Origin: Chitinophagaceae bacterium | GTDB lineage: Bacteria > Bacteroidota > Bacteroidia > Chitinophagales > Chitinophagaceae | Direction of reading: 5' to 3' | DNA length: 64,000 nt | Assembly (NCBI GenBank): GCA_019638595.1 | Contig: JAHBTJ010000032.1 | Span: 1-64,000, forward strand | Part shown: one piece after another, positions 1 through 64,000 of the stretch | Position numbering within the stretch: position 1 is the stretch's first letter | How the letters are laid out: each line of letters starts with the position of its first letter | The notes under the pieces: generated by a model | What the model was told of the DNA's origin: nothing | Databases searched by the model: none | The model's input: the letters and a program-made list of their open reading frames with translations, nothing else | Translations under genes and position numbers: made by a program

Positions 1-1900
1 TTCGTTTAATGAACGTATACATGCCCCTGCGGTACAGCTTATCGCCATGATCCTGCTTGTAGCTTGCCAGCAATCCCCTGCCCGAAGTAGCCAGCTCCCA
101 TAAGCCGGGTGGCTGGTAGGGCTTTACGCTTGGTCCCCCGATAATCGGTTGCAGCAAACCGCTGCTTGATAATACCAGGTCACGTACCATTTCGGCGTTC
201 ATGCGTATGCGGGGAGCATACGATAAATAAATATTTAAAGGATCGGATTTTAATTTTTCAGGCGTTACAACCGAAGATTGCTTATAAGTAGCAGACATAT
301 ATACCTGCTTCACCAGGCGTTTAATGTCCCAGCCGTTATCCCGGAAGTCAACCGCCAGCCAATCGAGGAGCGCCGGGTTGGTTGGCAAATCGCCCTGCAT
401 TCCGAAATCGCCGGAAGATTTTACGATACCCCGTCCAAATATCTCCTGCCACACGCGGTTCACAAATACCCTTGCTGTGAGAGGGTTGCTTTTATCGAAC
501 AACCATTTGGAAAGTCCCAGCCTGTTTTTGGGCAGGCTATCCGGGAAAGGCAATATGGAAGCCGGTGTGCCTGCGGTCACTTCTTCGCCATGCTGGTCAT
601 AATTACCGCGGGTAAGGATATACGTTTTACGCATGGTATCCATGTCTTTCATAATAGATACCTGCAGGCGATGCGTATCGGTTTTGTTCATGAAATTCAA
701 CACGCCTTCCAGGTCTTCCCTGGTAATGTCTATGCGTGGATTTTTGGCGAAGGTTTCCTGCCCGCCCACGGTAGATTCCAGTCCTACTTCTTTAATGCTG
801 TTGAAAAAAGCAGACATCTCGTAAAAGTCCTTCTGTGAAACAGGGTCGTATTTATGATCGTGGCATTTCGCGCATTCAATGGTCATGCCCAGTAGGGCGG
901 TACCCAGCGTGTTTGTTCTGTCTACCACGTATTCCACCCGGTATTCTTCATCAATTACGCCGCCTTCTTCGGTAATTTTATGGTTGCGGTTAAAGCCTGT
1001 TGCCAGCAGTTGTTCTTTGGTGGCATCCGGCAATAGATCGCCGGCCAATTGCCAGGTTATGAACTTATCGTAAGGCATGTTTTTATTGAACGCATGGATC
1101 ACCCAGTCTCTCCACGGCCATTGTGTACGATAGTTATCATCCTGGTATCCGTGAGAGTCTGCGTATCGCGCCACATCCAGCCAGGGAATGGCCATGCGTT
1201 CGCCATAGGTTGGACGGCTCAGCAATTCATCAATCTTTTTTTCGTAGGCATCCGGCGCTGTATTTTTTACAAAGCTGTCAATTTCTTCGGGAGCGGGAGG
1301 CAGACCTGTTATATCAAGCGATATACGCCTGAGCAATCTTTCCTTATCGGCTTCTTCATTGGGAGAAAGCCCGTGCTTTTCCATCTCCTTCAGCACAAAA
1401 AAGTCGATTTCATTGTTGGGCCAATCCTTGTTTTTAACCTTAGGCATGTCCGGCTTAACAGGGGCTGCAAAAGCCCAGTGTTTTTCATATTTACCGCCTT
1501 GTTCGATCCATTTTTTTATGATCGCTATTTCACCTTCGGTAAGCGGAGGTAAATTGCTGGAAGCCGGCGGCATCACCACCGAAGAATCGGTAGAGCTGAC
1601 CCGTAAATATACTTCTGACTTGCTTGGCTTTCCCGGAACGATGGCATGAGCTTCCGGGTGATCTTTGAGCGCTTTATAGGCATCGGCTTCTATATCGAGC
1701 CGTAAGCCCGCTTCGCGCTTGTTGACATCGGGTCCATGACAGGCGAAACATTTATCCGAGAGGATGGGCCTGACCTGGAAGTTATAGCTGATTTTTCCGT
1801 CGGCTGCATCTGTAGTGTTGCTGCCGGAATAATGTCTGAAAGTATAAATCGCAGCTACAGTTACCAAACACAGCAGCGCAATAATATATATCTTTTTCAT
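1..1900 (-). CDS. DUF1549/DUF1553 c-type cytochrome protein (C-terminus cut by window edge)
   Basis: Reading the minus strand from the ATG at 1900 gives about 633 residues open to the left edge. The N-terminus has one membrane-anchor or signal helix (residues 3-20). A heme-binding CFACH motif follows at residues 51-55 (PSCyt1 domain), then a DUF1549-like region (LRRISLDITGLPP, WLDVARYADSHG) and the start of DUF1553 (NRLGLSKWLFDKSNPLTARV, FVNRVWQEIFGRG). About 120-150 C-terminal residues are expected beyond the window. The family is common in Planctomycetes and present in Bacteroidota; its biochemical role is not established. It is probably exported, with heme in the periplasm. It is a paralogue of the protein at 11143-13908 but has a short middle region without the CBM6-like insert. 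Bacteroidota relatives often sit beside a DUF1501 gene, which here would lie outside the window (inference). Confidence 0.9.
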   Translation of the reverse strand, partial: MKKIYIIALLCLVTVAAIYTFRHYSGSNTTDAADGKISYNFQVRPILSDKCFACHGPDVNKREAGLRLDIEADAYKALKDHPEAHAIVPGKPSKSEVYLRVSSTDSSVVMPPASSNLPPLTEGEIAIIKKWIEQGGKYEKHWAFAAPVKPDMPKVKNKDWPNNEIDFFVLKEMEKHGLSPNEEADKERLLRRISLDITGLPPAPEEIDSFVKNTAPDAYEKKIDELLSRPTYGERMAIPWLDVARYADSHGYQDDNYRTQWPWRDWVIHAFNKNMPYDKFITWQLAGDLLPDATKEQLLATGFNRNHKITEEGGVIDEEYRVEYVVDRTNTLGTALLGMTIECAKCHDHKYDPVSQKDFYEMSAFFNSIKEVGLESTVGGQETFAKNPRIDITREDLEGVLNFMNKTDTHRLQVSIMKDMDTMRKTYILTRGNYDQHGEEVTAGTPASILPFPDSLPKNRLGLSKWLFDKSNPLTARVFVNRVWQEIFGRGIVKSSGDFGMQGDLPTNPALLDWLAVDFRDNGWDIKRLVKQVYMSATYKQSSVVTPEKLKSDPLNIYLSYAPRIRMNAEMVRDLVLSSSGLLQPIIGGPSVKPYQPPGLWELATSGRGLLASYKQDHGDKLYRRGMYTFIKR

Positions 1901-2059
1901 ACTTCAATTTTAACAACTCCGTACTGCGGAATTGCTGAGAGGTGCTTCTCTCAATCTACAAGCAATCTTCCCCGGGTTAAAAATTAAAATCCGATTATTA
2001 ACAGACCTTAAAGTTAAGCAATTCCCGGCAGTTGAGCACGATTTGCTACCCGGATAACA

Positions 2060-2099
2060 AAGTGTTTGCTATTTACCATATCTTAATCAGCAAACACTT
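2060..2099 (-). terminator. Inverted repeat after manA, possible terminator
   Basis: Perfect 11-bp arms AAGTGTTTGCT and AGCAAACACTT (2060-2070 and 2089-2099) are separated by 18 bases. The repeat lies about 35 bases past the manA stop and upstream of the cytochrome gene that reads the same way. The loop is long and the T tract weak, so it could instead be an operator for the downstream gene. Confidence 0.35.
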
Positions 2100-2133
2100 A
2101 AATTACCGGCAGGCTGCTCCAACAAAATCCTGA

Positions 2134-3327
2134 TTATTCAGGTACTCCCGCTTTATATATAACAACCCTGCCGGTTGTCGTAATGGTATACTGTTCTCCT
2201 GCGCCCGTAAATATCACTTCCCCCTTGTGCACCGCGATGCTTTGAAGCTGACTGGTTGCCGAAGCGTCTCCTTCCGTTACCAAAAGTACTTCAAGCGATC
2301 CGGAAGTATGTACATACATTCCACCTTTCTCTACAACAATGCAACTTACAATAAAATCCGGAACAGGGCAATGATAAATTGTTTCATTGCCCTGCTTTTC
2401 TCCCTCCATAACAGCCGGGGTAATGCCTTCAAATAAGGTGTGCTTCAGCAATTCCGGCACATCAATGTGTTTAGGGGTAAGCCCGCCTCTTAACACATTA
2501 TCCGAGTTCGACATCAATTCAATATTCTGTCCTTCCATATAGGCGTGCGGCACGCCGGCTCCCTGGAAAATGGCCTGTCCGGGATGCAAATGAAGAATGT
2601 TAAAAAAGTAAATGGAAAAAATGCCCCTGTCGAGCGCGACAAGCGATTGATCGCCGATCGCCTTACAAGCCCAATAGCCGGGTTCAGCCCTTGATAATTG
2701 ATTGGCTTGATAGCGGGGTTGTATCTTTTGAATGAGCGGTACCAGTATGGCATCTACTTCATTTTGCGGCAACTCCATTACATATTTGTATAAGCCATAA
2801 TAACCTTCTTTTTCAAATATGGACAGCAGCGGATGGAACAGGGGCTCATTGTGCAGGGTTTCTTCCAGCAATTCTTTTTTCTTAAACCCGTGCAGCAGCC
2901 AAAACTCACTTAATGCAACCATTACTTCGGGTTTATGATTGTCGTCTTTATAATTCCTGTTGGATGCATTCAGCGGTATACCCGCTTCGTTTTCGCGGGC
3001 AAAGCCTTTTTCCGCCTCTTCTTTAGTAGGATGTACCTGTATGGATAACATGTCTTTTACATCCAGCACTTTAAATAAATAAGGAAGTCCGCCGAAACGC
3101 GTTGCTACCTTTTTGCCCAGCCATTTTTCTCCTTCTTCTTTAAGAAGCCGGTTAAGTGTTGTACGGTGCGTTTCGCTGAGCAGCACTTCCGAAGGACTGC
3201 TGGCATGCGCGCCCATCCAGTATTCGGCATAAGGCTGATGCTGAATATTTTCTTCTCCCAGCAGGTGCGGAATATATTCGGTTCCGCCCCAGGCGTAGTG
3301 CTGTACTTTTCCTTTTAGCTTATACAT
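2134..3327 (-). CDS. manA: Mannose-6-phosphate isomerase, class I
   Basis: Type I phosphomannose isomerase, 397 residues. It interconverts mannose-6-phosphate and fructose-6-phosphate in the cytoplasm and links mannose use to GDP-mannose and glycan synthesis. The opening QHYAWGG motif is typical. The zinc ligands expected for the family are visible: Q97 and H99 in IQVHP, E134 in HKPE, H261 in VPHAY, with R280 in the NVLRGGLTPKH stretch as the conserved arginine. The start ATG at 3327 gives the canonical N-terminus MYKLKGKVQHYAWG. It lies about 95 bases downstream of rnhA on the same strand. It could feed on mannose released by the GH92 enzyme at 40687-43017 (inference). Confidence 0.95.
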   Translation of the reverse strand: MYKLKGKVQHYAWGGTEYIPHLLGEENIQHQPYAEYWMGAHASSPSEVLLSETHRTTLNRLLKEEGEKWLGKKVATRFGGLPYLFKVLDVKDMLSIQVHPTKEEAEKGFARENEAGIPLNASNRNYKDDNHKPEVMVALSEFWLLHGFKKKELLEETLHNEPLFHPLLSIFEKEGYYGLYKYVMELPQNEVDAILVPLIQKIQPRYQANQLSRAEPGYWACKAIGDQSLVALDRGIFSIYFFNILHLHPGQAIFQGAGVPHAYMEGQNIELMSNSDNVLRGGLTPKHIDVPELLKHTLFEGITPAVMEGEKQGNETIYHCPVPDFIVSCIVVEKGGMYVHTSGSLEVLLVTEGDASATSQLQSIAVHKGEVIFTGAGEQYTITTTGRVVIYKAGVPE

Positions 3328-3421
3328 TGTGTTTGTTTAAAGCGATGATGGATAATATTTTTGAAAAAATCATTTTCAGTCTTACCGGGATTTGCAGCTT
3401 ACGTGGTACTGACCTTTTAGG

Positions 3422-3886
3422 TTAAGTTTGCCCGCTTTCGTATCCCTCATCCACCAGTAAATCTTTTCCATCGGCGGCAGTAGTAGCCAGTACATCGCAG
3501 CGGTTGTTGTACTGGTTATCCGCATGCCCTTTTACCCACACAAATTGTATGCTGTGTTTTTTTGAAAGGGCAAAAAACCGTTTCCACAGATCCTTATTTT
3601 TCTTTCCTCCTTTAAAATCGGTACGTATCCAGTTGTTCAGCCAGCCCTGTGTTACCGCTTTTACAACGTATTGACTGTCGGAATAAATAGTAATGGAAAG
3701 GTTGGTTTTGGTAAGGGCTTCCAATGCGGATATTACAGCCAGCAACTCCATGCGGTTGTTGGTAGTAAGCCTGTATCCTGCCGATAATTCCTTTTCCGTT
3801 GTTCCCCATTTTAAGATGGCTCCGTATCCCCCGGGGCCGGGGTTCCCCCTCGCCGCGCCATCGGTATATATAAGAAGATTGGACAT
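3422..3886 (-). CDS. rnhA: Ribonuclease HI
   Basis: Cytoplasmic nuclease of 154 residues that cuts the RNA strand of RNA-DNA hybrids. The full RNase H fold is present, with acidic active-site residues D9 (IYTDGAARGNPGPGG), E47 (NNRMELLAV), D70 (IYSDSQYV) and D131 (NNRCDVLAT), plus the catalytic-loop H121 in VKGHADN. Length is normal for RNase HI. The start ATG at 3886 is followed directly by the core strand MSNLLIYTDG. The upstream spacer is a short AT-rich inverted word (3889-3914) shared with the end of the PhzF-like gene. Confidence 0.95.
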   Translation of the reverse strand: MSNLLIYTDGAARGNPGPGGYGAILKWGTTEKELSAGYRLTTNNRMELLAVISALEALTKTNLSITIYSDSQYVVKAVTQGWLNNWIRTDFKGGKKNKDLWKRFFALSKKHSIQFVWVKGHADNQYNNRCDVLATTAADGKDLLVDEGYESGQT

Positions 3887-3907
3887 TGGAATTTGAGATT
3901 TGAAATT

Positions 3908-4717
3908 TCAAATTGTTATTATGATTTCTCCTTTCATGAATGTTACCGCGTAACCGCTCATCAGTACCCGGTTCCCTTTTAATTCGCAATCCATATACCC
4001 CTTGCGGGAAGAAAGCTGAACGGCGGTTAAAACATTTTTATTGAATACCGAAGCCCAGTATGGCGTAAGCAGCGTATGGGCAGAACCGGTTACCGGGTCT
4101 TCATCAATACCACTTTGCGGGAAAAAGCAACGCGAAACAAAATCGCAGCTATTGCCTCTTGCTGTAACCAGTATGCCACGGCTTTTGAGGGTAGCTATTT
4201 TTTTAAAATCGGGGCGTAACGCTTCAATTGTTTGCTGAGCATCCGCTACTGCCATGTAGTCGAACCTCCCTTTATATACTTCTTTAACCGCTATGCCCAG
4301 GCCTTCTGCTATGGCGGCCGGAGGATCATCTACTTTTTCAAAATGATCCGCGGGAAAATCAAGTGTAAGCTGGCCGTTGGTTTTTTGTGTAACCGTTAGC
4401 CGGCCGCTTTTTGACTGGAACGTTATGCTATCGCCCGTATATCCAAGATGCCTGAAAAGCACGTGCGCCGCTGCGAGCGTGGCATGACCGCACAAATCTA
4501 CTTCTACCGAAGGTGTAAACCAGCGGATGCGGTAACCTTCCTGTTCCTTTACGATAAAAGCTGTTTCAGACAGGTTGTTTTCCATGGCAATGTTCTGCAT
4601 TTGTTCTTCGGTAAGCCACCCCGCTAAAGGACAAACAGCGGCAGGATTGCCGCCAAACGGTTTGCTGGTGAATGCGTCTGCCTGGTATATGGGAATATTG
4701 ATTGTAGTAGATGACAT
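3908..4717 (-). CDS. PhzF-family isomerase/epimerase
   Basis: About 269 residues of the PhzF diaminopimelate-epimerase fold: two similar halves, N-terminal QADAFTSKPFGGNPAAVCPL and the catalytic-glutamate motif NNLSETAF. The second half has the DEDPVTGSAHTLL motif typical of PhzF-like proteins. No phenazine genes are nearby, so a role in phenazine synthesis is unlikely and the substrate is unknown. I chose the ATG at 4717 (MSSTTINIPIYQADAF); an ATG at 4741 would add eight residues that do not look conserved. The stop codon TGA (3908-3910) lies inside the dispersed repeat word TTTCAAATTG, so the repeat marks the 3' end of this gene. Confidence 0.88.
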   Translation of the reverse strand: MSSTTINIPIYQADAFTSKPFGGNPAAVCPLAGWLTEEQMQNIAMENNLSETAFIVKEQEGYRIRWFTPSVEVDLCGHATLAAAHVLFRHLGYTGDSITFQSKSGRLTVTQKTNGQLTLDFPADHFEKVDDPPAAIAEGLGIAVKEVYKGRFDYMAVADAQQTIEALRPDFKKIATLKSRGILVTARGNSCDFVSRCFFPQSGIDEDPVTGSAHTLLTPYWASVFNKNVLTAVQLSSRKGYMDCELKGNRVLMSGYAVTFMKGEIIITI

Positions 4718-4821
4718 AGTTGTTACAGAAATGAGCAGCAAATATAAAGTTCATCATCCACATGCGGCAGGTGAAGGCAAAACGGGCACATTTACCCTTG
4801 GTAAGAAAGTTCAATTTTTCA

Positions 4822-5208
4822 TTATAATACCTGAACCAATTGAACCTTATTTCCACAAGTATCGTCGAACACAGCAAGCTTTGATATCCCCATTTGGGTA
4901 GGAACCATGCTAAATACAATTCCCAATTGCGTCAGTCTGTTATATTCGTGATCTATGTCGTCTACAGTTAAAGTTAAGGCAGGCATTCCTGCTTCATACA
5001 ATGCTTTCTGGTATACTATTGCCGGTTCAAATTGTAATGGGGCAAGAAGCAATTCCACTCCATCCTTGTCTTCATTTGAGACAATGGTCAGCCATCGCCC
5101 GTCTTCGAACGGAATCTCTCTCTTTTTTTCAAAACCCAGTATTTGGGTATAAAACTCAAATGCCCTGTCCTGATCATTAACCATGATGCTGGTTACTTGT
5201 ATTTTCAT
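4822..5208 (-). CDS. VOC superfamily (glyoxalase/bleomycin resistance-like) protein
   Basis: A 128-residue single-domain vicinal-oxygen-chelate protein: MKIQVTSIMVNDQDRAFEFY at the start, ILGFEKKREIPFEDG in the middle and the closing strand GNKVQLVQVL. Such proteins use paired beta-alpha-beta-beta-beta modules to bind a metal or ligand. The substrate cannot be told from the sequence. It is followed on the same strand, after about 100 bases, by the PhzF-like gene. Upstream, 17 bases away, is a second VOC-type gene, so the two are probably co-transcribed with the AraC-type regulator further upstream. Confidence 0.85.
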   Translation of the reverse strand: MKIQVTSIMVNDQDRAFEFYTQILGFEKKREIPFEDGRWLTIVSNEDKDGVELLLAPLQFEPAIVYQKALYEAGMPALTLTVDDIDHEYNRLTQLGIVFSMVPTQMGISKLAVFDDTCGNKVQLVQVL

Positions 5209-5225
5209 ATGGCAGAAAGGAGCGT

Positions 5226-5621
5226 TTATTTTAAATTAAGTTGCCAGGAAACACCAAATTTGTCGCTGATCCAACCGAATTTCTTAAGTCCGGGGTATTT
5301 ATCCAAAGGCATCAACACTTTGCCGCTACCGGATAATTTTTCAAAAAGTATATCAATTTCTTCTGCAGTGTCACATGTAACAAATAAAGACATGGATGGC
5401 GTAAATGTAAATCCATGTTTTATAGCACTGTCAATAGCCATATACTGCTGTCCGCCGAGCGAAAAAACAGCATGCCTGACGGTACCTTCATCGCCGGGTT
5501 CCCCACTTGCATATCGGGTAATACTTACAATTCCGGAATCACTAAATAGAGAGATATAGAAATTAATTGCTTCTTCTGCCTTTCCTTCAAACATCAGAAA
5601 AGTAGTAATGGAACAGCTCAT
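5226..5621 (-). CDS. PhnB-like VOC protein
   Basis: 131 residues, with features of the family annotated PhnB or 3-dmu-9_3-mt: TFLMFEGKAEEAINFYISLF at the N-terminus, YASGEPGDEGTVRHAVFSLGG, and the C-terminal FGWISDKFGVSWQLNL. The family name suggests a methyltransferase, but the fold is that of VOC proteins and no SAM site is present. Function unknown. It lies 17 bases upstream of the next VOC gene and 70 bases downstream of the AraC-type gene, all on the minus strand. Confidence 0.85.
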   Translation of the reverse strand: MSCSITTFLMFEGKAEEAINFYISLFSDSGIVSITRYASGEPGDEGTVRHAVFSLGGQQYMAIDSAIKHGFTFTPSMSLFVTCDTAEEIDILFEKLSGSGKVLMPLDKYPGLKKFGWISDKFGVSWQLNLK

Positions 5622-5691
5622 AAAATTTAAATTTAAAAGGTATAACTGTTAGTTTTCACAAAAAAAGGGAGGTTTAATATAATCTACTTCT

Positions 5692-6072
5692 TCAAAGTTG
5701 CTTTTTTGCAGGGTAGCCAGTTGGCGTTGTGCCGGTGATTTTTTTAAACAAGCCGGAAAAAGTGCTCGTGCTTTCAAATCCTACAGCCGCGCAGACTTCA
5801 AATACGGATTTTCCCGATGCTAACAATTTTTTAGCCTCCAGTATTCTTTTTTCTGTGAGGTACTGATTGGGTGTTACACCGTAGTGTTTTTTAAAAAGTC
5901 GTATAAAGTGAAACTTGGAGAGATTAGCCGATTTTGATATCTCACTTAACTGAATTTTTTCAGCGAAATGATCGTCCATAAATTTTTTAGAACGAATAAT
6001 TTGCTCCACCTGGTATTCTTTTGAATAAATATCCTTTTTCAGTTGAAGTATTTTATTGTTATATAGATTCAT
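5692..6072 (-). CDS. AraC-family transcriptional regulator (DNA-binding domain only)
   Basis: 126 residues, consisting of little more than the two helix-turn-helix motifs of an AraC/XylS domain: IQLSEISKSANLSKFHFIRL and the second module SVFEVCAAVGFESTSTFSGL followed by FKKITGTTPTGYP. No effector-binding domain is present, so it resembles the short SoxS/MarA-like type. It is the first gene of the minus-strand group with the two VOC genes and probably regulates them (inference from position). The effector is unknown. Confidence 0.88.
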   Translation of the reverse strand: MNLYNNKILQLKKDIYSKEYQVEQIIRSKKFMDDHFAEKIQLSEISKSANLSKFHFIRLFKKHYGVTPNQYLTEKRILEAKKLLASGKSVFEVCAAVGFESTSTFSGLFKKITGTTPTGYPAKKQL

Positions 6073-6245
6073 ACCTGGTACTTCTGCTCCGTAAAGTTAC
6101 CGGAAACGAATTGTTTTTCTAAAGGCAGAGCATTTTCGTATTCCGTTATGTCAGTGCTGAACCTGGTCAACCTATTGTTGAAGATAAGCGCATAAATTCT
6201 TTTTACCGGGAGGTAAATCTACCGGCCAAACAGCCTTAAAATAAC

Positions 6246-7565
6246 TTACCGGGCTTGTTTAACCGCTTTCCGGGTATACAACAACGCGAGTAATCCTAAT
6301 ACAAAAAAAACAATGAGCGCTATTATGGAATTGCGGATATTATCGGTCAGCTCTTCAAGGAAACCGAATGAAAAGATACCTATTACCAGGGCGATCTTTT
6401 CAGTAACGTCGTAAAAGCTGAAAAAGGAAGTAGTGTCTTTGGTTTCGGGCAAAAATTTAGAATAGGTGCTGCGGCTCATAGACTGTATGCCGCCCATTAC
6501 CAGCCCAACAGATGCTGCTAAAAGATAAAACTGGAACTGCGTTTGTACAAAATAGGCCCATATACATATAGCTATCCATATTACTACTGCCGCCATCAGC
6601 ACCCTCAGGTTGCCCACGCGTTTGGAAAGACGGCTCATTATGATGGCCCCAGCAATGGCAACCAGTTGTATAAGGATGAGTGTAAACAACAGTTTGGGTT
6701 CATCTTCCGATTTAGGAAAAATCTCTTTTTTGCTGAAGCCTGCCGCTACCAGCATTACGGTTTGCACACCCATGCTGTAAAGAAAAAAGGAAAGCAGGAA
6801 CCTTTTAAGCACCGGGATATGTTTCAGTTGTTTAAAAACCAGCGATAGTTCCCGGAAGCCGTGTGTAAGCACATTTTTTTTCGACTGCCTCTCTTTTTTG
6901 CTGGGTAGGGGTAATACCCTTAGGGTAACTTGCGCAAATCCAAACCACCATAAGCCGGCTAATAAAAACGATAGCCGCACAGGATACTTTTCGGCGATCT
7001 GCTGATCGCTGAACCCAAACAGTTGGGGCTTGATGATCACAATAAAACAAATGATCTGCAGCAGCACGCTTCCTATATACCCGAGCGAATATCCTTTGGC
7101 GCTGATCCTGTCCTGGTCTTCGGGGGCGGCTATATCCGGCAGATAGGAATTATAAAATACCAGGCTGCCCCAATAGCCCACGGCTGCCAGTGCAAAAAGC
7201 AGCACGCCCAGCTCAATTCTTTCGGGTGTAAAAAAGAACAGCCCGCAGCAGGCCGCGGAACCTACAATGCAGAACCACCGCAGGTATACCTTTTTATTAC
7301 GGCGGTAATCGGCAATAGACGAAAGAACAGGAGAAGAAAGAGCGACCAGTAAAAACACAACTGCCAGCACATAATCCAGCAATGTGGTATTAATAAAGTC
7401 TTTTCCAAAAAAGCTTACCGTGTGCGCTCCGTTGCCGTTCCCCGACTGGGTAATGCCTACATAATAAGCGGGGAAAATAGTAGTGGTAATAACGAGGTTG
7501 TACACGCTGTTGGCCCAGTCGTACATTGCCCAACCGTTAACAATTTTTTTCGGCGCTGTTTGCAT
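6246..7565 (-). CDS. UMF1-family MFS transporter
   Basis: A 439-residue integral membrane protein with about 12 hydrophobic segments. The N-terminus MYDWANSVYNLVITTTIFPAYY is the signature of the UMF1 family, related to eukaryotic Atg22 vacuolar effluxers. The centre has a charged loop (LPLPSKKERQSKKN). The second half has the MFS-like motif MGGIQSMSRSTYSKFLPE. The transported substrate is not known; amino acid or small-molecule efflux is a guess from Atg22. It starts 27 bases downstream of uppP, so the two are likely co-transcribed. Confidence 0.88.
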   Translation of the reverse strand: MQTAPKKIVNGWAMYDWANSVYNLVITTTIFPAYYVGITQSGNGNGAHTVSFFGKDFINTTLLDYVLAVVFLLVALSSPVLSSIADYRRNKKVYLRWFCIVGSAACCGLFFFTPERIELGVLLFALAAVGYWGSLVFYNSYLPDIAAPEDQDRISAKGYSLGYIGSVLLQIICFIVIIKPQLFGFSDQQIAEKYPVRLSFLLAGLWWFGFAQVTLRVLPLPSKKERQSKKNVLTHGFRELSLVFKQLKHIPVLKRFLLSFFLYSMGVQTVMLVAAGFSKKEIFPKSEDEPKLLFTLILIQLVAIAGAIIMSRLSKRVGNLRVLMAAVVIWIAICIWAYFVQTQFQFYLLAASVGLVMGGIQSMSRSTYSKFLPETKDTTSFFSFYDVTEKIALVIGIFSFGFLEELTDNIRNSIIALIVFFVLGLLALLYTRKAVKQAR

Positions 7566-7592
7566 GAAGATCAGGTGAAACTTTATTGCCGG

Positions 7593-8414
7593 TTATTTCA
7601 AATACCCTGCATATATCAGAACCAGCAAAATCACTCCTGCAATAATACGGTAAATACCGAATAATTTAAATCCGTGTTTTTGCAGAAAACCTATAAAGAA
7701 TTTAATTGCCAGAACAGCCACTATGAATGCCACTATATTGCCTACAATAAAAGCCTGTGTATTTTGCGCGGAGCTGAATACGATTTCATAACCTCTTACT
7801 TCCGTATCGCCCAACGCGTATTTTTTTAAAAACAGCTTATAGGCTGTGGCTGCGAACATGGTAGGTACGGCGAGATAAAATGAAAATTCAGCCGCCAGGG
7901 TGCGGGTAAGCTTTTGCTGCATACCACCTATAATGCTGGAAGCGCTCCGGCTAACGCCGGGGATCATTGCCACGCACTGCCAGATGCCTATGATGAAGGC
8001 ATTTTTAAAGCTAATGTGCGTTTCCTCCGTAATGGTGTGCTGCTTAAATATATTATCAATAAATAAAAGTATAATGCCCCCCAGCAATAATGTAATGGCT
8101 ACCGTGGCGGGGCTTTCGAGCAGGGCGTCTATGCGGTCGGAAAAAAAGAAACCCAGCAACAGCGCCGGAATAGTAGCAACGATCAGCTTTACGTAAAACT
8201 GCCATTTGCTGAAGTCGAAAAATTTTTTCCAGTACAGCACCACTACCGAAAGGATAGCGCCTAACTGAATGGCTATTTCGAAAATTTTTGTGAATTCGGT
8301 ATCGGCTATACCCATCAGTGAGCTGGCTATGATCATGTGTCCTGTAGAAGAAACAGGCAAAAATTCTGTAAGCCCTTCAACAATTGCTATAATAATGGCT
8401 TGTACTAAACTCAT
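7593..8414 (-). CDS. uppP: Undecaprenyl-diphosphatase
   Basis: Membrane enzyme of 273 residues (BacA/UppP family) that removes a phosphate from undecaprenyl diphosphate to recycle the lipid carrier for peptidoglycan and surface glycans. The two signature motifs are present: EGLTEFLPVSSTGHM near residues 13-27 and PGVSRSASSIIGGM in the second half. Multiple transmembrane helices and the length fit the family. It follows the DUF3098 gene on the same strand after about 90 bases, an arrangement common in Bacteroidota. Confidence 0.95.
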   Translation of the reverse strand: MSLVQAIIIAIVEGLTEFLPVSSTGHMIIASSLMGIADTEFTKIFEIAIQLGAILSVVVLYWKKFFDFSKWQFYVKLIVATIPALLLGFFFSDRIDALLESPATVAITLLLGGIILLFIDNIFKQHTITEETHISFKNAFIIGIWQCVAMIPGVSRSASSIIGGMQQKLTRTLAAEFSFYLAVPTMFAATAYKLFLKKYALGDTEVRGYEIVFSSAQNTQAFIVGNIVAFIVAVLAIKFFIGFLQKHGFKLFGIYRIIAGVILLVLIYAGYLK

Positions 8415-8506
8415 TTGCAGATAAATATTAATGGGTTAGCGATTTTGAAAAAAATGCGATGGAAGAAACCCACCGCATTCAAATGTATATTGCTCACCGG
8501 CTTTTA

Positions 8507-8755
8507 TTATTTGTCGGTTGATTTAGGTTTGCGCATAATGGCATACACTTCTATCAGCAACCCAAGCATTAACAGGATAGGCGCTATGGTGATCCTGCGT
8601 TTGCTGTACACTTCATTGTAATCAAAAACCTTGGGGTCGGCGCTTTGGCCGCCGGCCATTAACAATAAAGCTATCACCATCACCACTCCGCCAATCGCCA
8701 TCCATAAGTAATTCTGCTTATTGAACAAGCTTGTTCCGGGTTTAATTTCAGACAT
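8507..8755 (-). CDS. DUF3098 small membrane protein
   Basis: 82 residues with two transmembrane helices (WMAIGGVVMVIALLLMAGG and ITIAPILLMLGLLIEVYAIM) joined by the loop QSADPKVFDYNEVYSKRR, which is characteristic of DUF3098. The function is unknown. In many Bacteroidota it lies between ftsX and uppP, suggesting a link with the cell envelope or division; here uppP follows, but no ftsX precedes it. Instead an arginase-fold gene faces away upstream. Confidence 0.85.
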   Translation of the reverse strand: MSEIKPGTSLFNKQNYLWMAIGGVVMVIALLLMAGGQSADPKVFDYNEVYSKRRITIAPILLMLGLLIEVYAIMRKPKSTDK

Positions 8756-8925
8756 ATCCTACGTTTGAGGTCGCAAGATAATGTAAAATTCCCTGATATG
8801 GCAAGGTGTCTGCTCATTGTGTTGTACCGGTTTTTGTTAAGATTGTATGACCGGCCGTAGTTTTACGCATTTGGTTTTTCACATCCTGTTAGTAGTTTCT
8901 GCTGCGATTTTTGCCTGGGAACCAC

Positions 8926-8933
8926 TAGGTTTG
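8926..8933 (+). promoter_or_regulatory. Candidate Bacteroidota -7 element
   Basis: TAGGTTTG matches the TAnnTTTG -7 consensus and lies 15 bases before the ATG at 8949. No well-spaced -33 TTTG is visible, so support is limited. Confidence 0.35.
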
Positions 8934-8948
8934 TAAAAATTCATTTTT

Positions 8949-10082
8949 ATGAGTGACGTTCTGAACATCACTGATTTTTTAGATCCTGTAAACAGGTATC
9001 ATCTGTCGCACGATGAAGGGTATCAGGATGGGCAGATCGGGAAGACTATAGGAGTATATGAAGATGAATTACCCGACCTGGATGCCGCTGATATTGTGCT
9101 GGTGGGCTGCGGAGAAGAAAGGGGGGACGGATCTAACCGGTATTCGCTGGCCGCGGATGTGATACGCTCCCGGTTTTACGAGCTGTACTACTGGCACAAA
9201 GAAGTAAAGATAGCCGATGTGGGCAATATAAAATGCGGGGCTGGCTTACAGGATACTTATGCGGCATTGCGTACCGTAGTAGGTGAGTTGATCAGTATTG
9301 GCAAAACGGTTTTGATACTGGGGGGCAGTCATGATTTAACGCTCGCCCAGTATGACGCATATAAGGCAGTGAACCGCATTATTGAAGCTACTGTAATTGA
9401 CGGACTGATAGATATACAGATGAGCAGCCCCCTGAAAAGCAAAAGCTTTTTGATGGACATACTGACCGGCGAACCCAATTTTGTAAGACATTACAATCAT
9501 ATAGCCTTCCAAAGCTATTTCGTAAACCCGCATATGCTGGAAACGATGGATAAGCTCAGGTTTGATTGCTACAGGCTGGGAGTGGTAAAAGAGCATATGG
9601 ATGAAATGGAGCCGGTTTTGCGTAATACGGATCTGCTGAGCTTTGATATTGCCGCTTTACAGCATGCTGCTGCTCCCTCTAACTACCTTTCGCCGAACGG
9701 GCTGGATGGCGAGCAGGCCTGCATGCTTACCCGCTTTGCCGGTATGAGCCCCAGTGTAAGCACCTTTGGAGTATATGGCTATAGTGTTGAAAACGATATT
9801 CAGCAGTTAACCGCCAAGCAAATTGCGCAAATGCTCTGGTATTTTGTAGATGGAAGATGGCAGGGAAAACATGAGGCTTTACTGGCGGAAAGGGATTCGT
9901 TTTACGAATTCAATACCGTGTTCGGAGAAATTGATACCATTTTCCTGCAAAGCAAAAAAACGGGCAGATGGTGGATGCAACTGCCCGATAAATCTTATAT
10001 AGCGTGTTCCTACCAGGATTATATACAAGCCAGCAGCAACGAAATCCCCGAACGCTGGTTGAGAGCGCAGGAGAGAAGCTGA
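8949..10082 (+). CDS. Arginase/formimidoylglutamase-fold protein with incomplete metal site
   Basis: 377 residues with a ureohydrolase fold. The GGSHD motif (H128) corresponds to the first metal ligand of arginases. The usual DAHxD motif reads DGLID here (D151, D155; His lost), and the usual SxDxDxxDP reads SFDIAAL (only D233 kept). A complete two-manganese site therefore cannot form in the usual way. Similar divergent proteins are annotated in Bacteroidota as arginase or formimidoylglutamase; whether they hydrolyse a guanidino substrate is unclear. It stands alone on the plus strand, opposite to the uppP group, with no hut or arginine genes beside it. Confidence 0.85.
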   Translation: MSDVLNITDFLDPVNRYHLSHDEGYQDGQIGKTIGVYEDELPDLDAADIVLVGCGEERGDGSNRYSLAADVIRSRFYELYYWHKEVKIADVGNIKCGAGLQDTYAALRTVVGELISIGKTVLILGGSHDLTLAQYDAYKAVNRIIEATVIDGLIDIQMSSPLKSKSFLMDILTGEPNFVRHYNHIAFQSYFVNPHMLETMDKLRFDCYRLGVVKEHMDEMEPVLRNTDLLSFDIAALQHAAAPSNYLSPNGLDGEQACMLTRFAGMSPSVSTFGVYGYSVENDIQQLTAKQIAQMLWYFVDGRWQGKHEALLAERDSFYEFNTVFGEIDTIFLQSKKTGRWWMQLPDKSYIACSYQDYIQASSNEIPERWLRAQERS

Positions 10083-10265
10083 GGGAATTTGAAAATTTGA
10101 AAATGAGGGAATGAGAAAGTGTTAGAATGGATAGCGGATGTTAGCTATTGGATGCTGTTTATAAAGTAGTTGATAGTATGCGCGAATTTCAATCCCGGAT
10201 ACCTTGCACACCCTGTGCATCCTGGTACTGCCACTTGTCTAATAAGACATTTCCCTGAATTTCTG

Positions 10266-10273
10266 TAGGTTTG
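10266..10273 (+). promoter_or_regulatory. Candidate Bacteroidota -7 element
   Basis: TAGGTTTG matches TAnnTTTG, 20 bases before the ATG at 10293. It is the same octamer as the element before the arginase-fold gene. No clear -33 element is at the expected distance. Confidence 0.35.
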
Positions 10274-10292
10274 TATTCATAAACAAAGGCGC

Positions 10293-11006
10293 ATGAAAAA
10301 TGTATTATTATATATATGTATAGGATTTCTGTTGTATGCATGCATTGACCGGGAAACAGTGCGTGGAAACGGAAACAAGATTTCTGAAGCACGAAATGTA
10401 GGCTCATTTGAAGGGCTGGAGTTGAGGGGTTCCATGAACGTGCAGCTTAAGAAGGCGGCAACCAGCTCGGTTAAAGTGGAAGGAGAAGAAAACATATTGC
10501 CTTTTGTAGAAACTTATGTTGACGATGGAAAGCTGGTGATTAAGTACAAAAATAATGTGAGCGTGCATACTACTGAAGATATGATCGTGCATGTAAATAC
10601 TACAGACCTGGAGGAAGTAAGGGTTACCGGTTCGGGAGATATAACCGGCGATGGAAAGTTTACAAGCAACGATGAAATAAAAGTGAAAATTACCGGGTCA
10701 GGTAATATCAGGCTTGAGCTGGATGCACCTTCCGTTGAAGCAGGTGTTACCGGTTCGGGTGATATTCAACTGTCGGGCAATACCAGGGATATAGAATGCA
10801 GTACCACCGGAAGCGGTAATATAAAAGCTACGGAAATGAAAGCGGAAAACGCTAAAGTAAAAACCCTGGGCAGCGGTAACATCAGTGTATTTGCCAGCGT
10901 AAAAATAGATGCGTCTATTAGTGGTAGCGGCGATATTTCCTATAAAGGCGGCGGCGCCGTCAGTTCAAGCATTCACGGCAGCGGATCGGTAAGACCAATA
11001 GATTGA
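10293..11006 (+). CDS. DUF2807 (head GIN domain) putative lipoprotein
   Basis: 237 residues. A lipoprotein-type signal ends in LLYAC (Cys near residue 17), so the protein is probably lipidated and exported. The rest is a DUF2807 'putative auto-transporter adhesin, head GIN domain', a right-handed beta-helix-like repeat visible as recurrent TGSGDI, TGSGNI and GSGSV turns from about residue 110 to the end. The family is widespread in Bacteroidota; function unknown, with adhesion or surface structure suggested only by the domain name. The gene is monocistronic, followed by a spacer containing reiterated GCTCATCGCTCACCGCCCAT words. Confidence 0.88.
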   Translation: MKNVLLYICIGFLLYACIDRETVRGNGNKISEARNVGSFEGLELRGSMNVQLKKAATSSVKVEGEENILPFVETYVDDGKLVIKYKNNVSVHTTEDMIVHVNTTDLEEVRVTGSGDITGDGKFTSNDEIKVKITGSGNIRLELDAPSVEAGVTGSGDIQLSGNTRDIECSTTGSGNIKATEMKAENAKVKTLGSGNISVFASVKIDASISGSGDISYKGGGAVSSSIHGSGSVRPID

Positions 11007-11142
11007 GTAGAAGCCTGGCAATTGTTGTCTTAATACTTATTGCTCATCGCTCACCGCCCATCGCTGCTTTTTATTGGTAAGATGTCATGAGAAAGCTAAT
11101 ATTTCGTAACTTACGTGGCTTTATTGAACGTGCTTCCAGGTT

Positions 11143-13908
11143 ATGAAAATCAAACTCAACAAAAAGCTTTTGGTTGTTACCGGTATTCTTATTGTGGCGC
11201 TGGTAGTTACAACCGGCCTCATAGGTCACAAAAAAGTAGATTATAATACCGAGGTAAAACCCCTCTTCAACAAAAAATGTATTTCCTGCCATGGCGGCGT
11301 AAAAAAAGAAGGCGGTTTCAGTGTGCTGTTTCGTAATGAGGCGCTGGATACCACAGATGGAGGCAAGCCCGCCATCATTCCCGGGAGCCCGGAAAAAAGT
11401 GAAATGATCCGTCGGCTTACTTCTTCCGACCCGGAAGAAAGAATGCCTTATAAGCATGAGCCCCTTTCAAGGCAGGAAATTGACATGCTGAAGCAATGGA
11501 TAAAAGAAGGGGCGCAATGGGGCAATCACTGGGCGTATGTGCCGGTAGGCCCTGTTGAAGTACCGCGGGCAACATCAGGTTTCCGGGGCTTCTTATCCGG
11601 TAATAATAACTGGGTTAAAAATGATGTAGACCGTTTTATTTTTGAAAAGCTGCAAGAAGAAAAATTAGAGCCGTCGCCCATAGCAGATAAGGCAACCTTG
11701 TTGCGCAGGGTAAGTCTTGATATTACAGGTTTGCCTGCGTCGCAGGAACTGGCAGATAAGTTCCTTAAGGATGAAAACCCGGACGCGTACGAAAAGCTGG
11801 TAGATACTTTACTGGCTTCCCCGCAATATGGCGAGCGGTGGACCGCCATGTGGCTGGATATTGCACGGTATGCGGATAGCAAAGGATATGAAAAAGATGC
11901 ATACCGTTCCATATGGCGTTACAGGGACTGGCTGATCAACGCTTTTAATGCGGATAAGCCATATGATAGATTTTTAACAGAACAAATAGCCGGCGACCTG
12001 TTACCGGGCGCTACTGATGAGGAATACATAGCTACCGCTTTTAACCGCAACACCATGAACAATGATGAAGGCGGAACGGATAATGAAGAGTTCCGGACAG
12101 CGGCTATTATTGACAGGGTGAACACTACCTGGGAAACATTGATGAGCACTACATTCGCCTGTGTGCAGTGCCACAGCCATCCGTACGATCCTTTTAAGCT
12201 CGAAGAGTACTATAATTTCATGGCTTTCTTTAATAATACCCGCGATGAGGATATGCCGGGCGATTACCCGGTATTAAGAGAGTTTAATGATGCCGACCGG
12301 CAAAAGTTCGGGTGGTTAAAAAACTGGCTTGATGCCAATACTACCAAAGAAAAAGCAACAGAACTGATAACGCATGTTAAAAACTGGCAGCCCGCTGTTT
12401 ATGCCTATCATGCAGACAGGTTTGATAACTGCGAATTATCTGAAGTATACCTCGCGTTTCGTAAAAATTCAGGATGCCGTCTTGCCGCTGTTGACCTTAC
12501 GGGCAAAGAGCAATTGCTATATTATTACAATTCAAGGAGAGAAAATGGTAAATGGACCATTCACCTTGATAGTTCGAACGGACCTGTGATAGCTACCACG
12601 GTTATTCCGCCTACCAAAGGCTGGGAACTGCAAAAAATAGATATTCTTCCTTCGAACGGCGTGCATGACCTGTATTTCAGTTACAGCAATCCCGGCGTTG
12701 ATGCTGCAGAGGCAAACAATAACCTCATTAATTTTGACTGGTTCCTGTTCGCTTCGGCTTTTCCGGGGAAAGGACTTCCAGGCTACGACAGCGCGTATGC
12801 TTATTACAATTACCTGCTTACCACTCCTCCTTCCGCCAAAACACCTGTAATGATGGAAAATCCTCAAAACATGTTCCGTCGTACCTACATTTTTGAAAGA
12901 GGCAACTGGATGGCAAAAACCCATGAAGTAGAGCCGGATGTTCCTCATTCTTTAAACCCTTTGCCGGAAGGAGCGCCCCGCAACAGGCTGGGGTTGGCCA
13001 TGTGGCTGACCGACAAAAAAAATCCGCTTACCAGCCGCACGATGGTAAACCGTATCTGGGAACAGTTAATGGGGCAGGGCATTGCGGAAACACTGGAAGA
13101 CCTGGGCACGCAGGGTATTGCCCCCACGCATAAGGAATTACTCGACTGGCTGTCGTGGCAGTTTATGAATGAGTACAAATGGAGTATGAAGAAACTGATC
13201 AAAGCTATTGTAATGTCTGCCACCTATCAGCAGGATTCTAAAGTATCGAAAGAAACACTGGAAAAGGATCCCTTTAATAAATATTATGCACGTGGGCCAC
13301 GGGTAAGATTAAGCGCAGAACAGGTAAGAGACCAGGCGTTGGCTGTGTCGGGTCTGCTCAGTACTAAAATGTTCGGGCGCAGCGTAATGCCTTACCAGCC
13401 TAAAGGTATCTGGCAAACTCCTTACGATGGGGCGATCTGGAATAAAAGCGATGGGGAAGATCAGTATCGCCGTGCCATATATACTTACTGGAGGCGTTCG
13501 GCGCCCTACCCGTCTATGGTGAGCTTTGACGGGGTAGCCCGTGAGGTTTGCCTGGCGCGAAGGATCCGTACCAATACTCCCCTGCAGGCGCTTACAACCC
13601 TTAATGATAACGCCTATATTGAAATGGCGAGGTATTATGCGGAACGGATGCGTAAGGCGGGAGGCAGCGAACCCCGGCAACAGATCAGCAAGGGGTATGA
13701 AATGGCGATGTATCGCGCTATTGACAATGAAAAGTTAGACGCTTTGATGAAATTGTATGATCATGCTTTAAAGGAGTTCGAAAAAGACAGGGATAAAGCC
13801 TGTGAAATGAATGGCGATGATACGCGGGAAACAAGCCCGGAAAAAGCGGCCCTGGTACTGGTAGCAAACGCTATGCTGAACCTGGATGAGGTGATTACGA
13901 AGAATTGA
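11143..13908 (+). CDS. DUF1549/DUF1553 c-type cytochrome with CBM6-like insert
   Basis: 921 residues. An N-terminal anchor helix (residues 9-28) is followed by a heme-binding CISCH motif at residues 46-50 (PSCyt1), DUF1549 (LRRVSLDITGLPAS, WLDIARYADSKG, near residues 165-380) and DUF1553 (NRLGLAMWLTDKKNPLTSRT to NTPLQALTTLND, near 610-900). Between them, at about residues 430-540, is a region resembling a carbohydrate-binding module family 6: it ends in GVHDLYFSY and then INFDWFLF. This suggests an exported electron-transfer protein that binds a glycan (inference). It is the first gene of a probable operon with the DUF1501, TIM-barrel and membrane-cytochrome genes. A GxxExxY-bearing repeat unit begins five bases after its stop. 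Confidence 0.92.
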   Translation: MKIKLNKKLLVVTGILIVALVVTTGLIGHKKVDYNTEVKPLFNKKCISCHGGVKKEGGFSVLFRNEALDTTDGGKPAIIPGSPEKSEMIRRLTSSDPEERMPYKHEPLSRQEIDMLKQWIKEGAQWGNHWAYVPVGPVEVPRATSGFRGFLSGNNNWVKNDVDRFIFEKLQEEKLEPSPIADKATLLRRVSLDITGLPASQELADKFLKDENPDAYEKLVDTLLASPQYGERWTAMWLDIARYADSKGYEKDAYRSIWRYRDWLINAFNADKPYDRFLTEQIAGDLLPGATDEEYIATAFNRNTMNNDEGGTDNEEFRTAAIIDRVNTTWETLMSTTFACVQCHSHPYDPFKLEEYYNFMAFFNNTRDEDMPGDYPVLREFNDADRQKFGWLKNWLDANTTKEKATELITHVKNWQPAVYAYHADRFDNCELSEVYLAFRKNSGCRLAAVDLTGKEQLLYYYNSRRENGKWTIHLDSSNGPVIATTVIPPTKGWELQKIDILPSNGVHDLYFSYSNPGVDAAEANNNLINFDWFLFASAFPGKGLPGYDSAYAYYNYLLTTPPSAKTPVMMENPQNMFRRTYIFERGNWMAKTHEVEPDVPHSLNPLPEGAPRNRLGLAMWLTDKKNPLTSRTMVNRIWEQLMGQGIAETLEDLGTQGIAPTHKELLDWLSWQFMNEYKWSMKKLIKAIVMSATYQQDSKVSKETLEKDPFNKYYARGPRVRLSAEQVRDQALAVSGLLSTKMFGRSVMPYQPKGIWQTPYDGAIWNKSDGEDQYRRAIYTYWRRSAPYPSMVSFDGVAREVCLARRIRTNTPLQALTTLNDNAYIEMARYYAERMRKAGGSEPRQQISKGYEMAMYRAIDNEKLDALMKLYDHALKEFEKDRDKACEMNGDDTRETSPEKAALVLVANAMLNLDEVITKN

Positions 13909-13912
13909 TTTC

Positions 13913-14460
13913 ACCACATAGGTATATAGAAACAAAGGTTGTTAGATGTTTGACCAGGGTACTGTTACAAAATAATACTGCTAATCTGAAAAAATGAAAA
14001 ACACACAAAAGGAGATAGATGAGCTTTCCTATCAGATCATAGGATGGGCTATTGAAGGTCACAGGTATCTGGGGCCGGGGTTGCTGGAAAGTATTTATGA
14101 AAAGTGCTTTTTAAAAGAACTTAAAACTGGAAGCCTGGTATATAGAAGCCGGGAATGGTTATCTGTAATGTATAAAGGTGAGAAGCTTGAGGCTTGATGT
14201 ATTGGTGGAAGATACAATTCTTGTGGAACTGAAGAGTGTAGAAACGTTGCTTGCGGTGCATGAAGCGCAATTACTCACTTATATGAAATTGCTTGAAAAG
14301 CCGAAGGGGATTTTAATCAATTTCAATTGTACTAATATTTTCAGGGAAGGTCAAAAAACATTGGTCAATCATTTATTTGCGGAACTGCCCTTTTGCTGAA
14401 TAATATATTTGTAAGCATTAAAGACTTAAAATTATCTATATTTCTATATCCCTATGTGGT
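13913..14460 (+). mobile_element. Inverted-repeat-bounded unit carrying a GxxExxY gene
   Basis: ACCACATAGGTATATAGAAA at 13913-13932 and the inverted copy of ACCACATAGGGATATAGAAA at 14441-14460 match at 19 of 20 positions. They enclose the broken GxxExxY gene. Without the unit, the DUF1549/DUF1553 stop (13908) and the DUF1501 start (14474) would be about 17 bases apart, like the other spacers of this operon, so an insertion is likely. No convincing target duplication is visible. Calling it mobile is inference. Confidence 0.6.
13994..14399 (+). pseudogene. GxxExxY protein (PDDEXK_3 nuclease-like), frameshifted
   Basis: Two reading frames together make one GxxExxY protein. The first part, 13994-14197, holds the name motif GLLESIY and runs to YKGEKLEA before a stop. 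The second continues from about 14187 in another frame as RLDVLVEDTILVELKSVETL, containing the D...ELK core of a PD-(D/E)XK fold, and ends at 14399 with the expected VNHLF-type C-terminus. Family members have a few extra residues between KLE and YRLD, so a small deletion not divisible by three (about 8 or 11 bases near 14185) best explains the break. No slippery run is present, so programmed frameshifting is unlikely. The family is small (about 125 residues) with unknown biological role. Confidence 0.8.
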
Positions 14461-14473
14461 AAACAAAGAAGTT

Positions 14474-15991
14474 ATGACACAAAAAGAATTACAGGCTCAA
14501 AAGCTTGCGCAGGAGGCGAATTATGAACAGTTGCGGTATGTTACCCGCAGGCATTTTTTGCGCGATAGTGTTACCGGTTTGGGCGCGATGGCTTTTGGAT
14601 CGTTGCTGGCCGGTTGCGACTGGCTGGGCTCGAAAGACAATGGAGTAGCGGCTAATATTTTTGACAGCGCTAATCCTATGGCCGGAAGGCCTCCTATGTT
14701 CCCCGGCAAAGCAAAATCGGTTATTTACCTGCACATGGCGGGAGCGCCTTCGCAGCTTGAATTATTTGATTATAAGCCCGATCTTCAAAAGCTCGACGGG
14801 CAGCAATGTCCCCAGTCCTTGCTGGAAGGAAAGCGTTTTGCTTTTATCAGGGGCGTTCCTAAAATGCTGGGCCCGTATGGAAATTTTGCCCAGCGCGGGC
14901 AGAGTGGCGCATGGATATCCGACCACCTTCCTCATTTAACAACAGTAGCAGATGAGCTGAGCTTTTTGAAAGCGGTGCAAACCGATCAGTTCAATCATGC
15001 ACCTGCGCAGCTACTCATGCATACAGGCTCCGCCAGGTTAGGCAGGCCAAGTATGGGCGCCTGGGCCAGTTACGGGTTGGGCACCGAAAACAGTAATCTT
15101 CCGGGCTTTGTTGTTTTAACGTCGGGCGGTAAAAGCCCGGATGCCGGTAAAAGCGTTTGGGGAAGCGGATTTCTGCCATCGGTATACCAGGGAGTGCAGT
15201 GCCGGTCGGAGGGCGATCCTGTTTTGTTCATTAACAATCCCGAAGGGATAGATAAAGATCTTCGCCGCGCCTCTATTGATGCCATTAACGAGGTAAATAA
15301 AAAGTCGTACGAGGAATTTAAGGATCCGGAAATCCTTTCACGCATATCCCAATACGAAATGGCGTATAAAATGCAGATGTCGGTTCCCGAAGCGATGGAT
15401 ATAAGCGATGAGCCTGCTTACATACATGAAATGTATGGCACCCAGCCCGGTAAAGAAAGCTTTGCCAACAACTGTTTGCTGGCAAGGAAACTGGTTGAAA
15501 AAGGTGTACGGTATGTTCAGTTGTTCGACTGGGGATGGGATTCGCACGGTACATATGCGGGCGACTCCATTGAAATTGCGTTTGTAAACAAATGCAGGAG
15601 TGTAGACAGGGCTTCTACCGCGTTATTGCTTGATTTGAAACAAAGGGGATTACTGGACGAAACACTTGTGGTATGGGGTGGAGAATTTGGCCGTACTCCT
15701 ATGCAGGAAAACAGAGAAGGTAAGCAACAGTCTTTTAAAGGAAGAGATCACCACGCCGAGGCATTTACCATATGGATGGCAGGCGGTGGTATTAAAAGAG
15801 GAACGAGCTTTGGAGAAACAGACCCTATAGGGTATAGTCCTGTAAGCGGTAAAGTTACTCCGTTCGATATACAGGCAACCATTCTCAATCAACTGGGTTT
15901 TGATCACGAAAAATTCACTTACCAGTTCCAGGGGCGCCCGTTCAGGCTCACCGATGTGCATGGGAGAGTGATCAACGAAATTGTAGCATAA
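14474..15991 (+). CDS. DUF1501 protein, Tat-exported
   Basis: 505 residues from the ATG at 14474 (MTQKELQAQ); upstream in-frame codons fall in the inverted repeat and are not conserved-looking. The twin-arginine signal RRHFLRD is followed by a hydrophobic stretch ending in LLAGC, so this is probably a Tat substrate and possibly a lipoprotein. The body is DUF1501, an alkaline-phosphatase/sulfatase-like fold (VWGGEFGRTPMQE, GRDHHAEAFTIWMAGGG, HGRVINEI). DUF1501 genes regularly pair with DUF1549/DUF1553 genes in Planctomycetes and Bacteroidota; the activity is unknown. It is second in the operon, 48 bases before the TIM-barrel gene. Confidence 0.92.
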   Translation: MTQKELQAQKLAQEANYEQLRYVTRRHFLRDSVTGLGAMAFGSLLAGCDWLGSKDNGVAANIFDSANPMAGRPPMFPGKAKSVIYLHMAGAPSQLELFDYKPDLQKLDGQQCPQSLLEGKRFAFIRGVPKMLGPYGNFAQRGQSGAWISDHLPHLTTVADELSFLKAVQTDQFNHAPAQLLMHTGSARLGRPSMGAWASYGLGTENSNLPGFVVLTSGGKSPDAGKSVWGSGFLPSVYQGVQCRSEGDPVLFINNPEGIDKDLRRASIDAINEVNKKSYEEFKDPEILSRISQYEMAYKMQMSVPEAMDISDEPAYIHEMYGTQPGKESFANNCLLARKLVEKGVRYVQLFDWGWDSHGTYAGDSIEIAFVNKCRSVDRASTALLLDLKQRGLLDETLVVWGGEFGRTPMQENREGKQQSFKGRDHHAEAFTIWMAGGGIKRGTSFGETDPIGYSPVSGKVTPFDIQATILNQLGFDHEKFTYQFQGRPFRLTDVHGRVINEIVA

Positions 15992-16039
15992 CTGTTAAAC
16001 TAATTACTAACCACTTACTACTTTATTATCAGCATCCCT

Positions 16040-16978
16040 ATGCCTATCAGCAGAAGAAAATTTATTTCAACCGGCGCTGCCTTCAGCGGCGCCCTTGTGG
16101 CGCCTTTTCAACAGGAACATATGGACGACAAGCCTGCCTTCAGCATCCCCCCCGGTTTCCAGGTAATAGTAATGGCTACCGATTGGGGGTTCCGGGGCTC
16201 CTTTGATGATTATTGTGCTAAAGCTAAAAATGAAGGTTACGATGGCATTGAGCTGTGGTGGCAATCGGATCCTGCAAAAAAGCAGCGCCTTTTCGACAAT
16301 CTTAAAAAACACCATTTAGAAGTTGGTTTTTTATGTGGCGCGCACGATTATAATTTCAGCAAGAACCTGGAGCAGTTCAGGGGTATGATAGAAGCGGCCT
16401 GTACCCAAAGCCCTCAAAAGCCATTGTACGTCAATTGTCATTCGGGAAGAGATTATTTTTCGTTTGAAGAGAATAAAAAGTTCATTGAATGCACGATGGA
16501 GAATGCGCAGAAAAGCGGCATTCCCATCAGCCATGAAACACATCGTTCACGCATACTGTATTCGGCGCCGGTAGCCCGTAAGTTTATGGAAGCGATACCC
16601 GGCTTGCGTATTACGCTCGATATATCGCATTGGTGCAATGTTCATGAATCTTTTTTGGAGGGGCAGGACTCAACGGTGGATATGACCCTGCAGCGGGTAG
16701 ATCACATACATGCAAGAGTTGGTCATCCGGAAGGTCCGCAGGTAAGTGATCCGCGGGCGCCGGAATGGGAAAACGCGTTGAACAAACATATTGCCTGGTG
16801 GGATAAAGTGGTTGAATTAAAAATAAAGCAAGGTGTAAAACGCATGACTTTCCTGGCAGAATTTGGCCCTCCTGATTATATGCCTACACTGCCTTATACC
16901 AGGCAACCGTTAGCCGATCAATGGGCAATTAATGCGCACATGATGCAATTGCTGAAAAAAAGATATTCCGGTAAATAA
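16040..16978 (+). CDS. Tat-exported sugar isomerase/epimerase-like TIM barrel
   Basis: 312 residues. The start MPISRRKFISTGAAFSGALV is a twin-arginine signal. The body is a xylose-isomerase-like TIM barrel (AP endonuclease family 2 fold): NEGYDGIELWWQSD, VNCHSGRDYFSF, SHETHRSRILYS, ITLDISHWCNVHE, DHIHARVGHPEG and FLAEFGPPDYMP supply Glu, Asp and His residues at the positions expected for a divalent metal site. It likely acts on a sugar in the periplasm (inference). It lies between DUF1501 (48 bases) and the membrane cytochrome (25 bases), indicating one transcript. Confidence 0.88.
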   Translation: MPISRRKFISTGAAFSGALVAPFQQEHMDDKPAFSIPPGFQVIVMATDWGFRGSFDDYCAKAKNEGYDGIELWWQSDPAKKQRLFDNLKKHHLEVGFLCGAHDYNFSKNLEQFRGMIEAACTQSPQKPLYVNCHSGRDYFSFEENKKFIECTMENAQKSGIPISHETHRSRILYSAPVARKFMEAIPGLRITLDISHWCNVHESFLEGQDSTVDMTLQRVDHIHARVGHPEGPQVSDPRAPEWENALNKHIAWWDKVVELKIKQGVKRMTFLAEFGPPDYMPTLPYTRQPLADQWAINAHMMQLLKKRYSGK

Positions 16979-17003
16979 AAAATAAATCAGCATTATTCTT
17001 CTT

Positions 17004-18419
17004 ATGATACTACTCAGCGTTGCAGAATTTTTAGGCAGGTTTCACCCGGTATTGGTTCATCTTCCCATAGGCATTTTATTATTGGGGGTGCTGATGCACT
17101 GGCTTAGCAGGAAAGAGTCATTTCATAATCTTCGCCCCGCCATTGCAATTACCTTGTTGCTGGGAGCCTTAAGCGCTGTATTTTCCTGTGTAAGCGGCTG
17201 GTTTTTAGCCAATGGTGGTGAATATGATATAGATGTGCTGAACAGGCATAAATGGCTGGGAATAGCTGTAGCTGTTATTGCTATTGTATATTACCTGCTG
17301 TATACAGGAAAAATTTCTTTTAAAACACCGGCCATGGTGCCGTATGTCGTTTCCCTGCTGTTGTTTTTGCTGATCACTGCCACCGGGCACCTGGGAGGTA
17401 CGCTTACTCACGGGGAAGGATACCTGTCGCAGGGATTTTCCGCTTCGGGAGATGCCGGTAAAGAAGTAAAAAAAATAATACCCGATGTGCAGGCGGCGGT
17501 GGCTTATAGCGATATTATTCAGCCCATGCTGCAGAACAAATGTTATAGTTGTCACGGCACATCCAAGCAAAAAGGAAAGCTGCGGCTTGACACAAAGGAA
17601 TTTATACTCAAAGGCGGAGAGGAGGGAAAGGCATTGGTAGCGGGTAAAAGCGATGAAAGTGAAATCTATAAAAGAGTTATACTTGACCCGCTGGAAAAAA
17701 AGCACATGCCACCCAAAGGCAAGCCACAGCTTACCGAAGCTGAGGTAACCCTGCTGCATTGGTGGATCAGCACCGGTGCGAATTTTGAACACCCGGTAAA
17801 GGAGTTGCCACAGGATAGTAAGATAAAGCTTTTGCTGGAGGCGTTGCAAAGCGATCATATCGCTACCCCTGTAAAGCCAGATATACCCGATGCGCCTGTA
17901 GCGGCAGCCCCACAGGAAGCTATTGATAAGCTGAAAACCATTGGCGCAACAGTAATACCGGTAGCCACCGGCAGCAATTACCTGTCTGTAAACTTTGTAT
18001 CGTCAAAAGCAGTTACCGACAGGGAAATAAAATTGCTGGAGCCCTTATCTGCCCAGGTGGTTTGGCTGAAGGCGGGCGGAACTTCTATTACAGATAGTGC
18101 ATTGGCTGTTATTGCCAAATTGCCTGTATTGAGCAGGCTGGGCTTAGAGCATACCAATATTTCGGATAAGGGACTGCCGTTGCTGCAGTCGCTATCCAGG
18201 CTGCAATACCTTAATATTGTTGGAACTGCTGTAACCGTTAACGGGCTTGTATCATTAAAAGGATTGCCCGATCTGCATTCCATTTATTTATACCAGTCGA
18301 AAGTTTTACCTGCCGATTCGCAGGCTTTACGCGCCGCATTTCCCAAAGCAATGCTGGACACCGGTGGATATGTATTACCTGTACTGGAAGGCGATACGTC
18401 TGAAGTGAAGAAGAAATAA
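17004..18419 (+). CDS. Membrane c-type cytochrome: DUF2231-like, PSCyt1 and leucine-rich repeats
   Basis: 471 residues with an unusual order of parts. Residues 1-150 contain about four transmembrane helices with conserved His-rich segments (HPVLVHLPIG, RHKWLG, TGHLGGTLTHGEGY), resembling DUF2231-type heme membrane proteins. Next is a periplasmic cytochrome domain with CYSCH near residues 180-184 and KKHMPPKGKPQLTEAE. The C-terminal third holds leucine-rich repeats (LSRLGLEHTNISDKGLPLL, LQYLNIVGTAV, LPDLHSIYLYQSKV). This design suggests a membrane electron acceptor with a protein- or ligand-binding arm. As last gene of the 11143-18419 operon it could pass electrons from the soluble partners to the respiratory chain (inference). 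Confidence 0.88.
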   Translation: MILLSVAEFLGRFHPVLVHLPIGILLLGVLMHWLSRKESFHNLRPAIAITLLLGALSAVFSCVSGWFLANGGEYDIDVLNRHKWLGIAVAVIAIVYYLLYTGKISFKTPAMVPYVVSLLLFLLITATGHLGGTLTHGEGYLSQGFSASGDAGKEVKKIIPDVQAAVAYSDIIQPMLQNKCYSCHGTSKQKGKLRLDTKEFILKGGEEGKALVAGKSDESEIYKRVILDPLEKKHMPPKGKPQLTEAEVTLLHWWISTGANFEHPVKELPQDSKIKLLLEALQSDHIATPVKPDIPDAPVAAAPQEAIDKLKTIGATVIPVATGSNYLSVNFVSSKAVTDREIKLLEPLSAQVVWLKAGGTSITDSALAVIAKLPVLSRLGLEHTNISDKGLPLLQSLSRLQYLNIVGTAVTVNGLVSLKGLPDLHSIYLYQSKVLPADSQALRAAFPKAMLDTGGYVLPVLEGDTSEVKKK

Positions 18420-18487
18420 AGGGGGAGATCGCTGATCCCTGAAACAACCATACACCACAAACTTCAAACCACAAACGGGCATAAGCA

Positions 18488-19354
18488 TTACGGAAGATTA
18501 AACGGAACTTCGTAACTGTACAAACAATCTACGGCACGATTGTGCGATATAGCAGGTTCCCATGACGGGATGGCCTTTAAGAACTTAACAATTTCATCTC
18601 TGAGCATGGGATGGCTTTCATTGGTGAAATTGATCCGGGTAAGCCTTCCTTCGCTGGTTATGAAAAATTCAAAGGCAACGTTGCCTTCAATGCCCTTTTT
18701 TAACGCAGCCTGCGGGTAAATCAGGTTTTCAATTACGTACGATTCGAAGCTGTAGGCATTTACCGGGCAGGGTTTTTTGTCGATCCTGCAGCTAAAGCCG
18801 GTTTGATTGCCCAGGGTATCGAAGCAGGTAAGGTCTTTCAGCTTCTGGTTGCTGTATACTTCAATAGTGGCCGGCTTACCATTGGGGTGATACCATTTCC
18901 AGGTACCTTCGGCGGCCCCGTCCTCATAAACCCCTTCACTTTCCTGTATGCCGGTACTGTACCATTTTTTCCATAAGCCTGTTTTGATGTTCTCTTTTAT
19001 TAACCCGGAGTCTTCCAGCAGCCCGTTTTCGTGCCAGCTTGTATAATCGCCGTCTATTGTATTGTTATCAAAGCTAACCGACAGCTTGGGCTTTCCGTTC
19101 GGATAAAATACCGTATAGCTGCCCTGTCTTACCCGCAGCTTTTTATCCTTGTAAGATCCCTTCATTAAAGGCTTACCGTCCGGGTAAAAAGCGAATGCTT
19201 CCCAGCCATTGCCTGTTTCAACCATTTTCCCCGTATATACCGCGTTCCGTTTTTCAGTTGGAACCAGTTGGGCATCAAAATAACAGGAACTGCTATCCTG
19301 GGCATTCAAGGTAAAAGCAGCAATGATAAATACCTGGGTAAATATAATTTTCAT
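18488..19354 (-). CDS. MORN-type repeat protein with TonB C-terminal domain
   Basis: 288 residues with a signal peptide (MKIIFTQVFIIAAFTLNAQ). Residues ~55-180 are YwqK/MORN-like repeats (YPDGKPLMKGSYKD, YPNGKPKLSVSF, WHENGLLEDSG, YHPNGKPATIEVY). Residues ~200-285 form a TonB C-terminal domain (YPQAALKKGIEGNVAFEFFITSEG quoted in part, then WEPAISHNRAVD). Such proteins are common in Bacteroidota; their TonB-like domain may contact outer membrane receptors, but no transmembrane energy-coupling helix remains after signal cleavage, so true energy transduction is doubtful. It converges with the preceding operon across a 68-base spacer containing repeat words. Confidence 0.85.
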   Translation of the reverse strand: MKIIFTQVFIIAAFTLNAQDSSSCYFDAQLVPTEKRNAVYTGKMVETGNGWEAFAFYPDGKPLMKGSYKDKKLRVRQGSYTVFYPNGKPKLSVSFDNNTIDGDYTSWHENGLLEDSGLIKENIKTGLWKKWYSTGIQESEGVYEDGAAEGTWKWYHPNGKPATIEVYSNQKLKDLTCFDTLGNQTGFSCRIDKKPCPVNAYSFESYVIENLIYPQAALKKGIEGNVAFEFFITSEGRLTRINFTNESHPMLRDEIVKFLKAIPSWEPAISHNRAVDCLYSYEVPFNLP

Positions 19355-19490
19355 TCTATAAAAATATATCAGAACGGTGAAACAGCCTTAAGAATAGATG
19401 TTAAACAATGCCCGTTGGGAAAAAGATTTTCCCCAAAAGCAACCTCGCAGCCTTTAATTACGAAGAATATACAGATTCAGCGCTATCCTT

Positions 19491-19506
19491 TGTTGATCGA
19501 TCAACA
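19491..19506. promoter_or_regulatory. 16-bp perfect palindrome, probable operator
   Basis: TGTTGATCGATCAACA is fully self-complementary and ends 27 bases before the ATG at 19534, where a promoter or repressor site is expected. The cognate regulator is unknown. Confidence 0.5.
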
Positions 19507-19533
19507 GATCTTTCATTTTAAAACTGGTTATGT

Positions 19534-20436
19534 ATGTTCTGTAAAAATAACACAGCACTTTTTAGTGTAAAAAAGTTGAATGCCCTGTTAGGGGCAACAG
19601 CGCTGCTTATAGTATTCCATTCATGCGACAAAAATGAAGACCCGGCGCCACCGGAAAAAAAGCCCACTACACAACTGGCAACCAGTACAACCCTGGGGGA
19701 GTACCTGGTAGATACATCAGGCAACACGCTTTATTATTTTTCGAACGATTACAATGGGGAAAGTAATTGTACGGGAGGTTGCCTGAACCTGTGGCCGCCC
19801 TACTATGCCGGCGCGCACCTCAACCAGGCCGCTCTTGGCGCAGGGCTGGATATTGCTGATTTTGGCACTATTACTACCCCGGGCGGGCCGCAAACAACTT
19901 ATAAAAGCTGGCCGCTGCATTACTATGCCCCCGTTAGCGGAGGTGCCAATGTACGCGAAAGCCCGGGCGAAACGCAGGGAGAAGGATTTAATAATATATG
20001 GTATGTGGCCAAGCCCGATTACAGCATTATGCTGGTAAACGCGCAGTTGGTTGGGCACGACGGCAAAAATTATAAAAGTGATTATACGGAAGGGGATGGC
20101 AAAACCCTGTACTTTTCCGATGCTATGGGTGTTACTTTATACACTTTTACTAAAGACAGTGCCGACAACAATAATTTTACCGCTGCCGATTTTGGGAATA
20201 ACGGTGTTTGGCCGATTTATGAAACTGAGGACGTAGTGGTACCCTCTACTTTAGATAAAGCGTTGTTCGGATCTATTGATGTTTTTGGAAGAAAGCAATT
20301 GACCTACAAAGGCTGGCCGCTTTATTATTTTGGGCAGGATAATATGGAACGGGGACTAAACAAAGGGGTGAGCTTTCCCATGCCGGGTATTTGGCCGGTA
20401 GCGGTTAAAGACATCGCAGACGCTCCAACGCCGTAA
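19534..20436 (+). CDS. Secreted-repeat (COG4315-type) lipoprotein
   Basis: 300 residues. The N-terminus leads to LLIVFHSC, a lipobox with Cys near residue 31, then a proline-rich linker (PAPPEKKPTT). Two copies of the 'secreted repeat of unknown function' follow: TLGEYLVDTSGNTLYYFSND with CTGGCLNLWPPYY, and GDGKTLYFSDAMGVTLYTFTKD with NNGVWPIY; matching YKSWPLHYY and YKGWPLYYF motifs close each half. The family is exported and of unknown function. A perfect palindrome just upstream suggests specific regulation. An inverted-repeat unit starts seven bases after the stop codon. Confidence 0.85.
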   Translation: MFCKNNTALFSVKKLNALLGATALLIVFHSCDKNEDPAPPEKKPTTQLATSTTLGEYLVDTSGNTLYYFSNDYNGESNCTGGCLNLWPPYYAGAHLNQAALGAGLDIADFGTITTPGGPQTTYKSWPLHYYAPVSGGANVRESPGETQGEGFNNIWYVAKPDYSIMLVNAQLVGHDGKNYKSDYTEGDGKTLYFSDAMGVTLYTFTKDSADNNNFTAADFGNNGVWPIYETEDVVVPSTLDKALFGSIDVFGRKQLTYKGWPLYYFGQDNMERGLNKGVSFPMPGIWPVAVKDIADAPTP

Positions 20437-20442
20437 TTTTTT

Positions 20443-20624
20443 ACCACACAGGAATATAGGGAAGATAGGAAAAGGGGTGTTGGACGAAATGTAAATGTTG
20501 AACATTATTACAAATGCCAGGCAACTTTACTTTCGGAGAGAAAAGTTTTCCCTCGCAAAAGTTACATTTAACTACAGTGTTCGGGTTAATTGAAATAACT
20601 ATGTTACCTCTGTTCCTATGTGGT
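20443..20624. repeat. 182-bp inverted-repeat unit without a gene
   Basis: ACCACACAGGAATATAGGGA (20443-20462) and the inverted ACCACATAGGAACAGAGGTA (20605-20624) match at 16 of 20 positions and belong to the same family as the ends of the unit at 13913-14460. A nested pair AAATGTAA/TTACATTT (20487-20494 and 20562-20569) would extend a cruciform. No reading frame of note lies between. The right end overlaps the GHL10-like gene and supplies its TAG stop codon. Confidence 0.6.
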
Positions 20625-21695
20625 TATTGCGTTTGTTTCCTTTAGTATGGCCAGCACTTTTTCGTTCAGTCTGCCAAAGATGGATATGCCGGCAGCGCCA
20701 TTTTGCAACGCGTACTGAATGCCCTGCCTTATTTCCTCATCGTTTTTGAAGTCAGGCAAGAACAGTCCCGCATATAGTGGAAAATTTCCATGCAAAGCTG
20801 CCACCCCTTCGGCTACCGCGTTGCCTATCCAGCTTACATCTTCTTTATAAAATCCATGGTAGATCATCGGGCAGATGCCGTCCAGCTTCCAGTTCACCCA
20901 ATCCTGGCGTACGTTCCGTTTGGCAATTTCAGGTGTGGGGAATACCGCGGCGGTGATAGGTTTTTTCATAGAATGCGCCACATCCGATAAGCGGTTAACC
21001 ACCCGCGTTATATTGTCGTACCTGAACTTTCTCCACGAAAGGTTCTGATCCGGATACTGCAATCCCAGCGGGTCAATGCCTTTCAATGCTTTAAATTTTT
21101 CCCGGCATACTTCGCAATAGCAGAAATCGTATTCAGGCAATTCCCTGGTTTGTTCTATTTTATATTTATCCCACAGGTTAAAAGGCAATATCACATCGCA
21201 ATAACGGATATAATCCAGGTGAATACCGTCTACATAATCTTTAGCCAGCGTATTTCTCACCTGCGTTTCCAGGTAATCGCCTACCTCTGGCCTGGAAGGG
21301 CACAGCCACCTGTAGTAGCCAACATAGGGCGGCTTGTCTGCACATGATTCGCCATTCCTGTTTTTGGCATACCATTCAGGGTGAGCCTGCAGCAATTCTT
21401 TTTCACCGCGGTTCATGATCCACATCCAGCGGTGCGCTTCCAGCTTTTTGCTTTTAGCGATACGGTAATGTTTTTCGCTGTCGGCTTCAAAAAATATTCC
21501 ATGCAACCCTGCCTCGCGGTAAGAGGTGTATAGCCTGGCAATATCCTCTTCCGTATCTTTCGGGTTCGGGTTGATCCATACCCAGTTCTTTCTTTTTGTT
21601 TTTTTGAAAGGAACGTCCGGCTGCGCCTGCAGCGGATGGGATATGGCCGCCGCTCCTGCTACCAGGGCAGATTTTAAAAAGCTTCTTTTATTCAT
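20616..21695 (-). CDS. GHL10-type putative glycoside hydrolase, exported
   Basis: 359 residues. The signal sequence MNKRSFLKSALVAGAAAISHPLQAQ is Tat-like but has KR rather than RR. The body is a TIM-barrel of the glycosyl-hydrolase-like family 10 (GHL10/DUF4015-like) type: KNWVWINPNPKDTEEDIARL, LHGIFFEADSE, YRWLCPSRPEVGDYLET, DYVDGIHLDYIRYCDV (acidic residues at a likely active site) and LDGICPMIYHGF. Substrate unknown. The stop codon TAG (20616-20618) sits within an ACCACATAGG repeat, so the last residues (ITT) are encoded by the repeat; the native C-terminus may have been altered by it. Confidence 0.87.
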   Translation of the reverse strand: MNKRSFLKSALVAGAAAISHPLQAQPDVPFKKTKRKNWVWINPNPKDTEEDIARLYTSYREAGLHGIFFEADSEKHYRIAKSKKLEAHRWMWIMNRGEKELLQAHPEWYAKNRNGESCADKPPYVGYYRWLCPSRPEVGDYLETQVRNTLAKDYVDGIHLDYIRYCDVILPFNLWDKYKIEQTRELPEYDFCYCEVCREKFKALKGIDPLGLQYPDQNLSWRKFRYDNITRVVNRLSDVAHSMKKPITAAVFPTPEIAKRNVRQDWVNWKLDGICPMIYHGFYKEDVSWIGNAVAEGVAALHGNFPLYAGLFLPDFKNDEEIRQGIQYALQNGAAGISIFGRLNEKVLAILKETNAITT

Positions 21696-21956
21696 AATTT
21701 TACCAGATTAGAGGTGAAAGAATAATGTGTATGTAAGGGTATCAAATATCAAAAAACAAAATAAAATAACTACTGCAATAATTCGCTTATTATCTTTACG
21801 CATCCTTAAGCTTTCTTTTAATACAATATCCAACATTGTAAGGTAACATTTTACTGATTGCACAATATGTATTATAGTGCGCCTGCATATAACCGTAATA
21901 TCGAAAATTTTGAGATGATAGCCCTATTTATTTCCTTTACGTAAAATAAGCTGTAC

Positions 21957-23342
21957 ATGAGTCTTAAACAAAATATATTCAACAACCTTCCCGATTTTTT
22001 ACAAAGCTGGCTGATAAGCATTTATAATATTAAAGCGAAAAACAGGCGGTTTACCGGCAAATATGAATATTATAAGGAACTGCATAAAAACTACAGGAAG
22101 CTTAGCCTGCCTGAGCTCAAAAAGCTACAGCAGGAACGGTTGAATACTTTTTTGAAAAATGCTTTGGAGAAAAGTGAATTTTATAAAAAGAAGTTCAAAG
22201 GATTGCCTTTGCCAACCAGTGTTGAAGAGCTTCCTGCATTGCCCATCACTAAAAAAGAGGAATTACGGGCTGCTATAGACGAAGTATATACCATACCACA
22301 TAAAGGCGCTTTGATCGCCAAAACAGGCGGTACTACCGGCATTTCGTTGCAGGTGAGATATACCCCGGAGGATATACAGGAGCGGTATGCCATACTCGAT
22401 AATTTCAGGGAAGCTACCGGGTATCAACTGGGAAAAAAGACAGCCTGGTTCAGCGGAAAGGCGCTGCTCACTAAAAAGGATATTGAGCAGTCGAGGTTTT
22501 GGAAAACAGATAAGCTTCATAATGTACGCTATTACTCCACGTTCCATCTTAAGAACGAATACCTGGAGCATTATGTGAATGATATTATTCAGTTTCAGCC
22601 TGAATATATATCCGGTTTCCCAACATCTATTACCGAAGTGGCCAAATATGGGCTCAGTAAAAATATTTCATTTCAGCCCGGTATAGTGAAAGCGATCTTT
22701 CCAACAGCAGAAACTACCACCCCGGAAATGTATGATATCATGCAGCGTTTTTTTAACGCGAAGGTGTATAATCAATACGCGTCTTCCGAAGGATCGCCTT
22801 TTATACTGGAGTGCCACAAAGGGAAATTGCATCTTGAACTGACCAGTGGCGTATTTGAAGTGCTGGATGATAATGATAAAGAAGCGGAAGAAGGACGCCT
22901 GGTAGTAACGGCCTTTAATACCAATGGCACCCCGCTGATCCGTTACGATATTGGGGATGTTGTTGAAAAAGATCCTATGCCGTGCGATTGCGGAAATAAT
23001 AACCCGGTTGTGAAGAAGATATTGGGGAGGGTTGATGATTTTGTATACTCTCCCGAAAATGGAAAGATCAATACCGTGAACATGGCAAACGCTACCAAAG
23101 GCGTTAAAGGGCTGGTAAAGTACCAGGTTGAGCAAAAAGAGCTGAATAAAATAAGGCTTTTAATGGTGGTAGACGAAAAGCTTTTTGATGAAAAAAGCAT
23201 GCATGTGTTTATTGAAAACTGGCGCGACAGAGTAGGAAGAAAAATGGAAATTGTAACGGAAATAGTGAATGATATACCGGTTGAAAAAAGCGGTAAATAC
23301 CGGATCGTAAAAAATTATATTAAAGATCAGATCAGATCGTGA
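21957..23342 (+). CDS. PaaK/CapK-like AMP-dependent ligase
   Basis: 461 residues of the phenylacetate-CoA ligase/coenzyme F390 synthetase group, which activates a carboxylic acid as an adenylate. Visible motifs: LPALPITKKEELR, the P-loop-like AKTGGTTGISLQVRYT, FPTAETTTPEMYDIM, QYASSEGSPFILECH, the hinge region PLIRYDIGDVVEKDP and the cysteine pair CDCGNNNP. The closing GKYRIVKNYI holds the catalytic Lys region. No paa genes are nearby, and stand-alone members are often found with capsule or surface-glycan genes, so the substrate is unknown. Confidence 0.88.
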   Translation: MSLKQNIFNNLPDFLQSWLISIYNIKAKNRRFTGKYEYYKELHKNYRKLSLPELKKLQQERLNTFLKNALEKSEFYKKKFKGLPLPTSVEELPALPITKKEELRAAIDEVYTIPHKGALIAKTGGTTGISLQVRYTPEDIQERYAILDNFREATGYQLGKKTAWFSGKALLTKKDIEQSRFWKTDKLHNVRYYSTFHLKNEYLEHYVNDIIQFQPEYISGFPTSITEVAKYGLSKNISFQPGIVKAIFPTAETTTPEMYDIMQRFFNAKVYNQYASSEGSPFILECHKGKLHLELTSGVFEVLDDNDKEAEEGRLVVTAFNTNGTPLIRYDIGDVVEKDPMPCDCGNNNPVVKKILGRVDDFVYSPENGKINTVNMANATKGVKGLVKYQVEQKELNKIRLLMVVDEKLFDEKSMHVFIENWRDRVGRKMEIVTEIVNDIPVEKSGKYRIVKNYIKDQIRS

Positions 23343-23369
23343 CCTCGTTGCGCTGCCTGCTGTATTTAA

Positions 23370-23618
23370 TTGCCGCATATTGTACGTAAAATAAATGGGG
23401 TGTATTTACCTTCGGTGAGAACTATTTTCATTGCGGCAACATCAGGAGTAAATAAATATCGCAATAAAGTTCAAGTTTTCGCGGGGGGTAACGATTTGAA
23501 ACCCGTGAATGGATTACACGATGTATATATAGTATTCACCGTACCCGGATCCGGCTTCTCCTTGCAGCAGCAACTCAGGGAAGTAACGTTCATACAGCGC
23601 AGAACAGGCAACGACTGA
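23370..23618 (+). pseudogene. Possible remnant of a CBM6-type domain
   Basis: The 378-base spacer between the ligase and the SMP-30 gene has an 82-codon frame. Its middle, LKPVNGLHDVYIVF, resembles the end of CBM6 carbohydrate-binding domains (typically GVHDLYFVF). The remainder does not match a complete domain, and no signal peptide or long frame is present. It may be a decayed fragment of an exported glycan-binding protein; chance similarity is possible. I see nothing else in this spacer. Confidence 0.3.
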
Positions 23619-23720
23619 CAATCCGGTAGTTTGTGTTGTATTGATCCGCAAGGGAGCTGATAATTTCACCGGCATGATAATCATTTTGTATCTTCAATTC
23701 ATCAAGAAGGATGATTCAAT

Positions 23721-24605
23721 ATGAAACTAAGCTGTATTGTTCTGCCGCTATTGTTTGCCGGTTGTTTTTGTTGTGAGGTCTGCTCCCAGTCAATTGTTGC
23801 TAAAGGAGCATCCCTGCAGGAGGCAGGATCCGGCTTTGCGTTTACGGAAGGCCCGGTATCCAACAAAAAAGGAGAAGTATATTTTACCGATCAGCCCAAC
23901 AACCGGATATGGAAATATGCTGATGGAAAATTAAGTGTGTACATGGAGCCGGCAGGCAGGGCGAACGGTATGTTTTTTGACAGGGCCGGGAATTTGATCG
24001 CATGCGCGGACGAGCACAGCGAACTGTGGCAGATCAAGAAAGATAAAAGTGTACAAAAATTAGTGGTCAATTATAAAGACAGCACCCTGAATGGACCTAA
24101 CGATGTATGGGTAGCTCCCTCTGGTGTTATATATTTTACAGATCCGTATTATCAAAGAGATTACTGGACGCGGCAAAACCCGGAAATGAAAATAAAAGGG
24201 TTGTATATGCTTACACCCGGCGGAGCGCTCTTGCAGGTAGACGGAGATTTTAAGCAACCCAATGGCATTATTGGTACAGGAGATGGAAAAACACTGTATG
24301 TAGCAGATATTGGCGATAGCAAAATATACCGCTATACCATTGGCAAAGATGGAATACCTGTTGATAAGACAATGTTTGTTCCTGAAGGGTGTGATGGTAT
24401 GACAGTGGATGTACAGGGAAATATTTATTTAGCCGGTAACGGGGTAACGGTATATAATAAAGAAGGAAATAAAATAGATCATATAGATGTACCTGCAAAA
24501 TGGACGAGTAATGTTTGTTTTTCAGGAAAAAAAAGAAACATACTCTTCATTACCGCGTCAGAAAAAATATTCACCATCCAAACAAATACAAAGGGAGTAA
24601 AATAA
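23721..24605 (+). CDS. SMP-30/gluconolactonase-family exported protein
   Basis: 294 residues with a signal peptide (MKLSCIVLPLLFAGCFCC, possibly a lipobox). The body is a six-bladed beta-propeller of the SMP-30/gluconolactonase type: FAFTEGPVSNKKGEVYFTDQ (Glu metal ligand), NGPNDVWVAPSGVIYFTDPYY (Asn and Asp ligands), GTGDGKTLYVADIGDSKIY and PEGCDGMTVDVQGNIYLAG (Asp ligand). It likely hydrolyses a sugar lactone outside the cytoplasm, requiring calcium or a related metal. It could complement sugar dehydrogenases such as those at 52479-54445, but it is not adjacent to them (inference). Confidence 0.9.
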   Translation: MKLSCIVLPLLFAGCFCCEVCSQSIVAKGASLQEAGSGFAFTEGPVSNKKGEVYFTDQPNNRIWKYADGKLSVYMEPAGRANGMFFDRAGNLIACADEHSELWQIKKDKSVQKLVVNYKDSTLNGPNDVWVAPSGVIYFTDPYYQRDYWTRQNPEMKIKGLYMLTPGGALLQVDGDFKQPNGIIGTGDGKTLYVADIGDSKIYRYTIGKDGIPVDKTMFVPEGCDGMTVDVQGNIYLAGNGVTVYNKEGNKIDHIDVPAKWTSNVCFSGKKRNILFITASEKIFTIQTNTKGVK

Positions 24606-24638
24606 AAAAACAGGCTGGTTCGCTTTTGTGTACCAGCC
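24604..24638 (-). terminator. Terminator of the 52-residue gene
   Basis: Arms GGCTGGT and ACCAGCC (24613-24619 and 24632-24638) enclose a 12-base loop. Read on the minus strand the stem is followed by a run of Ts (24612 downward), as in an intrinsic terminator. It lies about 20 bases after the stop of the small minus-strand gene and overlaps the stop of the facing SMP-30 gene. Confidence 0.6.
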
Positions 24639-24656
24639 CGCCTCCGGATGTATTTT

Positions 24657-24815
24657 TTATTGTTGCACACCACACAGGTATAAATATTCCTGCATGCTTA
24701 TTTTACCATTCATCAGGTATACATATAGTACGTCAAGGTCCAGTTTTTTTTCTTCCAGCTTGCTCACTATTTCCTGATCGAATGAAAGATCCTTAATGAG
24801 AGTTTCTACTTGCAT
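24657..24815 (-). CDS. Small protein of 52 residues, unknown function
   Basis: ATG at 24815 to TAA at 24657. The product starts MQVETLIKDLSFDQEIV, continues with a charged, helix-prone centre (SKLEEKKLDLDVLYVYLMNG) and ends CGVQQ. It has no signal peptide or transmembrane helix and a single cysteine near the C-terminus. Its own downstream terminator and a regulatory-looking AT-rich region upstream support a real gene. A RiPP precursor or small regulator can be imagined, but no modification, transport or partner genes are adjacent. I do not recognise it. Confidence 0.5.
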   Translation of the reverse strand: MQVETLIKDLSFDQEIVSKLEEKKLDLDVLYVYLMNGKISMQEYLYLCGVQQ

Positions 24816-24953
24816 AAATTGTTTTTTACTACACGGGATGCTGAGAGCCCGGAAATTAAGTGCTTCACATTTTTCAGCTAAATGTTCATTTCATATAGAT
24901 CACAACCGGGAATAATGTAGTATGGCAGAGCGGATAGTGCTGATAGCTCAGCA

Positions 24954-25142
24954 ATTAGCATATGCTAATAACTCAATGGCATTGATATTATTGTGTAATT
25001 GCTACACAAAGATAATGATTGTTAGTGTATTTCAATGTTTGTACATTGAAATGAAAGGTTAATAAAGAAATTAATTTAAAATAAATTATATATAATATAT
25101 TGGATATTAATTATAAATGTATGTTAGTATTGAAATTTCAAT
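24954..25142. promoter_or_regulatory. Cluster of four perfect palindromes in an AT-rich spacer
   Basis: Within the gene-free 24816-25177 interval lie ATTAGCATATGCTAAT (24954-24969), TTGTGTA-5-TACACAA (24991-25009), ATTTCAATG-6-CATTGAAAT (25029-25052) and ATTGAAATTTCAAT (25129-25142). The last two share the ATTTCAAT half-site. They could be operators for the small gene at 24657-24815 or hairpins after the SPOR gene. Confidence 0.45.
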
Positions 25143-25177
25143 TATGACCACTCCACGGTTAGAATGCCTGAACAGGT

Positions 25178-26116
25178 CTACTTTTTAAGATCTATGATCA
25201 CCCTTCGTCCGAAAAAGCGGGCTATGGAATCTCTTACCCTGGCTGTATCCGACAGGGGGCCATTGATATTGGTAAATAATCTGAACGTTACGGAATCGTC
25301 TGTAGCCAGCTCTACTTTGTAACCCATATTCAGCAGGTCCTGGTGACGTTTGAGCGCTCTTGTTTTTTGTGATGTTTCAATAATAACCCTGTAAGAAGAA
25401 GCGCCGGCCGAATCTGTATTCGAAGCGATAGTAACGGCTTTTGTACTGTCGGTAACGGGATCTGTTAAAGTAGAATCAGCGGTTGTGGTAGCCGGAGCCG
25501 GTAAAACCGGTTTTATGCCCGGGGGAACAGAAGACGCGTTTTTACTTTCCTGCCATTGGTTGTAGGAGTAATATGCCGCCCAGCCAATAAGTGCCATCCC
25601 GGCAATAACAGCCAGTGTTATTAAAAACTTACGGGTGTTATTACCCGAAGCATTGTTATAATCATCGGAAAAAGAAATACCTGCATGGTCTTCCTTTATT
25701 TCCCTGCTTTTTCTAATGATTGAATCTTCGGCTATAGCTGCAGGGATCAGTTCTGTTCCCTGGCTGAAGCTCAAAATATCATTTGCGTCCAATACCAGTG
25801 TTCCCAACCCTTCAATATAAAATTGCTTGCTTACGTTCAGTAATTGTTTTCCGATATTTAAAAAATCTTCCAGGTCCGAAGCCGCCAGTGGTTTTATTTT
25901 TCCTGTGCTCTTCGAAATAAACTCAATCAGCCCCGCATCTTCTTTACATTTTTTATCGGGTAAAAACCGGATAGCGTTTTCCGGGATTTTGATCTTTCCT
26001 TTTTCATGTTCAAAAGGATTATCATAGAAATTTTCCATTGTAAACTCTCCAAAACCCTGTAACTGCATTTTTTTGTTTTGGAGCAGATATTGGCCTAGTA
26101 AATGTGCAATTTTCAA
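25178..26116 (-). CDS. HU-CCDC81-like and SPOR domain membrane protein
   Basis: 312 residues. Two N-terminal HU/CCDC81-type modules (about residues 1-55 and 60-125; GFGEFTMENF and GLGTLVLDAND are the paired turns) precede a transmembrane helix at 164-186, a Pro/Thr/Ser-rich linker (195-235) and a C-terminal SPOR domain (241-312, YRVIIETSQKTRALKRHQDL). Topology suggests a cytoplasmic N-terminus and a periplasmic SPOR domain that binds septal peptidoglycan with denuded glycan. The architecture is typical of Bacteroidota and probably links nucleoid or cytoplasm to cell division (inference). The gene is alone on its strand. Confidence 0.9.
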   Translation of the reverse strand: MKIAHLLGQYLLQNKKMQLQGFGEFTMENFYDNPFEHEKGKIKIPENAIRFLPDKKCKEDAGLIEFISKSTGKIKPLAASDLEDFLNIGKQLLNVSKQFYIEGLGTLVLDANDILSFSQGTELIPAAIAEDSIIRKSREIKEDHAGISFSDDYNNASGNNTRKFLITLAVIAGMALIGWAAYYSYNQWQESKNASSVPPGIKPVLPAPATTTADSTLTDPVTDSTKAVTIASNTDSAGASSYRVIIETSQKTRALKRHQDLLNMGYKVELATDDSVTFRLFTNINGPLSDTARVRDSIARFFGRRVIIDLKK

Positions 26117-26274
26117 TGTTCGTTCTTTTAATAAAGAAAGAATGTTGTTGTTTAAATACGGGTGTAAGTTACAAAAAACTAAAAATTAAGCGGTTATAAG
26201 TTTAAATATCAAACCGGTAAAGCGTTCCGGCAGGCGGGGTAGCAATAAAAAATGCTTTATAGCCGTGGTACCTA

Positions 26275-26282
26275 TATCTTTG
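26275..26282 (+). promoter_or_regulatory. Candidate Bacteroidota -7 element
   Basis: TATCTTTG matches TAnnTTTG and is 24 bases before the ATG at 26307. A TTTA at 26256-26259 is a poor -33 candidate with short spacing. Confidence 0.42.
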
Positions 26283-26306
26283 CAAACTTAAAAACAGGCG
26301 GCGGGC

Positions 26307-26633
26307 ATGCTAAGCAACGAGGAAAAAGAGTTTATAGCATACTGGGAACAAAACCGGCTAAAGGAAAAGAAAACATTCCGGCAATTGCTCATTGGATTAC
26401 CGCTGGGGTTGGTTTTTACCCTTCCGATACTGGTTAATTTTATGTCGGGATGGTACAAAAGGGCTGATATGGTAGGGCGCACGCAGTTTAACCCGGTTGT
26501 TTTAATTTGCGCGGCAATCATTATAGTTGTTTTTTTTGCCATATTTAGCAAGCGTCATAAATGGGAGATGAATGAGCAGCGATACCAGGAATTAAAGGCG
26601 AGATTAAAAAATGAGGAAAAGGAAGCACAATGA
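26307..26633 (+). CDS. Small two-helix membrane protein, unknown
   Basis: 108 residues. A charged N-terminus (MLSNEEKEFIAYWEQNRLKE) is followed by two transmembrane helices (LLIGLPLGLVFTLPILVNF and VVLICAAIIIVVFFAIFS) separated by a short loop, and a basic/acidic helical tail (HKWEMNEQRYQELKARLKNE). I recognise no family. A good -7 element lies just upstream. It precedes the FKBP lipoprotein gene by 58 bases, so the two may share a transcript. Confidence 0.75.
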   Translation: MLSNEEKEFIAYWEQNRLKEKKTFRQLLIGLPLGLVFTLPILVNFMSGWYKRADMVGRTQFNPVVLICAAIIIVVFFAIFSKRHKWEMNEQRYQELKARLKNEEKEAQ

Positions 26634-26691
26634 CCCGTGCAACGTTTTTTTGCTATCATTACTCAGGAATATTAAAATGTGAATTTAATTT

Positions 26692-27216
26692 ATGAATAAG
26701 ATTTTGTTTGGTCTCTTTGTTCTTGTAGCGTTCGTTATTTTTTCAGGGTGTTTAAAAAGTAAAGCCCCCGGCTGTTCTTTTACGGAAATCAATAGAAAAG
26801 CTCCTGATTCCCAGGTTACACAAGTGAGGGATTACCTTGATGGAAAAGGTCTCATTACGGACGATTTAAAATTAGATTCTTCATCAGGTGTTTATTATAT
26901 TGTAGAGTCTCCGGGCACTACAGTCTCGCCCGATGTATGTTCGGTTATTACCTTCAGGTATAAGGGTACTTTCACTAACGACCAGGTATTTGATCAGTCT
27001 ATGAGCACACCGGTTGTTTATACCCTGGGAGAATTGATCGTGGGTTGGCAGAAGGGTTTAAAATTTATTAAGGGTGGCGGAGGAAAGATCCGTTTGTTCA
27101 TTCCCTGGTCTCTAGGATATGGAGAAAGCGAGGTAAGAAATCAAAATACAGGAGAAGTGCTTATTCCCGCTAAATCTATTCTTATTTTTGAGTTGATATT
27201 GGACGCGGTTCAATAG
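26692..27216 (+). CDS. FKBP-type peptidyl-prolyl isomerase, lipoprotein
   Basis: 174 residues. The signal ends in VIFSGC (lipobox, Cys near residue 20), so it is probably anchored to a membrane facing the periplasm. The C-terminal ~110 residues form an FKBP domain: GVYYIVESPGTT, VITFRYKGTFTNDQVFDQS, ELIVGWQKGLKFIKGGGKIR (part) and IPWSLGYGE, ending in LIFELILDAV. It likely assists folding of exported proteins. The gene ends in a strong intrinsic terminator. Confidence 0.92.
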   Translation: MNKILFGLFVLVAFVIFSGCLKSKAPGCSFTEINRKAPDSQVTQVRDYLDGKGLITDDLKLDSSSGVYYIVESPGTTVSPDVCSVITFRYKGTFTNDQVFDQSMSTPVVYTLGELIVGWQKGLKFIKGGGGKIRLFIPWSLGYGESEVRNQNTGEVLIPAKSILIFELILDAVQ

Positions 27217-27239
27217 TATACCGCAAATATTTCATGAAG

Positions 27240-27270
27240 GCTTTGATGTTTTTCTAACATCAAAGCTTTT
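27240..27270 (+). terminator. Intrinsic terminator after the FKBP gene
   Basis: Perfect 11-bp arms GCTTTGATGTT (27240-27250) and AACATCAAAGC (27256-27266) enclose a 5-base loop and are followed by TTTT. Confidence 0.8.
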
Positions 27271-27294
27271 AACTTTATGGGCAAATATTTTTAA

Positions 27295-28722
27295 TTGCCA
27301 CACGAGGCCATTTCTGTATTTGATATGTTTAAGATAGGGGTAGGGCCTTCCAGTTCTCATACCCTCGGTCCCTGGCGTGCCGCACAATTATTTACTCAAA
27401 AGCTGGCTCAGGCAAACCTGCTGCAAAGCATCACTCAATTAAGGGTGCTATTGTACGGATCGCTGGCAAAAACCGGTAAAGGGCATGGTACCGATATAGC
27501 TGTTCAGTTAGGATTATGCGGCGATGATCCTGAAACCTTTGCGGTAGAAGAAATACAAAGTAAAATACTGTCCATATCCCGGAATCAGCAAATGAAGCTG
27601 CAGCATACAGCCAACATCCGGTTCAATCCCGCTACGGATATCATATTCCTGGTAAATGAATCACTTCCATTTCATCCCAACGGGTTAAGCTTTTTGGTTA
27701 CACTTGCTAATGGCGAACAGTTTTCAGAAACCTATTATTCGGTAGGTGGCGGTTTTGTAAAGCAGGAAGGTGTAGCAACAAGCGTTAAGCAAAAGCTGCA
27801 ATTGCCTTTCCCGGTAAATACGGCTTCAGATGTTTTGCATTGGTGTATGAAAACAGGCTTGAGCATACACGAAATGGTAATGGAAAATGAAAATGCCTGG
27901 CGCCCCGAAGCGGAAACCAGGGCCGGGCTGTTGCGGATATTCCGGGTAATGCGCGATTGTATTTATATGGGCTGTCACGCAGGCGGGGTATTACCCGGGG
28001 GATTAAATGTGAAACGGAGAGCGGCGGCATTAAATAAAAAATTAACAGGTGGCCGAACATATACAAACTACGCGGAGTGGAAAAAGGTGATACGCGAAGG
28101 AGGGAATGATTTTAAATATACGCTTGATTGGGTAAGCTGTTTCGCATTGTCGGTAAATGAGCAAAATGCGTCGTTTGGCAGGGTGGTAACGGCGCCTACT
28201 AACGGTGCGGCCGGTGTAATACCCGCTGTATTGATGTACTATATAATTTTTTGCGATGGAGACAGCGATGAACAGATCATTTCATTTTTATTAACAGCTT
28301 CTGAAATAGGCAGTATTTTTAAAAAAGGAGCTACTATTTCTGCGGCGATGGGTGGATGCCAGGCAGAAATAGGGGTATCATCGGCTATGGCCGCCTGTGC
28401 ATTAACCGAAGCAATGGGAGGAACACAAAGGCAATCGCTGATGGCTGCGGAAATAGCGATGGAGCACCACCTTGGTCTTACCTGCGATCCTATAGCCGGG
28501 TTGGTACAGGTGCCCTGTATTGAAAGAAATACCATGGGAGCTATAAAAGCGATCACCGCATCGCAGCTCGCATTGCAAAGCACGCCTGATTTTGCCAAAG
28601 TATCGCTCGATGCTGTTGTAAAAACCATGTGGGACACCGCAATTGATATGAACCATAAATACAAAGAAACTTCTGAAGGCGGCCTGGCGGTGAATATTCC
28701 GTTGGGGATGAAGGAGTGCTGA
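27295..28722 (+). CDS. L-serine ammonia-lyase, iron-sulfur type
   Basis: 475 residues. It deaminates L-serine to pyruvate with an oxygen-sensitive [4Fe-4S] cluster. The N-terminal beta domain begins [25 protein letters not shown], the family signature; the alpha domain has [46 protein letters not shown] and [19 protein letters not shown], with Cys residues for the cluster. Both domains are in one chain, as in E. coli SdaA/SdaB. The start is TTG at 27295, chosen because the next ATG would remove the first conserved strand and no upstream ATG is in frame. It follows the FKBP terminator and so has its own promoter. Confidence 0.93.
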
Positions 28723-28726
28723 TAGG

Positions 28727-28838
28727 AAGCTATCGGCTGCGAGCTATGGGCGATGAGCTTTTAGCCATAGGAGCTATCAGCTATCAGCCATCAGCTATGA
28801 GTGTCCTGCAACTTGTAACTTGCAACAGCCATCAAATC
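28727..28838. repeat. Dispersed intergenic words (AGCTATCAGCTATGAG type)
   Basis: The spacer between the serine lyase and tgt is made almost wholly of reiterated words: GAGCTATGGGCGATGAGC, GAGCTATCAGCTATCAGCC, CAACTTGTAACTTGCAAC, and AAATCTCAAAT at the tgt stop. The same words recur in other spacers of this window. Confidence 0.65.
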
Positions 28839-29987
28839 TCAAATCCGCTGCTTAAACCTCAGCACGCTTTCCTTCATCCAGCCTGTAAAATCCCCGGCTT
28901 CAATATGCTTGCGGGCTTCCGTAACTACGTGAAGATAAAATGCGAGATTGTGTATGCTGGCAATGGTGAGTCCCAGTAGCTCCTTCGATTTAAAAAGATG
29001 CCTCAGGTATGCCTTACTGTAATAATTACTGGTAAGGCAGTCAATACCATCGTCAATAGGTGAAAGGTCATGCTCCCATTTTTTATTGTCAATATTTACA
29101 ACACCTTTTGAAGTAAAAAGCATGGCATTACGGCCGTTGCGGGTAGGCATTACACAGTCAAACATATCTATGCCCAGCGCTATGCACTCTAATATGTTCC
29201 AGGGGGTGCCCACGCCCATTAAATACCGCGGTTTGTTAACGGGCAAATGCTCGCAGCATAAGCCACACAATTCGTACATCATAGCTTCCGGTTCCCCTAC
29301 GCTCAGCCCGCCGATAGCGTTACCCGTGGCATTTTTGGAGGTGATGTATTCGCACGACATTATCCTGAGATCCGTGTAGGTTCCGCCCTGTACAATAGGG
29401 AACAGGTTTTGTGTGTGCCCGTACCTGCTGCCCGTAGCTTCTACCTGGTTAAAGCTCCGGTCGAGCCAGCGGTGTGTGAGGTGCATTGACTTTTCGGCAT
29501 AGGCGTAATCGCTGGGGTAGGGCGGGCATTCGTCGAACGCCATCATGATATCCGCTCCAATGCTTCGCTGTATCTCCATCACTTTTTCCGGCGTAAAAAG
29601 GTGCCTGCTGCCGTCAATATGGCTCTGGAGCATAACCCCTTCTTCATTAATTTTCCGGGTGCCCGCCAGCGAAAACACCTGGTATCCTCCGCTGTCGGTA
29701 AGAATGGGTTGATCCCAGTTCATAAAACGATGCAATCCCCCGGCATTTTCAAGAATAGCTGTTCCGGGCCGTAAATACAGGTGGTACGTGTTACCCAGTA
29801 TAATACGGGCTTTTACCTCCTGCGCCAGTTGCGCCTGTGTAACGGCTTTTACGCTTCCGCCGGTACCCACCGGCATAAAAATGGGAGTAGGTATAGTGCC
29901 ATGATCGGTGGTAATAATGCCTGTTCTTGCTTTCGATAACAGATCCTGCTGTTGCAGCTCAAACTGAAGTGCTCCCATATTGCTCAA
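28839..29987 (-). CDS. tgt: Queuine tRNA-ribosyltransferase
   Basis: 382 residues. It exchanges guanine 34 in tRNAs with GUN anticodons for the queuosine precursor. The barrel motifs are clear: ILTDSGGYQVFSL, IMMAFDECPPYP, GNAIGGLSVGEPE, YLMGVGTP and the nucleophile region FDCVMPTRNGRNAMLF. The C-terminal zinc site usually has CxCxxC and a later His; here the stretch reads I315-D-C317-L-T-S320 with H346, so two of the three cysteines are missing. MGAL (fourth residue) is an alternative start. The stop codon TGA (28839-28841) lies within the repeat word AATCTCAAAT. It is divergent from the glycosyltransferase gene. Confidence 0.94.
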   Translation of the reverse strand: MSNMGALQFELQQQDLLSKARTGIITTDHGTIPTPIFMPVGTGGSVKAVTQAQLAQEVKARIILGNTYHLYLRPGTAILENAGGLHRFMNWDQPILTDSGGYQVFSLAGTRKINEEGVMLQSHIDGSRHLFTPEKVMEIQRSIGADIMMAFDECPPYPSDYAYAEKSMHLTHRWLDRSFNQVEATGSRYGHTQNLFPIVQGGTYTDLRIMSCEYITSKNATGNAIGGLSVGEPEAMMYELCGLCCEHLPVNKPRYLMGVGTPWNILECIALGIDMFDCVMPTRNGRNAMLFTSKGVVNIDNKKWEHDLSPIDDGIDCLTSNYYSKAYLRHLFKSKELLGLTIASIHNLAFYLHVVTEARKHIEAGDFTGWMKESVLRFKQRI

Positions 29988-30050
29988 AATATTTTCACAT
30001 TACAATAAATCCTTAATAACAGAATATTGGTATTTCTTACCTTCGCCGCC

Positions 30051-31175
30051 ATGATCGAAAAGATAGCCTGGAGCGAAGTTGTTTTTGGAGCATTTTGCAT
30101 CATAGCTCTTATCCAAATCATATATTACCTGTATTTTTTCAGAAGGCTGGCTTTTTACCCCAACCATCCTACCGGTATGCCCCGCCAGCAACCTGTTTCT
30201 GTTATTATATGCGCGCGCGATGAAGCCGCAAATTTAGCTAAAAATCTTCCCGGTGTGCTGGTGCAGGAATATTCCGGCAAACAGGAGCTGATACTGGTAA
30301 ACGACAATTCTATGGATGAGTCGAAATACCTGATTGAAGCCTTGCAGAAGGATTTCCCCCAATTACAAATGCTGGAATTAAAGCAGGAGGCCAGGTTCAT
30401 TCCCGGCAAAAAATTCCCGTTATCAATGGGCATTAAAATGGCTAAATACGATATCGTATTGTTAACCGATGCCGATTGCGTGCCGGCAAGTGAGTTCTGG
30501 ATGCAAAAGATGACGGATAAATTTGAGCGGGGAGTTGAAATTGTACTGGGATACGGGGCTTATTATAAACGCAAAGGGCTGCTCAATAAAATCATTCGTT
30601 TCGAAACCTTTCATACTGCGCTGCAATATTTATCGTACGCCCTTGCGGGAATGCCGTATATGGGAGTAGGGCGTAACCTGGCGTATAAGCGGGAGGTGTT
30701 TTTCAGGCAAAAAGGCTTTTCTGCCCACAATCATGTTCCGGGAGGCGACGATGATCTTTTTATTAATGCAGCCGCCACTGCTGTCAATACGGATATTGCT
30801 ATTGACAAAGATGCCTTTACCCTGTCGGAGCCTAAAAGATCATGGAGCGAATGGTGGCAGCAAAAACAACGGCATTTTACAACCGCTAAATTTTATAAAG
30901 CCAGGCACAGGTTCCTGTTAAGCCTGTATGCTTTCAGCCATTTTTGGTTTTACCCCCTGCTTACAGCTTCTGTTATTTTTTTCAGGTGGGAATTCGCGCT
31001 TGCGGTGTTCCTGGTTCGCTGTATCATCCAGGGCATTATATGGTACAGGGCAATGGACAGGCTGAATGAAAAAGACCTGTTTAAATGGTTCTGGGCTTTT
31101 GATATTTTCATGTTTTTCTTTTACCTCATTTTCATTCCCGCGTTATGGAGGAAGCCAAAAGCAAGCTGGAAGTAA
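30051..31175 (+). CDS. Family 2 glycosyltransferase, membrane-anchored
   Basis: 374 residues from the ATG at 30051; a TTG 24 bases upstream is less likely. An N-terminal transmembrane helix (VVFGAFCIIALIQIIYYLYF) precedes a GT-A catalytic domain: PVSVIICARDEAANLAKNLP, ILVNDNSMDES, VLLTDADCVPAS (DxD-type metal site), PGGDDDLFINAA (catalytic acid) and WQQKQRHF, a QxxRW-like motif of processive transferases. Two or three C-terminal helices follow. It probably makes a glycolipid or polysaccharide at the inner membrane. Its last 31 bases overlap rsmG. A TACCTTCG sequence 10 bases before the start resembles a -7 element. Confidence 0.88.
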   Translation: MIEKIAWSEVVFGAFCIIALIQIIYYLYFFRRLAFYPNHPTGMPRQQPVSVIICARDEAANLAKNLPGVLVQEYSGKQELILVNDNSMDESKYLIEALQKDFPQLQMLELKQEARFIPGKKFPLSMGIKMAKYDIVLLTDADCVPASEFWMQKMTDKFERGVEIVLGYGAYYKRKGLLNKIIRFETFHTALQYLSYALAGMPYMGVGRNLAYKREVFFRQKGFSAHNHVPGGDDDLFINAAATAVNTDIAIDKDAFTLSEPKRSWSEWWQQKQRHFTTAKFYKARHRFLLSLYAFSHFWFYPLLTASVIFFRWEFALAVFLVRCIIQGIIWYRAMDRLNEKDLFKWFWAFDIFMFFFYLIFIPALWRKPKASWK

Positions 31176-31795
31176 TAACAAAGTATTTTGCTGACTTTAC
31201 TCCTGCACAGTTGCAACAGTTATCGGCGCTGGAAGGCGTATATACCGAATGGAATGAAAAAATAAACGTGATTTCCCGGAAGGATATTGATGCGCTGTAT
31301 GAAAAGCATGTATTGCATTCTCTTGCCATAGCCGCTGTTTTTGAGTTTACGGATGGACTTGAAATTGTGGACATAGGCACCGGCGGGGGATTTCCCGGCA
31401 TACCGCTGGCGATCATGTTTCCCGGTGTTACATTTCACCTGGTTGACTCCATTGGTAAAAAGCTGAAGGTGGTAGAAGCGGTTATTGAAGCGCTGGGGCT
31501 TACCAATGTTTCGGTTCAGCATATACGCGCTGAAGAAATTAAAGACCGGAAATTTGACTTTGTTGTCAGCCGCGCTGTGGCTCCGCTAAAAGACCTGTGG
31601 GAGTGGGGGAAGCCCCTGCTCAGGAAAGAAAGGAAAATGGAAGCTTTTACAAACGGGCTTATTTGCTTAAAAGGCGGCGATCTGGAAAAGGAAATAGCGG
31701 ATAGCAGGCTACGGCCGCATATATGGGAGATAAAGGATCTTTTTGACAGGGAAGAATGGTTTCGTGAAAAATTCATACTCTATGTGCCCCTCTGA
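31145..31795 (+). CDS. rsmG: 16S rRNA (guanine527-N7)-methyltransferase
   Basis: 216 residues of the GidB/RsmG family, which methylates N7 of G527 in 16S rRNA. The N-terminal helix region holds YTEWNEKINVISRKDIDALY and HVLHSLAI. The SAM-binding loop is IVDIGTGGGFPGIPLA. FHLVDSIGKKLKVVE and FDFVVSRAVAPLKDL follow at the expected positions. The ATG at 31145 overlaps the end of the glycosyltransferase gene by 31 bases, so the two are translated from one mRNA. Confidence 0.95.
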   Translation: MEEAKSKLEVITKYFADFTPAQLQQLSALEGVYTEWNEKINVISRKDIDALYEKHVLHSLAIAAVFEFTDGLEIVDIGTGGGFPGIPLAIMFPGVTFHLVDSIGKKLKVVEAVIEALGLTNVSVQHIRAEEIKDRKFDFVVSRAVAPLKDLWEWGKPLLRKERKMEAFTNGLICLKGGDLEKEIADSRLRPHIWEIKDLFDREEWFREKFILYVPL

Positions 31796-31858
31796 TGCTT
31801 TCTTCAATACTTTCAATTATATTACAGTACGGTTCCCATATATTAAAATACCCTGCTT

Positions 31859-33772
31859 TTGCTGAAAAGGCTATTTTTCATATACCTGCTGCTAATTTGC
31901 CTGAAACCCCTTCCGGCGCAACATAATAGCGTTGTAGATGTAGGGCGGATACAGGATTTCCAAAAAATTGATGATAAGCTGTCCTTTTTTACGGATATTT
32001 CAAAAAGCTACAGTATCCACACGCTTGATCCTTCCTTGTTTAAGGCGCCTGCCGGCAAAACGCCGTTCAACGAACGCCGGCTCGAAGCCCGGCATTTTAT
32101 AAGACTAACGGTTACCAATAGCGGCAACCGGGATACTTGTTGGCTGTATATGGGTAAAGCCCAGCAATATGTAGTATATGAATATGATAGCGTGGCAGGA
32201 AAAATGCTGGCTATGGATAACCGGTTTGAATTGTATTCGGATGTGCTGATGAATAAAATTCCGTATTGCCGGATCACGGTAAAAAAAGGAGAAACAAAAG
32301 ATTATTATATACAGGCTGAGATTGATTTTTACAACTGGCAGCAGTTCGATCCTGTAATTGTTATTCCCGGTGAGCAAACTTCGTTCGCTTTTATATATTT
32401 CATAAAGCCAAGCCGTGTTTACTTATATGTAACCCTTGTATTGTTAAGCATTATGCTTTGCATGTTTGCGTATACGCTTGCGCTTTTTTTCAGAACCTTC
32501 CAAACGGAGTACCTGTATTATTCTGGCGCCATTTTTATTTTCATTATATATTTTACAGCAAGAATGCTGAATGTTTTCCGGTTTGGCGAGATGTACTTTT
32601 TTTTATACGACTTTCGTTACCAGGTACTACAGCTTTCGGGTAATATGCTCATACTGCTTTTTATCACCGCGTTTTTAAAGCTTAAAGAAAAAAATCCAAA
32701 GCTTTACACGCTGTTTCAATATAGCATCGTATTGCAAATACTTTTTCTGCTAATAAATGTTCCGCTTACTTATTCAAACAAATACAATTTTTGGGGGAAC
32801 ATGGCATTTGATGTGATCAGGACATGCGTTCTCCTGTATTCAGTATATCTTATAGTGGTATTGCTTGCCTGGAAAAAAGAAAAAGAAGCCACTTACCTCG
32901 GTATAGGCTCGTTTGTTGCTATTTTAATGGCTTTTGTAGCGCTTTATGTAGACAGGTGGAGCGGTTACGACTATTTGCTGTTACGTTATACAGGCATACC
33001 TGTTTTGATCTTCATGTTTGGAGTATTGCTGCAAATGTTCCTTTTTATGCAGGGGCTGGCTTATCGTACCCGCAAGCAGGAAGCGGAACGGGTTAGGGCG
33101 GTAGAACAACTGCAGCTTGAAAACGATCGTAAAGAGCTTGAAAAGTACAAAGCGATCATTGATGCGAGGGAAACCGAACGCAACCGTATCTCGCAGGAAA
33201 TTCACGATGACATCGGATCGGGGCTTACATCCATCAGGCTGCTGAGTGAAATTGCAAAGGCAAAGTGCAGCGATCCGGGCAATAAGGAGATTGAGAAAAT
33301 ATCTGCTACTTCAAACGTGCTGATGGATAAAATGAATGAGATCATCTGGACGCTTAATTCAAGAAATGACTCCCTGCCTAATCTGATCGCTTATTTGCGG
33401 CACCACATAGTGGAGTACTTCGAATCTTTGAATATTCATCTTTATTTATCGGTGCCCGATACGATTAACGAAATTTCCATCAGCGGAAAAATACGGCGCA
33501 ACATCCTGCTGTCTGTTAAAGAAGCGCTCCATAATATAGTAAAGCATTCGCAGGCTACAGAAGTAAATGTCAGGTTTTTAGTGAACGATTTTTTTTCCAT
33601 AGCCATAACCGATAATGGGGTAGGATTTAATTCTGCTCCGGCTAACAGCCATGGCAATGGATTGCATAATATGAAAGAGCGCCTCAGTACTATTGGAGGC
33701 ACCTGCACCATCATAAACAATGGTGGAACATCTATTGTGTTTAAGGTGCCGCTCGCAAACTACCCGCTTTGA
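31859..33772 (+). CDS. 7TM sensor histidine kinase (HisKA_3 type)
   Basis: 637 residues. A signal peptide and a periplasmic region of ~160 residues (7TM-DISM extracellular type) precede seven hydrophobic helices (about 186-400), a short coiled coil (402-440), a HisKA_3 dimerisation domain with phospho-acceptor H449 in SQEIHDDIGSGLTS, and a HATPase domain (RNILLSVKEALHNIVKHSQA, ITDNGVGFN, GNGLHNMKERL). The start is a TTG at 31859 (CTG at 31853 is an alternative); no in-frame ATG gives the signal peptide. It is followed 52 bases later by its likely partner response regulator. The ligand is unknown. Confidence 0.9.
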   Translation: MLKRLFFIYLLLICLKPLPAQHNSVVDVGRIQDFQKIDDKLSFFTDISKSYSIHTLDPSLFKAPAGKTPFNERRLEARHFIRLTVTNSGNRDTCWLYMGKAQQYVVYEYDSVAGKMLAMDNRFELYSDVLMNKIPYCRITVKKGETKDYYIQAEIDFYNWQQFDPVIVIPGEQTSFAFIYFIKPSRVYLYVTLVLLSIMLCMFAYTLALFFRTFQTEYLYYSGAIFIFIIYFTARMLNVFRFGEMYFFLYDFRYQVLQLSGNMLILLFITAFLKLKEKNPKLYTLFQYSIVLQILFLLINVPLTYSNKYNFWGNMAFDVIRTCVLLYSVYLIVVLLAWKKEKEATYLGIGSFVAILMAFVALYVDRWSGYDYLLLRYTGIPVLIFMFGVLLQMFLFMQGLAYRTRKQEAERVRAVEQLQLENDRKELEKYKAIIDARETERNRISQEIHDDIGSGLTSIRLLSEIAKAKCSDPGNKEIEKISATSNVLMDKMNEIIWTLNSRNDSLPNLIAYLRHHIVEYFESLNIHLYLSVPDTINEISISGKIRRNILLSVKEALHNIVKHSQATEVNVRFLVNDFFSIAITDNGVGFNSAPANSHGNGLHNMKERLSTIGGTCTIINNGGTSIVFKVPLANYPL

Positions 33773-33824
33773 GGTAGGAAAAAATAGGGATTAATCTTTT
33801 AAATTTGTGGACTATTTAAGATAC

Positions 33825-34457
33825 ATGGATACGATTTCTGTTTGTATAGTGGAAGATAATAATGATATCCGGCAGGCATTAGAACAGATTATAATGATGG
33901 CTGATGGTTACGAGTTCCGGGGTTCATTTTCCAGTGCTGAAAATGCCATTGTGGGTATACCTAAATTGAAGCCCAATGTAGTGCTGATGGATATAAACCT
34001 TGGTGGCATGAGCGGTATTGATTGCGTGCGGGAGCTGAAGCCCGGGCATCCTGATATACTTTTCATGATGTGTACGGTTTATGAGGAGGATGAAAAAATT
34101 TTTGAAGCATTATCTGCAGGAGCTAATGGCTATATACTAAAGAAAACGGCGCCGGGCAAGTTGCTGGAAGCTATACGGGAACTGGCTGAAGGGGGTGCGC
34201 CTATGAGCAGCCAGATTGCCAGGAAGGTAGTAGCGGCTTTCCAGGAAAAAAATAACCTTTCTACAGGTATACTCGACAGCCTGTCAAACAGGGAGCACGA
34301 AATCCTTGAATTGCTGGCAAAAGGAATGCTGTATAAAGAGATATCTACCCGTTTGGGAATAGCGCAGGAAACGGTTCGCAAACATGTGTATCATATATAC
34401 GAAAAGCTACACGTAAACAACCGTGTTGAAGCGGTAAATAAATATTTTGGACGGTAA
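33825..34457 (+). CDS. NarL/LuxR-type response regulator
   Basis: 210 residues from the ATG at 33825 (MDTISVCIVEDNNDIR); a GTG at 33807 would add six residues. The receiver domain has the acidic pair ED/N at 10-12, phosphorylation site D56 in VLMDINLGGMSG, the T in MCTVYEE and K in ILKKTAPG. The C-terminal LuxR helix-turn-helix reads LSNREHEILELLAKGMLYKE and IAQETVRKHVYHIYEKL. It is the partner of the histidine kinase just upstream; target genes are unknown. A strong terminator follows. Confidence 0.93.
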   Translation: MDTISVCIVEDNNDIRQALEQIIMMADGYEFRGSFSSAENAIVGIPKLKPNVVLMDINLGGMSGIDCVRELKPGHPDILFMMCTVYEEDEKIFEALSAGANGYILKKTAPGKLLEAIRELAEGGAPMSSQIARKVVAAFQEKNNLSTGILDSLSNREHEILELLAKGMLYKEISTRLGIAQETVRKHVYHIYEKLHVNNRVEAVNKYFGR

Positions 34458-34490
34458 CTCCTATGTAGTCCATGCCCTTGTTAAAATTTA

Positions 34491-34519
34491 AAAAGCCGTT
34501 TCATGCGAAACGGTTTTTT
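34491..34519 (+). terminator. Intrinsic terminator after the two-component operon
   Basis: CCGTTTC and GAAACGG (34496-34502 and 34507-34513) form a stem with a 4-base ATGC loop, flanked by AAAA and TTTTTT. It lies 38 bases past the response-regulator stop. Confidence 0.85.
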
Positions 34520-34540
34520 ATATGCCTGTTCGGGGCTGCT

Positions 34541-35628
34541 CAACCTTTTACCCGTCATGGCGATCCCGCTTAAACAAATCCTGAGATACGAGGTTGCTTT
34601 GCGGGAGAAGCCATCTTCGTGGGGCTGCATTTTCCTGCTGCGAGGACTGCTTCACCCGCCGTAAGATTCATTCAATTCAAATTTTGATGCCGGCGGGTTG
34701 TGACCGATGCGAGCGTGTTTTGTTTTTGTAACGGTGTTTCTACCGGGAAGGGGTATATATAATTATTGGAGCAGGTATGCCTGGCAAAACACGGAATTTG
34801 GCGAAAGGGTGGATTATTTATACACCTGAAGATCGTGAAGGTGGCGGAGCCGTCAACCTTTTACCCGTCATGGCGATCCCGCTTAAACAAATCCTGAAAT
34901 ACGAGGTTGCTTTACGGGAGAAGCCATCCTCGTGGGGCTGCATTTTCCCACTGCGAGGACTGCTTCACCCGCCGTAAGATTCATTCAATTCAAATTTTGA
35001 TGCGGGCGGGTTGCCAATGACATATTATCCAGTTTGCTATTTATCAACTGGTTATGAACTTCAATTTGTTGTTACACAAACTCAGTTTTCCTTTCAACTA
35101 CAATCCCTCCGCTTTTTTCTGTTACTTTTTTGCGGAAAAAAGTAACCAAAAAGCCGCCCGAAATCGACTACGGCCGATTTCGGGAACGCTCTGATGAAAC
35201 TGTAGTACTACTGTAAACTCAGCAACAGAACCCTGATACGTTTGCTGATAACTTAGCCGACTTAGGATACTTACAAATCAGAAAGCTGTAACAAGCAAAT
35301 GCAACTTGTCACGGCGCAATGATGGAGGCGCCGCCTAATTAGTAACTCGCAGAGACGCGATGCGAGCGTGTTTTGTTTTTGTAACTTGTTTCTACCGGGA
35401 AGGGGTATGTATAGTTATTGGAGCAGGTATGCCTGGCAAAACACGGAATTTGGCGAAAGGGTGGATTATTTATACACCTGAATAATCATGAAGGTTACGG
35501 AAGCCGTCAACCTTTTACCCGTCATGGCGATCCCGCTTAAACAAATCCTGAGGTACCAGGTTGCTTTGCGGGAGAAGCCATCTTCGTGGGGCTGCATTTT
35601 CCCACTGCGAGGACTGCTTCACCCGCCG
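34541..35628. repeat. Composite repeat island: three copies of unit 1, two of unit 2
   Basis: Unit 1 starts CAACCTTTTACCCGTCATGG and ends CTTCACCCGCCG, with an extension to GCGGGTTG in two copies. Copies lie at 34541-34700, 34854-35013 and 35508-35628 and are nearly identical over about 120 bases. Unit 2 starts GATGCGAGCGTGTTTTG and ends TTATACACCTGA; copies lie at 34706-34829 and 35359-35482. Order is 1-2-1-spacer-2-1, all in the same orientation. Short frames across the copies (34777-34977, 35488-35835) repeat the same translated text and look like by-products. The island separates two convergent genes. Confidence 0.85.
35121..35184. repeat. Paired hairpins in the repeat-island spacer
   Basis: GTTACTTTTTT-GCGG-AAAAAAGTAAC (35121-35146) is followed by CCCGAAATCG-8-CGATTTCGGG (35157-35184). 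Both stems are perfect (11 and 10 bp). From memory, similar TTACTTTTTTGC...AAAAAAGTAACCAAAAAGC blocks recur in Bacteroidota spacers. Confidence 0.7.
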
Positions 35629-35673
35629 CCGCATCGCAGATACCTTTGCAAAAGTATTTTGTTTTTATTGTGG

Positions 35674-36453
35674 TTACGGTTCTCTTTTTTGCGCTATATA
35701 AAAAAGATCAAAGCAGGAGTCGTCGGCAGCACTAATAAAATAATCTTCGTGTGTAATATTTGTTACCAGGTTTTTGTTGCTGTTGAGCAGCTTTTTCCGG
35801 TTCATCCTGTTCAGGATGTCGTAGGGTATTTGTAACAGCCTGCGGGGAAGCCTGTATTGCAGGTTAAAGATATCGAACCGCGTGATCTTCTTTACCGACG
35901 CCTTATTTTTTTCATAATATTCCATAATGCTTTTGTTGCCAAAAACACCTTTTGTTTCTACTGCCTGGAAAAACCGCAGTATCAACCGTTCGAGCTCTTC
36001 AACAGTATATTCCCGTACATGCCAGGGATTGCGGGTGATGGACATTTTTTTATTAGGCGTGGTTACGATCAGCTTGCCGTTGTTTTTGAGTACCCGGTAA
36101 ATTTCTTTCAGGAAAAGATCGTCTCCGGGAATGTGCTCTATTACCTGGAAGGTAATTACATAATCAAACTCCCCCGATGGAATATCCTTCAGCGGCGGAA
36201 TGTTCATTTGGATAAAAGTAACATTCGCAGGGTCCGTATCCTGCATGCCTGTCTGATATTTATCAATAGTAACAAATTCATGGGCATAGGGTGCTATCAC
36301 ATCTACACCATACCCGCTGCCTGTACCTATTTCCAGTACTTTACCTGAAACTATTTTTGCAGCTTCCAGGTAAGCAAGCAGCGAACGCTGGTATACGTAG
36401 TTGTCGGAATGATCTTTTTGCGATACTCTTTCTGCCGTTTGTAAAATTTTCAT
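35674..36453 (-). CDS. Class I SAM-dependent methyltransferase
   Basis: 259 residues. Motif I VLEIGTGSGYGVDVI (near 39-53), the acidic loop VTIDKYQTGM, motif II GEFDYVITFQVIEHIPGDD and motif III VLKNNGKLIVTTPNK define a Rossmann methyltransferase of the UbiE/methyltransf_11 group. The C-terminal half (RFDIFNLQYRLPRRLLQIPYDI) has no recognisable match and may give specificity; similar enzymes act in surface-glycan or lipid modification, but no cluster confirms this. It is bounded on its 3' side by the repeat island. Confidence 0.88.
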   Translation of the reverse strand: MKILQTAERVSQKDHSDNYVYQRSLLAYLEAAKIVSGKVLEIGTGSGYGVDVIAPYAHEFVTIDKYQTGMQDTDPANVTFIQMNIPPLKDIPSGEFDYVITFQVIEHIPGDDLFLKEIYRVLKNNGKLIVTTPNKKMSITRNPWHVREYTVEELERLILRFFQAVETKGVFGNKSIMEYYEKNKASVKKITRFDIFNLQYRLPRRLLQIPYDILNRMNRKKLLNSNKNLVTNITHEDYFISAADDSCFDLFYIAQKREP

Positions 36454-36531
36454 GCCTGCTCCGGGTTACTTACACTCAAAATTATTAAAGCTGTGAAGAT
36501 ACATCGCTTTAGGGAAATTACTTATCTTAGA

Positions 36532-37389
36532 ATGATACGATGTAAAACCAATTATTTGCTGAGAAGTATATCAATTATCCTGAAGCAGGTACTGTTTGGC
36601 CTGGGTTGCTTATTGTTGATGCGATGTCATTCAAACAACGTACATACCGGTGCAGGCAGCCATGTTATTTTTTCCTGCTTTGATGGAGCTTCAGATCCGG
36701 GCGACTGGCGCAAGCAATACGGCTGGGAGTATTTTCCTTCCTGCAATTGGAACAACTGGCATTTTGATGCTGAAAAACAAGAAGGAAAAATGTTTGTAGA
36801 CGGCGGTTATGCCGGTTGCCCTCCCGAAGGAAATAACCAGCACGTTATACGCTACGACAAAACTGTTGATGCGACAAGGCCCTATACTATAGAATGCGAT
36901 TTCATAATAGAGCCCACTTTTGTTTCGCCGGTCAATTCCTTTTGTGTAAACTTTAATGTGCAAAAAGGAATGAGCCGCGACAGCATGATCAACTGCTGGT
37001 CGTTGAACCTTGACATTCACGACAGGGCAACCGGCAAATATACTGTTAAGGAAATGGGATTTGCAGATAGTATATGGAATGAAGATGCAAAACAATTTGA
37101 GAACGGCCGGTTTATTGAAATGCTGCCTTCGCATACGGGTACGGGAGCGCTGATGGCGCCGGATATAAATCATTTTATCATTGAAGTGAATAAAAGATTA
37201 ACCGGACAAGCTGCATACAAATGGGTAACATTTACCTGGAGTGATAAGTCGGGCACCCGATTGCGTTTTGAAACGGATTACAGCAAATTCCCCTACCAGC
37301 CAAACAACAAGCTGCCCGTAAAGATAGGGCTTAATACACATGGCACTAACTGGACGGTGAGGAACATGATAGTAAAATATGCTGATTGA
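36532..37389 (+). CDS. Putative lipoprotein with LamG-like beta-sandwich
   Basis: 285 residues from the ATG at 36532 (a GTG at 36493 would add 13). A hydrophobic leader ends in LLLMRCHS, a possible lipobox. The rest is beta-rich with FDGASDPGDWRKQYGWEYFP, YTIECDFIIEPTF, CVNFNVQKGMSRD, HFIIEVNKRLTGQ and LPVKIGLNTHGTNWTVRNMI, suggestive of a concanavalin/LamG-type glycan-binding sandwich. I do not recognise the family. It precedes the alpha/alpha-barrel gene by 124 bases that contain an inverted pair of repeat words. Confidence 0.65.
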   Translation: MIRCKTNYLLRSISIILKQVLFGLGCLLLMRCHSNNVHTGAGSHVIFSCFDGASDPGDWRKQYGWEYFPSCNWNNWHFDAEKQEGKMFVDGGYAGCPPEGNNQHVIRYDKTVDATRPYTIECDFIIEPTFVSPVNSFCVNFNVQKGMSRDSMINCWSLNLDIHDRATGKYTVKEMGFADSIWNEDAKQFENGRFIEMLPSHTGTGALMAPDINHFIIEVNKRLTGQAAYKWVTFTWSDKSGTRLRFETDYSKFPYQPNNKLPVKIGLNTHGTNWTVRNMIVKYAD

Positions 37390-37400
37390 AGTAATCCAAA

Positions 37401-37474
37401 CAGGTTGCAAGTTTCAGGTTATAAGTTTCGGGTTGAGAATATAGTTTTCGGAGTTGATTGAAACCTGCAACCTG
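37401..37474. repeat. Inverted pair of dispersed words
   Basis: CAGGTTGCAAGTTTC (37401-37415) and GAAACCTGCAACCTG (37460-37474) can form a 15-bp stem with one mismatch. Further AACCACAAATTATAAACCAC words continue to about 37505, just before the next start codon. Confidence 0.6.
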
Positions 37475-37513
37475 AAACCAAACCACAAATTATAAACCAC
37501 AAACATCCCGTGT

Positions 37514-39586
37514 ATGAGAAATATTATTTTGATAGCTGCAGTATGGTTGCTTCCCGGCGCAGGATTGATGAGCCAGGATACAAGATCGGCAAACATCCCC
37601 GCCTCGTTAAACAGCTTTATTCAGTCGTTGCGGTACCAGTCTGTCAACGGGCAGTTTCCTGAAATAAAATTTTCAGCGCCGCAACCGGGTATAACAAAAG
37701 TTCACCTGGTTTGGCAATTCACACAACCTCAGCAGCAGGATGACTGGCAACTGGTGATCCAGCCCCGTTTCAAGCCTTCTTTTCACTGGGCGCCCCATCT
37801 TACACCTACCAGCCGGCATATCATAGCACAACATGTATTTCGTTCTCCCGCGCTCATTGCGTTATCTGTCTGGCAACAGCTTAGCATTATGCCCGATCTG
37901 GATTTGCTTAAAAAAAATCCGGATGTGGATTGGTACATGGATGTTGATGCGCCGGCAAATAAGCTGATATTAGGCATGAGCAAATCGTCAGTAAAAGAGC
38001 ACACGGCTTTTGTGCGGGCAGGAGGCGGGGTATATAATCCCGGAAAGGTTGAATTTGGATTTTATATACTTGCAGATAACGACCGGCAATCTATTGCGAA
38101 TCCTTTTCGCAAGCCTGTAGATTTTTTGTGGGAACACTGGGGCGCAGCAGCTTGCGAAAGATCATTCGCGCAGCATACAGGCAGTATGGAAACGCTGGTA
38201 AAACAAACCTACGATTGGGCTTTTCATTCGTGGAAGAAAACCGTATGGCAGGAGTTTGAACTGAACGGAAAGCAGGTAGGAGCGCCACAGTTTATAGTAA
38301 ATGTTACTCAAAGCCCTAACTATCCCGGCGAGGTTAACGAACGGGAATTCCGTTCTATATGGAACCAGGCATGGTTCAGCTCACTCCGTTCCGCTCAGGG
38401 GCTATACCGTTATGCCAAAAGAACACAGCAGCCCGAACTGATGGCATACGCGCAGCAAACAAAAGAGCTGGCGCTTTCATTCCCTCAAACCAATGGATTT
38501 TTTCCTGCATTAATTGCAACTGAAATGGAAGAGGTGGAAATTAAGGGGATGAGATACAACCGTTCCAAAGGATGGAGTACCTATTATTTCGGAAATTCCA
38601 ACAGAAATCCTTATGCGGATGATCCTGCAACATCGCCGTTTCATATACTCGACATGAGCTATACCGCTTACCTGATGCTTACATGGTACAAAGAGCTGGA
38701 GCAGGATCAACGGCTGTTAGCTTACGCTACCGCTTATGCGAACGCGCTGTTGAAAATACAGGATGCGCAGGGTTTTTTCCCCGCCTGGCTCGATGCGAAA
38801 ACCTATAAGCCATTGCCGGCGTTGCAACAATCGCCCGAAACATCGCAGTCTGCCACATTTCTTTTTGAGCTGTTTGGCATTACGGGAAATGAACGATACA
38901 AAACAGCAGCGCTTAAAGCGATTGAAGCGGTTGCCGGTTACAGGATGCCGGCGGGGCAGTGGGAAGATTTTGAAACCTACTGGTCGTGCAGCGATTATGG
39001 TGATAAAACACTGGAAGGAAAAAAGATTATACGCAACAACATGTATAAGCAAAATAATCTCGGTATATACTGGACAGCCCAGGCGCTGTTAAAGGCTTAC
39101 GGGGCTACCGGCAATGAAAAATACCTGAAGCAGGGTAGGCGGGCGCTGGATGAATTATTAATGTACCAGTCTGTATGGCAGCCGCCTTTTATTTATGTAG
39201 ATGCGGTAGGTGGTTTTGGTGTGATGAACTTTGACGGCGAATGGAACGACGCGCGGCAAAGCCTTTTTGCGGAGTTGCTGGTTGAATATGGAAAGGCGTT
39301 AGACTTTCCCCAGTATATAAAACGTGGATTAGCAGCTTTGAAAGCATCGTTCTGGATGATATACAGTCCTGAAAATGAAAAAACAAAGAGTCAGTGGGAG
39401 GCGAAATGGAAATTTTTTGGAAAAGAAGACTATGGTTTTATGATGGAAAATTACGGGCATGGCGGGCAGGCTTCCGGTGCGGGCATTGGCATTGGTGAAT
39501 TTACTATTTACGACTGGGGCAATGGCGCTGCTGCGGAGGCTTACAACAGGATGGTGGACCATTACGGGAAAGGGTTTGTTGAATAG
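37514..39586 (+). CDS. Exported alpha/alpha-barrel protein, possible glycosidase or epimerase
   Basis: 690 residues with a signal peptide (MRNIILIAAVWLLPGAGLMSQ). An N-terminal beta-rich part of about 200 residues is followed by a long helical region that looks like a six-hairpin toroid: TGNERYKTAALKAIEAV, TGNEKYLKQGRRALDELL, YWTAQALLKAYGA and LDMSYTAYLMLTWYKEL. Conserved-looking acidic/aromatic clusters (FDGEWNDARQSLF, NYGHGGQASGAG, IYDWGNGAA) could form an active site. I cannot name the family; GH88/GH105-, GH127- or C5-epimerase-like folds are possibilities. It lies near GH92 and GH13 genes, suggesting glycan processing. Confidence 0.7.
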   Translation: MRNIILIAAVWLLPGAGLMSQDTRSANIPASLNSFIQSLRYQSVNGQFPEIKFSAPQPGITKVHLVWQFTQPQQQDDWQLVIQPRFKPSFHWAPHLTPTSRHIIAQHVFRSPALIALSVWQQLSIMPDLDLLKKNPDVDWYMDVDAPANKLILGMSKSSVKEHTAFVRAGGGVYNPGKVEFGFYILADNDRQSIANPFRKPVDFLWEHWGAAACERSFAQHTGSMETLVKQTYDWAFHSWKKTVWQEFELNGKQVGAPQFIVNVTQSPNYPGEVNEREFRSIWNQAWFSSLRSAQGLYRYAKRTQQPELMAYAQQTKELALSFPQTNGFFPALIATEMEEVEIKGMRYNRSKGWSTYYFGNSNRNPYADDPATSPFHILDMSYTAYLMLTWYKELEQDQRLLAYATAYANALLKIQDAQGFFPAWLDAKTYKPLPALQQSPETSQSATFLFELFGITGNERYKTAALKAIEAVAGYRMPAGQWEDFETYWSCSDYGDKTLEGKKIIRNNMYKQNNLGIYWTAQALLKAYGATGNEKYLKQGRRALDELLMYQSVWQPPFIYVDAVGGFGVMNFDGEWNDARQSLFAELLVEYGKALDFPQYIKRGLAALKASFWMIYSPENEKTKSQWEAKWKFFGKEDYGFMMENYGHGGQASGAGIGIGEFTIYDWGNGAAAEAYNRMVDHYGKGFVE

Positions 39587-39777
39587 CAGGATTATTCCTG
39601 TCGTTAATCATTGCTGTGCATAGCATCGTTGCCGCGCACGGATTTGTTGTTGCTTCTGGCAACATAATGAAATCTTCTGAACAGGAAAGCGCAGTTGAAT
39701 ATTTTTGCAGATTGCCGGACCGGTATCTGAGCGACCGGAATACTGCGCTCCGGGCGGTATGGCGGGTAAGATTGTGC

Positions 39778-40389
39778 CTACCTTCCATTGGCCCGTAAAA
39801 CCGTAATTTCTTTCTTGATCTCGTCGTCGTAGGTTTTTTTTACAATATAGTGCCAGTCATTTTCCGGCACATCCACAAAAAAGATATCTCCTTTTTTGTG
39901 CTTTGCCACCGCGTCCTGGAATTCCTTGGGCATCATTTCCGGGCCAAAAAACCAGTCGGTATCACCACGGGTTTTGTTCCCATCCATGGTATATTCATCC
40001 GAAAGCGCTTCCCACGAAGTACCGGCGCTGTGCTTATCCAGTATGATCTTTTTAAGATTCTCTACTTCTGAAGCCGACAAAGAAGAACCGTCGAGAAAGA
40101 TATAGCTTGCCCGGTAATTAATAGATTCGGTAGCTTTCAATACTTTATAAGTAACATATCCCACGGAAAAGATGTCGCCCTGGTTTTGCTTTAACAAACG
40201 TTTGTCTATCAGGGCAGTATCTTTTCCGTATGTAAGATTGAACAAAACAGGCTTCAGGTTGGAGTTGGCTTCAATAAATTTCTGCGCTTCCTGTTCGGTC
40301 TTGATCTTTTCAAATTGCTCTCTCACTGTAGGCTGTGCCAATACCGGTGAAGCAACGATCAGCAATAATCCTAATAAGCTGTATTTCAT
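39778..40389 (-). CDS. Parvulin-type peptidyl-prolyl isomerase, exported
   Basis: 203 residues from the ATG at 40389 (MKYSLLGLLLIVASPVLAQ, a clear signal peptide); a more upstream ATG would add 14 residues before it. The C-terminal PpiC/rotamase domain runs from YRASYIFLDGSSLSASEVEN through SWEALSDEYTMDGNKTRGD to GDIFFVDVPENDWHYIVK, with the GDTDWFFGPEMMPKEFQDAV stretch typical of parvulins. It likely assists folding in the periplasm. It is isolated and converges with the 690-residue gene. Confidence 0.88.
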   Translation of the reverse strand: MKYSLLGLLLIVASPVLAQPTVREQFEKIKTEQEAQKFIEANSNLKPVLFNLTYGKDTALIDKRLLKQNQGDIFSVGYVTYKVLKATESINYRASYIFLDGSSLSASEVENLKKIILDKHSAGTSWEALSDEYTMDGNKTRGDTDWFFGPEMMPKEFQDAVAKHKKGDIFFVDVPENDWHYIVKKTYDDEIKKEITVLRANGR

Positions 40390-40615
40390 AATGTACATTT
40401 TATACAGGCCGGGAATACCTCCCGTACCCAAAAATGAAGATACAATTTTTTCAAAGTTCAGCTACCTGGCAAATACGGTGTACGAACAACTGTTATTATT
40501 TTAACAAATCCTTTCCCGTAGTAAAGAAAAAATAAGGGCAAAACGGTATTTACCGGTTTACTATGCAAAAAGGCTTTGCCGGGTGGATTTATTTTCATTA
40601 TTTTTATAATGTAGC

Positions 40616-40623
40616 TATGTTTG
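40616..40623 (+). promoter_or_regulatory. Candidate -7 element of the GH92 gene
   Basis: TATGTTTG matches TAnnTTTG, 63 bases before the ATG at 40687. A -33 TTTG at the right distance is not evident. Confidence 0.4.
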
Positions 40624-40686
40624 TACATATCTGATCAGCCTGCTTTCCAATACAGTCTTCAAAAACGATCTTAAAACGCAGCCGTT

Positions 40687-43017
40687 ATGAAAAGTTTGAA
40701 ATTTTCTTTTGTTTTACTGGCAGTGATATTTGTTTCTTTCCGGGCAAGCGCACAATATAAACAGCCGGTTGATTATGCGGACCCGTTGCTCGGTACTTCT
40801 GAGTCGCGGTGGATGCTGAATCCCGGTGTTACCATGCCTTTTGGAATGGTGCAATTGAGTCCCGACAACCAGGGCAATGTATGGAAATCGGGATACGAGT
40901 ATACCTTAAACAATATCGGTGGCTTCAGCCATATACATTCCTGGACAATGTCCGGCTTGTCTGTTATGCCAACAGTAGGCGTGCTCAATACCAAAATGGG
41001 ACCCGCCGACGGCCCTACTACCGGCTGGACAACCGGGTATCGCTCCCGCATAGATAAATCCAGCGAAAAAGCGAATCCCGGTTATTATGCTGTTACGTTG
41101 TTGAACGGGAATATTCATACGGAACTGACAAGCACAACAAGAGCGGGCTTTTTCCGCTTTACTTACCCCGATGCGGTTGAAACAAATATCCTGCTCGACC
41201 TGGAGTTTTTTACGGAATACACACCTAAAATACTGGATGTGCAGCTAACGAAGGTGAGCGATACGGAAATTGAGGGCTATTCAAAGCAACAGTCGGACTG
41301 GAATGAATATACGGTACATTTTGTGGTAAGGTTCAATAAAAAAATGGAAGATTTTGGAGGATGGGTTGGCAAGGAAATATTGAAGGGTGCCCCTGTAATC
41401 CAGGGGAAAGGCGATGTGGGTGGGTATGCGCATTTTAATACGCGTCCCGGAGAACAAATACTGATGCAAACGGGTATATCGCTGGTAAGCATAGCCCAGG
41501 CAAGGCTGAATCTTGAAACGGAAATGGATCCCTATAACTGGAATTTTGACGCCGTACGTAACAATGCCCGCACTGTATGGAATGAGCTGCTGGGCAAAAT
41601 ACAGGTAGAAGGCGGAACAGAAGAAAACCGGAAAAAATTCTATACCAATCTTTACCGTTCGTATGTTGCCCGTACCATTTGGAGCGATGTGAACGGAAAA
41701 TACAGGGATGTATGTGAGCAGGAAAGGCAGGCAGCGCCTGATTCGCCGGTATATGGTTGCGATGCGTTCTGGAATACTTTCTGGAACCTGAACCAGTTAT
41801 GGACATTGGTGAATCCCGATATTGCAAGCTCCTGGGTGCGTTCGCTGCTGGAGATATACAAGCATGGAGGTTGGCTGCCTAAAGGCCCCGCCGGTATTGA
41901 ATATTCCGGCATTATGGAAGCCTCGCACGAAATTGCGTTGATAGTAAGTGCGTATCAAAAAGGCATCCGCGATTTTGATGTGGATATGGCTTTTAACGCG
42001 ATGCTCCACCAGCAATCAGTGCCGGGGGTAAAACACGAATGCGGTGGTTTTGCAGGAAACAAGTTCTTTGAATCGTATCTTAAGCTGGGGTATGTGCCCG
42101 ATGAAGAAGGGCAGGTGAGCAATACGCTTGAATACGCGTACGACGACTGGTGTGTAGCGCAAATGGCAAAAGCGCTTGGTAAGAAAAAGGAGTACGAAAC
42201 TTTTATTAAAAGGGCTGGTAACTATAAAAATGTGTTTGATACGGAAACCAGGTATATCCGTACAAAGCACAGGGACGGAAGCTGGGTAAAAGACTGGAGC
42301 CCTTATTGCTGTACTTCGTTTATGGGTTCGGGTTATCTTGAAGGCAATGCCTGGCAGTACAGTTTTTTTAACCCGCACGATGTGCAGGGTATCCTGAACC
42401 TGATGGGAAAAGAAGAATTCAATAATCGCCTGAACGAGGGCTTTGAAAAGTCGGCTAAATTTAATTTTAACGCCGATGGCGATCTTTATGATCTTGTTCC
42501 TATTAATCATGGCAACCAGCCTAATATGCAGGCGGCCTGGCTGTTCAATTACTCCGGTAAACCCTGGTTAACGCAAAAATGGACACGTGAGATCATGAAT
42601 AAGTATTATGGTTCTACACCTATACACGGGTGGCTGGGAGATGAAGATGAAGGGCAGATGGGCGCATGGTTTGTAATGGGTGCTATGGGATTGTTTCAAA
42701 CAGACGGCGGTACTTCTGTAAAGCCGTTTTATGAAATCGGCAGCCCGTTATTTGAAAAGGTAACCATTCATTTGAACAATAAATATTATCCCGGTAAAAC
42801 ATTTACTATTGAAGCCAGGAATACATCTGATGCCAATAAATATATTCAGTCTGCCATGCTCGATGGAAAACCTTTGAACAAGCCCTGGTTTTATCACAGC
42901 GACCTGGTGGATGGCGGCAGCTTGATACTGGAGATGGGATCACAGCCCAATGAAAAATGGGGAAGCGCCGATAACGATGCCCCGCCATCTATGTCTGCAA
43001 GAAGCAAAGCGAAATGA
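40687..43017 (+). CDS. GH92-family alpha-mannosidase
   Basis: 776 residues with a signal peptide ending ...FRASAQ. GH92 enzymes are calcium-dependent exo-alpha-mannosidases that trim N-glycans and yeast mannan. Visible family features: YADPLLGTSESRWMLNPGVTM (N-terminal beta domain), PFGMVQLSPDN, GFSHIHSWTMSG, WNTFWNLNQLWTLVNP, KHGGWLPKGP, and the metal/catalytic stretch GDEDEGQMGAWFVMGAMGLF near residues 650-670. The product mannose could be handled by manA after phosphorylation (inference). The gene stands alone with its own -7 element and a repeat-filled 3' spacer. Confidence 0.93.
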   Translation: MKSLKFSFVLLAVIFVSFRASAQYKQPVDYADPLLGTSESRWMLNPGVTMPFGMVQLSPDNQGNVWKSGYEYTLNNIGGFSHIHSWTMSGLSVMPTVGVLNTKMGPADGPTTGWTTGYRSRIDKSSEKANPGYYAVTLLNGNIHTELTSTTRAGFFRFTYPDAVETNILLDLEFFTEYTPKILDVQLTKVSDTEIEGYSKQQSDWNEYTVHFVVRFNKKMEDFGGWVGKEILKGAPVIQGKGDVGGYAHFNTRPGEQILMQTGISLVSIAQARLNLETEMDPYNWNFDAVRNNARTVWNELLGKIQVEGGTEENRKKFYTNLYRSYVARTIWSDVNGKYRDVCEQERQAAPDSPVYGCDAFWNTFWNLNQLWTLVNPDIASSWVRSLLEIYKHGGWLPKGPAGIEYSGIMEASHEIALIVSAYQKGIRDFDVDMAFNAMLHQQSVPGVKHECGGFAGNKFFESYLKLGYVPDEEGQVSNTLEYAYDDWCVAQMAKALGKKKEYETFIKRAGNYKNVFDTETRYIRTKHRDGSWVKDWSPYCCTSFMGSGYLEGNAWQYSFFNPHDVQGILNLMGKEEFNNRLNEGFEKSAKFNFNADGDLYDLVPINHGNQPNMQAAWLFNYSGKPWLTQKWTREIMNKYYGSTPIHGWLGDEDEGQMGAWFVMGAMGLFQTDGGTSVKPFYEIGSPLFEKVTIHLNNKYYPGKTFTIEARNTSDANKYIQSAMLDGKPLNKPWFYHSDLVDGGSLILEMGSQPNEKWGSADNDAPPSMSARSKAK

Positions 43018-43210
43018 AGTTGCAGGTTACAAGATTCGAAATTTGAGATTTGATCAGCAATCAGCGTTCATTATCCATAACTTGTAACAGCTATAAGCTA
43101 TGGACTATGGTTGATTACAAACCCGAAACAACAAATTCCAAATCTCCTCTGTGTAACTGCGTGTCTTTGTGACTCCGTGGTTTAAAATCTCAAATTTCAA
43201 ATAAGCTATC
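43018..43210. repeat. Dispersed intergenic words between GH92 and GH13
   Basis: The spacer is a mosaic of four word types: GTTGCAGGTTACAAG, GAAATTTGAGATTTGATC, CAGCTATAAGCTATGG and AAATCTCAAATTTCAAAT. A block at about 43148-43187, read on the minus strand, is ACCACGGAGTCACAAAGACA-like and resembles the ACCACATAGG family. No gene is visible. Confidence 0.65.
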
Positions 43211-43268
43211 AGCCGGGTGTGGTAGCTTGTGCAGACCGTTCTTTTTTAATTATATTGCATGCTACCGT

Positions 43269-44813
43269 ATGAGGAACGATCAAACCGAAACTGTTGCGGC
43301 CAACAATGGCGAAATAATCTATCATGTTTTTCAGCGCAGCTTTTACGATAGTAATGGCGATGGGCATGGCGATTTGAAGGGGCTTGCCCAAAAGCTGGAT
43401 TATATCCGGGAACTGGGCGCCACCTCCATATTGCTTACACCTTTATACAAATCGGCTTATTATCATAACTATTTTGCCGACGATTTTGAAGCCATAGATA
43501 CCACGTATGGCAGCCTGCAAGATTACCTGCAACTGGTAAGAGCCGTGCATGAGCGGGACATGAAAATATACATGGATATGGAGATCCAGTATATAACCGA
43601 AGACCATGAATGGTACAAAAGTTCTTACGAAAATCCTTCATCGCCGTATAGTGAATATATTGTTTACAAAGACAAGCAAAACACTGAACCTGAAAGTGTC
43701 ATCTTTAATTTAAATGGTCAGTGGGGATATAACAACATATACCGTAACATCACTACCGTAAACCTGCTGAGCAAAAAAGTACAGGAATATTTGTACGGGC
43801 TGTTCAGGTATTGGATGGACCCGCATCAAAATGGAAGCTTTGAAGATGCCGTGGATGGCTTCAGGCTGGATCATATGATGGACATGCTGGATAATAAACA
43901 GCACCTGGACAATCTTTTTTCAGTTTTCTGGAAACCACTTATTACAAGATTAAAAGCGTTGAGACCAGCGCTTGTTTTTATAGCTGAGCAAACCGATTGG
44001 AATTCATCGGGAGCCGATCATCTTTTGCACGGAGAGGTAAGCTGTGTTTTTGCTTTTCAGTTGCGCGAAGCCATTTTGTCGTTCGATAAGAACAATATTG
44101 CGCAGGCTGCCGAAGCGGCGTTTGAAACATCTGTTGAGCGGCAGGTTGTTTTTATTGAAAACCATGATATACACCGGTTTGCCTCGCTGGTAAACAACGA
44201 TGCAGGTAAATTACGGATAGGCGCCGCGCTTAATATACTTACCGGCGGCATTCCGGCTATATATTATGGGCAGGAAATTGGTATGTTGGGAGAAGGTGGT
44301 TTTGGAAGATATGGCGACTCCGATGGCAATGACATTCCGCGGCGTGAAGCTTTTCGCTGGTATAAGCAGGTGGAAGGAGAGGGTATGGCATTGTGGTATA
44401 AAAATACCGGGCCCTGGTGGAACGATTCTACCTTAAAGGACGGGGATGGCATTTCTGTAGAGGAACAACAAAGCGATCCTGCATCTTTATGGAATTATTA
44501 CAGGCGGTTGATTACCTTGCGTAAACAATGCCTGGCTTTGCATGCCGGAGCATATAAAACGCTTCAAAATAATAACCCGAATGTTTTTTCTTTTGCAAGG
44601 GTGGGAAAAGATGAGACTATTGTAACAGTCGTTAATTTATCAGACAGGTATGAAAATGTTCAGGTAGAGCTGAAGGAGTATAAATACAAAAGGCAGGAAA
44701 AAGCTATTCGTTCACTTTTGGGAGATATAGTTGCCATGATATCGGCCGTAAACATGCGGGCTAACATGCCTCCTTATGAAACCGGGGTATGGAAGCTGGA
44801 ACGGGATAGTTAA
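43269..44813 (+). CDS. GH13-family alpha-amylase-like protein, cytoplasmic
   Basis: 514 residues from the ATG at 43269 (MRNDQTETVAANNG); earlier codons are not family-like. The barrel has YHVFQRSFYDSNGDGHGDLK at the N-terminus, the nucleophile motif DGFRLDHMM (D201), the acid/base motif VFIAEQTDW (E240) and the stabiliser motif ENHDIHRF (D300). Conserved region I, normally DxxxNH, reads D103-MEI-Q107-Y108, so the usual Asn and His are replaced. No signal peptide is present. Trehalose synthase- or oligo-glucosidase-like activity is possible; the specificity cannot be read from the sequence. Confidence 0.88.
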   Translation: MRNDQTETVAANNGEIIYHVFQRSFYDSNGDGHGDLKGLAQKLDYIRELGATSILLTPLYKSAYYHNYFADDFEAIDTTYGSLQDYLQLVRAVHERDMKIYMDMEIQYITEDHEWYKSSYENPSSPYSEYIVYKDKQNTEPESVIFNLNGQWGYNNIYRNITTVNLLSKKVQEYLYGLFRYWMDPHQNGSFEDAVDGFRLDHMMDMLDNKQHLDNLFSVFWKPLITRLKALRPALVFIAEQTDWNSSGADHLLHGEVSCVFAFQLREAILSFDKNNIAQAAEAAFETSVERQVVFIENHDIHRFASLVNNDAGKLRIGAALNILTGGIPAIYYGQEIGMLGEGGFGRYGDSDGNDIPRREAFRWYKQVEGEGMALWYKNTGPWWNDSTLKDGDGISVEEQQSDPASLWNYYRRLITLRKQCLALHAGAYKTLQNNNPNVFSFARVGKDETIVTVVNLSDRYENVQVELKEYKYKRQEKAIRSLLGDIVAMISAVNMRANMPPYETGVWKLERDS

Positions 44814-44895
44814 TTATTGGCTATCGGCTCAATTATTTGCTGTTGTTTGCTATTAGAGTGTTATTTTGAACCACGTTAAATATTATTTTGAATAT

Positions 44896-46299
44896 ATGAA
44901 GATTGCTTTTCATGGTGCGGCCCGCACAGTTACGGGATCGAAGCACCTGCTCAGCCTAAAAAATGGTAAGAAAATATTGCTTGACTGCGGAATGTTCCAG
45001 GGGCTTGGTAAAGAAACGGATGTGCTTAACCGGGAATGGGGCTTTAACCCGCCTGAAATAGATCATCTTATTTTGTCGCACGCGCATATTGATCACAGCG
45101 GGCTCATTCCCAAACTGGTAAAGGATGGATTTAGGGGGAGGATATACTGCACTCCCGCCACACACGAGCTTACGGAGGTGCTGCTTGAAGATTCTGCAGG
45201 CATACAGGAAGATGAGGTTAAATACATCAATAAACGCAGGGCTATATTGGGGCAGCCATATTTACAACCGCTGTACACAACAGAAGATGCCCGGAAAGCC
45301 GGCGATTATTTTAGTGTGATAGAGTATGGCTCATGGTGTGTTATTGAGGAGGGGGTAGAGTGCATGTTCACCGATGCAGGACATATTATTGGCAGCGCAG
45401 CGGTACATTTGCGCATTAAGGAAAATGGTAAAACCACCCGCATTACTTTTAGCGGCGATGTAGGCCGCTACAGGGATGTAATACTCCGCTCGCCGCAGGA
45501 TTATCCACAGGCGGATTATATTATACTGGAATCAACCTATGGCAACAGCCTGCACGACCAGTTTAAGACAACCCCTGATGAATTGCTGCGCTGGATTGAA
45601 AAAGCCTGCCTGCAAAAAAAGGGAAAGCTGGTAATGCCCGCGTTCAGTGTAGGCCGTACACAGGAAATATTGTTTGCCCTTAACCAGTTAGAGCTGGAAA
45701 ACAGGTTGCCCCCACTGGATTATTTTGTAGACAGTCCCCTGAGTGTAAAATCAACGGAGATCATCAAAAAGTACCCCCAGTATTTTAACAATGCCATACA
45801 AAAAATACTGAAGTCGGACCAGGATCCTTTTGGATTTAAAGGGTTAAAGTTTATCAAAACCGTGGAAGAATCAAAGCTGCTTAATTACAGGAATGGCCCG
45901 TTTGTGGTTATATCGGCAAGCGGCATGGCCGAAGGGGGGCGGGTAAAGCATCATATCAGCAATGCTGTTGAAAGCAGCCGCAATACCATTCTTTTTACCG
46001 GTTACTGCGAGCCTAACTCACTGGGTGGCCGGCTGATAGCCGGGGCGAAGGAAGTAACCATTTTTGGCGTATACCACGAAGTGCATGCAGAAATCGGCTC
46101 TATCAGGAGCATGAGCGCCCACGGTGATTATGAAGATCTGTCGCAATTCCTGGCAGGGCAGGATCCCCGCGCGGTAAAAACCCTCTTTTTGGTGCATGGG
46201 GAATACGATGTTCAGCAGGACTTCAGGAACCGCCTGCTGAAGAAAGGCTTCCTGGATGTGCAGATACCCGAAAGGCATTACGAAATAGGGCTGGGATAA
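44896..46299 (+). CDS. Beta-CASP metallo-beta-lactamase fold RNase-like protein
   Basis: 467 residues from the ATG at 44896 (MKIAFHGAARTVTGSKHLL), the canonical start of this group; an upstream ATG adds 10 residues. The zinc motif HxHxDH is present as LSHAHIDHSG, further ligands are in FTDAGHIIGSAAVHL and ISFSGD-like TFSGDVGRY, the beta-CASP domain follows, and the C-terminal RMMBL segment has VHAEIGSIRSMSAHGDYEDL and LVHGEYDVQ. Such proteins resemble CPSF-73 and archaeal or bacterial RNases, and probably process RNA in the cytoplasm. Not RNase J, which is longer and differs in its termini. Confidence 0.92.
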   Translation: MKIAFHGAARTVTGSKHLLSLKNGKKILLDCGMFQGLGKETDVLNREWGFNPPEIDHLILSHAHIDHSGLIPKLVKDGFRGRIYCTPATHELTEVLLEDSAGIQEDEVKYINKRRAILGQPYLQPLYTTEDARKAGDYFSVIEYGSWCVIEEGVECMFTDAGHIIGSAAVHLRIKENGKTTRITFSGDVGRYRDVILRSPQDYPQADYIILESTYGNSLHDQFKTTPDELLRWIEKACLQKKGKLVMPAFSVGRTQEILFALNQLELENRLPPLDYFVDSPLSVKSTEIIKKYPQYFNNAIQKILKSDQDPFGFKGLKFIKTVEESKLLNYRNGPFVVISASGMAEGGRVKHHISNAVESSRNTILFTGYCEPNSLGGRLIAGAKEVTIFGVYHEVHAEIGSIRSMSAHGDYEDLSQFLAGQDPRAVKTLFLVHGEYDVQQDFRNRLLKKGFLDVQIPERHYEIGLG

Positions 46300-46383
46300 A
46301 ATAGGGTGCTTAACATCCTTGCTTAATAAATAACCGGTGCTTCCGGCGGCCGTATTTAGGCTTCATTCCCTGTTTTCTTTCCT

Positions 46384-46438
46384 TACCTTTGCTCTCTTTC
46401 TGTCATAATGACCGTAGGTAAAAGCAGCACTATATTTG
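46384..46438 (+). promoter_or_regulatory. Two candidate -7 elements upstream of secA
   Basis: TACCTTTG (46384-46391) and TATATTTG (46431-46438) both match TAnnTTTG, 109 and 62 bases before the secA ATG. Neither has a clear TTTG at the expected -33 distance. Confidence 0.35.
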
Positions 46439-46492
46439 ACAGGTAAAGAGGCCATAACGTACGTATAAAATATTATTTAATACATTTTCAAC

Positions 46493-49400
46493 ATGTTGCA
46501 ATTTTTTTCAAAGTTGTTCGGAGGAAGCAAGTCGGAGAAAGATATAAAAAATATTGAGCCCCTGGTGGGGAAAATCAATGAGCATTTCGCTTCTTACGCC
46601 CGGCTTTCCAATGATGAATTACGTGGTAAGACCATAGAATTTAAGACCCGTATCAAACAGCATATTTCTGCGATCGACACCGAGATCAGCGAATTAAAGA
46701 AAAAAGCCGAGGAGCTTCCCTTTAACGAAATTGTACAAAAGGACGAAATATACCAACAGGTAGATAAGCTGGTAAAGCAACGCGATGAAAAGCTGGAAGA
46801 GATCCTGGATGAAATACTTCCGGAAGCATTTGCGGTTGTTAAGGAAACCGCCCGCCGGTTTTCAACCAATACCGAACTGGAGGCAACGGCTACCGATCTT
46901 GACAGGGACCTGAGCGTTAAAAAGCCACATATCGCTATCCAGGGCGACCAGGTAATTTATAAAAATTCGTGGATGGCCGGTGGCAACCTGGTTACCTGGA
47001 ACATGGTACACTACGATGTGCAGTTGCTGGGCGGCATAGTATTGCATAAAGGAAAAATAGCGGAAATGGCTACGGGCGAAGGTAAAACACTCGTATCTAC
47101 CCTGCCTGCATATCTTAACGCGCTTGCTGAAGAAGGCGTACATATTGTTACGGTAAACGATTACCTGGCAAAGCGCGACTCGGAGTGGAATGGAACGATT
47201 TATGAATTCCTGGGGCTTACGGTAGATTGTATAGACCGCCATCAGCCTAACAGTGCAGCCAGGCGTAATGCCTACCAGGCAAGCATCACCTATGGAACAA
47301 ACAATGAATTTGGTTTTGATTACCTGCGCGATAATATGGTGCACAACCCCGATGAAATGGTGCAGCGTAAACACCATTACGCAATGGTGGATGAGGTGGA
47401 CAGTGTATTGATTGATGATGCCAGGACCCCGCTTATCATTTCAGGCCCCATTTCAAAAGGAGGCGACGATCAGCAATATATTCAGCTAAAACCCCGCGTA
47501 CATCAACTGGTGGAAGTGCAACGGCAGGTGGTGAACAAGGCATTGATCGAAGCGAAAAAGCTGATCGCCGAAGGAAAGGATGATGCAAAGGAAGGCGGGT
47601 TGTGGCTGATGCGTGCGCACAGGGGATTGCCCAAGAATACGGCATTGATCAAATATCTCAGTGAGCCGGGCAACCGCGTTAAGCTCCAGAAAGTGGAAAA
47701 CTATTACCTGGCCGATCAGCAAAAGCAAATGCATATTGTTGACCAGGAGCTGTATTTCCATATTGATGAAAAGAATAACCAGGTTGAGCTGACTGAAAAA
47801 GGCTTGCAGTATATAACCAAAGGCGGCGAAGATCCTAACTTTTTTGTATTGCCCGACTTGAGCATACTGCTGTCTGATATAGAAAAAAGCGACGATACTC
47901 CTGAAAACAAGCTGCAGCGCAAGGAGCAGGTGTTAAATGAATATGGACAGAAAGCAGACAGGATCCATACTGTACAGCAATTGCTGAAAGCGTACACGCT
48001 GTTTGAAAAAGATGATGAATACATTGTGATAGACGGGCAGGTAAAGATCGTGGACGAACAGACAGGCCGTATTATGGAAGGCCGCCGCTACAGCGACGGG
48101 TTACACCAGGCCATTGAAGCCAAAGAAAACGTGAAGGTAGAAGCGGCTACTCAAACCTATGCCACTATCACCCTGCAGAACTTCTTCCGTATGTACCATA
48201 AGCTTGCCGGTATGACCGGTACTGCGGAAACGGAAGCGGGTGAGTTCTGGAGCATCTATAAATTAGACGTGGTTTCCATTCCTACCAATATATCTGTTAC
48301 GCGTAAGGATGAGCAGGATCTTGTATACAAAACCAAACGTGAAAAGTATAAGGCGGTTATTGAGGAGATAGAGCGGTTGCAGCAGAGCGGAAGGCCGGTG
48401 CTGGTGGGTACAACTTCGGTAGATATAAGCGAGCTGCTGAGCAAGATGCTGACTGCCCGTAAAATACCGCATAACGTATTGAATGCCAAACAGCATGCAA
48501 GAGAAGCGCAGGTGGTTCAGGAGGCTGGTTTAGCCGGCGCTGTAACCATTGCAACGAATATGGCAGGGCGTGGTACGGATATTAAGCTGGGGCCCGGCGT
48601 TAAAGAAGCGGGTGGTTTGGCTATTATAGGTACCGAAAGGCACGAGTCGCGCCGTGTAGACCGCCAGTTGCGTGGTCGTGCCGGTCGGCAGGGCGATCCG
48701 GGAACTTCCCAGTTTTATGTATCACTCGAAGATGACCTGATGCGCATGTTCGGCAGCGAACGGATAGCATCGCTGATGGACAGGATGGGCTATAAAGAGG
48801 GAGAGGTGATACAGCACAGTATGATCACCAAAAGCATTGAACGCGCGCAAAAAAAGGTAGAGGAAAATAACTTCGGCATCCGCAAGCGCCTGCTTGAATA
48901 CGATGATGTAATGAATAAGCAGCGCAATGTGGTATATACCAAACGTCAGCATGCGTTGTTCGGCGACCGCCTGGCGTTGGATCTTGACAATGCTTTTTAC
49001 AGTGTTGCTGAAGGTTTGATCAATTCCTTCAGGGAGCAGGACGATTACGAAGGATTTAAGCTGGCGGTTATCATACATTTTGGCATTGATACGGCTATTA
49101 CGCACGATGAATTTGGTAAGGGCGATATCCGACCGATTGCTGATAAATTATATACAGAAGCTTCTTCCGGCTTCCAGCGCCGTAAAGATGAGATAAGAAA
49201 GCAGGCGATGCCTGTGTTCTCTAATATTAAGCTGATGCAGGGCAATCACATTGAAAATGTGGTAGTTCCTTTTAGTGATGGAAAAAAAGGCATCCAGGTA
49301 TTAGCTAACATGCGTAAAACGCTCGATAGCCAGGGACTGGAATTAGCCAATGCTTTGGAAAGGACCATTACGCTGGCAGTAATTGATGAGGCCTGGAAAG

Positions 49401-49816
49401 AACACCTCCGTGCTATGGACGATCTGAAGCACAGTGTGCAAACGGCCGTGTATGAACAAAAGGATCCGCTGGTGATCTATAAAACCACCGCGTTTGAGCT
49501 GTTCAGGAACATGGATGGAGATGTGAACAGGGATATCGTATCCTTTTTAAGTCATGCAGCCATACCTGTAGAGCAACAACGCGGAACACAAATAAAAGAA
49601 GCCCGCGAGCAGAAAACGGATATGAGCCGTATGAAGATCAATAAAGATGAAATTGATGCGCGCGGAGAAGATTATGCGGCTAACGAAAATGATTATTTTG
49701 ATCCGTCGGGTAATGTAAAACAGGAGCCTGTTAAAGTAGGACCCAAAATAGGGCGCAATGATCCCTGTCCATGCGGCAGCGGTAAAAAATACAAGCAGTG
49801 CCATGGCAAGGAATAA
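46493..49816 (+). CDS. secA: Preprotein translocase ATPase SecA
   Basis: 1107 residues, the long form seen in Bacteroidota. SecA drives export of unfolded proteins through SecYEG. The Walker A region is [11 protein letters not shown] (near 195-205), Walker B is [16 protein letters not shown], and the second helicase lobe has [20 protein letters not shown] and [15 protein letters not shown] family-specific insertion of ~130 residues follows the DEAD-like motif ([20 protein letters not shown] onward). The C-terminus ends in a SEC-C zinc finger, [14 protein letters not shown]. Repeat words begin directly after the stop. Confidence 0.97.
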
Positions 49817-49940
49817 GCTATGAGAGCTATGAGCTGGACGCTATCAGCTATCAGCTATGAGTAGAATTTATGGTTTGTGGTTTATAGTTTCAGGTTACAA
49901 GTTGCACAGTTCTCAACCATAAACAACAAACATCTCAAAT
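49817..49940. repeat. Dispersed intergenic words between secA and deoC
   Basis: AGCTATGAG/AGCTATCAGCTATGAG words fill the first half. GTTTGTGGTTTATAG (49873-49887) and CCATAAACAACAAAC (49917-49931) form an inverted pair with 13 of 15 matches. The last word, ATCTCAAATTTGAAC, runs into deoC, whose TTG start lies inside it. Confidence 0.65.
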
Positions 49941-50597
49941 TTGAACATCTCTTCATACATTGATCATACTGTACTGAAGCCTGTAACCGTGTTAGCTGAT
50001 ATTGAAAAGCTTTGTAAAGAAGCTATGGAATATCATTTTGCCGCGGTGTGTGTGCCGCCGCTGTATGTAAAAGCCGCCAGGCAACTGCTGTACGATAGCG
50101 GCGTTAAAGTAGCTACAGTAATCGGCTTCCCGTTCGGGTATTCTGCTATTGAAGCCAAAATTGCGGAAATAGTACTGGCGATTGTTGATGGGGCCGAGGA
50201 GCTGGATGTGGTGGTCAACATTTCAGCCGTCAAAAATGGCGACTGGCAGTTCCTGGCAAACGAGATCAATGCCATCCTTCCCATTATCAGGAATAGTAAT
50301 AAAACAGTTAAAATTATTATAGAGAGTGGTGTGCTTACCGATGATGAAATTATTAAATGTTGCGAGCTGTATGGCGCCGCGGGAGTAGATTATCTTAAAA
50401 CGTCTACCGGTTATGCAAAGGAAGGCGCTTCCGTGAAAGCTGTGCAACTTATGCGCAAACATTTACCTCTTCCTGTAAAGATCAAGGCATCGGGAGGTAT
50501 CAGAACGTATGCGTTTGCTAAAGAATTGATAGATGCAGGCGCCAGCAGGCTGGGCTGCAGTGCCGGTGTTGAAATATTACGGCAGGCAGTTGAATGA
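49941..50597 (+). CDS. deoC: Deoxyribose-phosphate aldolase
   Basis: 218 residues. It splits 2-deoxyribose-5-phosphate into glyceraldehyde-3-phosphate and acetaldehyde in nucleoside salvage. Key residues are present: D89 in ELDVVVNI, the Schiff-base lysine K153 in YLKTSTGY and K182 in KIKASGGIRTY. The start is the TTG at 49941, giving MNISSYIDHTVLKP, which matches the normal N-terminus; no in-frame ATG lies at a suitable place. The TTG is part of the repeat word CTCAAATTTGAAC, so the repeat may have replaced the original start region (inference). Confidence 0.93.
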   Translation: MNISSYIDHTVLKPVTVLADIEKLCKEAMEYHFAAVCVPPLYVKAARQLLYDSGVKVATVIGFPFGYSAIEAKIAEIVLAIVDGAEELDVVVNISAVKNGDWQFLANEINAILPIIRNSNKTVKIIIESGVLTDDEIIKCCELYGAAGVDYLKTSTGYAKEGASVKAVQLMRKHLPLPVKIKASGGIRTYAFAKELIDAGASRLGCSAGVEILRQAVE

Positions 50598-50697
50598 TCT
50601 GGCACGATTTTGATATTTAACATTCCGGTAAGAGCGGGAACTGCCTTACCGTTCGTTATTATGTAAATTAGCAGTGTTATTCCGTAAAATAATCAGC

Positions 50698-51141
50698 ATG
50701 AAAAAAACAGCGTATATCTTCATTGTTTTATTTTCATTAGCGCAACTGGTGCATGCACAAAATGCCGATTCATTAAAAAATATTACTGTAGCCAGGGATG
50801 CGAGGGTGGACGCGCTGATGAAGAAAAATAAGGAAGTTAACGAAGAGGTATACCTGAAGTCTATCAAAAATATGGCAGGCTACCGGCTGCAGGTCATTAA
50901 TACCAACGACCGCAATAAAGCGCTGGAAATAAAAACAAAAATGATGAGTGAGTTTCCTTCGGAGAAAGTATATTTTATTTATCAGTCGCCTTATTTTAAA
51001 GTACAGATGGGTAACTTTCGTACACGCGAAGATGCCACCAAACTACTGGATAAGGTAAAAAAGATATATCCCACGGGCGTATTCATTGTGCCCTCCCGTG
51101 TAGAAATAAAACCTTCCAAAGACGGGGGATTGATATTATAA
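50698..51141 (+). CDS. SPOR-domain exported protein
   Basis: 147 residues from the ATG at 50698 (MKKTAYIFIVLFSLAQLVHAQ, signal peptide); an ATG 24 bases upstream is less likely. After a short helical segment (RDARVDALMKKNKEVNEEVY) comes a SPOR domain from GYRLQVINTNDRNKALEIK to VGNF-type KVQMGNFRTREDATKLL and IVPSRVEIK. It probably binds septal peptidoglycan in the periplasm. It sits 100 bases after deoC on the same strand. Confidence 0.9.
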   Translation: MKKTAYIFIVLFSLAQLVHAQNADSLKNITVARDARVDALMKKNKEVNEEVYLKSIKNMAGYRLQVINTNDRNKALEIKTKMMSEFPSEKVYFIYQSPYFKVQMGNFRTREDATKLLDKVKKIYPTGVFIVPSRVEIKPSKDGGLIL

Positions 51142-51200
51142 ATGCACAGCAGGCGCCTGCAAACAGCAGGGCTTCCCGGCAATTCGTAAAAAAGTCCAGC

Positions 51201-51539
51201 TTATTCGAACTGGAAAATCCTGTTCATCAGCACCCACTTTTCACCGGGTTTTGCCCACGGTATGGCTTTTTGATACTTCCACATCAGGGTTTCCCACTCC
51301 TGTACTTTAGGCGTTCCCGCGTCAATCTCTTTCTTCTTTTCGAAAGTAAAATCATCGTTGGTTTCCAGTATCATGAACATGCGGTTGCCGGTGCGGTAAA
51401 TTTCAAGATTGATAATACCGGCTTCGAGGTCGGCCTGGTGTACTTCCGGCCAGCCTGCGCCGGGCGCATGCCATTTTTCATATTCTTCTATGCTTTGAGG
51501 ATCGTCAACCAGGTCGAGGGTAAAACAAAATCTTTTCAT
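51201..51539 (-). CDS. L-rhamnose mutarotase-like protein
   Basis: 112 residues from the ATG at 51539 (MKRFCFTLDLVDD). An upstream in-frame ATG adds 21 residues that look non-coding. The family (RhaM/YiiL) interconverts sugar anomers. Visible conserved parts are IEEYEKWH with His, GIINLEIYRTGNRMFMILET and the C-terminal PGEKWVLMNRIFQ. In this cluster it would act on an L-sugar (rhamnose, fucose or a relative). It is the last gene of a minus-strand group: aldo/keto reductase, alcohol dehydrogenase, isomerase, mutarotase; it follows the isomerase gene by 10 bases. Confidence 0.88.
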   Translation of the reverse strand: MKRFCFTLDLVDDPQSIEEYEKWHAPGAGWPEVHQADLEAGIINLEIYRTGNRMFMILETNDDFTFEKKKEIDAGTPKVQEWETLMWKYQKAIPWAKPGEKWVLMNRIFQFE

Positions 51540-51549
51540 GCAGTAACAT

Positions 51550-52365
51550 TTATTTTTTGAAGTAGGTGTTAAAGGCCCGGATGGTTTGCAATGCTGCGGC
51601 ATCGGGCGAAGGCAACGGGAATATTTCTGCGGAAATATAGCCGGTATAATTTATTTCCTGTAAAGCCGCTGCTATTTCGTTGATGGCGGTGTGTCCCCAT
51701 CCGATCGCTTTCCTGTTGCTGTCGGCAAAATGCACGTGACCGGTATATCTTCCGTAGGCAAGCAGGGTTGCCGGAATAGATCGTTCTTCTATGTTCATGT
51801 GAAACAGGTCGGCCAGTAGCTTTATATTGGTGGTTGTAAGCGTATCAATAAATTCAACGGCATCGTCAAAGCGGTTCAGGAGGTTGGTTTCATAACGGTT
51901 CAACGGTTCATATATAAGGGGAACACCTGCTTCTTCCGCCCGCTTACCCAAACTGTTCAGTCCTTCGGCCAGCCATGCCAGTGATTGCGCGCGACCGGCG
52001 CCGGCGCCCACATTGCCCTGCATGGATCCTATAACAGCCGGCGCCCGGAATTGCGCGCCAAAATCAATCATGTCTTTTATAAAACTGATCGCCCGGGTAC
52101 GGATAGCCGGATCTGGATCCGTTAACGTTAATCCGTGGATCACTTTGCCTGCGCCGGTGCCTACTGCCGCTATGCCGGTATTCCATTTCTGTACAAGGTT
52201 CTTTAAAACAGTTGTTTCAATGGCTGCGGCGTCTGCGGTAAACAGCTCAACGGCATCAAACCCCAGTACGGACGCTTTTTCCATACTTTCTTCCAGCGCA
52301 TTCCAGTAAACCCAGGGACCGGTTTTTATTTGCGGAACCAATGCTATTGTAACAGCCGATTTCAT
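51550..52365 (-). CDS. Sugar phosphate isomerase/epimerase-like TIM barrel
   Basis: 271 residues, cytoplasmic (no signal). A xylose isomerase-like barrel with metal-site motifs LIYEPLNRYET (Glu), LLADLFHMNIEE (Asp, His), GHVHFADSNRKAIGWGH (His, Asp) and YISAEIFPLP (Glu). These fit hydroxypyruvate isomerase/L-sugar epimerase relatives. The enzyme stands 10 bases before the mutarotase gene, so they are coupled. It probably isomerises an L-sugar or its acid, product unknown. Confidence 0.88.
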   Translation of the reverse strand: MKSAVTIALVPQIKTGPWVYWNALEESMEKASVLGFDAVELFTADAAAIETTVLKNLVQKWNTGIAAVGTGAGKVIHGLTLTDPDPAIRTRAISFIKDMIDFGAQFRAPAVIGSMQGNVGAGAGRAQSLAWLAEGLNSLGKRAEEAGVPLIYEPLNRYETNLLNRFDDAVEFIDTLTTTNIKLLADLFHMNIEERSIPATLLAYGRYTGHVHFADSNRKAIGWGHTAINEIAAALQEINYTGYISAEIFPLPSPDAAALQTIRAFNTYFKK

Positions 52366-52369
52366 ATTT

Positions 52370-52484
52370 TATATTTGAGATTCGGGATTTGAAATGGAAC
52401 TCATGGCTGAAGGCTGACAGCCGGGTATAACAAAAAATAAACTACAGATCGCTCATTTGGAATCTCACATTTCAAATCTCAAAT
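52370..52484. repeat. Inverted repeat words between isomerase and dehydrogenase
   Basis: TTTGAGATTCGGGATTTGAAAT (two word halves, near 52373-52394) and CATTTCAAATCTCAAATG (near 52467-52484) are partly inverted copies and could fold back across the spacer. The right word contains the TGA stop of the alcohol dehydrogenase gene (52479-52481). Confidence 0.6.
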
Positions 52485-53495
52485 GATATCTACCATAATT
52501 TTTGTAATGTTCCCGGGATCGTCCGACCATTGTTTTAGTGCTTCACCCGCATCATTGAGCGGCACTGTTTTGGAAATGACGGCATCCGATGGAAACAATC
52601 CCGCTTCCAGGTAATGGATCACATCCGGGAAATCGCCCAGGCAATTCCGAGAGCCCAAAATTTCAATTTCTTTCTTTACAAATAAGCCGGTATTGTATTC
52701 AACAGGCTTTTTACCGTAGCCAATATACACTACTCTTCCCGTATAAGAAACCATGTCTACTGCGGCGCGGTAAGTAAGGTTATTCCCCACCGCTTCAATC
52801 ACTACGTCAGGTCCGTCTCCATTGGTCAGCTCATCAATGGCATGCTGTAGGTCGGTAGCAGCGCTGTTGATCGTTGCGGAAGCGCCCACTTTTTGAGCGA
52901 TACCGGTTTTATAATCGCTTACATCCACCGCAATTACTTCAGCACCGCGTTTTAGCGCGCCCGCAACAGCACCCAGTCCAACAATGCCGCAGCCCATCAC
53001 TACAACAATATCATCTTCGGTAACCCTGCCCCTGCTTACCGCGTGAAAACCCACTGTTAGCGGTTCCACCAAAGCAAGCTCTTTAAGAGACAATTTATCG
53101 GAAGCATGCAATTTATTCCAGGGAACGGTTATGTATTCCGTCATTGCTCCCGGGCGGCGTACTCCCATCGTTTTGTTGTCAATGCACGCGTTGGGGCGTC
53201 CTTTGCGGCACGATATGCATTTACCACAGTTGAGGTAGGGATTTAAAGTAACGTTCATGCCTGCCCTAAAACCAGGAGGTACATTTTTCCCAACAGATTC
53301 AATTACGGCGCCTACCTCGTGTCCTAATACATTTGGATATTCCTGTAATTCAAATAATCCACGGAACCCATTTAAATCACCACCACAAAATCCTACCATT
53401 CCTACTTTCAGTAATACTTCATCTTCAGCGGGCAATGGTTTTTCTATTTCACGTATTTCTGTTTTTCCCGGTTCCACCAAAACTAAAGCTCTCAT
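52479..53495 (-). CDS. Zinc-dependent alcohol/sugar dehydrogenase (MDR family)
   Basis: 338 residues. The catalytic zinc site is in VGFCGGDLNGF and LGHEVGAVIE; the structural zinc motif is CGKCISCRKGRPNAC. The Rossmann fold begins VVVMGCGIVGLGAVAGAL, ending in an acidic residue (VIAVDVSDY) typical of NAD use. It resembles dehydrogenases for sorbitol, galactitol or L-sugars such as fucose or rhamnose. Its ATG overlaps the aldo/keto reductase stop by 4 bases (53492-53495), so the two are translationally coupled. Its own stop lies inside a repeat word. Confidence 0.92.
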   Translation of the reverse strand: MRALVLVEPGKTEIREIEKPLPAEDEVLLKVGMVGFCGGDLNGFRGLFELQEYPNVLGHEVGAVIESVGKNVPPGFRAGMNVTLNPYLNCGKCISCRKGRPNACIDNKTMGVRRPGAMTEYITVPWNKLHASDKLSLKELALVEPLTVGFHAVSRGRVTEDDIVVVMGCGIVGLGAVAGALKRGAEVIAVDVSDYKTGIAQKVGASATINSAATDLQHAIDELTNGDGPDVVIEAVGNNLTYRAAVDMVSYTGRVVYIGYGKKPVEYNTGLFVKKEIEILGSRNCLGDFPDVIHYLEAGLFPSDAVISKTVPLNDAGEALKQWSDDPGNITKIMVDII

Positions 53496-54445
53496 ATTAA
53501 ATACTTTTTTTGCTGAGGTATATTGTTTGCCGGATTTCCTTCAAACCACATCTGGTTTTTCACGGGAGCTGCCAGGATGCTTATTTCATTGAGTAAAGCC
53601 GGGGGAATACTTATATTCAATGCTGCCAGGTTTTGTTTTACCCTTGCCAGCTCACACATGCCCGTAATAGTGGTAGCAATGCCAGGATGGGCGATGGCAT
53701 AAGCCAACGCCACATCGCTCAAAGCCAGTCCATATTTCTTACAGGCGCTGATAAGTACCGGTTGTATGTTGATCATTTCTTTGGGAGAGCGGTGCCATTC
53801 AGGTAATGACGAATCTGTGAGTATGCGCTGCAGGAACGGCGCGGCGTTCATTAGCCCGAAGCCTTTTTGTTGTGATAAGGGAACCAGCTCATCGTTGATC
53901 TCATCTTCCAGCAGGTTGTAGTGCGCCCACGATAAAAGCGTATCAATATTTACCTGGCGGGCTATATGCGCCATATAGCGAACAGGTAACCCGGTAATAC
54001 CTACAAATCTTGCCTTGCCGCTTTCTTTTACTTTCAGTACAGCAGGTATCGCCTCATTCAATACCTGTTCTTCGGTACCAAATTCAATATCATGCACCTG
54101 GTATATATCCACATAGTCGGTCTGCAGCCGTTTCAGCGATTCATCAATGCTGGTAAGCGCCCGTTTATAAGAGAAGTCGAATTCCGTTACGTACCGGCAG
54201 CATTTGGTAGCCAGAACAACATCTTTTCTTTTTCCTTTTAACGCTTTGCCCAGTCTTGTTTCCGCAAGGGTATCACCATAAAAAGGCGCTACATCAAAAA
54301 AGTTGATGCCATTGTTGAGCGCATGATGTATGGCATTAATGCCTTCCTGCTCTTCCACCGGTTCAAATACATTGCCCAGCGGGGAGGCGCCGAAGCCAAG
54401 TATGGAAACATTCAACCCGGTCTTTCCAAGTGTTCGGTATTGCAT
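53492..54445 (-). CDS. Aldo/keto reductase, L-galactose/L-fucose dehydrogenase-like
   Basis: 317 residues. The catalytic tetrad is visible: Asp and Tyr in FFDVAPFYGDT, Lys in VLATKCCRY and His in YQVHDIEFG. The opening YRTLGKTGLNVSILGFGASPLGNVFEP matches plant L-galactose dehydrogenases and bacterial D-threo-aldose (L-fucose) dehydrogenases, which oxidise the sugar to a lactone. It is the first gene of the minus-strand group, followed through a 4-base overlap by the zinc dehydrogenase. No lactonase or dehydratase is in the group, so the rest of the pathway must lie elsewhere. Confidence 0.9.
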   Translation of the reverse strand: MQYRTLGKTGLNVSILGFGASPLGNVFEPVEEQEGINAIHHALNNGINFFDVAPFYGDTLAETRLGKALKGKRKDVVLATKCCRYVTEFDFSYKRALTSIDESLKRLQTDYVDIYQVHDIEFGTEEQVLNEAIPAVLKVKESGKARFVGITGLPVRYMAHIARQVNIDTLLSWAHYNLLEDEINDELVPLSQQKGFGLMNAAPFLQRILTDSSLPEWHRSPKEMINIQPVLISACKKYGLALSDVALAYAIAHPGIATTITGMCELARVKQNLAALNISIPPALLNEISILAAPVKNQMWFEGNPANNIPQQKKYLI

Positions 54446-54478
54446 GATGATAAATAAAAATGGAGGATAAAGATATTT

Positions 54479-54650
54479 GATAATTTGAGATTTAAGATGT
54501 TTGAGATTTTATTGTTTGAAACAGCTTCAATTAATAAAATACTCACTAAAAATTGCAGGTTTCAAGTTTCGGGTTTGTGGTTCTGTTCTCAGTTGCACAA
54601 AGCAATAATTACAAGTTACAGGCACAAGCTTTAAACTATAAACTACAAAT
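54479..54650. repeat. Dispersed words upstream of the P1 peptidase
   Basis: ATTTGAGATTTAAGATGTTTGAGATTT near 54484-54510 opens a spacer that continues with CAGGTTTCAAGTTTCGGG, ACAAGTTACAGG and ACTATAAACTACAAATC words. It lies between the divergent aldo/keto reductase and P1 peptidase genes. Confidence 0.6.
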
Positions 54651-54692
54651 CTTCAAATCCGTCATATACTATATCTTTATAATTTCAATATT

Positions 54693-55826
54693 ATGAAGAC
54701 GAACTTTCTACTCAGCTATTTTCTATTCTGTTCAATAGTCGGGCCGTCACAAACTACATCAACAGGCCATCCTCCTGTTAAGATAGGCGTTTTACCCAGT
54801 GGAAAATACAATGCTATTACAGATGTTGAGGGCGTTCTGGTAGGACAGAAAACATTGATAAAAGCAGACAGCATAAGAACCGGTGTTACAGTAGTACTAC
54901 CGCATAGCGGCAATCTGTTCCAACAAAAAGTACCGGCAGCTATATATACCGGGAATGGTTTTGGAAAGCTGGCCGGGATTACGCAGGTAAAAGAATTAGG
55001 CAATATGGAAAGTCCCGTTATTCTAACGAATACTTTAAGTGTCGCAACTGCTATCAATGCCGGTATCACATATACATTATCGCAAAAAGAGAATGCTGGT
55101 ATAGCAAGCGTAAATATTATAGCGGGTGAAACCAATGACGGATATCTGAATGATATACGCGGAAGGCATGTTACTGAAGAAGATGTATTGGATGCAATTA
55201 AAAATGCAAAGTCCGGAAAAGTAGTACAGGGCAATGTGGGCGCGGGTACCGGTACTGTTTGCTTTGGCTTTAAAGGAGGTATTGGCACTTCATCAAGGGT
55301 ATTGCCCATGGCTTTGGGTGGGTATACCGTAGGGGTGCTGGTACAAACTAATTTTGGAGGGGTGCTGGAAATAGCAGGCGTGCCTGTTGGAAAAGAGTTA
55401 AAAAAGCATTACCTGAGCGACCGGTTAAATGATCCTGTGGACGGAAGCTGTATGATTATAGTAGCCACCGATGCGCCGTTAGACGCGCGTAACCTTGAAC
55501 GTCTTGCCAAGCGGGCATTTATGGGTTTGGCCAAAACAGGTGGCATTGCCGGCAATGGCAGCGGAGATTATGTGATCGCATTTTCTTCTCCGAAAGGTGT
55601 GCGCGTAGTGTATTCCCCGGCAGAAAAACTGTACACTACAGCAACTGTGCATAATGATGATATGTCTCCCTTGTTCATGGCCGCCATAGAAGCAACGGAA
55701 GAAGCGGTTATCAATTCATTATTTGCCGCTCAAACTATGAAAGGGCACAAAGGGCATACAGCAGAAGCCATACCAAAAGATAAAGTGATCGCTATCCTGA
55801 AAAAATATAATCGTTACCAGCCATGA
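54693..55826 (+). CDS. P1-family peptidase (DmpA-like), exported
   Basis: 377 residues with a signal-like N-terminus. Members of this Ntn-hydrolase-like family (DmpA, BapA) self-cleave and act as L-aminopeptidases/D-amidases. The hallmarks are IGVLPSGKYNAITDVEGVLVG, NVGAGTGTVCFGFKGG and IGTSSR, where Ser 200 or 201 would be the nucleophile exposed by cleavage, then VGVLVQTNFGG and NGSGDYVIAFS. The stop overlaps the next start by 4 bases (55823-55826), so both proteins are made together. Confidence 0.92.
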   Translation: MKTNFLLSYFLFCSIVGPSQTTSTGHPPVKIGVLPSGKYNAITDVEGVLVGQKTLIKADSIRTGVTVVLPHSGNLFQQKVPAAIYTGNGFGKLAGITQVKELGNMESPVILTNTLSVATAINAGITYTLSQKENAGIASVNIIAGETNDGYLNDIRGRHVTEEDVLDAIKNAKSGKVVQGNVGAGTGTVCFGFKGGIGTSSRVLPMALGGYTVGVLVQTNFGGVLEIAGVPVGKELKKHYLSDRLNDPVDGSCMIIVATDAPLDARNLERLAKRAFMGLAKTGGIAGNGSGDYVIAFSSPKGVRVVYSPAEKLYTTATVHNDDMSPLFMAAIEATEEAVINSLFAAQTMKGHKGHTAEAIPKDKVIAILKKYNRYQP

Positions 55827-56647
55827 AATGGACTTTTGTAAATGATGATTTTTTTGAAGAAGAGAAAGCCGTTGTACGAACCAGCGACCTTGCATTGCAA
55901 CGGGGATATGGCGTATTTGATTTTTTCAGAACAAAGAATAACAAACCCCTGTTTTTAGAAGAGTATCTCGACAGGTTTTTTAATTCTGCCAGGGAAATGT
56001 TCATCATTCTTCCGTTGGGCAGAGAGCAGCTAAAGAACGCAATAGCTGGACTGATGGAGAGAAACAATATTCCGGAAAGCGGTATCAGGATTACAGCCAC
56101 AGGCGGTTATTCACCGGATGGCTATTCTCCTGTACAGGGTAATATTATTATACAGCAGCAGCCATTAGCGCAACCCTCAAAAGAAAAGTTCGAGATGGGG
56201 ATAAAGATCATGACATATGAATATATGCGTGATTTACCTGCGGTAAAATCTATTAACTATGTAATGGGAGTGTGGTTGCAAAAACAACTGAAAGAAAAAC
56301 GGCTGGATGATGTATTGTATTTCCGGAATGACATTGTAACCGAGTTTCCCAGATCAAATGTATTTATAGTAACCCACCAGGGGAGGTTACTAACTCCGGG
56401 AAAAAATGTACTTGCCGGCATTACACGTAAAAAGGTATTAGAGCTGGCTCCGGATATTTTACCAACGGGTACGACCGATATTTCTCTGGCTGAATTAAAA
56501 AATGCGGCAGAAGCCTTTACAACAAGCACTACCAAACGTATTTTACCCATTGTTGAAATAGATGGTGTAGAAATAGGAGACGGGAAGCCGGGAAAAATAA
56601 CAAGGCTGTTATACGGGCAGTTTGTGAAACTGGAAGATAAAGTATGA
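55823..56647 (+). CDS. Class IV aminotransferase
   Basis: 274 residues of the PLP fold-type IV group (branched-chain or D-amino-acid aminotransferase, aminodeoxychorismate lyase). The PLP lysine is K142 in AVKSINYVMG, the conserved E174 lies in VTEFPRSNVFIV, and the N-terminal segment LQRGYGVFDFFRT is typical. It is coupled to the P1 peptidase by a 4-base overlap; together they could turn over D- or beta-amino acid peptides (inference). The exact substrate is unclear. Confidence 0.9.
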   Translation: MKWTFVNDDFFEEEKAVVRTSDLALQRGYGVFDFFRTKNNKPLFLEEYLDRFFNSAREMFIILPLGREQLKNAIAGLMERNNIPESGIRITATGGYSPDGYSPVQGNIIIQQQPLAQPSKEKFEMGIKIMTYEYMRDLPAVKSINYVMGVWLQKQLKEKRLDDVLYFRNDIVTEFPRSNVFIVTHQGRLLTPGKNVLAGITRKKVLELAPDILPTGTTDISLAELKNAAEAFTTSTTKRILPIVEIDGVEIGDGKPGKITRLLYGQFVKLEDKV

Positions 56648-56694
56648 ACTTGTGTAGTTTTCGCCGTCTTTACACTCTTTGCATAAAAATGTAT

Positions 56695-57852
56695 TTAGTT
56701 CGCGCTTCCCAGGTTTTCCGGTATTTTAAAATCAGTTAACCCTGGGTAATAATAACGTAACAGCAAGCGATATATATAAGGGTTATGATGAGTGTAAAGG
56801 CTTTCTTTGAATAATGATTGATATTTATTCATAAAAGCGTCATTAACCAATAGCGTGACCGGAATTCCGGGGCGAACAAAATACGTTGTGTTTATGGTGT
56901 TGGGCAATACAAGTCCGGGCATTTGTTGTACAACCATTTTCCCTGTATATCCGCCCAGGTATTTTTGATAAGCTTTTGAAGATTTTTCACTTCCTTTACG
57001 CATACGGTTAAACGCTTTTTTTAAAACAATTCTCTTAAAAAACGGAAGCGTATTGATTCTTTGCTCCAGCCCGAGTATAGGATTGGGCTCATTTACATCC
57101 ACCTCTATTTGTTGAGTAGTAAATGGCAGCTCCGGCACAGGGTCGGCTGTATTAACTATCGTAAAGGCCCATTGAGCATGTATGGCATTGTCGTAATCGT
57201 AAGCAAAATACATATTGCTGAGTTTAGGTGGGGCGCTGGCGTAGGTTTTTATTTTAATGCCGGGGTAAATGCCATCTTTCTCCAGGTAATACAACCAGGA
57301 GCTTACATAGTAACAAAGCGCTCCGCCCTGACTATGCCCTGTTACTAAAAACTGGCGGTAGCCTGCAGCATACAGCGAATCCATTTTTGGTTTTATATTT
57401 TTTGCCAGGTAACCAAAGCCAACTAAAAAACCGGTATGTACCGCGGCTTTCGGGTGTGCAGCCAGTTTATAATGCAAGGTATCTCCGGGTGCAAGAATTA
57501 ATTCACTTTCTGCAGGAGACATGGAGCAAAGAAAGTCGGCAAGGATAGACTTGGGGTTAGAAGTAGTGCCACGTAAAATAAGAACAACTGTGGAATCATC
57601 CCGCAGCCACATATCCCAGGCATTGTCTAATCCTATTGACGGAGAACGGTACAGGAACCGGTAACCGGCCAGGTAGTTTTCGAAACGGTTGTTTTGGCTG
57701 GTATCGAAAAACGCAATGTTCAGCTTAAGCATGTCATCGCATTCCGGCGAATTGAATCCGGGCCCAAAATGATAATTGTGCGGCTGGGTGTAACCCGCAA
57801 GGGATGTACTTATGAACACGAGCAAAAAAGGCATTATAGATATTCGATTCAT
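56695..57852 (-). CDS. Class 3-type lipase family protein, exported
   Basis: 385 residues from the ATG at 57852 (MNRISIMPFLLVFISTSLAG, a signal peptide); an ATG at 57936 would put 28 odd residues before it. An alpha/beta hydrolase with nucleophile motif FLVTGHSQGGALCYYVSSWL, the downstream IKTYASAPPKLSN and the NTADPVPELPF loop holding the catalytic Asp expected of class 3 lipases. A signal peptide indicates export. The substrate could be a lipid or glycan ester. The gene is divergent from the SusC gene across a regulatory spacer. Confidence 0.85.
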   Translation of the reverse strand: MNRISIMPFLLVFISTSLAGYTQPHNYHFGPGFNSPECDDMLKLNIAFFDTSQNNRFENYLAGYRFLYRSPSIGLDNAWDMWLRDDSTVVLILRGTTSNPKSILADFLCSMSPAESELILAPGDTLHYKLAAHPKAAVHTGFLVGFGYLAKNIKPKMDSLYAAGYRQFLVTGHSQGGALCYYVSSWLYYLEKDGIYPGIKIKTYASAPPKLSNMYFAYDYDNAIHAQWAFTIVNTADPVPELPFTTQQIEVDVNEPNPILGLEQRINTLPFFKRIVLKKAFNRMRKGSEKSSKAYQKYLGGYTGKMVVQQMPGLVLPNTINTTYFVRPGIPVTLLVNDAFMNKYQSLFKESLYTHHNPYIYRLLLRYYYPGLTDFKIPENLGSAN

Positions 57853-58085
57853 AATTTCTGTTATGATGATTTGAAATACAATGTATATGATAGCAGCGAT
57901 TAAAATTTCTGTTAATGCGTTGCTCCAACCTGCCATCTCATATTCCGCAAAAAAACAGATGCAAAATAGTTAACTCTTTCCGCGTACCCTTTGAGGTATG
58001 TTTAGTATATACTTTTTTATTGATAACATTTTCTTTTTACAGGCTTAATACTTCATTCTTCCATAATACTCAATTTACCAAAAAA

Positions 58086-58099
58086 TGCAAACGTTTGCA
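58086..58099. promoter_or_regulatory. LacI-family-type operator upstream of susC
   Basis: TGCAAACGTTTGCA is a perfect 14-bp palindrome with the central CG typical of LacI/GalR-family operators. It lies just upstream of the promoter-like elements of the SusC gene and in the 327-base spacer shared with the divergent lipase gene. No LacI-family gene is in the window. Confidence 0.65.
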
Positions 58100-58107
58100 C
58101 GGTTTAG

Positions 58108-58142
58108 TTTGTAACCAAATTAAAATTATAATACTATGTTTA
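58108..58142 (+). promoter_or_regulatory. Candidate susC promoter
   Basis: TTTG (58108-58111) and TATGTTTA (58135-58142, one mismatch to TAnnTTTG) are 23 bases apart, within the Bacteroidota -33/-7 spacing range. The LacI-type operator ends nine bases upstream, a position that would fit activation (about -55) as well as repression. Confidence 0.45.
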
Positions 58143-58179
58143 CCTCCAACAAATTACTTAACCAAATTTACCTAAGCTT

Positions 58180-61161
58180 ATGAGACAACGATTGCTATGG
58201 TTGATGGTATTGCTATTACCATTAACGTTGTGCCTGTCGGCGCAAGCTCAAAAAAATGTAACAGGAACAGTGCGAACAGAAACAGGTGATGTTGTTTCCG
58301 GCGCCTCTGTTACCGCGGAAAACTCCTCCACCAAATCAAAAACAACAGTTACTACCAACGAGGAGGGCGTATTTACTTTTTCAGGACTGGCAAATGGCCG
58401 ATACATATTTACCGTAACATTTGTAGGTTATGCAACAGAATCGGTTACCGGCACAGTTGGAAGCGATGGCCTGCAATTGGACATTGTACTGAAAATAGCC
58501 GCCCAGAGCCTTGAAGATGTGGTGGTGGTAGGGTATGGTACCCAACGTAAAAAAGATGTAACCGGTGCGGTAAAATCGGTAAAAGCGGAATCTTTCAACC
58601 GTGGTATTGTAAACAATCCACAGCAGTTATTACAAGGGAAGGTTGCCGGTGTAAATATTACATCTTCCAGTGGTGAGCCCGGGGCGCCGGTAAATATTGT
58701 GATTCGCGGTGCTGCCAGTGTTAGAAATGGAAGTGCCCCGTTATTTGTGGTGGATGGTGTTCCTTTAGATAACGCAGGCACAGGCACAGGTGACCCGTTA
58801 AACTTTTTGAACCCGCAGGATATTGCATCTATGGATGTACTGAAAGATGCATCCGCTACAGCTATTTACGGTTCACGGGGTGCAAACGGCGTCATCATCG
58901 TTACAACAAAAAGAGGCAGGGCAGGCACCTCTGTATTAAACTTCACCACCAGCGCCGGCATATCAAAGGTTGCCCGCAAGCTGCCTGTGTTTTCAACAGA
59001 TGAATTTAAAAAGCAGGTAGTAGCGGCAGGAGGCACTCTCGAAGATTTCGGGTCTTCTACCGACTGGCAGGATGAGATATTCAGAACAGGAAACACTTTT
59101 GAAAACAACCTGACCCTGAGCGGTGGCGCTAATAAACTGGTATATTATGCATCATTAAATGCCCAGAACCAAACAGGTATTTTGAAAGGCAGTAATGTGA
59201 AACGGTATACCGGTCGTTTCAATGCCACACAGAAATTCTGGGATGATCGTTTGTCTGTTGATGTTAATCTTACTGCTACCAATACCAATAACAGGCGTCC
59301 GCCAATTGACGGGTTACTGGGAACTGCTATTTCCAATAACCCCACTTTGCCGGCACGCGATGCGGATGGAAGTCCTGCAAAATTTCAGAATGCCAGTAAC
59401 CCTTTATTAGATTTAGAGCTATACAAAGATGTTGCATCGGTAAACCGTGTACTGGGAAATATATCTCCCACTTTAAGGATCATAAAAGGACTTACCTATA
59501 AATTGAATTTTGGTATTGACAATGCTACCACCACCCGCGATATCGTAAATTTTGCCAATGCCGAGCCGCAGCGGGACGGCAGATTTGAAACGCAGGGTAT
59601 ACTGCTGAGAAACAGGTTGATTGAGAATTATCTTACTTACACAACAGATATAGATAAGCACAGTCTTTCTGCAATGGCGGGTCATTCCTACCAGAATATC
59701 CTGTATCGGTATAGAAGTTCCAGCATTAACAAGCTGCCGCTTAATGACCTCGATCCTACTTATAATCCGGGTATAGGCCAGGAGCTGACCATGGCTAATA
59801 ACAGGCCCACGGGCACTGCCAATATCAGCGAATTACAATCTTATTTTGCCCGTATTAACTATGGATTCGATAACAGGTACCTGTTAACGGCAAGCTTCAG
59901 GATGGACGGTTCTACCAAGTTTGGTGAAAATAACAGGTATGGTTATTTCCCTTCCTTCTCGCTGGGCTGGAATATAAAAGAAGAGGCATTTATGGCCAAT
60001 TCAATTTTCAGCGCATTGAAATTACGAGGCGGATGGGGTATGACGGGTAACCAGGAAATTGAGCCTAAGTCAACCCAGGCCTTTTACTTAACAGAAGTAA
60101 CATCCAGCACCAGTTATCCTTTAAATCCAACCGGCACCTACCCTGCCGGTACCAGGTTTGCGCGTCTTGCAAACCCCGATCTGCAATGGGAGTCTACCCA
60201 GCAAACCAATATAGGTTTGGAGTTCGGTTTACTGGGGGGCGATTTAAGCGGCTCGGTAGACTGGTTTGATAAAATAACCAACAATATACTTTTATCTATT
60301 CCACCGCAGGATCCGGTACAACCTGAAGGAAAACTCTTTGCAAATATTCCCGGTATGGAGATCAGGAACACAGGTATTGAGTTTGACCTGGAATACCGAA
60401 AAAAAATAACCACAAACCTGAGTGCAGGTATTGGCGGTAATGCAACTTTTATGAAGAACAATGTAACCGGTTCTCCTTACCAGGTTATTTTCTCGGGTTC
60501 GGCTACAGGTTCGGGATTAACAAGTGCCACGTTAAACGGATATATCAATGGCAACCCGATCGGCTCTTTCTACTTACTTGACTTTATTGGTATTGATGGG
60601 GATGGAATGAGTAAATACGCTGATTCGGACAAAGACGGCATTATTACCCCTAAAGACAGGATCATTGCCGGTTCTGCTGTACCTAAATATTTGTATAGCT
60701 TCTTTGGTAATCTTTCTTATAAAGGATTCGATTTTATTGTGAATTTTAATGGAGTGGGTGGTAATAAAATATATGATAATACTGCCACCGCCAATTTCTA
60801 TAAAGCAAAAATTGCCAAGAACAGCAATACAACTACAGAAGCAATACAATATCCCAGCGAGTCTATTAACAATGCGGCAAGCGTAAGCACCCGTTATTTG
60901 AAAGATGGTGGCTATTTGAGGCTGAATAATATGATGCTGGCATACAATTTTAATACCGAGCGTTTAGGAGTAAAAAAATGGATCACCAGCCTGCGTTTGT
61001 CTGTAACAGCTCAAAACCTTTTTGTGATCACAAAATACGATGGCTTTGATCCTGAAATTAATAGTGATAGATCTATTGACAGGGCAGTATCCTATGGGAT
61101 TGATTACTTAAATTATCCCAAAGCACGTTCTGTTATATTCGGTTTAAATCTGTCATTCTAA
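58180..61161 (+). CDS. SusC/RagA-family TonB-dependent outer membrane transporter
   Basis: 993 residues. Signal peptide (MRQRLLWLMVLLLPLTLCLSAQAQ cut near AQA), then a carboxypeptidase-regulatory-like domain (VTGTVRTETGDVVSGASV to FVGYATESV), the TonB box region DVVVVGYGTQRKKDVTGA, the plug (LLQGKVAGVNI, VIRGAASVRNG, LFVVDGVPLDN, ASATAIYGSRGANGVIIVTT) and the beta-barrel ending in FGLNLSF. It imports oligosaccharides or peptides across the outer membrane with TonB energy. It is followed directly by the SusD gene. No enzyme gene follows, so the ligand cannot be inferred from this window. Confidence 0.96.
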   Translation: MRQRLLWLMVLLLPLTLCLSAQAQKNVTGTVRTETGDVVSGASVTAENSSTKSKTTVTTNEEGVFTFSGLANGRYIFTVTFVGYATESVTGTVGSDGLQLDIVLKIAAQSLEDVVVVGYGTQRKKDVTGAVKSVKAESFNRGIVNNPQQLLQGKVAGVNITSSSGEPGAPVNIVIRGAASVRNGSAPLFVVDGVPLDNAGTGTGDPLNFLNPQDIASMDVLKDASATAIYGSRGANGVIIVTTKRGRAGTSVLNFTTSAGISKVARKLPVFSTDEFKKQVVAAGGTLEDFGSSTDWQDEIFRTGNTFENNLTLSGGANKLVYYASLNAQNQTGILKGSNVKRYTGRFNATQKFWDDRLSVDVNLTATNTNNRRPPIDGLLGTAISNNPTLPARDADGSPAKFQNASNPLLDLELYKDVASVNRVLGNISPTLRIIKGLTYKLNFGIDNATTTRDIVNFANAEPQRDGRFETQGILLRNRLIENYLTYTTDIDKHSLSAMAGHSYQNILYRYRSSSINKLPLNDLDPTYNPGIGQELTMANNRPTGTANISELQSYFARINYGFDNRYLLTASFRMDGSTKFGENNRYGYFPSFSLGWNIKEEAFMANSIFSALKLRGGWGMTGNQEIEPKSTQAFYLTEVTSSTSYPLNPTGTYPAGTRFARLANPDLQWESTQQTNIGLEFGLLGGDLSGSVDWFDKITNNILLSIPPQDPVQPEGKLFANIPGMEIRNTGIEFDLEYRKKITTNLSAGIGGNATFMKNNVTGSPYQVIFSGSATGSGLTSATLNGYINGNPIGSFYLLDFIGIDGDGMSKYADSDKDGIITPKDRIIAGSAVPKYLYSFFGNLSYKGFDFIVNFNGVGGNKIYDNTATANFYKAKIAKNSNTTTEAIQYPSESINNAASVSTRYLKDGGYLRLNNMMLAYNFNTERLGVKKWITSLRLSVTAQNLFVITKYDGFDPEINSDRSIDRAVSYGIDYLNYPKARSVIFGLNLSF

Positions 61162-61173
61162 AATTTGATTGTT

Positions 61174-62853
61174 ATGATAAAGAAGATATTTTATATATTA
61201 TCATTATATACGGTAGCAACTATTATTGGAAGCTGCTCTAAACTGGAAGAGCAGGTGCTGGACGAAACCTCCAGCGTGGGCGCCACCGATAAAGAGGTAA
61301 CAGAGGGAGTGATCGCACCGGTATACGGTATTTTACCGGGTCTGTTTCAGCATACGCAATATTTTGCATTACAGGAAATTTCAACTGATGAGGCGATTCT
61401 CCCTTACAGGGGTGGTACCGACTGGGGAGATAACGGTATTTACATATCGTTGCACAAGCACGAAACTACCAGCTCGGACCCGAATGTGTATAACGTTTGG
61501 AGGAATATTACCCAGGGCATATCACGCGCCATAACAGCCATTACCACCTTGCCTAATAGTATGGACCCTAATGCCCCGCTTTTTATAGCAGAGGCAAGAG
61601 GAATGAGGGCGTATTACAACCTGTTGAGCCTCGATTTGTTTGGTATTGCTTTCCAAAAAGACGATCCTAAAATCAACTCAGTTATTTTACGTGGTAATGA
61701 CGCGATAGAATACATCAAATCGGAACTATTAGCTGTAGAGTCTTTGCTGAGAGATGATGTGGGGCCGGGCAGGATCACCAAACAAGCTGCATGGGGCTTA
61801 TTAGCGAGATTGCACCTGCAGTCTGCCGTATACCGCGATATATATGCTTCCTCGTTCAACTTTACGGGCGACGACATGGATAAGGTAATCCAGTATTGCG
61901 ACCAGGTCATCAATTCAGGAAAGTTCCAGCTATCCCCCGAATATTTTGAATTATTTGATGATGCCAATCACACTAATAAGGAATTGATTTTTGCTGTAGA
62001 TCAGAGAGCAGATCTGAACGGGCATAACCGTATGGCGTATTTCTCTCTTTCGGGCGATCAGTTCCCCCTGGCAGCTTATCCGGGGGCGAATGGCACCGAT
62101 GGTCCTGGCATTACTTCCGATTTTTATCAATCATGGGCGCAGGCTTATGCACCCAATGATCCTGCGGAAATGGATGGCCGGTTCTTTAAGAGGAACCTGG
62201 ATACAACAATTACCTGCATTCCGGGCAACGATTTCAATATTGACCGCGGTATATTAAGAGGACAGCAGTATGGGCTGATAAGAACGGGAGGTGTGTTTGA
62301 AACATGCCCTAACGGAGATAAAAAAGTGGGTAAGCTGTACAATAATACCCGTAACAGGCCCGACCTGCCGGTTTATTTTACAGAGGATATTGATTTTTCA
62401 GACTTCAGCAACTATAATAATGGCTACCGCGTTGAAAAATACGAGTTCAGCCGTGGATCTGTTAGCGGAAGGAATTTTGGCGAGCACGATATCGTGATCC
62501 TTCGTTTGGCTGATATTTATTTAATGCGTGCTGAGGCGAAGCTGCGCAAAGGCGCGGGTAACGAAGCCGCAGCGCTTGCTGATGTGAATACGGTTCGTGC
62601 ATCAAGAACCGCCCGCGTTGTTCCTCCCGATTTAACTGAAATGAACCTCGACTTATTATACCGCGAAAGAGGTTTTGAATTATACTGGGAAATGGTTCGC
62701 CGCACGGATATGATCCGCTTTGGGAAATATGAAGGTACCTGGACAGAAAAAGCCAATTCAGACCCCAAGAAAAGGATTTTCCCGATCCCGCAGAACGCGA
62801 TTGACGGCGCATCGAATTTACCGGGTTACCTGGAACAGAATGATGGATATTAA
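61174..62853 (+). CDS. SusD/RagB-family surface lipoprotein
   Basis: 559 residues from the ATG at 61174; a TTG nine bases earlier is less likely. Lipobox IIGSC near residue 20 of the signal, so it is anchored at the outer membrane, where it forms the lid of SusC. The SusD helices are seen in EARGMRAYYNLLSLDLFG, AAWGLLARLHLQSAVY and the C-terminal LRLADIYLMRAEAKLRKG, YRERGFELYWEMVRRTDMIR and PIPQNAIDG. It begins 12 bases after the SusC stop and ends with a strong terminator. Confidence 0.95.
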   Translation: MIKKIFYILSLYTVATIIGSCSKLEEQVLDETSSVGATDKEVTEGVIAPVYGILPGLFQHTQYFALQEISTDEAILPYRGGTDWGDNGIYISLHKHETTSSDPNVYNVWRNITQGISRAITAITTLPNSMDPNAPLFIAEARGMRAYYNLLSLDLFGIAFQKDDPKINSVILRGNDAIEYIKSELLAVESLLRDDVGPGRITKQAAWGLLARLHLQSAVYRDIYASSFNFTGDDMDKVIQYCDQVINSGKFQLSPEYFELFDDANHTNKELIFAVDQRADLNGHNRMAYFSLSGDQFPLAAYPGANGTDGPGITSDFYQSWAQAYAPNDPAEMDGRFFKRNLDTTITCIPGNDFNIDRGILRGQQYGLIRTGGVFETCPNGDKKVGKLYNNTRNRPDLPVYFTEDIDFSDFSNYNNGYRVEKYEFSRGSVSGRNFGEHDIVILRLADIYLMRAEAKLRKGAGNEAAALADVNTVRASRTARVVPPDLTEMNLDLLYRERGFELYWEMVRRTDMIRFGKYEGTWTEKANSDPKKRIFPIPQNAIDGASNLPGYLEQNDGY

Positions 62854-62881
62854 TTATAAGGTTTAAGCAAATAAGATTCTG

Positions 62882-62918
62882 GAAAACGCCCCCGGCTTAT
62901 TTAGCCGGGGGCGTTTTC
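62882..62918 (+). terminator. Strong intrinsic terminator of the SusCD unit
   Basis: A perfect 16-bp stem, GAAAACGCCCCCGGCT (62882-62897) against AGCCGGGGGCGTTTTC (62903-62918), with a 5-base loop. It lies about 30 bases after the SusD stop and closes the two-gene transcript; symmetrical A and T runs may allow function in both directions. Confidence 0.92.
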
Positions 62919-63058
62919 TAATATGTCAAAGTAGGGGGAATGTTTAAGATATTTTACTATCCTATTGATAAAAACAATTAGCACAAAGCAAATCGTTTTT
63001 AGATTATTTGATGGTGTATACATAATCATTTGATTCGGCCTGGCTATGCACAGTTTAA

Positions 63059-64000
63059 TGCGACAAGACCTGGGCCAGATACGAGTCGGACAATACCACT
63101 AATCCCATGCGGGATATACTGGAAAATGTTACCAGCACCGGCGGACTTACTACAGGCACTAAAAGAGACGTGGGAATAACAGTATACGATAATGCCGATG
63201 CCGCATTATCCGGTTATGTAAGCGGTTACACGCAGGATGTTTTCTATTCGGCAGGTGCGGTAACAGTTACAAAAAAGTATAGCAGCATAGTCAATAACTC
63301 ACCTGTTGCGGCAAATTTGTTAAGCGCTACCTGGTATAATTATGACGAAGAAGGTAAGTTATTATGGCATGTACAGTATATCAAAGATCTCGGTTATAAA
63401 ACCACTGATTATACTTATGATTTAAACGGAAGGCTGACAGAACGCGTATACCAGAAGAACACAGCAGCCGAATATTTTGCCCATAAATACGAGTATGATC
63501 CAGCTACTACCAACCTGTGGAAAGTGTATACCCGCACCAGTTCATCGGGAAGTTGGGTACAGCAGGCGGTCTATACTTATTACCTGCATGGGCCACTGAA
63601 GAGAATAGACCTTGCAGAAGGGTTACAGGGAATAGATTATACCTACACATTACAGGGAGCATTAAAAGCCATCAACAATAATGATAAAACCAAAGACCCC
63701 GGTCAGGATGGTATAAGTGGTGTTAATGCTGCTGTAAAACCAGATGCTTTTGGGATGGTACTGGATTATTATACAAATGACTATTTGAACGCCCGAAGCG
63801 GAATACAAGCCATCAAGGGTGTAAATACTACCAGCACCATAGCCTCGGATAATTTTACAGGCAATATAAAAGCAATGAGCTGGTACAGCAAAAAGCCTGT
63901 AAATACGCCTGCCATACCGGAAGATCCTGTAGCCTATGTATACCAGTATGATGACAAGGATCAGCTAATAGAAGCCAACTGGGGTAATAACATCAACTTT
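63059..64000 (+). CDS. RHS-repeat protein, right end cut by window, probable 5' truncation
   Basis: An open frame runs to the right edge (about 314 residues). It has RHS/YD-type repeats: YNYDEEGKLLWHVQYIKD, YTYDLNGRLTERVYQKN, YEYDPATTNLWKVYTRT, YTYYLHGPLKRIDLAEG, IDYTYTLQGALKAINN and YQYDDKDQLIEANWGN. The sequence looks coding from its first residues (DKTWARYESDNTTNPMRD), yet an in-frame TAA lies at 63056-63058 and no signal peptide is present; the first ATG is at 63107. RHS proteins are usually over 1000 residues, exported, and often carry toxic C-terminal tips. A truncated copy, or a frameshift near 63060, is likely. Confidence 0.75.

Follow-up and report, generated by a model that had tools for sequence, protein, structure and literature searches.

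In the 64,000-nucleotide stretch of DNA analysed here (the window), a 548-bp unit bounded by inverted arms lies at positions 13913-14460 between two protein-coding genes. The left terminal arm (13913-13937, + strand) reads ACCACATAGGTATATAGAAACAAAG and, by eye, features three iterations of a ~8-nt word (CACATAG / TATATAG / AACAAAG). The right terminal arm (14436-14460, - strand) is its inverted copy, with the inward reading ACCACATAGGGATATAGAAATATAG. Near-identical inverted ends had been described in an earlier, sequence-only reading of this DNA, and this is borne out by agreement at 19 of the outer 20 bases; a repeat search returned a 28-nt inverted pair of 86% identity, and the right arm has no mismatch to the arm pattern while the left has one. 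Profile searches identify the upstream neighbour (11143-13908, + strand) as a PSCyt1/PSCyt2/PSD1 (DUF1549/DUF1553) protein with orthologues in relatives, and the downstream neighbour (14474-15991, + strand) as a DUF1501 protein. The unit is tightly framed, with 4 bases (13909-13912) between the upstream stop codon and its left end and 13 bases (14461-14473) between its right end and the downstream ATG. With the upstream stop codon ending at 13908 and the next ATG starting at 14474, the two genes would be only 17 bases apart without the unit, and the next intergenic spacers in the series are 48 and 25 bases; the coordinates agree with the earlier statement that closely spaced genes are split here. 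Terminal inverted repeats (TIRs) around a mobility gene, by which a classical insertion sequence is recognised, are found in the window unit.

The gene between the arms is a relic of a GxxExxY / PDDEXK_3 nuclease gene (13994-14399, + strand) that is spread over two frames, 13994-14197, ending in TGA, and 14187-14399. The N-terminal piece (frame 13994-14194, TGA at 14195-14197) matches positions 2-58 of PF13366 and the C-terminal piece, in the other frame and with its stop at 14397-14399, matches positions 62-109; the E-values of the two pieces are 2.7e-12 and 2.7e-16, and PF13366 was the only Pfam profile matched by either. TIGR04256 is covered at positions 1-58 and 56-109, with scores of 61.7 and 46.8 bits against a cut-off of 35, which places both pieces in the family. 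The frame is broken after the GxxExxY motif and before the D-x9-ExK motif, and owing to this frameshift there is no single intact reading frame. The family assignment made in the sequence-only reading was confirmed, but the gene that it placed between the ends is broken, and with its frame lost the window copy is probably inert. Among 198 flank records, the proteins closest to the N-terminal piece, itself aside, are the same-site copies of the congeners G001, G005 and G003 (56-60% identity); a G006:C9 protein is 53% identical, and the protein of locus L202, which belongs to another word class, is 57% identical.

The wider protein family has the features of a nuclease. D76, E86 and K88 are invariant in 71 GxxExxY proteins, and the predicted structure of a GxxExxY protein (pLDDT 95) has the PD-(D/E)XK nuclease SSO0001 as its best structural match. 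Among the matches listed from the PDB fold searches there is no DNA transposase, and the R2 retrotransposon protein matches weakly (Foldseek E 0.077); a sequence search of solved structures gave a best E of 0.41. Three open-frame relatives searched against Pfam at E 0.001 matched PF13366 only, with no HUH/Y1 transposase (PF01797), and one GxxExxY query at E 1e-6 found no match in phage records. The PADLOC Cas4 profile matched weakly, at E 1.2e-4 in one of the two proteins scanned and 0.018 in the other. The fold and the D...ExK residues are common to GxxExxY proteins and the Cas4 / lambda-exonuclease / Hjc group of PD-(D/E)XK nucleases.

Comparison of the DUF1549-DUF1501 locus across relatives reveals both occupied and unit-free states. 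The pair occurs without the unit in nine genomes, with spacers (stop codon excluded) of 6-100 bases: 6 in G002, 9 in G032, 10 in G034, 18 in both G008 and G027, 19 in G019, 61 in G009, 78 in G010 and 100 in G004. Loci of this kind had been sought as a check on the earlier reading, and unit-free states were found at other sites as well. Second copies of the pair have spacers of 73 bases in the window's own genome and 19 in G007. The 852-base spacer of G018 holds a different insert, in which no ACCACATAGG end is visible by eye. The best match in G007 and that in G024 have no DUF1501 match downstream within the available sequence, and the locus sequences of G003 and G006 run into contig ends. Open-frame GxxExxY genes beside the same arm word are present at the window-unit site in the congeners G005, G003 and G001; the spacer is 601 bases in G005, and the G003 contig ends inside palindromes. 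In G001 (L054, G001:C454), where the spacer is 1,211 bases, eight tandem ~84-bp ATAG palindromes lie ahead of the GxxExxY gene. The unit is absent from G004, the closest genome (first protein 88% identical), which implies either a loss in that genome or more than one insertion. Inspection of four sites by eye resolved no target-site duplication, the unit-free sites being too diverged to place an exact junction.

Further units occur in the same genome. A gene-less unit of 182 bp lies at 20443-20624, with the ends ACCACACAGGAATATAGGGAAGATAG ... inverted ACCACATAGGAACAGAGGTAACATAG. Nested in its loop, at about 20493-20587 on the + strand, is an unrelated dispersed repeat of ~95 bp, which is found elsewhere in the genome (six or seven further copies) and in congeners. 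The 182-bp unit reported earlier as sharing the ends of the first is real, but some 95 bp of its interior belong to this separate repeat. At the corresponding site, the nearest relative, G004, has a simple ~105-bp palindrome with a short loop; a check of 310 bases found no such end, with up to one mismatch allowed, in G002, G003, G005 and G006, which match on both flanks, or in G007 and G008, which match on one. A third gene-less unit of the genome lies at C34:97922-98053. At C23:144684-145025 (L009) there is a second GxxExxY gene, which has an open frame, belongs to another clade and features flanks of the TCTGAACC...GGTTCAGA type. The 10-mer ACCACATAGG has 9 matches in this genome and its reversed control also has 9, a lack of excess that counts against the earlier reading, and the palindrome pattern CACATAG-N(40-70)-CTATGTG has 0 matches there. 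By these two results, the window's own genome holds few, decayed units.

The arrangement seen at the window locus is common around genes of this family. GxxExxY genes are present in 42 of the 58 genomes, the window's own included. The family search gave 137 rows, from which 15 fragment rows were dropped along with G045:C18 (masked bases, contig end), G011:C597 and G030:C126; the 119 rows retained correspond to 118 genes because the two window rows were merged, and 116 genes entered the arm test since the flanks of G023:C301 and G006:C46 were too short. Inverted arms, defined as an inverted match with a score of at least 12 between the 250 bp on either side of the gene, surround 82 of these 116 genes, which come from 40 genomes. 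When flanks from different genomes were paired, 75 of 1,160 pairs reached the threshold, in a control that itself contains related repeats, and among 39 other window ORFs, each at least about 200 aa long, 2 reached the same score, a control drawn from one genome only. These two controls speak against explaining the arms as chance or as terminators. The 34 genes below the threshold include some with one-sided arrays and some with nothing obvious. A second, named sample, comprising the best 80 of at least 573 confirmed relatives and sharing two loci (L170, L171) with the first, gave inverted arms at 61 of 80 loci against 80 of 800 mismatched pairs; its records are labelled Bacteroidota, Ignavibacteriota, Chlorobiota, Calditrichota, Acidobacteria, Verrucomicrobiota, Pseudomonadota and Sumerlaeota, and many are metagenome bins. 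The recurrence across genomes for which the sequence-only reading had called is seen in both samples.

By eye, the arms consist of iterated words, such as ACCACAGAGGCACAGAG, ACCACTAAGACACTAAG, AACCATTAAGGCATTAAG, ACCACGGAGACACGGAG and CCACGAATGCACGAAT, and each arm is an array of about 2-4 copies of a ~8-nt word. The ACCACATAGG end is limited to one set of GxxExxY lineages, and others have other words in a similar frame, so that its absence from a given gene is no refutation. GxxExxY genes that lack the window's own repeats, which had been named beforehand as grounds for abandoning the idea, are indeed common, but they belong to these other lineages with other words and the idea survives them.

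Eight word classes, defined after the flanks had been seen, cover 155 rows, with 35 of 190 proteins left without a class. On a tree of the 190 proteins, word class changes 37 times compared with 104 times when shuffled, and 0 of 200 shuffles were as low; the tree is built on 114 columns and has many unresolved forks, and shuffling ignores relatedness. The ATAG class, which includes the ends of the window unit, changes 5 times over 25 rows and the TCTGAA class 2 times over 22 rows, while the AAAG and AGAG classes are loosely clustered on the tree, with 21 and 20 changes. In 115 of 155 cases a protein agrees in word class with its closest relative from a different genome, and 13 of 92 pairs of GxxExxY genes within one genome share a class. 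Judged from these sequence comparisons, the arm word diverges with the nuclease lineage and not with the host genome.

Palindromes that share these words also occur without a gene. The pattern CACATAG-N(40-70)-CTATGTG has 56 matches in G006, 22 in G030, 16 in G001, 15 in G003, 13 in G027, 11 in G002, 8 in G035 and 5 each in G005 and G046, compared with 0 or 1 per genome for its reversed control. CACGAAT-N(14-44)-ATTCGTG has 61 matches in G008, 23 in G006, 18 in G007, 16 in G009, 12 in G032, 7 in G003 and 4 in G010, compared with 0 to 3 for the reversed control. The counts are of pattern matches, and a single palindrome may contribute several times. Dispersed palindromes that share the sequence of gene flanks, by which a REPtron is recognised, are thereby present in several relatives, with 0 in the window's own genome by the CACATAG pattern. 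Six hand-picked palindromes gave better folds than sequence with its letters shuffled (z -1.9 to -7.6).

Co-occurrence of palindromes and genes was assessed over the 58 genomes after subtracting palindromes in the 400-bp flanks of GxxExxY genes. An ATAG-flanked gene is present in 6 of the 8 genomes with at least three ATAG palindromes and in 3 of the 50 others (p 5e-5), a tally that counts the window's own broken gene; the p-values at thresholds of 1, 2, 3 and 5 palindromes are 2.6e-5, 1.5e-4, 5.2e-5 and 5.2e-5. Similarly, a GAAT-flanked gene is present in 6 of the 10 genomes with at least two GAAT palindromes and in 1 of the 48 others (p 3e-5), where G039 is classed as GAAT-flanked on two words only; the four thresholds (1, 2, 3 and 5) give 5.7e-4, 3.4e-5, 2.5e-3 and 1.1e-3. 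Crossing the classes, with the palindrome of one and the gene of the other, gives p 0.24 and 0.30 at a threshold of 3. As the genomes are related (12 of 58 belong to one genus), these Fisher p-values are inflated and overstate independence. There are exceptions: G027 lacks any GxxExxY match despite its 13 ATAG palindromes, G002 lacks an ATAG-class gene despite its 11, and GAAT palindromes occur without a GAAT-class gene in G032 (12), G003 (7) and also G010.

A third site captures several states of a single unit. Open-frame GxxExxY genes are present there in G004, G003 and G008, the gene of G002 has an internal TGA, and the unit of G006 runs into contig ends. By eye, G000, the window's own genome, retains both the arms and roughly 75 bp from the gene's 3' end, G005 retains pieces of both gene ends, and G007 and G010 have plain spacers. 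Because the deleted relics keep pieces of the gene, deletion from a gene-bearing to a gene-less state can be followed at this site. The relics of G000 and G005 are gene-less derivatives with the ends of their parent, as in a MITE, the autonomy of the parent being putative. Tandem arrays are found at L027 (G010) and L147 (G046), where the repeated unit is a palindrome plus the apparent first codons of a GxxExxY gene and, in G010, the last codons too. On a plasmid record of Bacteroides finegoldii, a unit with ACCACAGAGG ends lies between radA and an FAD protein gene; the same gap is 13 bp in Parabacteroides distasonis and holds other sequence in Phocaeicola massiliensis. Polymorphism for a unit is seen in all at four places: DUF1549-DUF1501, the site of the second window unit, the third site and radA-FAD.

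Taken together, we consider it likely that the 548-bp unit derives by decay from a small mobile unit, in which a GxxExxY nuclease gene lies between inverted terminal arms of arrayed words, similar to REP/RAYT but with a PD-(D/E)XK enzyme and with putative cleavage, movement and footprint. What the sequences themselves show is that the units are bounded, that gene and arms go together, that sites vary in occupancy, that words are tied to nuclease clade, that gene-less palindromes are found mostly in genomes with the gene of their word, and that internal deletion took place at one site. The link between nuclease and repeat is one that we infer from position, clade and co-occurrence. The idea of a compact inserted element whose sole protein is a small nuclease, first raised in the sequence-only reading by analogy with REP/RAYT, is supported by the unit-free orthologous loci and by the repeat-flanked GxxExxY genes across genomes. 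Mechanistically, the nuclease may recognise its own palindrome as a duplex, hairpin or cruciform, and may cut at that palindrome or at the target. Such cutting would allow gene-bearing units to move and gene-less palindromes to spread in trans, a spread that would resemble the role thought for TnpA-REP (RAYT) on REPs, with a non-homologous enzyme.

An alternative possibility is that the palindromes spread by other means and that the nuclease gene is a homing-type parasite, whose product cleaves palindromes that have no gene, after which repair copies the gene into their loops. Nucleases of the PD-(D/E)XK fold act as homing enzymes elsewhere, and it fits this model that in simple units an inverted repeat carries the gene in its loop and that gene-less versions with the same arms abound. 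However, the third-site relics keep gene pieces, so that the gene-less state there came from the gene-bearing one, and homing alone puts no palindromes at new sites; overall, we regard this explanation as unlikely. It is quite improbable that a resident nuclease gene, perhaps one with a role in repair, has the inverted repeats as its terminators or regulatory sites, and that presence and absence reflect gene loss. Hairpins could end transcription, and GxxExxY genes are common in these genomes, yet the gene has the same arm on both sides, copies without a gene are scattered, units separate genes that are adjacent elsewhere, and genes within one genome usually differ in word.

The palindromes could also be REPs moved by RAYT/Y1 transposases, with GxxExxY as a bystander or a domesticated repair nuclease. 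Y1_Tnp (PF01797) genes are indeed widespread, occurring in 45 of the 58 genomes, including G027 with its palindromes and no GxxExxY match. However, when one Y1 locus per genome was taken from more than 150 matches and flanks of 300 and 400 bp were scanned (250 bp for GxxExxY genes), inverted flanks with a score of at least 12 were found at 10 of 30 loci and were of other sequences, and two or more GxxExxY-type words were carried by 2 of 30, which leaves the idea that RAYT moves these repeats unsupported. In 15 locus records, not one of the 37 distinct ACCACATAG ends (0 of 56 with duplicates) has GTAG immediately before it, a count for this word class only, and the words track the GxxExxY tree. 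Since the RAYT loci examined mostly lack such words and no GTAG precedes the ACCACATAG ends, the repeats look like the GxxExxY gene's own, and movement by RAYT is very improbable indeed. Four loci (L264, L267, L273 and L277) have Y1/RAYT-type genes with hairpin flanks of their own, such as AAGCCCGAAGGGCTT, and apparently represent a separate REP-like system. Finally, the view that a pseudogene of this single genome happens by chance to lie within an inverted repeat would fit the lack of excess of ACCACATAGG there but can hardly be credited, as it is contradicted by the congeners, whose gene-bearing units at this place share the arm word, and by the general arm statistics (82 of 116, and 61 of the best 80 of at least 573 relatives).

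If the 548-bp unit is indeed a decayed mobile unit of this kind, a protein family of unknown function would gain a role and a set of short intergenic repeats with no known mover would gain one, which would amount to a second, enzymatically unrelated solution to the task ascribed to RAYTs. We lean slightly towards a broader view, in which the GxxExxY nucleases of several phyla form their own class of mobile palindromic elements parallel to REP/RAYT. Each clade would recognise a word of ~8 nt that is iterated within a common frame, roughly ACCAC-NN-AG repeated, and spread gene-less palindromes in trans, with specificity having diversified many times. If so, GxxExxY would be the source of many word-type intergenic repeats in Bacteroidota and in other phyla. 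Because the repeat words vary by clade while the frame is kept, these units may constitute a natural experiment in the change of DNA specificity by a nuclease of ~130 residues, and such change is directly testable with clade pairs that are present in one genome.

No paper linking GxxExxY to repeats was found in the open PMC literature, where excerpts name GxxExxY in a reverse transcriptase survey and in an algal virus gene list; subscription papers and preprints lie outside this scope, so that the term undescribed is provisional. REP/RAYT systems are portrayed as dispersed short palindromes with one small nuclease gene that is flanked by the same repeats, with co-variation of enzyme and repeat (PMC8266576; PMC3733652) and with palindromes also in genomes that lack the gene. 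GxxExxY units are similar to REPtrons in all of these respects: dispersed palindromes, a repeat-flanked single nuclease gene, co-variation of enzyme and repeat, and palindromes in gene-free genomes. They differ in that the enzyme is a PD-(D/E)XK protein (PF13366) as opposed to an HUH tyrosine transposase, the ends are built from repeats of a ~8-nt word, with GTAG absent from the foot of the ACCACATAG ends, and the gene often sits between the two arms of one inverted repeat. Like insertion sequences and MITEs, GxxExxY units feature TIRs around one gene and internally deleted derivatives; unlike insertion sequences, they have no recognised transposase family, and at the four sites inspected by eye no target-site duplication could be made out. 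TIRtrons, described as TIR-flanked Y1 transposases whose TIRs also occur elsewhere (PMC3733652), likewise place one small nuclease gene between TIRs that are found elsewhere, although their enzyme is not homologous to GxxExxY. Ultimately, comparison of sequences and gene order suggests that the GxxExxY unit is best read as working in the manner of a REPtron or of a small insertion sequence, but by means of an enzyme that is not homologous to theirs.
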